Shown here in pieces: positions 1-33,209 of a stretch of 33,209 nucleotides of DNA (its first letter is position 1; every line of letters begins with the position of its first letter). The DNA is from Acidobacteriaceae bacterium (GTDB taxonomy: Bacteria > Acidobacteriota > Terriglobia > Terriglobales > Acidobacteriaceae), in the NCBI GenBank assembly GCA_025360645.1, contig JANYBT010000147.1, forward strand, positions 1 to 33,209. Direction: 5' to 3'. The notes beneath the pieces are model-generated. The model ran no database searches. It was not told where the DNA came from and saw only the letters and a program-made list of their open reading frames with translations. The position numbers were made by a program, and so were the translations under genes.

Positions 1-1
1 G

Positions 2-157
2 ACGCTATGGACCTTCGAGATTGACGCCGACGCATCCGGCAAGACCAACCAAAAAGCGGCCGAGAGCCTCAACAAGTCGATGGAGATTGTGGACGAGGAA
101 CTGAGCCAGACCCGCGCCCTGGAGAACACTACTCTGAGTCTACTGCCGATCAGTTGA
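2..157 (+). CDS. 3' fragment of the reading frame upstream of the secretin-like ORF
   Basis: An open frame runs in from the window edge and ends at a TGA at 155-157. It encodes about 51 residues of a hydrophilic, probably helical segment (…AAESLNKSMEIVDEELSQTR…). It overlaps the next frame by four bases (TTGA), so it could be a separate upstream gene with translational coupling. It could equally be the N-terminal part of the same protein, separated by a one-base frameshift, because helical-looking sequence continues in the other frame just after residue -SLLPIS. No domain can be named. The 5' end lies outside the window. Confidence 0.4.
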   Translation, partial: TLWTFEIDADASGKTNQKAAESLNKSMEIVDEELSQTRALENTTLSLLPIS

Positions 158-1008
158 AGAAGCGTCTGTTTGACCTGCGGATCGCGCTCTATCAGTCGCC
201 CAGTTTAAGTTCCGCGTCGCCCCGGGTCGCTGCCGCCGACCAGATGCTCAAGGAAATCATCCTGGCGCTCGAAGACGATCTTGATCGCGCTTTTATCCAA
301 CCCATGATTCACGATTTACGGATCCGGCTGACCGCGGAAAAAGTTCGCGTCGGCATTTTGCAACGCGAATCTATGCTGGCGACCAATCGCGGCAAAGCCC
401 GCGTGGATCCCAATGCGTCTGCCCAACTCTCGGTGGGAGAGACCCAGGATATTCTTGCCGGGGTGCAGCAACTTGCGGGGATGGTGGCGGCCGGGGCGTC
501 CGGCGGAGCCACGGCCGTGTTGAGTGGTCTGCAGAAGCTGCCGCGGGAAGCGCCCCCGGAGATCTATGCTCTGACCACCGGGAACAAGTTCGAAGTCACT
601 CCGATTTTCGATCCCTCAGGCCAAGCCTTGCGCTTCAAGTTTGATTTCGTCAGCACCGCGCAACTACGCGAACCGAACGGGTCCACGAATCCGCAATTTC
701 CCCGCATCGAACGTCACAGCGTGAACACCGAGGTCCAGCTCAGCAATCTGGAGACACGGGAAATCTCGAGGTTCGAATCGAACTCTCGGCTGGGACTCGC
801 AACCACCTATTCGGGCGGCCTTCCGATATTGAAAGACATTCCCTACGTGCGGCCATGGGTACCTTTGGTGGGATGGTTCGTGCGCAAAGCCGGCAGCAAC
901 GCCTCGGCCCAGCAAAGCGTGATTTTCGGCCAGACTACTATCTATCCCACGATTGGGAACATCATTGACCTTCTGGCCGGAGACGCGGGCACGGCTGCCA
1001 CCGAATAA
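154..1008 (+). CDS. Secretin-like (type II/III secretion) C-terminal domain protein, probably 5'-incomplete
   Basis: The frame is 284 residues from a TTG at 154, which is a poor start with no Shine-Dalgarno motif. Residues about 145-275 look like a secretin C-terminal gate domain. There is a 'FEVTPIFDPSGQ' strand, a 'NTEVQLSNLETREISRF' strand in the place of the usual T-V-V-x-D-G-x-T segment, and 'GGLPILKDIPYV' followed by 'PLVGWFVR', matching the P-x-L-x-D-I-P…G-x-L-F signature of outer-membrane secretins. A strand ending in 'IYPT' closes the domain. Residues about 1-75 are helical and 100-130 are Gly/Ala-rich. It is too short for a full secretin, so it is either part of a frameshifted gene with the frame at 2-157 or a divergent relative. 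It converges on the SDR gene with 2 bp between stops. Confidence 0.6.
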   Translation: MKKRLFDLRIALYQSPSLSSASPRVAAADQMLKEIILALEDDLDRAFIQPMIHDLRIRLTAEKVRVGILQRESMLATNRGKARVDPNASAQLSVGETQDILAGVQQLAGMVAAGASGGATAVLSGLQKLPREAPPEIYALTTGNKFEVTPIFDPSGQALRFKFDFVSTAQLREPNGSTNPQFPRIERHSVNTEVQLSNLETREISRFESNSRLGLATTYSGGLPILKDIPYVRPWVPLVGWFVRKAGSNASAQQSVIFGQTTIYPTIGNIIDLLAGDAGTAATE

Positions 1009-1010
1009 CC

Positions 1011-2024
1011 TCAAAACCAATCGGGAAAAATCAGCTCGACCAGACCTGGGACCCAGTAGGAATAAAACTGGTCATCGCAGATTTTGTACTTCCCGTACTT
1101 TTTTCGAGCATAGTCGCCCCAGTGCGGCTGAGTGCCGTCAAGGTCGGTAAAGCCGTACTCGCGGGCCAGGGCCCAGGAACTGAAGACGCGACCGCTCTTG
1201 GTTTTCACTTTGGGATCGGCGGCGAGGGCGACCACGGCGCGGCCCACGAATCGGGGCGACTCTGATATCAGGAAATCGTCCGGCGCGTCGTTCTGGTCGG
1301 GGCTGTTCTTTTTGTTCCGGCGCTTTTTGACTGCGTCCTTCCAATTGGCCTCGGTGACTCCGAAATGGTCGAGGACCGCTTCGGAACGCAAGAAGCCGGG
1401 AGTCAGGGCCAGCGAAACAATGTTTCGCTTGCGCAGTTCGCGGGACATGGCGAAGGCGAGCCGGATGACGGAAATCTTCACCAGATCGTAGAAGAGATTG
1501 CCGCGGTAGTAAAAAGCATCGCCATCGGTGATTTCGAAAATAATTCCCCGGCGCCGGCCCAGCATCAGCGGAACCGCGTAGTGAGCCGTGATGATGTGGG
1601 AATGAATGGCCTGCTTGAGCATGCGCAGGCCGTTTTTGAGATTGACCGTCCAAAAAGTTTTGCCGAATTCGGTGAGCGCATCACCGCCCCACACGTCGTT
1701 GACCAGGATGTCCAGCCCTTGGTCGCGCCGTTTGATCGTAGCGATGAGCTTTTCCACTTCGGCGGGCTTGGTGTGATCCACTCGTGTGGCAATGCCGAGG
1801 CCTCCGGCGGCGGTGACTAGTTCCGCGGTCTCTTCAATCGTCTCTGGCCGGCCGGGGGTAGGCCGTCGCCCGCGCGGGTATTTTCGCGAACTGCGCCCGG
1901 TGCAGTACACAGTAGCGCCTGCCTCACCGAGCGCGATGGCAATTCCTCGACCTGCTCCGCGGGTGGCGCCGGCAACCAGCGCGATTTTGCCCCGCAACAC
2001 TTTTTTGGGAATCCGCTTCGGCAC
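1011..2024 (-). CDS. Short-chain dehydrogenase/reductase (SDR) family oxidoreductase
   Basis: This is a cytosolic NAD(P)-dependent oxidoreductase of unknown substrate, 337 residues from a GTG at 2024. That start is chosen because AGGAAGG lies 5 bases upstream; an in-frame ATG further upstream would add 24 residues that do not look like SDR. A Rossmann nucleotide-binding loop 'GATRGAGRG' is at about 19-27. 'DILVND' at 105-110 stands in for the usual N-N-A-G. The catalytic pair is Y179-x3-K183. The usual catalytic serine position reads 'EITDGD' (Thr). The tail after residue 230 carries a Lys-rich insert and an aromatic C-terminus, longer than classical 250-residue SDRs and similar in layout to the DHRS1-like group. 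It is divergent from the PepSY gene across a 283-bp gap. Confidence 0.85.
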   Translation of the reverse strand: MPKRIPKKVLRGKIALVAGATRGAGRGIAIALGEAGATVYCTGRSSRKYPRGRRPTPGRPETIEETAELVTAAGGLGIATRVDHTKPAEVEKLIATIKRRDQGLDILVNDVWGGDALTEFGKTFWTVNLKNGLRMLKQAIHSHIITAHYAVPLMLGRRRGIIFEITDGDAFYYRGNLFYDLVKISVIRLAFAMSRELRKRNIVSLALTPGFLRSEAVLDHFGVTEANWKDAVKKRRNKKNSPDQNDAPDDFLISESPRFVGRAVVALAADPKVKTKSGRVFSSWALAREYGFTDLDGTQPHWGDYARKKYGKYKICDDQFYSYWVPGLVELIFPDWF

Positions 2025-2307
2025 TTGAGCCTTCCTAGTTACCGGCGCACATAATATCAGATGGAGGCTAGGCGGCAGGGTGCGCGGGTATTTCAAAATG
2101 GCCGACTCCTGCCGAAACCTGTCAAGTTTTGCGGACGTACCCTAGGGTCGTGTGCAGAAAACTTTTCGAGGATGGGCCGCCTTGCCTTCTAATCCGCTGC
2201 AAACATGAGAGTTGTGATTTGGCACCCGGGTTGCCTCTGTTAGTGCAGGTGAGGATGAGCCGGACACAGGTTGCGTCTGGACAAAGAAACTCCCCAGGAG
2301 AGACATC

Positions 2308-3201
2308 ATGAAGCGTATCGCGAGTTTGATTTTCGTAATCGTGCTGGCGGCGACGTCCCAGGCGTTCGCAGCTGGCTTAATTAGCAAGACCACAGCGGAA
2401 CAAGACGCCCTGAATGCGGTCGGAGGCGGAACCGTCACCCTGGCGGCGCCGGACAACTACAAACACAAGACCACCTGGTCGGTGGACATCACCGGCAGCG
2501 CGCACGATTATGAGGTGCAGGTGGATGCGCACTCGGGCGCGATTCTGCTGATCCTCACCCAACCTCTGGCGCCGATTGGGAGCGCAACTATCTCCAAAAC
2601 GCAGGCTGAAACCGACGCTCTGAATGCAGTGGGCGGAGGCACGGTGTTGCAAGCGGTGCGTGATACCTATGCCGGCAAGCAAACCTGGTCGGTGGACGTG
2701 GCCGGCACCGCCCATGAATACGAAGTGCAGGTGGACGCACACTCTGGCGCCATCCTGAAGATCATCACTCAGCCGCTAGCCCCAACTGCGAGCGGATTGA
2801 TTTCCAAGTCGCAGGCGGAGACCGATGCACAGAAAGCGGTCGGCGGAGGCACGATTCTGCAAGCGGTTCTGGAAACCGACAAGGGCAAGAAGATCTGGTC
2901 GGTGGATGTGGCCGGATCCGCGGCAGAATACGAAGTCCATGTGGACGCTCATACCGGCGCCATTCTGCTGATCATCACGCAGCCCTTGAACAAGACCGCT
3001 TGCAAATTCATCAGCAAGGCGACGGCGAATAGCGATGCTTTAGCGGCAGTGGGCGGCGGCACGGTGCTGCGCTCGGTGCTGGAATCGCAGGACAATCCTC
3101 CGGTGTGGTCGGTGGATGTGCTGCTGAAGAGCGGGAGCGAAGATGAAGTGAAAGTGAATGCCTGCACCGGGTCGATCGTTGCGATCATCCCAGGAGGCTA
3201 G
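2308..3201 (+). CDS. Secreted protein with four tandem PepSY-like repeats
   Basis: The protein has 297 residues. The ATG at 2308 is preceded by AGGAGAG. A signal peptide (residues 1-22, 'MKRIASLIFVIVLAATSQA' then FAAG) directs export. The mature part is four repeats of exactly 70 codons starting at 2377, 2587, 2797 and 3007, the last slightly short. Each repeat begins 'ISK-x-x-A', continues 'A-V-G-G-G-T', then 'WSVD', 'YEV-x-VDAH-S/T-GAI' and 'ITQPL'. This is the PepSY pattern, a helix followed by strands ending in D-x-x-T/S-G-x-I/V. PepSY domains are known as peptidase-inhibitor or propeptide modules, but no peptidase domain is attached and none is adjacent. The fourth repeat is the most diverged and has Cys in place of the His of 'DAHTG'. 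The gene is monocistronic, with its own terminator. Confidence 0.85.
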   Translation: MKRIASLIFVIVLAATSQAFAAGLISKTTAEQDALNAVGGGTVTLAAPDNYKHKTTWSVDITGSAHDYEVQVDAHSGAILLILTQPLAPIGSATISKTQAETDALNAVGGGTVLQAVRDTYAGKQTWSVDVAGTAHEYEVQVDAHSGAILKIITQPLAPTASGLISKSQAETDAQKAVGGGTILQAVLETDKGKKIWSVDVAGSAAEYEVHVDAHTGAILLIITQPLNKTACKFISKATANSDALAAVGGGTVLRSVLESQDNPPVWSVDVLLKSGSEDEVKVNACTGSIVAIIPGG

Positions 3202-3236
3202 AGGCCTGGAGGCTTGAGTCGTTCCTCCAGCAAGGA

Positions 3237-3275
3237 CCCGGAGTCGGCGAACCCGACTCCGGGATTTTTGTTTTG
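3237..3275 (+). terminator. Rho-independent terminator of the PepSY-repeat gene
   Basis: A perfect 11-bp stem (CCCGGAGTCGG, 3237-3247, pairing with 3253-3263) closes a 5-base loop (CGAAC). It is followed by ATTTTTGTTTT. It lies 36 bp after the stop of the PepSY gene. Confidence 0.93.
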
Positions 3276-3393
3276 CGGTCTTAGCGGCTGAGATTATTTT
3301 CGTCCAGATACGGGAGGGCTGGAGTAGTGCCACCGAAATCGGCGGAGAGGAGAGTTCAAGCAAAGTCAGCGGACAGGAGTGTCCGCCCGACAC

Positions 3394-4137
3394 TTAGCGC
3401 TTGCGCTCGTCCCCAGCGATGACGCCATCTTTAATAAAAATGACGCGATGGGCATACTCGGCGATGTCGTGCTCGTGGGTGACCAGCACGATGGTGTTGC
3501 CCTCAGCCTGCAGGCGATCCATCAGGGCCATGATCTCGTTGCCGGTCTGGGAGTCGAGGTTGCCGGTGGGTTCGTCAGCCAGGATGATGGAGGGCTTATT
3601 GACCAGGGCGCGGGCGATGGCGACGCGCTGGCGCTGTCCACCGGACAATTCGTTGGGCTTGTGCATCATGCGGCTTTCCATGCCCACGGCGATCAGCGCC
3701 TCTTTGGCGCGGGCGGTGCGATCGTGGGTGGGCATGCCGGCGTAGATGAGCGGCAATTCAACGTTATGAAGGGCGGTGGCGCGGGCCAGCAGGTTGAAGG
3801 TCTGAAACACGAAGCCGATCTCGCGGTTGCGGATGCGGGCCAACTCGTCGTCGTTCAGTTCGCTCACCAACTGATTGTTCAGCCAATACTGACCCTGGGA
3901 GGGCGAGTCGAGGCAGCCGATCAGATTCATCAGAGTGGACTTGCCGGAGCCCGACGGTCCCATGATGGCGACGTATTCGTTGCGCTCGATGCGGAGATTG
4001 ACGCCGCGGAGGGCATGGACCTGCTGTTCGGAGCCCATGTCGTAGGTCTTCCACAGGTCCACGGTGCTGATCATGCAGGATTCGGGAGGGACGACTGAGG
4101 TGGGCCGGTTGATGCTGACGACTTCCGCGGTTGCCAT
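3394..4137 (-). CDS. ABC transporter ATP-binding protein, MacB/LolD type
   Basis: This is the cytoplasmic ATPase subunit of a mechanotransmission-type ABC system, 247 residues. The ATG at 4137 is preceded by AAGGAG at 6 bases; the 29 codons of open frame upstream are not counted. Walker A is 'GPSGSGKST' (60-68). The Q-loop is 'FVFQTFNLL', the signature 'LSGGQRQR', and Walker B plus D-loop '[11 protein letters not shown]', followed by the switch His in 'VTHEHD'. The first ~20 residues before the ABC fold are an unusual extension. It lies 83 bp downstream of the MacA-type adaptor on the same strand, which indicates an operon. Classical MacB fuses ATPase and permease; here the protein ends after the ATPase, and no permease gene follows. 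Confidence 0.93.
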
Positions 4138-4220
4138 GTCTTGCTCCTTGTCGTTCTCGAGCACGGGTGCTCCGATCTTTCGCGGTTCTGGATTTAGACG
4201 ATCGTGGGCCGCGTCGGTTA

Positions 4221-5603
4221 TCAACTTTCGTCAGACTTCTTGGGGGTCGAGTTATCTACTTTGACGCTGGTTTCCGGTTTCAGGGTTCGCAAAACCTTGT
4301 AGCTGCCGGTGATGATTTCATCACCATCCTGCAGGCCCTTGGTGATTTCGATGTCGGTGGTACCGCTGATCCCGGTCTCGACCGTCACAAATTCAGCTTT
4401 CTTGGCGCGGATCACAAAGACCCCCTGGATATCCTGGGCCTTTTTGTCTTTTGGAGTGGCGTCAGGCGAGGCGGCCTGTACCGAACCTTTCTCAGCGCGG
4501 GCTGCGTCCAGGTCGGCTTTGTTGCGGACGGTCAAGGCCTGGATGGGGATGGAAAGCACGTTGCTCCGAACCGCAGTGGTGATCTTGGCGGTGGAAGACA
4601 ATCCGGGCCGCAAGTCGGCTGGCGGATCCTGCAGTGTGACCACAACCTTGAAGTCTTTGGCTTCCTGGCTGGTGGTGTTTTCCTGGGAGGTGGCCACGCC
4701 GGTGGAGCGCACGATGGCATTGTTGCCGATTTCGGTGACGATGCCGTGGAAAACTTTTTTCGGGATGGCGTCGATGGTGACTTCAGCGGATTGGCCCAGG
4801 GCGACGCTGACAATGTCCGTCTCATCCACCTTCACTTCCGAGGTGATGGTGGACATGTCGGCGAGGGTCATGAGAGTGCTGCCGGGAGCGTTCTGAATGC
4901 CGATGACTACGGTTTCTCCCTCGCGAACCGGCAAGTTGGTAATGACGCCATCAAAGGGGGCTTGGTAGGTGGTCTTCTGCAGCACGTCGTTAGCGTGTGT
5001 GAGCGAAGCATGGGTCTGGGTAACGCGGCGCTGAGAGGACTCCAATTGGGCCTTGGACTGGTTGATGCGGGCCTGGGCCTGGAGCAGCCCAGCAGAGGCG
5101 GATTCCCATACCGCCTTCTTGACGTCGTAGTCGGATTTGGAGATGAGTTGATCTTTGAACAGCCCCTGGGCGCGGTCGTAATCGAGCTTCGCATGCTCGG
5201 CGTCAGACTTGGCGCGATTGAGGTCGGCGACATTGGTCTTCACTCCGGCATCAGCGGCGACGGCATCGGTTTCCATGGCGGCCAGGGAGGCTTTCATGCC
5301 CGCCACATCGGCGGCGGACTGCACGTTTTCGAGCTGCGCCAGGAGTTGGCCGCGCTTTACGTGCTCGCCCTCTTTGACATAGAGGTGGGTAATTTTGCCA
5401 AAGGCATTGGCGCCGACATTGACATAGACCTTCGGCTTGATTTCGCCGGAGGCGCTGACCACCGAGGTGAGGCTTTGTTTCTGCACTTTCCCGGTTTGCA
5501 CGGTGACCAGATTTTTGTGGCTCTGGTAGACGGTGAAGCCAAGGATGCCGCCTACGACGACAAGCGCGGCGAAGCCGATCGCGATTTTTTTCCAGGTCTT
5601 CAT
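4221..5603 (-). CDS. HlyD/MacA-type efflux periplasmic adaptor protein
   Basis: This is the membrane-fusion subunit that links an inner-membrane pump to a TolC-type channel. It has 460 residues with ATG at 5603, and GGAAG sits only 2 bases before it. One N-terminal membrane helix (about 7-27) anchors it. The first lipoyl half-motif is around '[23 protein letters not shown]'. A long α-helical hairpin, rich in Ala, Lys and Gln, spans about 100-210 and is followed by the second lipoyl half ('[18 protein letters not shown]'). β-barrel and membrane-proximal domains follow. A low-complexity Lys/Asp insertion ('[13 protein letters not shown]') lies near residue 380. It precedes the ABC ATPase gene in an apparent operon; the TolC-type gene is 1.8 kb away on the same strand. 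The substrate is unknown. Confidence 0.92.
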
Positions 5604-6225
5604 TGCTTCCAGAAGTTCGAAGGCCGTTTTATGTCAACTGCTGCGGCGGCTTCGTGCTTGTGCGTTAGTCCCATTGGTGGCGACGACCCGAACCGGCGCG
5701 AGGCTGCGGTTTGACCCTCTCCCAAGTAGATACGCTAGTGGTATGGGGAAAGTTCCCGCCCCCGAAAACGCCAGGAAGAGGGTGCGATATGGGGTTCGAC
5801 AAACGCTTCAAACTCTACCAGTATATCGCCTTTCTGCCGGCTCGCCGCGAGAAGGAAAGGTTACAGTTTTGTAAAGATTTGTAGTGGGCGCGGGAGGGTT
5901 GATTTTTTCCCGTGGTGCCGGGTTCCTCCATGGACGGGAATGGCCGACAGGTATTCGTTTGCCCAGAAAGCGGCGGCGGGGCGGAAAACTCGAAAGTGTC
6001 TTCACGGCGCGCTCCTGAGAGGGTGTCAGCAAGACAGCCGTCAGCGATTCGAGTAAACTCAATGCTGGCGAGTATTAGTTAAGACCTGTCCGCATGTAGC
6101 GAGCGGGATCGGCTGGATGAGGAGGCGGTTGCCGCCGCCCTCGGGTCGGCCTTCGAAGTTACTCCCCAAATTTTACGGCGTACCCAGGCCGTGCGCCTGA
6201 GGAAACTTGCGCCAGGAGCGAAACA
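5604..6225. other. 622-bp stretch without a recognisable gene
   Basis: This stretch lies upstream of both the adaptor gene (minus strand) and the zinc-ribbon gene (plus strand), so it should hold both promoters. The only frame of any length is a TTG-started 84-codon minus frame at 5808-6062; it lacks a Shine-Dalgarno motif and a recognisable fold and is not annotated. A 'GTAGATACG' word at 5726-5734 also occurs upstream of the TolC-type gene. No tRNA-like cloverleaf or clear terminator was seen. Confidence 0.6.
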
Positions 6226-6405
6226 ATGGCAAAGATTGCAAAGACAGCCGACCGGAAAAAGGTCATGGATACAACCAAGAGCACCGACTGCCCGAAGTGC
6301 GGCAAAGGCACACGCATCGTGAAGCGGGTGAAAGACCGGGAGCGCGGAGTGCCGGGTGGAGTTTATATTTCCTGTTCGGCCTGCGAGTTTTTCGAGAAAC
6401 TGTAG
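6226..6405 (+). CDS. Small zinc-ribbon protein, 59 aa
   Basis: The frame is short: ATG at 6226 with AGGAGC 6 bases upstream, stop TAG at 6403-6405. The first ~18 residues are Lys-rich and basic. A four-cysteine zinc ribbon follows: C22-P-K-C25 and C50-S-A-C53, separated by 24 residues containing several Lys/Arg. The end is 'EFFEKL'. This resembles the isolated C4 zinc ribbons found at the ends of topoisomerases and in small nucleic-acid-binding proteins; the function here is unknown. A competing frame over the same DNA (6207-6422) is longer, but lacks the Cys pairs and a Shine-Dalgarno motif. It converges on the glycosyltransferase gene, with 13 bp between stops. Confidence 0.78.
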   Translation: MAKIAKTADRKKVMDTTKSTDCPKCGKGTRIVKRVKDRERGVPGGVYISCSACEFFEKL

Positions 6406-6418
6406 GGTCCGCCGGGCG

Positions 6419-7258
6419 CTAGGAATTTGTCTGGTTCCCCTGCTTGCCACTCTGTTCCCACGCCTTGGCATATTTCCACGACACGTAGGTGGAATGGTAG
6501 AGGTGCAGCAGCAAGCCCTCGCGGCCGTCGAGAAATCCCAAACGGAAAACATAGTTGTAGAAGAACGTAGCGAGCGGTCTCAGCACGATATTCGCAATGC
6601 TGAAGCCATTCTGCCCGTTCGCTGCCGCCCTGCCAGCGCCGAGCGAGGAGTAGCGGTTCATGTGCGCGAGGTAGTCCGACAAAGTCGGGTAGGAGTGGTG
6701 GACGAGCGCGCCCTGGTTGAGGGACCGGGTTTCGCCGGTGACGGCAAAGGTCTCATGCACGGCCCGCTCCGGGACATGGCCCATGCCGCGACGAAAAAGC
6801 CGGAGTTTGGGATCAGGCCAGAAGCCTCCGCGCTTGATCCAACGTCCCAGGAAATAATTCTTGCGGCGTAGATAGAAGCCCTGGGTAGTGGAGGCAACAA
6901 CAAGAATCTGGTGCCGGGGAACGCCGTCGGGGACCGATTCCTTGGATTCCCCAAGGAGCAGATGTCCGATAGACTCCGCCAACTGCGAATCTACTTCCTC
7001 ATCGGCATCCAGGCTTAGAATCCAATCGCCGGTGGCCTTGGCGAGGGCTGAGTTTTTCTGTGCGGCGTATCCCTTCCAGTCTTCAGCAAACACCCTGGCG
7101 CCGTGAGCTTCTGCGATGGCGATGGTGCGATCGGTGGAACCGGAATCCACGACGATGATTTCGCCTTTGCCTTCTGCGACCAGCGCACGAACGCTTGCCA
7201 GAGTGCGGCCAAGATTGGTTTCTTCGTTGAACGTGATCAGGACGACGGAGAGGGTCAC
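6419..7258 (-). CDS. Glycosyltransferase family 2, WaaE/KdtX-like
   Basis: This is a 279-residue GT-A fold sugar transferase, probably acting at the cytoplasmic face of the inner membrane on a lipopolysaccharide-core or other envelope glycan. The start is GTG at 7258, without a convincing Shine-Dalgarno motif. The N-terminal strand is 'SVVLITFNEE', with 'VVDSGSTDRT' at 37-45 and the metal-binding D84-A-D86 in 'LSLDADEEVD'. 'WPDPKLRLFRR' and the 'VHE…' segment are typical of the WaaE/KdtX subgroup (β-1,4-glucosyltransferase on the inner core). The C-terminal ~70 residues carry hydrophobic stretches ('IVLRPLATFFYNYVFRLGF') that could associate with the membrane. The acceptor is not known. Confidence 0.88.
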   Translation of the reverse strand: MTLSVVLITFNEETNLGRTLASVRALVAEGKGEIIVVDSGSTDRTIAIAEAHGARVFAEDWKGYAAQKNSALAKATGDWILSLDADEEVDSQLAESIGHLLLGESKESVPDGVPRHQILVVASTTQGFYLRRKNYFLGRWIKRGGFWPDPKLRLFRRGMGHVPERAVHETFAVTGETRSLNQGALVHHSYPTLSDYLAHMNRYSSLGAGRAAANGQNGFSIANIVLRPLATFFYNYVFRLGFLDGREGLLLHLYHSTYVSWKYAKAWEQSGKQGNQTNS

Positions 7259-7314
7259 GGGAGAGAGGATAAACCCTTTGGGGGCGATCGCTGGCAGTGA
7301 GTTGAGAAATTACG

Positions 7315-7343
7315 AAAAAAGGGACGGGAAGTTGGCCCGTCCC
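7315..7343 (-). terminator. Rho-independent terminator downstream of the TolC-type gene
   Basis: Read on the minus strand, an 8-bp perfect stem GGGACGGG/CCCGTCCC with a 7-base loop is followed by six T. It starts about 25 bp beyond the stop of the outer-membrane efflux gene at 7369 and sits just before the glycosyltransferase start, separating the two transcripts. Confidence 0.92.
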
Positions 7344-7368
7344 TCAGTATTTTTCGGGTTGCTTCGAG

Positions 7369-9417
7369 CTACTGTTGTGGCGGAGTCGGGGTAGTGGGAT
7401 CCGCCGTGACTTCCACTCGAGGCGCAATGTAGGGGACGGTCGGCAGTTTGGACACCTGGCCTCGTTCGGCGTCGGCGATGGCGATGCCCAAATGGGTGAG
7501 AGTGAGACCGACGCTGCGGTCCAGTTCCACCCGCGATTTCTCATAGGCGGCCATGGCCGAGACCAGACTGGACTGGCCTTGCGCCAAGTCACGTTGGGTT
7601 TGCAGCACCAGGGTGGTGGTGGAGGCTCCCAGAGCGTACTTTTTCTGCTCAGCGTTGAGCGATTGCTTGGCCAACGCGACCCCGGCGCGGGCCGCTTCCA
7701 CGCTGGCCCGGTTCTGTTGCAGGGAGAACTGGGCATTGCGGACTTCGATGCGTACCTGGTTCTCCAGCTGCTGCAAACGCATTTGGGCCTGGCGATATTC
7801 CAATTGGGCGCGAACCTGGTTGGCTTGGGCAGCGCGGTTGCGCAGCGGAATGTTCAGGCTCAATCCCACACCCTTGTCTGGAGCGCTGGAATCAAACAAT
7901 TGGCCGATGGTGTTGCCGGCGCTCTTACTGGGCGGAATCTTATCGATCGGGGTGCAGAAATTGGTGACCGTAGCGCTGCAAATTGGCGCGGCGGGATTGA
8001 AGCTGCCCCCCAAGCCGGTTCCGCCATAGTAGGCGAAGAGATTGAGCGTGGGCAACAGCGCGTTTCGGGTGGATCGATTGGAGAGATCACGATTGGTCAA
8101 ATCAATACGCGACTCCGCCAGCTCCGCCCGGTGACTGAGGGCGTCATTCACTAGTTCCTGAATGGGAACGATCGGCTCATCTTTGGGAACTTCCATGGTG
8201 GAGGTGGGGATGACTTCAGCCTCGGCAAGCACGGGATCGACCAGAGTCCTGCTCAAGGCGTTTTTCATCAGCAACTGCTGGAATTGCAGGTTAGTCTGGG
8301 CGACGATCAGAGACTGCTGGTCGGTGGCGGAAACACTCTCTGCGCGCACGATTTCGATGGGCGCCAGAGTCCCGATCTCCACTTGCTTCTTGTTGTCCGA
8401 GAGCGTCTTCTGGGCCAGCGTGAGGGATTCCTGTTGCACCTTCACGTTCTCGTAAGCATTGACCAAGTCCCAATAAATATTCTGGATCTGGTTGACGGTA
8501 GTCAGCACTTGCAGGCGGAAGGCGACGTCGGAAATCTCCCGATTGTTCTTGGCGATCTTGATGAAACGGGTGTTGGCCAGGAAACCAAAGCCCTGCATTA
8601 AGGGCTGCGAAATGGTGGCGCGGAAATTCGAATTCACGGTGGGACTCAGGGTGCTAAAGGGCTGATTGGTGGTGATTCGGTTGTTATTGAACCCAACCGT
8701 CAAATTGGTTCCCCAGTGGAAGCCCTGGTTGTAGGCAAAGTCCACGGTGGAAGTATTCTGGCGAATGAGCGGCACGCCGGCGAAGGAATTGCTGGTGGGA
8801 GTGGCGGCGCGATCTTGTTGCAGAGTTCCAGTGATGATGGGGTCGAAGGAGGGAATGACGGAGCCCGCGCCGGCGGTGGAAAGTACGATACCCGCCGAGC
8901 CGGAGCCCGCGCCGCCTGCACCGGCGGTGGTGCCGCCGGCGCCTCCACCCTGGGAACCGCTAGTGGCACTTCCGCCCGGCGTGCCTTGGACAATGCCGGT
9001 GTTGACGCCGCGGGTGGCCTGGCCTGAGTTGGCCAGCAAAATATCGGTATCGGCGATGTCCAGGTTATAGCGAGCAATCGCGATATCCAGATTGTTTTCC
9101 AAGGCCAGCGCCACCGCGTCGTTCAGGGATATCATCAGCTTCCCGTTCTGCATGAGCTGGTCGATTCTCGGCGTATTCGACAAGTTCGGCGCCGCGACGG
9201 TCTGCTGCATGTAGGGGGCGAAAGGGTTCAAGAAATGCGAACGCGGCTTGGTGTAGTCCTTGACCACGGAGACGTCGCCTGAGCCTGCGGTGGCGACATG
9301 GGACGGAGCGGCAGGGGGCGTGCTTGCCTGCTGGGCGAAGCCGGAAGTGGACACGATTCCCGCCAAAAACAGAGCGGCCATCCGCCGAAGGGCGGGGATC
9401 AACACAGTAGATTGCAT
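7369..9417 (-). CDS. TolC-family outer-membrane efflux protein
   Basis: This is an outer-membrane channel of a tripartite pump or type I exporter, 682 residues. The ATG at 9417 is preceded by GGAG at 8 bases; an upstream ATG at 9456 has no Shine-Dalgarno motif and would bury the signal peptide. The signal peptide covers residues 1-28 (…LFLAGIVSTSGFA-QQ). A Pro/Ala-rich linker is followed by two internally repeated OEP halves with long helices. Each half contains the 'AL-x-x-N-x-x-I/L…A' type motifs ('AVALALENNLDIAIARYNLD' at 101-120). A Gly/Ser/Ala-rich insertion at about 145-187 interrupts the first half. Most TolC proteins are 430-500 residues, so this one is long. It is monocistronic with its own terminator. 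The HlyD/MacA-type adaptor at 4221-5603 is a plausible partner. Confidence 0.92.
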   Translation of the reverse strand: MQSTVLIPALRRMAALFLAGIVSTSGFAQQASTPPAAPSHVATAGSGDVSVVKDYTKPRSHFLNPFAPYMQQTVAAPNLSNTPRIDQLMQNGKLMISLNDAVALALENNLDIAIARYNLDIADTDILLANSGQATRGVNTGIVQGTPGGSATSGSQGGGAGGTTAGAGGAGSGSAGIVLSTAGAGSVIPSFDPIITGTLQQDRAATPTSNSFAGVPLIRQNTSTVDFAYNQGFHWGTNLTVGFNNNRITTNQPFSTLSPTVNSNFRATISQPLMQGFGFLANTRFIKIAKNNREISDVAFRLQVLTTVNQIQNIYWDLVNAYENVKVQQESLTLAQKTLSDNKKQVEIGTLAPIEIVRAESVSATDQQSLIVAQTNLQFQQLLMKNALSRTLVDPVLAEAEVIPTSTMEVPKDEPIVPIQELVNDALSHRAELAESRIDLTNRDLSNRSTRNALLPTLNLFAYYGGTGLGGSFNPAAPICSATVTNFCTPIDKIPPSKSAGNTIGQLFDSSAPDKGVGLSLNIPLRNRAAQANQVRAQLEYRQAQMRLQQLENQVRIEVRNAQFSLQQNRASVEAARAGVALAKQSLNAEQKKYALGASTTTLVLQTQRDLAQGQSSLVSAMAAYEKSRVELDRSVGLTLTHLGIAIADAERGQVSKLPTVPYIAPRVEVTADPTTPTPPQQ

Positions 9418-9639
9418 TTGTTCATCTCCATCAGACTGGAAACCCAGGGAATTCATTGGTAGATACGTAAGACTGGCGATACGAGTTCCTTAACCAGGGT
9501 AGAAGTTTGCCGCTGCCCGGGCGCACTCAATGCTCTAGTATAGCTGAGAGAACACAGCGTCCCCGGCCATGTGATGCGTAAAACTTTGTAAAAACCATTG
9601 GATGAATCGAGGACCGTGCCGGACTCGATACGACCCAAG

Positions 9640-10395
9640 ATGCGTAACCTGAAACTGGTTCTTGCCTACGACGGCTCCGATTTCTCGGGATGGCAAGTGC
9701 AACCCGCTGCGCCGACCATCCAAGGCACGCTGGCACAAGCCATTGGACGGCTGACCGGCGAAAAGGTCTTGCCGCAGGGTTCGGGCCGGACCGATGCCGG
9801 AGTCCACGCGCTGGCGCAAGTGGCTACGTTCGCTACCGCATCTCCCATCCCGGAGGCGAACTGGGTAAAGGCGTTGAACGATATTTTGCCCTCGGCGATA
9901 CGAGTGCTGGAGGCCAGCGAGGTCGCGCCTGACTTTCACGCCCGCAAGTCGGCGCGGGCCAAGAGCTATCGCTACAGAATGCTGCGGTTGGACATCTGTC
10001 AGCCATTTCTTGCCCGGTATGTGTGGCACTACCCGTTTCCGCTGAACTTGGAGGCAATGGCGGAAGGGGCTGCTCTGATCATGGGCGAGCACGATTTTAG
10101 TTCGTTTGCCGCGGTGGATCCGGAGCGCGGGATGGAGGACAGCTTGCCGCGCTCCAGTGTGAGGAATGTTTCTTTGTCGGCGTGGCAAGCGGTTGGTGAT
10201 GAGTGGCAGTACACCATTCGGGGCAGCGGCTTCCTGCATCACATGGTTCGAAATCTGGTAGGAACGTTTCTGCTGGTGGGGAAGGGAACCATACGGGCGG
10301 CGGATGTGACACGAATTCTCAGGGCCTGCGACCGTTCAGCCGCCGGTGCGACCGCTCCAGCGAGCGGGCTGTATCTGGAGAGCGTCGAGTATTAG
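9640..10395 (+). CDS. truA: tRNA pseudouridine(38-40) synthase TruA
   Basis: The enzyme isomerises uridines 38-40 in the anticodon arm of tRNAs. It has 251 residues from ATG at 9640, where the family sequence begins ('MRNLKLVLAYDGSDFSGWQ'). Upstream in-frame GTG (9616) and TTG (9598) are possible, and no start has a strong Shine-Dalgarno motif. The catalytic Asp is D52 in 'GSGRTDAGVHALAQVA'. The second-half motifs 'HDFSSFA' and 'GSGFLHHMVRNLVGTFLLVGKG' are also typical of TruA. It converges with the SDR gene at 10416. It is divergent from the TolC-type gene across about 220 bp, which must hold both promoters. Confidence 0.96.
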   Translation: MRNLKLVLAYDGSDFSGWQVQPAAPTIQGTLAQAIGRLTGEKVLPQGSGRTDAGVHALAQVATFATASPIPEANWVKALNDILPSAIRVLEASEVAPDFHARKSARAKSYRYRMLRLDICQPFLARYVWHYPFPLNLEAMAEGAALIMGEHDFSSFAAVDPERGMEDSLPRSSVRNVSLSAWQAVGDEWQYTIRGSGFLHHMVRNLVGTFLLVGKGTIRAADVTRILRACDRSAAGATAPASGLYLESVEY

Positions 10396-10415
10396 ACGTA
10401 CAGGCGGCTGCTGAG

Positions 10416-11198
10416 TCAGGAGACTTCGTTTGCCTTGCCAGCCATCGCCGTAACCCACTTTCTGGGAGCAAAGCGCACGCTTTGGGCCACGAGCCAGTTC
10501 TTGAATCCTGCAATTACCACCGGCTTGCCTGCCATCATGCCGCGATAGCCTTGCTCGGCCACAGTGTCTGGGTTCATGCTGCCGAATTTCATCAGCCGCG
10601 CACTCTGCATTTTGGCGCGTTTGTGGAACTCGGTGGTAGTGACGCCGGGGCACAGGCAGGTGACGGTGACGCCGGTGCCGCGCAATTCGTTTGCAATCGC
10701 CTCAGAAAACAGCAGCACATACGACTTGGTGGCGTAGTACACGGCCATCCTGGGGCCGGGTTGGAAGGCGGCCGTGGAAGCGACGTTGAGCACGCGTCCC
10801 CAGCGCCGTGCCACCATACCGGGCAGGTAAAGCCGGGTGAGGTGGGTCAGCGTGGTGATGTTCAACTGAATCTGCAGCAAACATTCGTTTAGATCGTTTT
10901 CCACGAAGTTGCCGAATTGACCGAAGCCCGCGTTGTTCACCAGAACATCGATCTGGAGTCCGGCTTTGGTGGTCTCGTCGAAAATTTGTTGTGGCGAGGA
11001 GGCAGTGGAGAGGTCGGCGGTCATTGCGAGGGCCCGAATGCCGTACTTCGCCGGCAATTCCGCGGCCAGTTGTTCCAGTTTGTCGCGGCTGCGCGCGACC
11101 AGGACGACGTCGTAGTTCTGGCGAGCGAAGATGTGCGCGAATTCTTTCCCGATGCCCACCGAAGCGCCGGTTATGAGTGCTTTCTTGCGGTCGCCCAT
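10416..11198 (-). CDS. SDR family NAD(P)-dependent oxidoreductase (DltE/YqjQ-like)
   Basis: A classical SDR of 260 residues, with ATG at 11198 and GGAGG 5 bases upstream. The nucleotide-binding loop is 'TGASVGIG' (10-17) and the central motif is 'NNAG' (88-91). The catalytic residues are S141 in 'NVAST', Y154 and K158 in 'YYATK'. A 'CPGVTTTEF' segment follows the active site. The overall pattern matches the YqjQ/DltE-like group annotated only as oxidoreductases; the substrate cannot be inferred. It follows the lacD-type gene on the same strand, but a terminator at 11212-11240 lies between them, so it is probably transcribed separately. Confidence 0.92.
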   Translation of the reverse strand: MGDRKKALITGASVGIGKEFAHIFARQNYDVVLVARSRDKLEQLAAELPAKYGIRALAMTADLSTASSPQQIFDETTKAGLQIDVLVNNAGFGQFGNFVENDLNECLLQIQLNITTLTHLTRLYLPGMVARRWGRVLNVASTAAFQPGPRMAVYYATKSYVLLFSEAIANELRGTGVTVTCLCPGVTTTEFHKRAKMQSARLMKFGSMNPDTVAEQGYRGMMAGKPVVIAGFKNWLVAQSVRFAPRKWVTAMAGKANEVS

Positions 11199-11211
11199 GC
11201 GGTCCTCCAAA

Positions 11212-11240
11212 ACAGAAAAGGGCGGGCAAGCAGCCCGCCC
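11212..11240 (-). terminator. Rho-independent terminator of the lacD-type gene
   Basis: Minus-strand reading gives GGGCGGGC, loop TGCTT, GCCCGCCC, then TTTTC and further T-rich sequence. The perfect 8-bp GC-only stem begins 34 bp past the aldolase stop codon. It lies immediately before the Shine-Dalgarno motif of the downstream SDR gene. Confidence 0.88.
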
Positions 11241-11274
11241 AGATTCTAAAGAATGGGTTGCGACAGCCTGGTTG

Positions 11275-12261
11275 CTACACCTCGTAGATGGAGTGCCAGG
11301 AAGTGGCTGCCTTCAGCCGATCATTCACGTTGTTGATGTTCTTGACGCCTTCGGTGGAGAGCCAGTTGCGGAACGCATCGGCGCCCTGCTTGGCATAGAT
11401 GGGAATGCCTTCTTTCCAGGTGGCGCGACCGCAGAGCACGCCGTTGAACTTGACGCCCGACTCGGCCGCCAATTCCAGCGACTCAGTAAACTCGGCGTTG
11501 CTGACGCCCGCGGAGAGATAGATGAATGGCTTGGTGGCAACCGCGGCGGCCTTCAGGAACAGGTCGGCCGCTTCTTTGCGGGTGTAAGCGGCGTGCCCGG
11601 CATAGACCTTTGCCCCCTCGACATATCTCATGTTGATGGGGACTTCCACCTTCAAGACATCGACGCCATAGCGGTCTTTACTGAATTCGCGCATGCTCTC
11701 GGTGACGGCATGGGGCTTCTTCTTGGCAAACTCAATGCCTTTCTCGTCCACACCTTCTTCGTAGGTGACGAACTCCAGGAAGTAGGGTAGGTCATTGGCG
11801 CGACACTCATCGCCAATGCGCTCCACCCAGGCGTGCTTGACGTTGTTGATGTCTTTGGAGTCGAAGGGAGTGTAGTAGAGCAGGATCTTGCAGCAATCCG
11901 CGCCCGCCTCTTTCAGGCGGCGGACCGACCAGTGGTCCAGCAGGTCGGGCAAGCGTCCGGGGCCGGTCTTGTCGTATCCGGTTTTTTCGTAAGCCAGCAG
12001 CAGGCCGGCATTTTTGGCGCGCCGCTTGGAGGCGGGCAGACCCCATTCGGGGTCGAGCAAGATGGCGCTGGCGTGCGGAGTGAGCACTTCCGACACCAGC
12101 GACTTGAACTCTTCCATCATGGCGTCGGAAATTTCGGAGCCTTTTTCTTTGGCGAGAGATTTCTGAAGAGAACCGCGCTGGTCCATGGCAGCCGCGGCGA
12201 TCACGCCGCGTTCGTTGGAAACGGCCCTGAGCCCCGCGAGTTTTCCGGGAGTGAGCTTCAT
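11275..12261 (-). CDS. lacD: Tagatose-1,6-bisphosphate aldolase (LacD-type, class I)
   Basis: This enzyme class cleaves tagatose 1,6-bisphosphate to dihydroxyacetone phosphate and glyceraldehyde 3-phosphate by Schiff-base chemistry; known members also accept fructose 1,6-bisphosphate. It has 328 residues with ATG at 12261 and GGAGG at 10 bases, the usual length for LacD. Family motifs are 'AMDQRGSL' (25-32), 'LLDPEWGLPA', 'YYTPFD' and the Schiff-base lysine K204 in 'DVLKVEVPIN'. 'YLSAGVSN' and 'GVLCGRATW' near the C-terminus bind the phosphate. No other lac/tagatose-pathway gene is present, so it may serve as a general sugar-bisphosphate aldolase here. It lies downstream of rph on the same strand with a 10-bp tandem repeat between them, and has its own terminator. 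Confidence 0.93.
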   Translation of the reverse strand: MKLTPGKLAGLRAVSNERGVIAAAAMDQRGSLQKSLAKEKGSEISDAMMEEFKSLVSEVLTPHASAILLDPEWGLPASKRRAKNAGLLLAYEKTGYDKTGPGRLPDLLDHWSVRRLKEAGADCCKILLYYTPFDSKDINNVKHAWVERIGDECRANDLPYFLEFVTYEEGVDEKGIEFAKKKPHAVTESMREFSKDRYGVDVLKVEVPINMRYVEGAKVYAGHAAYTRKEAADLFLKAAAVATKPFIYLSAGVSNAEFTESLELAAESGVKFNGVLCGRATWKEGIPIYAKQGADAFRNWLSTEGVKNINNVNDRLKAATSWHSIYEV

Positions 12262-12350
12262 GTATCGTATGCCTCCGTAAGATGAATGCTTTGAACGGCC
12301 CTTCATTCTAAACCACTTCGCCCGTGCGAAGCAGCGACGGCTGAACCAAA

Positions 12351-12390
12351 GGTCAAGCGGGGTCAAGCGAGGTCAAGCAGGGTCAAGCGA
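12351..12390. repeat. Tandem repeat, 4 copies of a 10-bp unit
   Basis: Four head-to-tail copies of GGTCAAGCGG/A (third copy GGTCAAGCAG) occupy exactly 40 bp. They lie between the stop of rph (12406) and the start of the lacD-type gene (12261). The sequence that follows (GGCGCGGCGG) looks like a decayed fifth unit. Such a period is close to one helical turn. Confidence 0.9.
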
Positions 12391-12405
12391 GGCGCGGCGG
12401 GGAAG

Positions 12406-13143
12406 TCATTGGCGGAGCGTCAGTTTGCTGAGCACGGCTTGTTGCCGGGCAATCAACGACTGCACTCCCTGGCGCGCCAACGCCATCATCTTTGCGAGTT
12501 GGTTGTCATCGAAGACCTGATGTTCGGCGGTGGCTTGGATGTCCACCAGTTTGGAGCCGGCGGTCATCACGAAGTTCATGTCCACGTCGGCGCGGGAATC
12601 TTCCTCGTAGCTGAGGTCGAGCAGGATTTCGCCGTCCACAATTCCCACGCTGATAGCGGCCACGAAATCGCGGATCGGCGCCGAGGTGAGGGTGCCGGCT
12701 TCCACCAGACGCTCCAAGGCCAGGCCCAAAGCAACAAAGGCTCCGGTAATGGAGGCGGTGCGAGTGCCGCCATCGGCCTGGATGACGTCGCAGTCAATCC
12801 AGATGGTGCGCTCGCCAAGGCGTTTCAGGTCGGTTACGGCGCGGAGAGAGCGACCGATGAGGCGCTGAATTTCCTGCGAGCGCCCGCTCTGCCGCCCGCG
12901 GGTGACTTCACGAGTGGAGCGGGTCAAGGTGGAGCGCGGCAGCATGGCGTATTCGCTGGAGATCCATCCCTTGCCGCTGTTGCGGAGAAACTGGGGAACA
13001 CTTTCGTCGACGGATGCGGTGCAGATCACGCGGGTGTTGCCGACCTCGATGAGGGCCGAGCCTTCGGCGGTGGAAATGAAATCGGGAGTGATGTTAACCG
13101 GCCGAAGTTGATCGGGAGTGCGATTGTCGCTGCGATAAATCAT
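12406..13143 (-). CDS. rph: Ribonuclease PH
   Basis: This phosphate-dependent 3'-5' exoribonuclease trims the 3' ends of tRNA precursors and acts as a hexameric ring. It has 245 residues with ATG at 13143. The start 'MIYRSDNRTPDQLRPV' fits the family N-terminus (R-x-x-D-Q-L-R-P). Other RNase PH hallmarks are 'GSALIEVGNTRVICTASV', the Arg-rich phosphate-site segment 'RGRQSGRSQEIQRLIGRSLR', 'IDCDVIQADGGTRTASITGAFVAL' and 'DLSYEEDSRADVDMNFVM', containing the acidic catalytic residues. Length and motifs look intact. No strong Shine-Dalgarno motif precedes it. It is divergent from the pseudouridine synthase gene across about 100 bp. Confidence 0.97.
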   Translation of the reverse strand: MIYRSDNRTPDQLRPVNITPDFISTAEGSALIEVGNTRVICTASVDESVPQFLRNSGKGWISSEYAMLPRSTLTRSTREVTRGRQSGRSQEIQRLIGRSLRAVTDLKRLGERTIWIDCDVIQADGGTRTASITGAFVALGLALERLVEAGTLTSAPIRDFVAAISVGIVDGEILLDLSYEEDSRADVDMNFVMTAGSKLVDIQATAEHQVFDDNQLAKMMALARQGVQSLIARQQAVLSKLTLRQ

Positions 13144-13241
13144 CAGGCGCGATTGTAAACGAACCGGCTGGCATTGTGCGGCGGCGGAGTTGAGGGGGGA
13201 GGGAGCAGGCGTGATGCAGTGGTTTCCTCTACCATGTGGCG

Positions 13242-13988
13242 ATGGCGCGCCAAGAAAAGTTGCGCAGTGTGGGTCTGGCCCGTGCGCTCTCGAAGTTGGG
13301 TTACTGCTCGCGCTCGCAGGCAGGCGAAATGATCGCGCGAGGGCGGGTGCGGCTCAACGGCAAGGTCCGCCAGGATGCGGAGGCCGCGGTTCACTTGGGG
13401 CGCGACCGGATTGAGGTGGACTCCGAACTGGTCAGGGAGCAAGCCAAGATTTACCGGATGCTGAACAAACCTCGTGGAGTGGTCACCACAGCCAGCGACG
13501 AGAAGGGCCGACGCACGGTGTACGAGTTTCTTCCCGCTCACCCCTGGGTGGGGCCGGTCGGCCGGCTCGATCAAGCGAGTGAAGGCCTGTTGCTGCTGAC
13601 CAATGACACGGAGTGGGGTGCGCGTCTCGCCGATCCGTGCAGCGGGATCGAGAAGGTCTACCACGTGCAGGTGGGGACTACGGAAGCGGATGGTCTGGTG
13701 GAGCAAGTGGTTCGCGGGATGGTCGAGAGGGGAGAAACGCTGCGGGCGAAGCGGGCCAGGGTGATACGGAGAGGCCAGAGGAATAGTTGGCTGGAGATTG
13801 TGCTGGAGGAAGGGAAGAACCGGCACATTCGGCGAATGCTTGCCGCTTTGGACACAGAAGTGCTCCGGCTAGTGCGGGTGGGGATCGGCGGGTTGAGCCT
13901 GGGAAAATTGGCGAAGGGATGCGTGCGAGCGCTAAGTGCTGAAGAAAAACGCGACTTGGAGCGCGCCATTCGCACAAGGGAACCCTAG
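13242..13988 (+). CDS. rRNA pseudouridine synthase, RsuA/RluB/RluF family
   Basis: This enzyme makes pseudouridine in 16S or 23S rRNA. It has 248 residues from ATG at 13242; an in-frame GTG six bases earlier is an alternative. An N-terminal S4 RNA-binding domain ('LARALSKLGYCSRSQAGEMIARGRVRLNG', about 11-40) is followed by the catalytic domain. It opens with 'YRMLNKPRGVVTT' and contains the catalytic Asp in 'GRLDQASEGLLLLTND'. The family-typical 'EEGKNRHIRRMLAALDTEVLRLVRVGIG' completes the fold. The exact rRNA target (RsuA, RluB, RluE or RluF type) cannot be assigned by eye; the S4 domain argues against RluE. No clear Shine-Dalgarno motif is visible. Confidence 0.93.
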   Translation: MARQEKLRSVGLARALSKLGYCSRSQAGEMIARGRVRLNGKVRQDAEAAVHLGRDRIEVDSELVREQAKIYRMLNKPRGVVTTASDEKGRRTVYEFLPAHPWVGPVGRLDQASEGLLLLTNDTEWGARLADPCSGIEKVYHVQVGTTEADGLVEQVVRGMVERGETLRAKRARVIRRGQRNSWLEIVLEEGKNRHIRRMLAALDTEVLRLVRVGIGGLSLGKLAKGCVRALSAEEKRDLERAIRTREP

Positions 13989-14144
13989 AGTTGACCGAGG
14001 TGTCCGATCATAGTTGCTGACATGTTGCTGCCATCGGTGTCGGGAAATTCGAACGCGAATGGCTGGGTCGGACCCACTGTCACAGCCCAGGGTGGTGCAA
14101 ATCACTGACTGAGGTGCTATATTGCGCTATGAGAGGCCGTTTCG

Positions 14145-14861
14145 ATGAGTACACCCTACGGACTGGAGATTACGGAAAACTGTCTGATCTGCAAGCTGCG
14201 TCATACAGGCTTCTTCTGTGATCTTCCCAAGCCAACGTTAGAGGAGTTGGATAGGATCAAGTACGCCAGTGCTTACCCGCAGGGAGCAATGTTGTTTGTG
14301 GAAGGGCAAGCGTCGCGGGGCGTGTACATGGTTTGCGCCGGCCGGGTGAAGCTCTCCACTACATCTCGCGACGGCAAGACCCTGATTTTGCGCATTGCAC
14401 AGGCTGGGGAAGTGCTGGGGCTCCATGCCACAGTTTCGGGCAAGCCCTACGAGCTGACGGCCGAGACGCTGCAGCCGTGCCAGCTTGATTTTGTAAAACG
14501 CGACGACTTCCTGAAGTTTCTGCAGAACCATGCCGATGCTTGCTTGAGCGCCGCGCAGCACCTTAGCCAAAATTGCCAGAGCGCCTATGAGATGATCCGT
14601 TCGCTGGGCTTGTCGCATTCGGTCTCAGAAAAATTGGCGCGCCTGTTGCTGGAGTGGGCGGTGGACGGTGAGGTGACCAAGCAAGGGATTCGGATTAAAG
14701 TCTCGCTGACCCACGAGGAGATGGCGCAGTTGATTGGAACGTCTCGAGAAACCGTGACGCGCGTGCTGGGCGAGTTCCGAGACAAGGAATTGGCACACTT
14801 GCAGGGTTCGACTTTGATCATCCGCAACAAGGCAGGGCTGGAGAGGTTGGTCGGAGGCTAG
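14145..14861 (+). CDS. Crp/Fnr family transcriptional regulator with FNR-type cysteines
   Basis: A 238-residue dimeric DNA-binding regulator, with ATG at 14145 and GAGG 8 bases upstream. The N-terminus has C13-x2-C16-x8-C25. A further Cys at 112, in 'LQPCQLDF', aligns with the fourth iron-sulfur ligand of E. coli FNR. A cyclic-nucleotide-like β-barrel spans about 40-125 ('PQGAMLFVEGQASRGVYMVCAGRVKL'). A long dimer helix is followed by a winged helix whose recognition helix reads 'IGTSRETVTRVLGEF', very close to FNR/Crp (E-T-V-x-R). This pattern suggests a [4Fe-4S] oxygen sensor; the wider C16-C25 spacing (8 rather than 5) is unusual. The protein probably recognises TTGAT-N4-ATCAA-like sites. 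It lies 57 bp before the amidase gene, upstream of the cytochrome operon. Confidence 0.93.
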   Translation: MSTPYGLEITENCLICKLRHTGFFCDLPKPTLEELDRIKYASAYPQGAMLFVEGQASRGVYMVCAGRVKLSTTSRDGKTLILRIAQAGEVLGLHATVSGKPYELTAETLQPCQLDFVKRDDFLKFLQNHADACLSAAQHLSQNCQSAYEMIRSLGLSHSVSEKLARLLLEWAVDGEVTKQGIRIKVSLTHEEMAQLIGTSRETVTRVLGEFRDKELAHLQGSTLIIRNKAGLERLVGG

Positions 14862-14917
14862 GCTTCGGTCGCTTCCGCTAGAACATCGCGCTTCCGGTTC
14901 CCGCATCCAACCATGGC

Positions 14918-16363
14918 ATGGATTTCCTGACGAGTATGACCGCCGCTGCAATGGTGGCGGGGGTTCGATCCAAGCGAATTTCTCCGGTGGAGCTTGCCCA
15001 AGCGCATCTGGACCGCATCGAGCGATTGCATCCGCAACTCAACGCTTTTGTTCACGTACAGGCGGAGCTCACGCTGGCGGAAGCGCGGCGCGCTGAGCAG
15101 CGTGCGATGAGGGGCGAGGCGACCGGTCTGCTGGAAGGCGTTCCGATTTCGATTAAGAGCTCGATTGATGTGGCGGGCTATCGCTGCGAGGCTGGGAGCC
15201 GTCTGCGGGCGGGGAATGTTCCGGCGGAGGACGCACCGCTGGTGCAGCGCTTGCGGGCCGCCGGTGCGGTGATTCTAGGGGTCACCAATGCGCCCGAAAT
15301 GCTGATGGCCTGGGAGACGGACAATCTGCTCTATGGTCGGACCAACAACCCCTGGGATCTGGAGCGCACCGCGGGAGGATCCAGTGGTGGCGAGGCGGCG
15401 GCCATCGCATCCGGATGTTCGGCGGGCGGAGTGGGTAGCGACGGCGGAGGGTCGATCCGCGAGCCTGCGCATTTCAGTGGCATCTGCGGGCTCAAGCCGA
15501 CGCCGGGACGCATTCCTTCGAGCGGGCATTTCCCCAAGTCTGGCGGGCCGTTCGCGCTGCTGGGGGTGGTGGGCCCGATGGCGCGCACGGTCGAAGACCT
15601 AGGCATCCTGTTCGAAGTTATGCAAGGGGCGGATGACGGCGACCCTTGCTCGGCGCCGGTTCCGTTGCGCCCAATCAGCGAGAAGGCACTGCAAAACACG
15701 CGCATCGGTTTCTTCGAGGACGATGGACGAACTCCAGTGACGCCCGAGACGCGAGCGGCAGTGAAGTCCGCGGCCTTGGCTCTATCCGGTTCGGGATTGG
15801 CGGTCGAGAATTTCCGTCCCACCGGTCTGGAGGAATCCCGCCAGCTTTGGTGGCAACTGTTCGGTATCGCCGGCAACATGCTGCTTGGTCCCATGCTCAA
15901 GGACCGTGAGGGAGACACCAGCCCAATGCTATTGCAGTTCATGAGTTGGTCTGGCGCCGAGCGGCCGCATACCGGCGAATCTTTGCTGGCGACCTGGATG
16001 GGGCGCGATCAGGTTCGCGAGCGGGTGTTGGCGCAGATGCGTAATTTTCCGGTGCTGCTCTGTCCGGTGGCCGCGATTCCCGCTTTCCGTCACGGCGAGC
16101 GCAGTTGGAAAGTTGAAGGCAAGACCGTCGAGTACCTTGACGCCTGGAGCTACACGGAGTGGTTCAACCTGCTGGGCTTCCCAGCGGCAGTCGTTCCCTG
16201 GGCGCGGGCGGCCGAAGGATTGCCCATCGGAGTACAAATCGTGGGGCGTCCCTGGGAAGAGGAGCGGGTGCTGGCGGTGGCGGCCCATTTGGAAAGGCTG
16301 CGGAGCCCGTGGATTGGGCCGTCGATGGAATGGGCAGATGAAACCCTGCCCCCATTGCGGTAG
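14918..16363 (+). CDS. Amidase (amidase-signature family)
   Basis: A 481-residue Ser-cisSer-Lys amide hydrolase, with ATG at 14918. The triad is visible: K80 in 'ISIKSSID', cis-Ser S155 in 'GGSSGG' and nucleophile S179 in 'GGGSIREP'. The S155-S179 spacing of 24 equals that of fatty-acid amide hydrolase. 'GICGLKPTPGRIPSSGHFP' and the C-terminal 'NLLGFPAAVVPWARAAEGLPIGVQIVGRPWEEERVLAVA' are family-typical. There is no signal peptide, so it is cytosolic. The substrate is unknown. It is not obviously GatA, because no gatB or gatC is adjacent. It is transcribed in the same direction as the Fnr-type gene and could be co-transcribed. Confidence 0.92.
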   Translation: MDFLTSMTAAAMVAGVRSKRISPVELAQAHLDRIERLHPQLNAFVHVQAELTLAEARRAEQRAMRGEATGLLEGVPISIKSSIDVAGYRCEAGSRLRAGNVPAEDAPLVQRLRAAGAVILGVTNAPEMLMAWETDNLLYGRTNNPWDLERTAGGSSGGEAAAIASGCSAGGVGSDGGGSIREPAHFSGICGLKPTPGRIPSSGHFPKSGGPFALLGVVGPMARTVEDLGILFEVMQGADDGDPCSAPVPLRPISEKALQNTRIGFFEDDGRTPVTPETRAAVKSAALALSGSGLAVENFRPTGLEESRQLWWQLFGIAGNMLLGPMLKDREGDTSPMLLQFMSWSGAERPHTGESLLATWMGRDQVRERVLAQMRNFPVLLCPVAAIPAFRHGERSWKVEGKTVEYLDAWSYTEWFNLLGFPAAVVPWARAAEGLPIGVQIVGRPWEEERVLAVAAHLERLRSPWIGPSMEWADETLPPLR

Positions 16364-16400
16364 CTTCGTGGCAGGCTTCTGTGAGGCTCGGTATGCCTGC

Positions 16401-16425
16401 GCCTCGAAAATCGTAATTTTGAGGC
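16401..16425 (+). other. Imperfect hairpin after the amidase gene
   Basis: GCCTC at 16401-16405 plus AAAAT at 16407-16411 pair with ATTTT at 16416-16420 and GAGGC at 16421-16425, with one bulged G and a 4-base loop. No T-run follows on the plus strand, so it is not a convincing terminator. It may be an mRNA 3'-end structure for the amidase transcript, 38 bp after its stop. Confidence 0.45.
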
Positions 16426-16476
16426 GGAAGAAAAATTGTTGGGTGGCAATGCGCGATACAGCGCCGCCTACCGTTT

Positions 16477-16518
16477 TTGATTGTTAACTGCTCGACACCT
16501 CGCTCAGGACGCGATAAT
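16477..16518 (+). promoter_or_regulatory. Possible promoter and FNR half-site before the cytochrome operon
   Basis: TTGAT at 16477-16481 matches one half of the FNR consensus; the second half, at the N4 spacing, is AACTG and matches only two of five bases. Further on, TCGACA (16492-16497) and GATAAT (16513-16518) form a weak σ70-like pair with a short 15-bp spacer. No better candidate is visible between the amidase stop and the cytochrome start at 16571. Confidence 0.25.
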
Positions 16519-16570
16519 CTTACGGTACCTATAGCCCCTTAGATAACCAGCGTCTGTTGCGTGAGTTCGG

Positions 16571-19432
16571 GTGAAGTCTGTTCCCATGTCTAACCTCCGG
16601 GTTGTAGTGAGCCCCTGGCTCCAAGGTCTCGTGTTTTTTCTGGTGGCATCGGCTGTCTATCTCTACGCCTTTCCGCAGGCCAATGTGTTCTACGCAGCCG
16701 TGGTTTTGTTGCACGCGGCAGCCGGGGTCGCGGCAGCCATCTGGCTGGCGGCCAGGCTCTTGCGAATCTTGAAGGCCGGGGGCTTCCTCAATCGCGCGGG
16801 CTGGTCGCTGATCGGGCTGGGCGCCGTCCTCGGCCTGGCGCTGCTTTATACCGGCACGCCCCGCTCCGAATGGCGCTGGATGTACGCGCATCTCGGGCTC
16901 AGCTTTACTGGGGCCGCTTTGCTCTTGGCGGACGCGGCTGGACGACGTGGACGGCTTGCGTCTCAGCCCTGGGTGCGGGCCGCGGTTTGTCTCGTCGTGT
17001 TGGCCGGGATGGGAGCCGCCGCCAAATATTTGCGTGAGGCGCGCTGGCAAAATTCCTCGCGCATCGAGAACCCCAAGATGCCAGCTGCCACGATGGACGG
17101 CGAAGGCGACGGACCGAGCGGCAAGTTTTTTCCCAGCTCCGCCCAAATCTCCGGGGCGGAGAAAATTCCCAGCCAGTACTTTATGGAATCCGATTCCTGT
17201 AAGCGCTGTCATGAGGATGTGTACAACCAATGGTTCAGTTCAGCCCACCATTTCTCGTCATTCAACAATCAGTGGTACCGCAAGAGCATTGAGTACATGC
17301 AGGATACGGTCGGGACGCGGCCGTCGAAGTGGTGCGGCGGTTGCCACGACCCCGCGGTGCTCTACGCCGGGCTGATGGACACGCCGATCAAGCAGATCGT
17401 GCATACCGCGCCGGCACAGGCGGGCTTGGGCTGCATGATGTGCCACTCGATTTCGCAAGTGAAGAGCACCATGGGCCAGGCGGACTTTTACCTGGAATAT
17501 CCCAAGCTGCACGAGATGGCCGCCAGCAAGAACCCGGTAGTCCGAAGCCTGCACGATTTTCTGGTCAAGCTGAATCCCGAGCCGCACCGCCGCGTATTTC
17601 TGAAGCCGTTCATGAAAGACCAGACCGCGGAGTTCTGTTCCTCGTGCCATAAAGTGCACCTGGATGAACCGGTCAACCACTACCGGTGGATCAGGGGCTT
17701 TAACGAATACGACAACTGGCAAGCCAGCGGGGTTTCCGGGCAGGGCGCGCGGTCGTTCTACTATCCGACGAAGCCGTCGCAGTGCGCCGATTGCCACATG
17801 CCGAAGACCGCGTCGCGAGATATGGGAGCGGTGAATGGATTGATTCATTCGCACCGCTTTCCAGGCGCGAATACGGCGCTGCCCACCGCCAATGAAGACG
17901 CCGAGCAACTCAAGGCGACCACTGACTTCCTGAAGAGCGGCAGCCTGAAAGTGGATATTTTTGCGCTGGCACCGGCGGGCACCGCGATCATGCCGGGAGC
18001 GCAGAGCGAGAACGAGCTTTCGACCACATTTGCGGTGGGCGAAGAATCCGAAGCGAAGGTCCCCGCGCAACAGAGCGGAGAGGCCGGCCCAATTAGCGCG
18101 CCATTGAATAGAGTGCTGCCGGAGTTACGCCGCGGGGATGACGTGCGCGTGGACGTGGTGGTTCGCACCAAAGCGGTGGGCCACTTCTTTCCCGGTGGAA
18201 CGGTGGATGCCTACGATACCTGGCTCGAACTGAAGGGTACCGACGACCGGGGCCAGACCGTCTTCTGGAGCGGTATGGTGGAAGACGAGGGAAAAGGTCC
18301 GGTGGACAAAGGCGCGCATTTCTACCGCTCGCTGCAGGTGGACGAGCACGGGAATCCCATCAACAAGCGCAACGCCTGGTCCACGCGGTCGGTAGTGTAT
18401 GTGCGACTGATCCCGCCCGGCGCCGCAGATACCGTGCACTACCGGCTCCACGTACCAAACAGCGGAGGAGATAAGATCACACTGCATGCCCGTCTGCGTT
18501 ATCGCAAGTTTGCCTGGTGGAACACGCAGTTCTCATTTGCCGGAATGCCCGACCCAGCGTCCAAAGCGGAGGTCACCGCGAACTCCGACGACCGCAAGTT
18601 TGTCTTTACTGGATCGCTGGCGGGCGTGTCCGCCAAACAAGAGAAGATTCCCGATGTTCCCATCATCACCATCGCCGAGGATGAAGTGACTCTACCCGTG
18701 GTGGCCCGCACCGCCAAGACGGTCGCGCCGAGGACCGTTCTCGACAAGACGGACTGGCAACGCTGGAACGACTATGGCATTGGGCTTTTTCTGCAGGGAG
18801 ATTTGAAAGGTGCTGCAGCAGCCTTCCAGAGAGTCACGGAGATGGATCCCAGCAATCCCGATGGCTGGGTGAACATGGGCCGCGCGGCGGTGCAGGAGGG
18901 CGATATGGAACGCGCTCGCGTGGTGCTCGATAAGGCGCTGGCGCTCAATCCTTCACTGGCGAGGACCCACTTCTTTTACGCGAAAGTGCTGCGCTCGGAC
19001 GGCAACTACGACGGTGCTGCCGAACACTTGCGGCAAGTCATCACTCAATATCCGCGAGACCGCGTTGCCTTGAACGATCTGGGCCGCGTCCTGTTCCTGA
19101 AGCGCGAGTATAAACAGGCGGTGCAGGTACTGGAGTCGGTGCTGGCGGTGGACCCCGAAGACTTGCAGGCCCATTACAACCTGATGCTCTGCTACAACGG
19201 CCTGGGCGACGAGAAACAGGCGCACGAACATCAAGTTCGCTACTTGCGGTTCAAGGCGGATGAGTCCGCGCAGGCGATCACCGGCCCTTACCGGCAGTTG
19301 CATCCGGAGGATAACAACGAGAGGCAGGCGGTGCACGAGCATGTTTCCGTGCGATTGCGTGCGCCCACTCACCCGCGCGCCGCTGCTGCGCATATGGCGA
19401 CGACGGCGCAATCGCAAGGGGGCTCGAGATGA
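16571..19432 (+). CDS. Membrane-anchored five-haem c-type cytochrome with C-terminal TPR repeats
   Basis: The protein has 953 residues. The N-terminal ~155 residues hold four to five hydrophobic helices (about 17-34, 40-62, 79-94, 105-121, 136-152). An extracytoplasmic domain follows with five CxxCH haem sites: C210-KR-CH, C255-GG-CH, C288-MM-CH, C356-SS-CH and C405-AD-CH. Their spacing resembles the cytochrome c554 family. Isolated His residues between them may be distal ligands. A β-rich region spans about 500-720, and four or more TPR units span about 727-897. The tail is basic and low-complexity. The stop overlaps the next start as ATGA, so the genes are translationally coupled. The role is inferred to be electron transfer in a surface or periplasmic complex. 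The start could also be the ATG five codons in. Confidence 0.88.
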   Translation: MKSVPMSNLRVVVSPWLQGLVFFLVASAVYLYAFPQANVFYAAVVLLHAAAGVAAAIWLAARLLRILKAGGFLNRAGWSLIGLGAVLGLALLYTGTPRSEWRWMYAHLGLSFTGAALLLADAAGRRGRLASQPWVRAAVCLVVLAGMGAAAKYLREARWQNSSRIENPKMPAATMDGEGDGPSGKFFPSSAQISGAEKIPSQYFMESDSCKRCHEDVYNQWFSSAHHFSSFNNQWYRKSIEYMQDTVGTRPSKWCGGCHDPAVLYAGLMDTPIKQIVHTAPAQAGLGCMMCHSISQVKSTMGQADFYLEYPKLHEMAASKNPVVRSLHDFLVKLNPEPHRRVFLKPFMKDQTAEFCSSCHKVHLDEPVNHYRWIRGFNEYDNWQASGVSGQGARSFYYPTKPSQCADCHMPKTASRDMGAVNGLIHSHRFPGANTALPTANEDAEQLKATTDFLKSGSLKVDIFALAPAGTAIMPGAQSENELSTTFAVGEESEAKVPAQQSGEAGPISAPLNRVLPELRRGDDVRVDVVVRTKAVGHFFPGGTVDAYDTWLELKGTDDRGQTVFWSGMVEDEGKGPVDKGAHFYRSLQVDEHGNPINKRNAWSTRSVVYVRLIPPGAADTVHYRLHVPNSGGDKITLHARLRYRKFAWWNTQFSFAGMPDPASKAEVTANSDDRKFVFTGSLAGVSAKQEKIPDVPIITIAEDEVTLPVVARTAKTVAPRTVLDKTDWQRWNDYGIGLFLQGDLKGAAAAFQRVTEMDPSNPDGWVNMGRAAVQEGDMERARVVLDKALALNPSLARTHFFYAKVLRSDGNYDGAAEHLRQVITQYPRDRVALNDLGRVLFLKREYKQAVQVLESVLAVDPEDLQAHYNLMLCYNGLGDEKQAHEHQVRYLRFKADESAQAITGPYRQLHPEDNNERQAVHEHVSVRLRAPTHPRAAAAHMATTAQSQGGSR

Positions 19433-21225
19433 CGCGCGGATGCAAGCAAGAGCTGACCGCGGAGGCACGGAATCACGGAGCAATACCAGGGCAAAATCGC
19501 CAAATGTTTCTCAGTATCTCAGTGTCTCCGTGGGTATTAACGGTGATGCTGATTATGGTCAGCGTCGGCGCTTGGGCCCAGAAGATTACTTTCGCAGACG
19601 TCACCGCGAAGGCGGGAATTCAGTTCCAGCACAACAATGGAGCTCTCGGCAAGAAGTGGCTGCCGGAAACCATGGGTCCCGGCTGCGCGTTTATTGACTA
19701 TGACCGCGATGGATGGCCAGACATCCTGCTGCTGAACGGCACTGATTTTCCCGGACATCCCAAATCCGGTGCCACCACGCCCAAGCTCTACCACAACAAT
19801 CACGATGGCACCTTCACCGACGTGACGGTGAAAGCCGGACTCGCCGTCCCGATGTTCGCGCTCGGCGTTGCGGTCGGCGATTACGATAACGACGGCTTCG
19901 ACGACTTGTTCATCACCGCGCTGGGGCGGAGCCACCTGTTTCACAACACCGGTAAGGGTTCGTTCGTCGAGGTCACCAAGGCCGCGGGATTGTGGGGGCC
20001 ACACGAGTTTTCAACCGGCGCGGCCTGGGTGGACTACGACCGCGACGGGAAACTCGATCTGGTGGTTGCCAATTACGTGCAATGGTCGCCCGAGACGGAC
20101 ATCTACTGCACACTCGATGGAGCACACAAGTCCTATTGCACGCCCGAGTCGTACAAAGGCACCTCGGCCCGCTTATGGCACAACCTGGGGGGCGGCAAGT
20201 TCGAGGATGTGACTCACAAAGCGGGGATGTATGACGCTACCTCCAAGGGGTTGGGAATCGCCATTCTCGATTACAACAACGACGGCTGGCCCGATATCCT
20301 GATCGCCAACGACACCCAGCCCAACAAACTTTATCTCAACCGGAAGAACGGGACGTTTGAAGAGAAGGCTGTGGCGGCGGGCATCGCGTTCAGTGAAGAC
20401 GGAGTGGCGCGGGCCGGCATGGGCGTGGATGCCGCCGACTATGATCGCTCCGGCCATGCCAGCCTGATCATCAGCAACTTCGCCAACCAGATGCTGTCGC
20501 TCTACCACAATGAAGGGAACGGTCTCTTCGTGGATGAAGCCGCGCGGTCGGAGGTGGGCCGCTCCACGCTGGTGACGCTGGGGTTTGGCTGCTTCTTCTT
20601 TGACTACGACAACGACGGCTGGCCCGACATTCTGGTGGCCGATGGCCACATCGAAAACGAAATTGAGAAGGTACAGAAACGGGTGGCCTACGCCGAGCCG
20701 CCGCACCTGTTCCACAACCTGGGCGGTGGTAAGTTTCAGGAAGTGACAGGGCAAGTGGGCGCGGCGTTTGCATGGCCGAAAGTGGCGCGCGGAGCAGCCT
20801 ATGCAGACTTCGACAACGATGGCGCGCTGGATGTTCTAATGACCACCAATGCTGGCCGCGCCTGGTTGTTTCATAACCAAGGCGGGACCAACCAGAGCCT
20901 GCGGGTGAAACTGCAAGGCACGAAGTCAAACCGCGACGGGATTGGCGCAGTCGTCCGGGTCACTTCCGGCAAGGACAAGCAGTGGCAAATGGTGCGCTCT
21001 GGTTCGAGCTACTTGTCGCAGAGCGAACTGACGCTGACCTTCGGCCTGGGCGCTGCCGCCAAAGCCGATGTCGTTGAGGTCGAGTGGCCGAGCGGTCAGG
21101 TAGACAAGCTGTCCAATATCAATGCCGGAGAGACAGTGACGCTGGAAGAGGGCAAAGGTATAGTGTCCTCGCGACCGTACTCAAAAGGCTCGATCCCAGC
21201 CCCGAAGGGGCGAAAGAAAACATGA
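19429..21225 (+). CDS. CRTAC1 family secreted protein: FG-GAP/VCBS propeller with ASPIC/UnbV domain
   Basis: The protein has 598 residues. The ATG at 19429 overlaps the cytochrome stop (ATGA) and has AAGGGGG 6 bases upstream. A hydrophobic export signal ('WVLTVMLIMVSVGAWAQ') ends near residue 51, after an unusually long polar lead of ~25 residues. An internal ATG at 19504 would give a conventional signal peptide but lacks a Shine-Dalgarno motif. The mature protein carries about seven Ca2+-type loops of the D-x-D-x-D-G-x-x-D pattern (e.g. DYDRDGWPD, DYDNDGFDD, DYNNDGWPD, DFDNDGALD), consistent with a β-propeller. The 'YCTPESYKG' motif is typical of CRTAC1. An ASPIC/UnbV domain occupies about 488-580. 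It is probably a periplasmic or surface binding partner of the cytochrome. Confidence 0.9.
   Translation: MTRGCKQELTAEARNHGAIPGQNRQMFLSISVSPWVLTVMLIMVSVGAWAQKITFADVTAKAGIQFQHNNGALGKKWLPETMGPGCAFIDYDRDGWPDILLLNGTDFPGHPKSGATTPKLYHNNHDGTFTDVTVKAGLAVPMFALGVAVGDYDNDGFDDLFITALGRSHLFHNTGKGSFVEVTKAAGLWGPHEFSTGAAWVDYDRDGKLDLVVANYVQWSPETDIYCTLDGAHKSYCTPESYKGTSARLWHNLGGGKFEDVTHKAGMYDATSKGLGIAILDYNNDGWPDILIANDTQPNKLYLNRKNGTFEEKAVAAGIAFSEDGVARAGMGVDAADYDRSGHASLIISNFANQMLSLYHNEGNGLFVDEAARSEVGRSTLVTLGFGCFFFDYDNDGWPDILVADGHIENEIEKVQKRVAYAEPPHLFHNLGGGKFQEVTGQVGAAFAWPKVARGAAYADFDNDGALDVLMTTNAGRAWLFHNQGGTNQSLRVKLQGTKSNRDGIGAVVRVTSGKDKQWQMVRSGSSYLSQSELTLTFGLGAAAKADVVEVEWPSGQVDKLSNINAGETVTLEEGKGIVSSRPYSKGSIPAPKGRKKT
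19456..19546. repeat. Dispersed 'CACGGA' hairpin repeat, copy A (inside a coding region)
   Basis: The left arm (about 19456-19482) contains CACGGAATCACGGAG at 19466-19480. The right arm (about 19507-19535) reads TTTCTCAGTATCTCAGTGTC then TCCGTGGGT, an imperfect inverted copy matching in about 17 of 24 aligned positions. It shares 14 of 15 bases of its core with a second copy at 26412-26426. It lies within the N-terminal codons of the CRTAC1 gene. Confidence 0.7.
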
Positions 21226-24200
21226 AGCTCTCTCTCACCTTCAGCCTCATTCTCGCCGCCCTCTCCCTCTCGGCCGTCGGCGCCGCGCCGCAACAGGCTG
21301 CCCGCCTGAACAATCTCGGCGTGGCCTATATGAACCAGCAGCTTTTCGAGAAAGCTTTGAAGGCGTTCGACGAGGCTGCGCGTCTCGACCCCAAGCTGGA
21401 AGTGGCGCAGCTCAACCGCGGTGTCGCGCTGCTCAATCTGCAGCGGCCCGACGACGCCAGGCCGCTGCTCGATGAGGCGGTGAAGGTGAATTCCAGCGAT
21501 CCCAACGCCTGGTATAACCTGGGCCTGCTGCACAAGAACAACAGCGAAACAGAAGCGGCGGCCGCTGCATTCACGCGGGTCACGCAGCTCGACCCCGGTG
21601 ATTCCGACACCTGGTACTTCCTCGGCACCGTACATGCCCAAGCCCACCAGTATCCGCAGGCGATTGAGGCGTTTCAACACGCGCTGAAAGTGAACCCGCT
21701 GCATGCCTCGGCGGAGTTCGGGCTGTCGCGGTCTTACCAACAGTCGGGCGATGCAGAGCACGCCCGCGAGCACCTAAAGAAATTTCAGTACATCACGCAA
21801 AACAAACTCGGTTCGCCCATCAGTCTGGCGTATGGCGAGCAAGGGAAATACTCGCGGGTGGAGGAATCGCCCGCCGTGGTGGAGAAGGCGCCGGCAGGCA
21901 TCACGGTTAAGTTTGTGGATGTCACTGCCGGTGCCGGGCTGGGCGCAAAGCCGGGTGCGGCAGAAGTGAATCCGGGCAATGCGTCTCTTCTTGGACCCGG
22001 CGCCTGCTTCCTCGATTACGACAACGACGGTTTGATTGACCTGTTGTTGACTGGCAACGCCGGCGCGGGCGGTCTCACGCTATATCACAATGCCGGCAAC
22101 GGAAAGTTTGAGGACGTCACCAGGAAAGCGGGACTGGACCCCACGCTGCACCCCGTGAGCTGTGCGGTAGGAGACTACGACAGTGACGGCTTCGCTGATA
22201 TTGCTTTGAGCTTGAACAACCGCGTGCTGTTGCTGCACAACGAAAAGAACAAGACGTTCAAAGATGTTACGCAAGCGGCGGGAATCAGGGCCGCCGGGCC
22301 CAACGTCGCTCTGACCTTCATCGACTACGACCACGACGGCGACTTGGATCTGTACGTTACGCAAGCGCAATTTGAAGCCAGGGACTTGGCGCGTTCGCCT
22401 GATTCTACGGACGACGCCTTCGCGGATGCCCTGCAAAAGCCAAAGCCGGCGGGCAATTGGGCCAACCAACTCTGGCGCAACAATGGCAATGGGACGTTCA
22501 CCGACGTTAGTCAAGAAACGGGTTTGGCGTCGAAGGGGTACTACACCGCCGTGGCCGGCACCGACTACAACAATGACCGCGCCGTCGATATGGTGCTGGC
22601 AGGCTGGCGAAGCGGAGCCACGATTTTTGAAAATCCCCGCGAAGGCGCTTTTCTTGCGCGCAACCCGTTCCCGCCGGCGACGGATGTAAACGGAGTCGCC
22701 GTGCTTGATTACAACCACGACGGTTGGATGGACTTTGCCTTTACCCATCCCGATGGACGCGGCATTTCTCTTTGGCGCAGCGAGGATGCCGTGGAGTTTA
22801 CGCCCGTTCCTCACCCTCGGCTCAATTGGGCGCGCGGCTGGGGCATCGCCGCCGTTGATTACGACAACGACGGCTACGTCGATCTGGTTGCGGTTGGAGA
22901 AACCCCCGACGGCCGCGGCGAGGTCCGCCTTTGGCGCAATCTTGGACTCGGCGGATGGAAAGACGTCACCGCCGAAACCGGGCTGGATAAGATTGCCCTC
23001 CAAGAGCCCCGCGCGATCATCGCCGGCGATTTCGACAACGATGGTGCGGTCGATCTCCTCATCACGCAGAACCACGGGCCCGCTGTGTTGCTACACAACG
23101 AAGGCGGAAACAAGAACAATTCATTGCGTCTCGTGCTCAAGGGATTGAACGACAACAAGAGCGCCATCGGGACCAAGGTGGAAGTCTTCAGCGGTACGCT
23201 CAAGCAAAAGTTTGAAGTCTACGGCGCAACGGGATATCTGGGGCAGAACTCGCCCTACTTGACGATCGGTTTGGGGCAAGCGAAAGAAGCTGATGTGGTC
23301 CGCATGCTATGGCCCACCGGCGTGTTGCAGGACGAGGTAGAGATCGCCGCCAACAAGACCCAGCTCTTCCTCGAAATTGACCGTCGCGGCAGTTCTTGTC
23401 CCACGCTGTTTGCCTGGGACGGCGAGCACTATGCGCTGGTGGGTGACATGCTGGGCGCGGGCGTGGTGGGACACTGGGTCGGTCCCAACCAGCGCAACAT
23501 CGCGCGTCCAGTCGAATACGTCAAACTCGACCGCCATACCCTCCGCGAAAAAGACGGCAAGCTCAGCTTCCGTTTCATGGAGCCTCTGGAAGAGTCGGTG
23601 TATCTCGATCAAGTACAGTTGCTGGCGGTCGATCATCCCGCTGGTGTCGAGGTCTATCCCAACGAATATTTCGCCAGCAATCCGCCGTATCCAGTGTTCC
23701 GGGTGGTGTTCGCGGGCGACGCGCAACCTCCCGCAGGGGCCTGGGACGAGCACGGCCACAACCTGCTGCCCGATCTGCTTGCCCATCGCTACGTTGGCGA
23801 CTTCAAGGTGCTGCCCTTCGCCGGATTCACCGAGCCCCACACGCTGGAACTCGATCTGGGTCAGTCTTACAGCGGCGGCCCGCTGTGGCTGCTGCTGCAC
23901 GGAGAGATTGAGTACTTCTCGGCGACCAGCATGTACGCGGCCGATCAAGCACACTTGCAACCATTTGCTCCCTACGTCGAAGCGCTAAATGCGCAAGGCA
24001 AGTGGGTGCGTGTGGTGGACGACCTCGGTTTTCCCGCCGGCGGCTCGCGCACCATGACCGCTAATTTGACCGGCAAGCTTCCTGTAGGCACGCGGCGAAT
24101 TCGTTTTACTACCAACCTGCAGATTTATTGGGATAACATCCTGATCAGCCGCACCAGTCAGCAGCAGAGCTCGCGGCTGACTCCGGTTCCGTTGGCGCAA

Positions 24201-24680
24201 GCCCAGCTCGGGTTCCACGGATTCCCGCTGAAAATTGAAAACCGGCCTCCCGGCAACGTCGCCTACATCTACGAAAAAGCCAGTGCAACGGGGCCTTACA
24301 CGCGTCCCGCCGGAGCATACACGCGCTATGGCGATGTGCGGCCGCTACTGAGCGCCACAGACGACAAGTTTGCCGTCTTCGGGTCGGGCGACGAGGTGGC
24401 GCTGGACTTCGATCCCGCAAAACTGCCGGTCCTGCCGCACGGGTGGGTGCGGGACTACTTCTTTGCCGCCCAAGGATACGAAAAGGACATGGACTTTTAC
24501 GCCTATCGTGGCGATACCGTCGAGCCCCTGCCGTTCGGAGGCATGGGCACGTATCCGTATGTGGGGAAGTCTTTCCCAGGCGATGCCGAACACTTCAACT
24601 ATCTGCTCGAATACAACACGCGGTTCCTATCGGGAAACGAGGCGGGGGGATATTCGTTCCGCTACCCAGACAAGCCGTGA
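21222..24680 (+). CDS. Secreted TPR-FG-GAP-ASPIC/UnbV protein with a long unassigned C-terminus
   Basis: The protein has 1152 residues. The ATG at 21222 overlaps the previous stop (ATGA) and is followed directly by a signal peptide ('MKLSLTFSLILAALSLSAVGA'). Further open codons exist upstream but run through the previous gene. TPR units span about 25-190 ('LNNLGVAYMNQQLFEKALKAFDEAARLDP' and repeats). A propeller with about seven Ca2+-type loops follows (DYDNDGLID, DYDSDGFAD, DYDHDGDLD, DYNHDGWMD, DYDNDGYVD, DFDNDGAVD; one, DYNNDRAVD, lacks the Gly). An ASPIC/UnbV domain is at about 633-715. From about 723 to the end is a ~430-residue region opening 'LFAWDGEHYALVGDMLGAG', predicted mostly β, which I cannot assign. 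It is the third gene of the cytochrome operon. Confidence 0.88.
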   Translation: MKLSLTFSLILAALSLSAVGAAPQQAARLNNLGVAYMNQQLFEKALKAFDEAARLDPKLEVAQLNRGVALLNLQRPDDARPLLDEAVKVNSSDPNAWYNLGLLHKNNSETEAAAAAFTRVTQLDPGDSDTWYFLGTVHAQAHQYPQAIEAFQHALKVNPLHASAEFGLSRSYQQSGDAEHAREHLKKFQYITQNKLGSPISLAYGEQGKYSRVEESPAVVEKAPAGITVKFVDVTAGAGLGAKPGAAEVNPGNASLLGPGACFLDYDNDGLIDLLLTGNAGAGGLTLYHNAGNGKFEDVTRKAGLDPTLHPVSCAVGDYDSDGFADIALSLNNRVLLLHNEKNKTFKDVTQAAGIRAAGPNVALTFIDYDHDGDLDLYVTQAQFEARDLARSPDSTDDAFADALQKPKPAGNWANQLWRNNGNGTFTDVSQETGLASKGYYTAVAGTDYNNDRAVDMVLAGWRSGATIFENPREGAFLARNPFPPATDVNGVAVLDYNHDGWMDFAFTHPDGRGISLWRSEDAVEFTPVPHPRLNWARGWGIAAVDYDNDGYVDLVAVGETPDGRGEVRLWRNLGLGGWKDVTAETGLDKIALQEPRAIIAGDFDNDGAVDLLITQNHGPAVLLHNEGGNKNNSLRLVLKGLNDNKSAIGTKVEVFSGTLKQKFEVYGATGYLGQNSPYLTIGLGQAKEADVVRMLWPTGVLQDEVEIAANKTQLFLEIDRRGSSCPTLFAWDGEHYALVGDMLGAGVVGHWVGPNQRNIARPVEYVKLDRHTLREKDGKLSFRFMEPLEESVYLDQVQLLAVDHPAGVEVYPNEYFASNPPYPVFRVVFAGDAQPPAGAWDEHGHNLLPDLLAHRYVGDFKVLPFAGFTEPHTLELDLGQSYSGGPLWLLLHGEIEYFSATSMYAADQAHLQPFAPYVEALNAQGKWVRVVDDLGFPAGGSRTMTANLTGKLPVGTRRIRFTTNLQIYWDNILISRTSQQQSSRLTPVPLAQAQLGFHGFPLKIENRPPGNVAYIYEKASATGPYTRPAGAYTRYGDVRPLLSATDDKFAVFGSGDEVALDFDPAKLPVLPHGWVRDYFFAAQGYEKDMDFYAYRGDTVEPLPFGGMGTYPYVGKSFPGDAEHFNYLLEYNTRFLSGNEAGGYSFRYPDKP

Positions 24681-24760
24681 AGCGGATGTGATTCGACCTG
24701 CCGCCGATGATCCCCGATTGCAAGGAAATATTTGCTTCGTCCTAGCCGAACTGCCGACCC

Positions 24761-25960
24761 CTACGTAATTTGTTGGCGGACTTCGGAGACTGCGTGCAGC
24801 AGCGTATCAATGTCGCTGTCGTTGTTGTAGAAATGACTGGAGACGCGCACTCCGCCGACTTCTGAGGTATAGCGGACCGAGACCAGAACCTTCCGCGCGA
24901 GCAAGCCTTGCATCAGTTTTACATTTTCCGCAGCGGAGCCGACCGAGAAGGTCACAATTCCGGAGCGGTTTTCGCGGGCCAGCGGGGTCACCACTTCCAC
25001 TTTCATGGCTTGCAGCCCGGCGATCAGGCGGTCGGTGAGCGCGAAGATGTGCTGGGCGATGTTCTGTTGGCCGATGTCGTGAATCAGATTGAGTGAGGCG
25101 GCCAGGCCAATGGCGCCGGGGTAGTTGGCGGTGCCGCCGGTTTCGAAGCGACGCGCGGTGGTGACATAGCTGTAATCCTGTACCGGAGTAATGGAGGGTG
25201 TTTGGAAATACTCGCCCCACCCGCCGGCGGGATCCTGCACGTCGAGATATCCGGCAAGCGGCGGAGTGAGGCGCTGCTGGGCTTCGCGATTCACGTAGAA
25301 GAAGCCACAGCCAAAGGGCGAGTTGAGCCATTTATGGCCGCCACAGCAGAGGATGTCCACCGGAGTGTCGCGCAGATCAATCGGAACCGCGCCGAGCTGT
25401 TGGATGGCGTCCACCACCAGCCAAATACCTCGCTCTCTGCACAATTTGCTGAAAGCGGCGAGATCGAGACGGAAGCCGTTGCTCCACTGCACCGTGCTGA
25501 TGCAAATGACGCGGGTGCGGGGAGTGATGCGGGCCGCAAAATCTTCGGCGCGAACTTCGCCGTGGTGGTGCGGGACGACGTCGATCTCAATGCCTTCTCT
25601 GCGGCGTTGCGTCCAGGGAAGTGCGACTTCCAGGAATTCCAGATCAGAGAGCAGAACGCGGTCGCCGGATTCCAGACGAATGGCACCGGCGGCGAGCGTC
25701 AAGCCGTGGGTCGTGCTTTCGACCAGCGCGATTTCATCTTCGTGGCAATTGATGAGGCGCGCGACCGCGGGACGAGCGGCAGATCGCATTTCGTCCATAA
25801 AAATGTGGTGAGCGGTCGAGGACTCAAGCGGACAGATCAGCGTCAAACCAAGGAATTTCTCAATGGCTTCGACGGCCGGGCGCGAGGCCAGAGAAACGCA
25901 CGCGGCGTCGAGAAAAGTCTTGTCGAGCAGACCAGGGAAGTGACGGCGAGCCTGAATCAT
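24761..25960 (-). CDS. Class V aminotransferase-fold PLP enzyme
   Basis: A 399-residue cytosolic PLP enzyme, with ATG at 25960 and AAGGAA 3 bases upstream. The PLP lysine is K210 in 'CCGGHKWLNSPFGCGFFYV'. D184 in 'LVVDAIQQLGAVPIDL' should contact the pyridine nitrogen. 'STTHGL' at 82-87 is the phosphate-side loop. The family includes cysteine desulfurases, selenocysteine lyases, kynureninases and isopenicillin-N epimerase-like enzymes; the active-site loop Cys of desulfurases is not evident, so the reaction stays open. The ridA stop is 7 bp upstream, so the two genes are almost certainly one operon. RidA quenches reactive enamines released by PLP enzymes, which fits. Confidence 0.9.
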   Translation of the reverse strand: MIQARRHFPGLLDKTFLDAACVSLASRPAVEAIEKFLGLTLICPLESSTAHHIFMDEMRSAARPAVARLINCHEDEIALVESTTHGLTLAAGAIRLESGDRVLLSDLEFLEVALPWTQRRREGIEIDVVPHHHGEVRAEDFAARITPRTRVICISTVQWSNGFRLDLAAFSKLCRERGIWLVVDAIQQLGAVPIDLRDTPVDILCCGGHKWLNSPFGCGFFYVNREAQQRLTPPLAGYLDVQDPAGGWGEYFQTPSITPVQDYSYVTTARRFETGGTANYPGAIGLAASLNLIHDIGQQNIAQHIFALTDRLIAGLQAMKVEVVTPLARENRSGIVTFSVGSAAENVKLMQGLLARKVLVSVRYTSEVGGVRVSSHFYNNDSDIDTLLHAVSEVRQQIT

Positions 25961-25967
25961 GGGTTCC

Positions 25968-26345
25968 TTAGGCGAGAGCGATGACGTCAATTTCCACCAA
26001 AACATCTTTGGGCAAGCGTGCGACTTCGACGGTAGAGCGCGCCGGCGGCTGGGTGGTAAAGTAGCGGCCGTAGACTTCGTTCATAGCTGCGAAATCGTTC
26101 ATGTTTTTTAGGAAGACGGTGGAGCGGACCACGTTCGCAAGATTGGTACCCGCGGCGGCCAGGATCGCGATGAGGTTTTGCATCACCCGTTCGGTTTGGG
26201 CAACGATGTCGCCGGCAATGACCAGCTGCGTAGCCGGATCAATGGCCACCTGGCCGGAGGTGAAGACTAGACCGTTCGCCTTGATGGCTTGGGAATATGG
26301 GCCAATCGCTTTGGGACCAAGATCGGTGGAAACTACTTCGCGCAT
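25968..26345 (-). CDS. ridA: RidA family enamine/imine deaminase
   Basis: A 125-residue trimeric enzyme that hydrolyses reactive 2-aminoacrylate-type enamines to keto acids and ammonia. The ATG at 26345 is preceded by AGGAGG at 4 bases, a textbook site. The open frame upstream is a shadow of repeat DNA. 'AIGPYSQAIKANGLVFTSGQ' (13-32) is the family signature. The catalytic Arg is R103 in 'PARSTVEVARLP', equivalent to E. coli R105, and acidic E118 follows in 'LVEIDVIA'. Both are intact, so it is a genuine archetypal RidA. It is the first gene of a two-gene operon with the class V PLP enzyme. Confidence 0.96.
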   Translation of the reverse strand: MREVVSTDLGPKAIGPYSQAIKANGLVFTSGQVAIDPATQLVIAGDIVAQTERVMQNLIAILAAAGTNLANVVRSTVFLKNMNDFAAMNEVYGRYFTTQPPARSTVEVARLPKDVLVEIDVIALA

Positions 26346-26406
26346 GAAGCCTCCTAGAATGCCATTCGTGAGTTTACAGGAAACCACTATGGATTCAGGC
26401 AAGAAC

Positions 26407-26519
26407 CTCACCACGGATTCACGGAGCCACGGAGAAAAGCGAGGATTGGCCCCTTGTCTCCGACCCGCTTGGGCGCACGCGATGCGAAACTTTCTCATCC
26501 TCCGTGGCGCGGTGGTGAG
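26407..26519. repeat. Dispersed 'CACGGA' hairpin repeat, copy B (intergenic)
   Basis: The left arm at 26407-26439 begins CTCACCACGGATTCACGGAG; the right arm at 26486-26519 ends CTCCGTGGCGCGGTGGTGAG. Their outer eight bases are a perfect inverted match (CTCACCAC/GTGGTGAG) and further stretches pair imperfectly. It fills most of the 181-bp gap between ruvB and ridA. It shares the core CACGGA(A/T)TCACGGAG with copy A at 19466-19480. Confidence 0.8.
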
Positions 26520-26526
26520 CTTTTCA

Positions 26527-27567
26527 CTAGAACAGCGAACTCTGCTTGCGGTTTGGAGTGATGCCGAAGTGTTCGTAAGCCAATTGGGTGGCTACGCGGC
26601 CGCGGGGAGTGCGATTCAGGAATCCGATCTGGATCAAAAAGGGTTCGTAGATTTCCTCAATGGCGTCGGCCTCCTCGGCGAGCACCGCGGCCAGCGTGTT
26701 CAACCCGACCGGGCCCCCCTGATATTTTTCAATGATGGCGAGCAGCAGCTTGCGGTCAATTTCGTCGAAGCCATGGGCGTCCACTTCCAGCATCTTGAGC
26801 GCGGCTTGGGCCGTGAGCAGGTCAATGTGGCCCGCGGCGCGGACCTGGGCGTAGTCGCGAACCCGGCGCAGCAGACGGTTGGCGATGCGCGGTGTTCCGC
26901 GAGAACGGCTGGCAATTTCGCGAGCGCCGGCAGCGTCGATCTGGACGTCGAGAATGTGTGCCGAGCGTTCGACGATCACCTGCAAATCTTCGTGGGTGTA
27001 GAACTCGAGGCGCAGCATCAGGCCGAAGCGCGAGCGCAGCGGCGCCGAAAGCAGTCCCGCACGGGTAGTGGCGCCGATGAAGGTAAAAGGCTTCACATCC
27101 ATGGTGTGAGTGCGCGCCGCCGGGCCCTGGCCGATGATGATGTCGAGCTTGTAATCCTCCAGCGCGGAGTAGAGGATTTCTTCTAGCGCCGGTTGCAGGC
27201 GGTGGACTTCGTCGATGAACAGCACTTGTTTGTCGCGGAGGTTGGTGAGGATGGCGGTCAGGTCGCCCTTGATCTGCAGGGTGGGGCCGGCAGTCTGCTG
27301 AAAGGCCGCTGCCAATTCGTTAGCGATGATGTTGGCCAGCGTGGTTTTGCCCAAGCCAGGCGGCCCGTAGAGCAACACGTGATCCAGAGCTTCGCCGCGG
27401 GAGCGGGCGGCTTCAATGGCGACGGAAAGGTTCTCCTTAACTTTGTTCTGACCAATGAATTCGCCGAGTCGCTGGGGGCGGAGCTTGAGTTCAAACGAGG
27501 AATCGTCCTCGACCGGGGCGGCCGAGACGAGACGGTCTTTCAGGTTGGGATCGGTGTCGGCGGCCAC
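26527..27567 (-). CDS. ruvB: Holliday junction branch-migration ATPase RuvB
   Basis: This is the hexameric motor of the RuvAB complex, which drives branch migration during recombinational repair. It has 346 residues from the GTG at 27567, chosen because family members are about 340 residues and begin shortly before '(D)[14 protein letters not shown]'. No start has a convincing Shine-Dalgarno motif. The open frame continues upstream to 27795, but that part runs through the vapB promoter and gene. Walker A is 'GPPGLGKTT', Walker B is 'LFIDEVHRL', sensor 1 is 'FIGATTRAG', and the arginine finger lies in 'LRSRFGL'. A winged-helix C-terminus ends the protein ('[12 protein letters not shown]'). ruvA and ruvC are not in the window. 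It is divergent from vapBC. Confidence 0.95.
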
Positions 27568-27665
27568 TGGCGGAATGGTACCACGGCGCTCAGGAACGCA
27601 AGCGGCAGGGGAGTGTGGCAACAGAATCAAACGATCGCCAGGCTGCAGCCGGTCGAGATGCAGAG

Positions 27666-27703
27666 AATATATACAACAATACGGCAATATATACAGGTAT
27701 AAT
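27666..27703 (+). promoter_or_regulatory. vapBC promoter with two operator boxes
   Basis: AATATATACA occurs at 27666-27675 and again at 27686-27695, exactly 20 bp apart, i.e. on the same face of the DNA about two turns on. A perfect TATAAT (-10) follows at 27698-27703, only 6 bases before the vapB ATG at 27710. Transcription would start at or next to the ATG, giving a nearly leaderless mRNA. No Shine-Dalgarno motif precedes vapB. The boxes overlap the -35 to -10 region, suiting autorepression by VapB/VapBC. The low local GC stands out from the surroundings. Confidence 0.72.
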
Positions 27704-27709
27704 ATCCCA

Positions 27710-27964
27710 ATGCCCCTGAGCATCAAGAACGAAGCTACGGAATCTTTGGCGCGCCGGGTTGCGCGGGAGACCGGGGAATCCCTGACCGAAGCCATTCAAA
27801 CGGCGCTGCAGGAGCGCTGGGAGCGGTTGCGGCAAAAGCGCCGCGGTCATCTTGTCGCGGATCAGATCCAGGATATTCTGCGACGGGTGGACACCCTGCC
27901 GCGGAAGGACTCGCGTCCGGAGGACGAGATTCTGGGCTACGACGAACACGGGATTCCCCGTTGA
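27710..27964 (+). CDS. vapB: Type II antitoxin, VapB family
   Basis: An 84-residue antitoxin that binds and neutralises the adjacent PIN ribonuclease and represses its own operon. The ATG is at 27710. 'MPLSIKN' followed by '[29 protein letters not shown]' is the typical N-terminus of the Rv0623-like (PSK-type) VapB family, with a ribbon-helix-helix-like DNA-binding part. The acidic, proline-containing C-terminus ('[16 protein letters not shown]') is the likely toxin-wrapping tail. The stop overlaps the vapC start by one base (TGATG), so translation is coupled. Confidence 0.93.
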
Positions 27965-28365
27965 TGGTGATTGACTCCTCAGCGATGGTGGCGATTTTTC
28001 TCGGCGAGCCCGAGCGGCAATGGCTGTTGGACGCGATCGGCGGAGCGGAAACTCGATTGATCTCCGCGGGCTCAGTGCTGGAGACCGGGATGGTGCTGGA
28101 GGCCAGGCTGGGCGAGACGGCGGGCCGCGAATTCGATCTGTTTCTGGTTCGCGCGGCTATCCAAGTGGTGAGTTTCGACGCCGAGCAGACGGAAATCGCG
28201 CGCTCGGCCTGGCGGAAGTATGGACGGAGCCGCCACGCGGCGGGACTCAACTTCGGAGACTGTTTTGCCTATGCCCTGGCGAAGGCGGCGGGGGAGAAGT
28301 TACTGGCGAAGGGAGAGGATTTTCGGCTCACGGACGTGGATCTGGTTTCGGCGATGAAAGAGTAG
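27964..28365 (+). CDS. vapC: Type II toxin, VapC family PIN-domain ribonuclease
   Basis: A 133-residue Mg2+-dependent endoribonuclease toxin; relatives cleave tRNA or rRNA. The ATG at 27964 overlaps the vapB stop by one base. The four acidic metal-binding residues of a PIN domain are visible: D4 in 'MVIDSSAM', E40 in 'SVLETGMV', D99 in 'NFGDCFAYALA', and D119 in 'KGEDF' (or D124 in 'RLTDV'). 'LNFGDCFAYALA' and 'LLAKGEDFRLTDV' are strong VapC signatures. The toxin appears intact. It converges with the EF-G-like gene at 28460. Confidence 0.95.
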   Translation: MVIDSSAMVAIFLGEPERQWLLDAIGGAETRLISAGSVLETGMVLEARLGETAGREFDLFLVRAAIQVVSFDAEQTEIARSAWRKYGRSRHAAGLNFGDCFAYALAKAAGEKLLAKGEDFRLTDVDLVSAMKE

Positions 28366-28459
28366 AAGTCGCAGCCTCGTGGTATTCGACCCGCTCAGCG
28401 CTCATTCACCATGGCCAGGACTTGCCGACATCTCAGTTGCGTAGACTCATATTCCGGGT

Positions 28460-30559
28460 CTACTCCTCTTCTTCCTTCACCTCACCGCGCTCAGCCTTTG
28501 CTTTCTCGATGATCTTTTCCTGCAACTGTGCCGGGACTACGTCGTAGTGGTGCATTTCCATGTTGAAGCTACCGCGGCCCTGGGTCATGGACGTTAGCTC
28601 CACGCCGTAGGTTAACATCTCAGCCATCGGTACTTCGGCCTTCACAATGGTGGTGCCTCCCTTGTTGTCCATGCCCTGGATGCGACCGCGGCGGCTGTTG
28701 AGGTCGCCCATGATGGTTCCGGCAAATTCGTCGGGCGCGGTGATTTCTGCAGACATGATGGGCTCCAGCAGGGTGGGCCGGGCTACTTCCATGGCCTTGC
28801 GGAAAGCGATGCGCCCCGCCATCTGGAACGAGAGGTCGTTGGAGTCCACATCGTGGTAAGAGCCCTCGTAGAGAATCACACGGAAATCCACCATTGGGAA
28901 TCCGGCGAGATAGCCGCGTTCGGCAGCATCGCGAATTCCCTTTTCGATGGGCGCAATGTAATTCTTGGGAATGGAGCCGCCGAAGATCTCGTTGACGAAC
29001 TCGAAGCCTCCGCGCGGAAAGGGTTCCACTTTGATTTTGCAATCCCCGTATTGGCCATGGCCCCCGGTCTGCTTCTTGTGGCGGCCCTGGACGTCAGCCT
29101 TGGCGCGAATGGTCTCGCGATAGGGGACTTTGGGCGCCTTCAAGACCACTTCGGCGTGGTAGCGCTTCTTCATCTTGGAAACCACCACTTCGATGTGCTG
29201 CTGGCCGGTGCCGGCGATGAGGAATTCCTTGGTCTGAGGGTCGCGGAAGAAGCGCAGCATGGCGTCCTCTTCCATCAACTTGTGCAGCGCGGGACCGAGT
29301 TTGTCTTCATCGGCGCGGCTCTTGGGCTCAATGGCAAAGGTGATGGCCGGGTCGGGCAGCTTCACCGCCGGATATTGGATGGCGGCAGCCTTGTCGCCCA
29401 AGGTATCGCCGGTGAGGGTCTCTTTGAGTTTGGCGACGGCGCCAATATCCCCGGCGTGCAATTCGTTGATCGGGACCTGCTGCTTCCCCTGCATCACAGA
29501 GATGTGGGCCAACTTTTCGGAGGCACCGCGAGTGAAGTTCTGCAGGGTCACTTCGTTTTTCACCACGCCGGAGAAAACTTTGAAGTAGGAGATGCGTCCC
29601 GCGAAGGCGTCCGAGAGGGTCTTGAAGACCAGGAGGGAACTGGGTTCGGAGTCGGCCATCTTGCGCGTTGCGGGCTCGCCGCCGTTGACCGCAACGCCTT
29701 GTGCAGTGCCATGTTCAATGGGCGAAGGGGTATAGTCCACGATGAAGTCCATGAGTTCGTCCACCCCGATGTTGCCCAGGCCGGAAGCGAACAACACGGG
29801 GAAAATGCGGTCTTCGCGAATGGCTTCATGCAGAGCGGGGACCAAGTCCTCTTCGGGGATGGTGCCCTTCTCAAAGTACTCTTCCATCAATGCGTCTTTG
29901 CCTTCGGCGACCAGTTCGACCAGCTTTTCGTGGGCTTCTTTGGCAGCTTCCGCCAAGTTGTCGGGGATGGGGCCCTCTTTGCCTTTGCCGTTGCCGCCCA
30001 TCTCGTAGGTGTAGGCCTTCATGCGCACCAGGTCCACGATGCCGGTGAGGTTCTTTTCACTGCCGATGGGCAATTGCAGCGGAGTGACCGACCGGCCAAA
30101 GGCATTGACCAGCGACTCGAGGACGCGAGTTGCGTCGGCGCGGTCGCGATCCATGCGGCTCACCACAATCATGCGGGGCAGGGCAATTTCGTCGCAGTAT
30201 GCCCACACCCGCTCGGTGACGACTTCGACGCCGGCTACGCCATCCACGACGACCAGCGCGGAATCCACCACGGGAAGAACCGTCTTGGCTTCGTGGACAA
30301 ACATGTTGAAGCCGGGAGTATCGAGCATGTTAATTTTGGTCTTTCCCCATTCGGCGAAGGCTAGGCCGGTGGAGATGGACATCTTGCGGGCGATCTCTTC
30401 TTCGTCGTAGTCGGTGGGAGCCGAGCCGTCATCCACGCGGCCCTGGCGCGGACTGGCGCCGGCGGTGTAAAGCATGGCGGAGACGAGGGAAGTTTTGCCC
30501 GCGTGTCCGTGGCCGATCAGGGCCACGTTGCGGAGATTCGCGCCTTCATAGACTTTCAC
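28460..30559 (-). CDS. Elongation factor G-like translational GTPase (EF-G2 type)
   Basis: A 699-residue five-domain translational GTPase, starting at GTG 30559 with AAGGAG 7 bases upstream. G1 is 'GHGHAGKTS' rather than GHIDAGKTT. Switch I has 'RKMSIST' in place of RGITI. G3 is 'DTPGF' rather than DTPGH, so the catalytic His is replaced by Phe. G4 is 'SRMD' rather than NKMD. Domain IV retains 'KVPYRETI' and 'QTGGHGQYGD', and the C-terminus 'LNSRRGRIQGM' is typical. The pattern fits the EF-G2 paralogue group (as in Thermus EF-G-2) rather than canonical FusA; no rpsL-rpsG-tuf cluster is near. The tail is acidic (EVKEEEE). EF-G2 proteins bind ribosomes, but their role is poorly defined. Confidence 0.92.
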   Translation of the reverse strand: MKVYEGANLRNVALIGHGHAGKTSLVSAMLYTAGASPRQGRVDDGSAPTDYDEEEIARKMSISTGLAFAEWGKTKINMLDTPGFNMFVHEAKTVLPVVDSALVVVDGVAGVEVVTERVWAYCDEIALPRMIVVSRMDRDRADATRVLESLVNAFGRSVTPLQLPIGSEKNLTGIVDLVRMKAYTYEMGGNGKGKEGPIPDNLAEAAKEAHEKLVELVAEGKDALMEEYFEKGTIPEEDLVPALHEAIREDRIFPVLFASGLGNIGVDELMDFIVDYTPSPIEHGTAQGVAVNGGEPATRKMADSEPSSLLVFKTLSDAFAGRISYFKVFSGVVKNEVTLQNFTRGASEKLAHISVMQGKQQVPINELHAGDIGAVAKLKETLTGDTLGDKAAAIQYPAVKLPDPAITFAIEPKSRADEDKLGPALHKLMEEDAMLRFFRDPQTKEFLIAGTGQQHIEVVVSKMKKRYHAEVVLKAPKVPYRETIRAKADVQGRHKKQTGGHGQYGDCKIKVEPFPRGGFEFVNEIFGGSIPKNYIAPIEKGIRDAAERGYLAGFPMVDFRVILYEGSYHDVDSNDLSFQMAGRIAFRKAMEVARPTLLEPIMSAEITAPDEFAGTIMGDLNSRRGRIQGMDNKGGTTIVKAEVPMAEMLTYGVELTSMTQGRGSFNMEMHHYDVVPAQLQEKIIEKAKAERGEVKEEEE

Positions 30560-30903
30560 GGATTCACTCCTTAGATTGCGGCTGGTAGGGACGGGATCAA
30601 AGCAGGTGACGGGAGGGAAGCTCGGCTGTGACGCGGGTCCGATCGAGATCGGAAGAGCTTGCAGTCCCGGTTCTATGGAATCCTGCCCGGCCTAGCCTCC
30701 TTAATCAAAGCAAACTTCGGCGACTTCGCGGACGCTCCCCCATCGCAAACAATTTGGGCTCCAGTACGACCTAAAAAAAGAGTGCAGTTACAGGCCAAAC
30801 CCGGAGAGCCTGCGAAAACTACAGATGCTAACACAGGAAGAGGCTCAAAGGACAGGAGGCGCGACCTTTGTGTCGGTGGATGCCCAAGGCTCCAGGGTCG
30901 TCG
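30560..30903. other. 344-bp intergenic gap before the EF-G2 gene
   Basis: This stretch holds the Shine-Dalgarno motif of the EF-G-like gene at its left edge and presumably its promoter. A TTG-started 82-codon plus-strand frame (30659-30907) has no Shine-Dalgarno motif or recognisable domain and is not called. AGATCGGAAGAGC at 30646-30658 is identical to the common Illumina adapter core. No terminator or RNA gene was recognised. Confidence 0.6.
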
Positions 30904-31638
30904 TTAGGAGGCCTTGTCGCCCGCTTGCATTCTGGCGTTGGCGTCGGCGGTGATTTGGTTGCGCACCGCCCACAAGTCTTTGTACATCAGGTGCTCCATG
31001 CGCTGGTGCAGCACTTCGACCGGTGTTCCCATGGTTCCCACGACTCGTCCGCCGATGATCCGCTCGGCCAGCTTGAGGTGGTGGAAGCGAAACAACTGCA
31101 TGCGCTCGTCGAAGTCGAGCAGGCGCTCGGCGACGTCGTGCAGGCCGAAGTGCTGGTCGTGGTGGCGGTATACCTGATCGACCGTTAGTCCGGCATGATG
31201 GATGCGGTCCAACAGCGTCTGGCCCAATCGTGGAGCCACATGCAGCAGCGAAAGGAAGCCGGGCGAGTCCAGTCCGCTGCCATGGCCCAGACCGGCGCGG
31301 ATGACGTGGTAGTCGTAGGGCGTGATGGTCTCCAGCACATGCAGAATGGAGATAGGGAAGTCCAGCATCATGTTGCAGCGGCGAATCAGGCGGGCGGCGT
31401 TGTTGTAATCGTCCGTTTCGATGCAGTGTAGCGCGCGCTCCAGGTCGAAGGCCGCACCTTTCATCACCAGTTCTGAGCTTTGGTGCACCACGAGAAACGT
31501 CATCTCGTCAGGATGCGAAAGCTGATCAGCCGCCTTTTGCAGGGCCAGCAGTTCATCGGTGTGAAGATAACGCTCGTAGTCGGACGCGCCCTTTCCGGGC
31601 AAAATCGGCTTTCGTAAATCTTCTGCGTTATTGGACAT
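30904..31638 (-). CDS. Tryptophan 2,3-dioxygenase-fold haem protein, divergent
   Basis: The protein has 244 residues, shorter than typical bacterial tryptophan dioxygenases (about 280). The ATG at 31638 is preceded by GGAG. 'FLVVHQSSELVMK' (48-60) matches the distal-pocket motif, with H52 in the active-site His position. 'FRFHHLKLAERIIG' (183-196) matches the proximal haem-ligand motif with H187, followed by 'GTMGTP'. The segment that should carry the carboxylate-binding Arg (GFQSYQYR in Xanthomonas) reads 'GLDSPGFL', so that Arg is absent. The fold and haem site look kept, but the substrate probably differs from free L-tryptophan. It lies 30 bp downstream of the ABC ATPase, probably in one operon. 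Confidence 0.88.
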   Translation of the reverse strand: MSNNAEDLRKPILPGKGASDYERYLHTDELLALQKAADQLSHPDEMTFLVVHQSSELVMKGAAFDLERALHCIETDDYNNAARLIRRCNMMLDFPISILHVLETITPYDYHVIRAGLGHGSGLDSPGFLSLLHVAPRLGQTLLDRIHHAGLTVDQVYRHHDQHFGLHDVAERLLDFDERMQLFRFHHLKLAERIIGGRVVGTMGTPVEVLHQRMEHLMYKDLWAVRNQITADANARMQAGDKAS

Positions 31639-31668
31639 AGCTACTCCGGTCAGAGTTCAGAGGTGTGG

Positions 31669-32385
31669 TCAGGACGACTGCATGGGATGCGGCGTCCATT
31701 GCGGATCCCGGTCGGACGTCACAATTTCGCCGTCGCGCATGTGAATAATGCGGTCGCCATAACTGGCCGCCTGCGGGTTGTGCGTGATCATCAGAACGGT
31801 TTGGCCGAGCTCTCGATTCGATTGGCGCAACATGTTTAAGACAATGTCCGAATTCCTGGTGTCCAGATTTCCGGTGGGCTCGTCGGCCAGCACAATGGCG
31901 GGCTTGTTGATGAGCGCGCGGGCAAGAGCCACTCGCTGCTGCTCGCCGCCGGAAAGCTCGGAGGGACGGTGCTGCATGCGCTTGGAGAGGCCGAGCAGGC
32001 TGGTGATGCGGTCGTAGTGGGCCGCGTCCGGGGTGCGGTTGCCGGCGATCTCCTGAGCGATTTCGATGTTGGATTTGGCGCTCAGGGTCGGCAGCAGGTT
32101 GAACTTCTGAAACACGAAGCCAATCTTAGCCTTCCGTACTCGGGTGCGCTCGGCATCGGAGAGTTGCGCCAGGTCGATGCCATCGAGCGTTACATGGCCC
32201 GAATCAGCGCGTGTCAGGCCGCCCAGCAGGTAGAACAGAGTAGATTTCCCGCTGCCCGAGGGCCCCACCACGCTGACGAACTCGCCCTTCTGCACGGCAA
32301 AGGAAATGCCGCGCAGGGCGGGAACATCCACCTTGCCAACCCGGTAGGTTTTGTGGAGATCTACTGCTTCGATGAATGCAGTCAT
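31669..32385 (-). CDS. ABC transporter ATP-binding protein, LolD/MacB type
   Basis: A 238-residue ATPase subunit starting at ATG 32385, without a clear Shine-Dalgarno motif. Walker A is 'GPSGSGKST', the Q-loop 'FVFQKFNLL', the signature 'LSGGEQQRVALARAL' and Walker B/D-loop '[12 protein letters not shown]', with the switch His in 'ITHNPQ'. It closely resembles the other ABC ATPase at 3394-4137 but is clearly a separate paralogue. No permease follows; the next gene, 30 bp on, is the dioxygenase-fold protein. It presumably partners with a FtsX-like permease encoded elsewhere, for lipoprotein extraction or efflux. Confidence 0.93.
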   Translation of the reverse strand: MTAFIEAVDLHKTYRVGKVDVPALRGISFAVQKGEFVSVVGPSGSGKSTLFYLLGGLTRADSGHVTLDGIDLAQLSDAERTRVRKAKIGFVFQKFNLLPTLSAKSNIEIAQEIAGNRTPDAAHYDRITSLLGLSKRMQHRPSELSGGEQQRVALARALINKPAIVLADEPTGNLDTRNSDIVLNMLRQSNRELGQTVLMITHNPQAASYGDRIIHMRDGEIVTSDRDPQWTPHPMQSS

Positions 32386-32441
32386 CCAGCAAAAACCATA
32401 TCACCAAACGCAGAGGGATGCGAGGTCCGGAGCGGTGCGGA

Positions 32442-32864
32442 TCAGGCCACGACCGCGTTTTTCGCCGCAGCGGACACCTTCTGCGACGCGCGCTTGGGAC
32501 CTCGTTTGCGAATCAAAAGCAGGCGTAACTGCTCCAGCAGTTCGGCTGGAGCGAACACCCCCTTGGGAAGGAACACATCAGCCAGGGTTTCGCGCTCGTA
32601 GATCCGCACTCGGCCAGAGACCAGCAGCGTGGGCATATCTGGCGAAATCGCTTTGACTTCTTCGATGAGCTTGGCGCCATCCATCCCGGGCATGACCAGA
32701 TCGGTCAAGAGCAGATCAATGCCGCCTTGCCGGAAAACCAGCAACGCGTCTTGCCCGTTGCTACAGGCAATCACACGATAGCCCCGGGTTTCCAGCAGCA
32801 CCTTGCGGATGGAAAGAGATTGTTCGTTGTCGTCAACGCAGAGGATCGTCTTCTTGGGCTTCAT
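32442..32864 (-). CDS. Single-domain response regulator receiver protein
   Basis: A 140-residue CheY-like receiver. It starts at ATG 32864, where the family sequence begins ('MKPKKTILCVDDNEQSL'); the 17 upstream codons are disregarded. The acidic pocket is D11/D12, the phospho-acceptor is D55 in 'LLLTDLVMPGMDG', the Thr/Ser switch is in 'LLVSGR', and the conserved Lys is in 'FLPKGVF'. A basic tail ('RKRGPKRASQKVSAAAKN') replaces an output domain. No sensor kinase is in the window. It precedes the ABC ATPase by 56 bp on the same strand and is probably the first gene of that operon. Confidence 0.92.
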   Translation of the reverse strand: MKPKKTILCVDDNEQSLSIRKVLLETRGYRVIACSNGQDALLVFRQGGIDLLLTDLVMPGMDGAKLIEEVKAISPDMPTLLVSGRVRIYERETLADVFLPKGVFAPAELLEQLRLLLIRKRGPKRASQKVSAAAKNAVVA

Positions 32865-33060
32865 GGATAAAACTTCACTATTTCTTCGGGGCCCAGGGAA
32901 GATAGCGGGGATCACCGATACGATTTTCCGAACGAACCAAATCGTAGAAGGAAAGGGGGAATTCGTAAAGTGACTGATGTGTCAATGGCGAAAAACACGA
33001 CTTGCATTTGCGGAGCAATTATGCGCCTCATGATTTGTCGCGGTTATTCCGCCTCGCCGC

Positions 33061-33209
33061 TTAGAGGAAAACCTCGCCGCGCATCACTTCCACTGCATTT
33101 CCGCCCACGCGCACGTTAACTACGGAGTCACCCTTCCGAGTGGCGGTGACGAAGATTCTGCTGGGACGTTTCATCTCGATGCCTTGTTCAATCAGAACGC
33201 GCTCATCGC
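33061..33209 (-). CDS. C-terminal end of a PhzF family isomerase/epimerase-like protein (partial)
   Basis: An open frame enters from the right edge on the minus strand and stops at 33061 (TAA). About 48 residues are visible: '…VLIEQGIEMKRPSRIFVTAT…VNVRVGGNAVEVMRGEVFL'. 'QGxEMxRPSRI' followed by 'VRVGGxAVxVxxGE' is the typical C-terminus of PhzF/YddE-type proteins, which adopt the diaminopimelate-epimerase fold. The start and catalytic Glu lie outside the window. Confidence 0.85.
   Translation of the reverse strand, partial: DERVLIEQGIEMKRPSRIFVTATRKGDSVVNVRVGGNAVEVMRGEVFL

Follow-up and report, generated by a model that had tools for sequence, protein, structure and literature searches.

In CbcL, MtrH and MtoC, a b-type membrane domain and a periplasmic multihaem c domain are joined in one chain, and these proteins are described in the available excerpts of the literature as inner-membrane quinone oxidoreductases (PMC9129911, PMC6295460). 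CbcL carries nine c-haems first and ends with six helices holding two b-haems, similar to HydC/FdnI (PMC6295460). ImcH, which occurs in Acidobacteria among others, begins with three membrane helices and continues into a multihaem c domain, with 6–10 CX2CH motifs in its homologues, and is a proposed quinol oxidase (PMC6295460). CymA, of the NapC/NirT type, has one short N-terminal membrane domain and four haems (PMC6295460). The CRTAC1 family was linked to cytochromes, among the matches listed, only in an excerpt on the HZS-like alpha/beta-gamma clusters: there, genes for haem proteins, part of them containing cytochrome c554 domains, enclose or adjoin a gene of the CRTAC1 family (PMC12758564). 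An excerpt of PMC3174227 names an ASPIC/UnbV paralogue of Solibacter, with no cytochrome link in that portion of the text.

The window analyzed here is a stretch of 33,209 nucleotides from an Acidobacteriaceae genome, and contains the following three genes.

16571..19432, + strand: gene 1 (953 aa; alternative ATG at 16586)
19429..21225, + strand: gene 2, CRTAC1-type, with seven FG-GAP loops and UnbV_ASPIC (598 aa)
21222..24680, + strand: gene 3, with signal peptide, TPR, seven FG-GAP loops, UnbV_ASPIC and a C-terminal beta-rich region

We propose, with a probability of about one half, that the locus encodes a b1c5 membrane cytochrome (gene 1) with a dedicated CRTAC1 partner (gene 2), and that gene 3 is accessory. 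Gene 1 resembles CbcL in joining a membrane domain, a candidate b-type one, to a multihaem c domain, which is a likeness of role. Unlike CbcL, its five helices and single His pair come first and are followed by five c-haems, a beta domain and TPRs, and it has a CRTAC1 partner; the CbcL order, with the c domain first and a six-helix, di-haem HydC/FdnI-like b domain last, was not found. With membrane helices at its N terminus and a multihaem c domain behind them, gene 1 is also reminiscent of ImcH in role, whereas the five helices, the His pair and the five motifs place it outside the ImcH type, and its five helices and five motifs likewise separate it from CymA and the NapC/NirT type. The models of MtrC/OmcA outer-membrane cytochromes stayed below their cut-offs, with 28.1 bits versus 30 (PF22113) and 19.4 versus 209.3 (TIGR03507, the decahaem model). 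Genes 2 and 3 resemble CRTAC1/ASPIC-UnbV proteins, both Pfam domains being matched above the cut-off with seven loops in each. They differ from such proteins in being bacterial and in having dedicated cytochrome neighbours, and gene 3 is extended by TPRs and by its C-terminal region. The locus also differs from the HZS-like clusters, since gene 1 encodes a membrane protein that is built differently; HZS_alpha (PF18582) had no match in the genome of the window and was present in 24 of 247 phylum-sample genomes.

Gene 1 and its candidate b-haem site

The features of gene 1 are as follows.

16613..17056, + strand: membrane domain (residues 15–162; five predicted helices)
16712..16714, + strand: codon of H48 in helix 2, proposed haem b ligand
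16889..16891, + strand: codon of H107 in helix 4, proposed haem b ligand
17198..17212, + strand: haem c site 1, CKRCH, residue 210
17333..17347, + strand: haem c site 2, CGGCH, residue 255
17432..17446, + strand: haem c site 3, CMMCH, residue 288
17636..17650, + strand: haem c site 4, CSSCH, residue 356
17783..17797, + strand: haem c site 5, CADCH, residue 405
17945..18703, + strand: beta domain (residues 459–711) with the motif GHFFPGG..D
18761..19240, + strand: TPR region (residues about 731–890)

The five CxxCH sites, membrane helices and TPRs of the original prediction were all found, and the helices, five in number, were predicted at residues 15–33, 39–69, 72–94, 98–126 and 133–162. In the Pfam results for gene 1, which list 25 of 31 families, residues 209–293 matched PF13435 (cytochrome c554-type multihaem) with 27.8 bits, above the gathering score of 20.8, and residues about 399–723 had no match. 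The membrane domain (residues 15–162) had no Pfam match of use, none of the known b-type families reaching a useful score; among the matches listed, this includes the Pfam names that we take to belong to the HydC/FdnI-like b-type family. The predicted model was poor near the haems, with pLDDT below 50 at residues 225–252 and 362–409. It matched mainly TPR chains, over its TPR part, among the 50 best matches listed for each search, and TPR chains were also returned by the PDB sequence search (best 60 matches).

Conservation was very strong in the haem-surrounding core and in the beta domain. All five c-haem sites were kept in the 27 aligned rows of the family, orthologues and paralogues together, with the haem 1 site being CX4CH in three paralogues, and residues H538 and D546 of the GHFFPGG..D motif were conserved family-wide. 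This alignment covered 21 of 25 paralogue places, with frame-picking errors at loci such as L086, L103, L142, L143, L157 and L158; alignment A3, in which some paralogues were cut short, was excluded from the counts.

Within residues 14–162, where the median column conservation was 48%, only H48, G52, G88 and H107 were conserved at 100%. Residues H48 and H107 were each kept in 83/83 orthologues and 4/4 paralogues with letters at these positions. H48, G52 and H107 were found in all 16 aligned rows having the membrane domain, among them ten paralogues whose core identity was only 25–38%, and the His pair was absent from all 11 rows lacking the domain. Each histidine is located nine residues past the start of its helix (39–69 and 98–126). 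By our reading of the topology, with an odd number of helices and the positive loops inside, both would lie near the periplasmic side at equal depth. The conserved H48, H107 and G52 in an otherwise variable five-helix part are new, and the likely b-haem site formed by H48 and H107 was absent from the original prediction. Read in this way, gene 1 would be a quinone-linked b1c5 cytochrome and a membrane electron-transfer protein, not an anchored periplasmic one, and it is probably a single-chain membrane cytochrome with one b-type and five c-type haems. The one feature that points to a quinone oxidoreductase role is the conserved His pair, and two invariant histidines could bind quinone or a metal instead. 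Paralogues without the membrane domain exist (11/27 aligned rows), so that the c5 domain can evidently function on its own; among these 11, just 4 had a CRTAC1 gene within 3.5 kb. Gene 1 as a substitute for the bc1 complex was rejected, since cytochrome b (PF00033) was present both with and without gene 1 (36/41 genomes).

Pairing with gene 2 and variability of gene 3

The features of the junction and of genes 2 and 3 are as follows.

19429..19432, + strand: gene 1/gene 2 stop-start overlap, ATGA
19455..19480, + strand: palindromic repeat, left arm, within the gene 2 leader
19510..19535, + strand: palindromic repeat, right arm, encoding part of the signal-peptide region
20938..21141, + strand: UnbV_ASPIC domain of gene 2 (72.8 bits versus Pfam cut-off 23.4)
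21294..21791, + strand: N-terminal TPR region of gene 3
23163..23360, + strand: UnbV_ASPIC domain of gene 3 (53.1 bits versus Pfam cut-off 23.4)
23361..24677, + strand: C-terminal region of gene 3 (residues 714–1152; confident model, pLDDT 89)
23715..24161, + strand: galactose-binding-like (F5/8C, CBM32/CBM35-type) jelly roll of gene 3 (residues about 832–980)

A CRTAC1-family gene was located within 3.5 kb of gene 1 in 80 of 87 orthologue places, and in 78 of 87 it was downstream on the same strand. Compared with 9 UnbV domains in the 3.8 Mb of the window's own genome, this arrangement is not due to chance. Five of the seven places without such a neighbour had less than 2 kb of contig left, and the other two (L108 and L149) had gene 1 and enough contig, yet no CRTAC1 neighbour. 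Among the ten TM-bearing paralogues, eight had a CRTAC1 gene downstream and two were at contig ends. For the trees, 20 orthologue loci were selected, and a pair was obtained from 19. In an informal comparison, the cytochrome tree and the tree of the CRTAC1 partners matched in outline, including the split of two paralogue groups, with shared descent ignored; cytochromes and partners were therefore probably duplicated together. Gene-2-type CRTAC1 proteins were also found in G140, without a neighbouring gene-1 family member, and in G247, where no gene-1 family match was obtained at E 1e-20. A CRTAC1 protein of G168 was placed beside a paralogue-partner clade, and the only gene-1 match of that genome was at the TPR level.

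Full gene 1, defined as places above about 600 bits (a cut chosen by the author), was present in 22/41 genomes of the relatives set and 30/247 of the phylum sample, after exclusion of seven genomes whose E-values indicated a match to the TPRs only. Every one of these genomes had UnbV genes (22/22 and 30/30, shared descent ignored). UnbV genes were all-or-none per genome in the relatives set, close relatives having 3–18 CRTAC1-type genes present or absent all at once, but not phylum-wide, where 20 of 113 positive genomes had one or two. Gene-1 relatives without UnbV were found in G089, G101 and G037, that of G037 being a paralogue fragment in a genome 75% complete. These counts cover Acidobacteriota; the wider search gave at least 562 confirmed matches, of which 80 were kept. 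A missing c-type cytochrome assembly was rejected as the cause of gene-1 absence, since PF01578 was present in 41/41 genomes of the relatives set.

The ATGA overlaps that had been predicted at 19429–19432 and 21222–21225 are both in the sequence. In the survey of 71 loci with gene 2 downstream, the window included, in-frame ATG, GTG or TTG starts overlapped the stop codon of gene 1 in 41 (4 nt in 20 loci, 1 nt in 21; raw counts with no chance rate), while a start 0–30 nt past the stop was found in 11 and none in 19. The hydrophobic core of the gene 2 signal peptide is about 25 codons past the 19429 start, so that a start near 19504 is possible. The pairing in the junction hairpin did not demonstrate covariation (410/494 cells paired versus 403.7 ± 3.4 in shuffles, maximum 413), and the promoter and terminator scan gave no excess over shuffles.

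The calcium-type loops and ASPIC/UnbV domains expected in genes 2 and 3 were recovered, each protein having seven Dx[DN]-type loops, one of them degenerate, and PF13517 (FG-GAP repeats) was matched with 176.7 and 156 bits, respectively, above the cut-off of 26.9. The TPRs expected again in gene 3 were located at its N-terminal side. Counted from its ATG at 21222, gene 3 is 1152 aa long; a start further upstream in the frame lies at 21084. The PDB sequence search returned mainly TPR chains among the best 60 matches, and also a Cartilage acidic protein 1 chain (9etn). The C-terminal region had no Pfam family among the matches listed. Its model, compared effectively over about model residues 63–279, matched the jelly roll with VIA-align Z values of 7.9–10 (best 50 matches) and weakly by Foldseek (best E 2e-3).

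In relatives, the gene 2–gene 3 junction, taken from the most upstream start, mostly had gaps of 6–282 nt and few overlaps, and the overlap is not a general trait. The gene 3 C-terminal domain was found downstream in 36 of the 56 gene-1 places with enough contig, and was absent from 20; gene-3-like genes were also found away from gene 1. Gene 3 is a lineage-specific addition, and the conserved core consists of genes 1 and 2. The original prediction is thus partly supported: an extracytoplasmic redox unit is backed for genes 1 and 2 by the 80/87 places, the trees and the co-occurrence, but a single complex of all three with fixed stoichiometry is not supported, the search among relatives having found a conserved gene 1–gene 2 order and a variable gene 3.

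Proposed mechanism and alternatives

We infer that one b-type haem sits within the five N-terminal helices, close to the periplasmic side of the membrane, with H48 and H107 as ligands, and that the periplasmic domain carries five c-type haems, followed by the beta domain and TPRs. The b-haem would most likely exchange electrons with the quinone pool, and the five c-haems would relay them, transfer from quinol to the periplasm being thought the likelier direction. Gene 2, presumably made by coupled translation, would be a secreted calcium-type propeller docked on the cytochrome as its dedicated periplasmic partner. Gene 3, with its TPR, second CRTAC1 unit and lectin-like domain, would be an accessory in this lineage, and may either enlarge the complex or attach to polysaccharide of the cell envelope or the soil.

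A tentative alternative is that gene 1 is a terminal enzyme, in which a c-haem with a free site reduces or oxidises a small periplasmic substrate and the active site is shielded or oriented by the propeller, a role that it might also have in hydrazine-synthase-like assemblies. In 27/27 rows only four non-motif histidines (H226, H339, H428 and H538) were conserved for five haems, although H363 (84/84) and H227 (83/84) were kept in orthologues and could be fifth ligands. The very high conservation of the haem-surrounding core and the beta domain speaks for this reading; however, no known catalytic haem fold was found among the matches listed, which are filled by TPR chains, the model being poor there. 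In addition, the excerpt of PMC12758564 places CRTAC1 genes next to homologues of HZS alpha and beta-gamma, and among 29 HZS_alpha places at least 7 had a UnbV domain within 2 kb.

It is improbable that the unit passes electrons to or from the cell exterior through an outer-membrane porin-cytochrome conduit. In the window's own genome, a ten-haem cytochrome precedes an MtrB/PioB-like protein (L170; 21.3 bits versus cut-off 23), and there is also a 16-haem cytochrome (L169), but an MtrB-like porin was found in only 4/41 genomes, compared with 22/41 for full gene 1, and one porin genome (G020) lacked full gene 1. A conduit with this MtrB-like porin was therefore rejected as a general partner.

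That genes 1 and 2 adjoin for expression or export only, with no joint action, is very unlikely: CRTAC1 genes are many in Acidobacteriota (9 UnbV domains in the window's own genome), the neighbours retrieved around those at L165–L167 included no haem protein, and linked genes are expected to give similar trees, but the pairing in 80/87 places, the match of trees across old duplications and the co-occurrence across genomes argue against it.

Few groups of soil bacteria are as common as the Acidobacteriota, whose respiration is in large part uncharted. No assigned function for the gene-1 cytochrome was found in the literature among the matches listed, and the gene 1–gene 2 pair, read as a b1c5 cytochrome with its CRTAC1 partner, suggests a type of respiratory or redox machinery that has so far gone unstudied. 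A bolder and rather doubtful reading is that it represents an undescribed Acidobacteriota class of b1c5 quinone-linked cytochromes, and that the ancestral role of bacterial CRTAC1/UnbV proteins was as dedicated calcium-dependent partners of multihaem enzymes. If true, the proposal would explain the all-or-none CRTAC1 genes of close relatives and their presence in every cytochrome-bearing genome. Gene 1 gives bacterial CRTAC1/UnbV proteins a concrete partner, and hence a test.

Conservation of the gene 1–gene 2 pair

The three open frames of the original prediction and both of their ATGA junctions were found in place.

16571–19432, plus strand: gene 1, membrane cytochrome
19429–21225, plus strand: gene 2, FG-GAP and UnbV_ASPIC protein
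21222–24680, plus strand: gene 3, TPR, CRTAC1 unit and C-terminal region

The five CxxCH motifs, membrane helices and TPRs of gene 1, the seven loops and UnbV_ASPIC domain in each of genes 2 and 3, and the TPRs of gene 3 were also located as predicted. Genes 2 and 3 both belong to the CRTAC1 family. In the window, a CRP/FNR-type regulator and an amidase formed the upstream flank of gene 1, and an aminotransferase-V protein formed the downstream flank on the opposite strand. Counting the window, 31 of 81 compared loci contained the amidase family, and its position beside gene 1 looks like local synteny. On the minus strand at 30904–31638, a short frame matched tryptophan 2,3-dioxygenase in two segments, with 84.7 bits in Pfam and 124 in NCBIfam (cut-off 390.7); it may represent a divergent or broken copy.

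Full-length orthologues of gene 1 (match above 600 bits) were found in 22 of 41 genomes, comprising the window's own genome and 40 relatives. In a scan of named genomes with gene 1, the best 80 of 562 confirmed loci were all Acidobacteriota by title. Orthologue places were counted in 138 fetched loci (L033–L170), the window left out. A CRTAC1-family gene was located within 3.5 kb at 80 of the 87 places, and downstream on the same strand at 78. The neighbor was missing at seven places. At five of these (L034, L041, L099, L111, and L112), less than 2 kb of contig remained beside gene 1; L108 and L149 are real exceptions. The CRTAC1 gene of L064 was on the opposite strand, and L084 had only an upstream CRTAC1 gene within reach. 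The nearest CRTAC1 gene was upstream on the same strand in 16 loci including L084, 15 of which also had a downstream one. The C-terminal domain of gene 3 was present downstream of gene 1 at 36 of the 87 places and absent at 20, and the contig was too short at 31. The three-gene order was thus conserved for the gene 1–gene 2 pair and in part for gene 3. Because of the frequent CRTAC1 neighbor and the 20 absences, genes 1 and 2 form the core and gene 3 is an addition.

Among the 41 genomes, UnbV domains were all-or-none, with 3–18 in 26 genomes and zero in 15, and were present in all 22 genomes having full gene 1. Four genomes (G002, G009, G015, and G016) had UnbV without full gene 1, and G002 and G016 contained a gene 1 paralogue. 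G037, which was 75% complete and lacked UnbV, contained a paralogue fragment. Across the phylum, UnbV was found in 113 of 247 genomes, and the all-or-none pattern failed because 20 of these 113 had just one or two. UnbV accompanied full gene 1 in 30 of 30 phylum genomes (Fisher p 6e-12, shared descent ignored) and the haem-core family in 75 of 77, with the exceptions of G089 and G101 (p-values again ignore shared descent). The C-terminal domain of gene 3 was found anywhere in the genome in 29 of the 30 with full gene 1, whereas it was found in 60 of the 217 others. Cytochrome c assembly genes and bc-type cytochrome b were ruled out as the cause of the pattern because they were found in 41 and 36 of the 41 genomes, respectively.

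Paralogues were examined in a 27-row set composed of the window, five other orthologues, and 21 paralogues. Eight of the ten paralogues bearing a membrane domain had CRTAC1 downstream within 3.5 kb, and the contig ended for L138 and L159. Among the 11 without the domain, CRTAC1 was within 3.5 kb on either side in four (L121, L134, L139, and L153) and missing in L133, L135, L136, L137, L145, and L163, while L161 was cut short. Over all 25 paralogue places, 16 had CRTAC1 within 3.5 kb, and in 13 of these it was downstream on the same strand. With 8 of 10 against 4 of 11, the tightest CRTAC1 association is that of the membrane-bearing form. A separate cluster in G009, which lacks full gene 1, contained 7-, 8-, and 7-haem proteins, TPR proteins, and three CRTAC1-type genes (L164:1–15347, contig C197).

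Trees were built from 32 rows of the cytochrome core and 62 rows of CRTAC1 (32 partners and 30 others, the latter including L054, outside the chosen orthologues, and L064, with gene 2 on the other strand). The two trees agreed in outline. The nine CRTAC1 partners of one paralogue group formed a clade (support 100/97) whose branching order matched that of their cytochromes. The L139–L142 partners shared a clade with a single further row (L117, G168), adjoining the orthologue partners; the L139 cytochrome sat on a long branch of its tree, and long branches may be drawn together. L165–L167, CRTAC1 loci elsewhere in the window's genome, fell outside both partner groups. The misfits in the gene 2 clade were L116 (G247) and L129 (G140), which had no adjoining gene 1; G247 gave no gene 1 family match at E 1e-20. 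Since linked genes share descent, the weight of the trees rests on agreement across paralogue groups.

Junctions and the palindromic repeat

The junction was compared in 71 loci with gene 2 downstream, including the window and five partial genes, with ATG, GTG, and TTG as starts. The gene 2 start overlapped the gene 1 stop by 4 nt in 20 loci and by 1 nt in 21, was located within 30 nt past the stop in 11, and was not found at that site in 19. Loci outside this set lacked a gene 2 within 1.5 kb (five), remaining contig (three), or an intact gene 1 frame (two). The overlaps across loci make it likely that genes 1 and 2 have long been translationally coupled in part of the family. The spacing of genes 2 and 3 in relatives, by the most upstream start, was mostly a gap of 6–282 nt, and a few overlaps were also seen. 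In L050:11400–11745 and L019:7403–7748, the gene 1 frame was broken ahead of the last TPRs, by assembly error or a real break; these contigs are equally long and probably the same one.

A palindromic repeat with 26-nt arms followed the start codon at the junction, ahead of the core of the gene 2 signal peptide.

19455–19480 and 19510–19535: arms of the palindromic repeat, CACCACRGAGNCACRGAGNCACRGAG and its complement

The right arm codes for part of the signal peptide. The repeat was also observed at the junction in L033, L036, L046, L053, L057, and others. Both arms were found at the junction in 19 of 76 loci and the right arm alone in 10, compared with 0 of 2906 control windows. In 2.05 Mb of loci searched, all 29 matches of a strict 16-mer were at the junction, in 22 loci. 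The same 16-mer was dispersed in 16 of 20 whole genomes, with up to 51 matches per genome. Retention and repeated insertion are both candidates for its occurrence at one site.

Membrane, haem, and C-terminal domains

Few columns of the gene 1 membrane part were conserved. In an alignment of 21 sequences, His48, Gly52, Leu91, and His107 were found in all and Gly88 in 20. In a wider alignment, His48, Gly52, and His107 were conserved in 83 of 83 orthologues and in 4 of 4 paralogues having letters there, and Gly88 in 83 of 83 and 5 of 5, respectively. These two histidines and two glycines were the sole 100% positions within residues 14–162, where median conservation was 48%. In the 27-row set, His48, Gly52, and His107 were present in all 16 rows with a membrane domain (3–5 segments by a simple hydropathy count). 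The other 11 rows lacked the His pair and began with a signal peptide or nothing recognizable, with partial exceptions in L161 (His at 48, Gly at 52) and in L145 and L153 (Gly at 52). Five helices were predicted, and His48 and His107 were each nine residues inside their own helix. Such an arrangement, with paired histidines equally deep in two helices and a glycine four positions further along, resembles the b-haem sites of helical-bundle cytochromes. The membrane domain matched no Pfam family at a useful score, and is likely a new type of putative b-haem domain. Because the loops are inside-positive and the helices odd in number, the c-haem domain is read as periplasmic, with the His pair near the periplasmic side.

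Five c-type sites were found in 27 of 27 rows; L139, L144, and L162 counted four CxxCH motifs because site 1 was CX4CH. Outside the motifs, His226, His339, His428, and His538 were invariant in 84 of 84 orthologues, 12 of 12 paralogues, and all 27 rows. His363 was conserved in 84 of 84 orthologues and 2 of 12 paralogues, and His227 in 83 of 84 and 1 of 12. With four such histidines for five haems, the family-wide pattern may leave one haem without a distal histidine. The structure model of gene 1 was middling (pLDDT 68), and the matches in fold searches were taken up by the TPR part.

The C-terminal 439 residues of gene 3 had no Pfam match among those listed, and were matched in 89 of 247 phylum genomes. 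The model was confident (pLDDT 89), and residues ~832–980 resembled a galactose-binding jelly-roll fold (F5/8C, CBM32/CBM35). VIA-align Z values were 10.0–7.9 among the 50 matches listed, mostly with 108–140 residues aligned at 2.8–4.4 Å; Foldseek gave none under E 1e-3 (best 2e-3). A role of the modeled jelly roll in sugar binding or docking is a guess.

Proposed role and related systems

The main rival to an electron-transfer role is that gene 1 encodes an enzyme with a free haem site. The one porin type searched for had a distribution (4 of 41 genomes) that did not support a general outer-membrane route. Elsewhere in the window's genome, a ten-haem cytochrome preceded a protein whose MtrB/PioB match was weak and below the cut-off (L170:6756–9841, contig C66); the two are likely a porin–cytochrome conduit. 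Contig C19 (L169:4270–9189) contained a 16-haem cytochrome and a 4-haem protein, with a SurA-like rotamase and a cytochrome c assembly gene nearby.

As far as can be told, gene 1 is alike in role to CbcL (PMC9129911, PMC6295460) and ImcH (PMC6295460) but lacks the defining layout of either. The nearest published hint found of a CRTAC1–multihaem link was the HZS-like clusters in PMC12758564. In the phylum sample, at least 7 of 29 HZS_alpha places had a UnbV domain within 2 kb (G240:C35, G127:C401, two places in G193:C1, G279:C209, G213:C15, and G208:C1), and these pairs resemble the CRTAC1–HZS homologue clusters as described there.

The cytochrome–CRTAC1 pair is real, widespread, and co-inherited. 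The best reading, proposed here, is a route in which a quinol or other donor would give electrons at the periplasmic side of the membrane, from which they would pass through one b-haem to the five c-haems and then to a partner held by the TPR and propeller surfaces.
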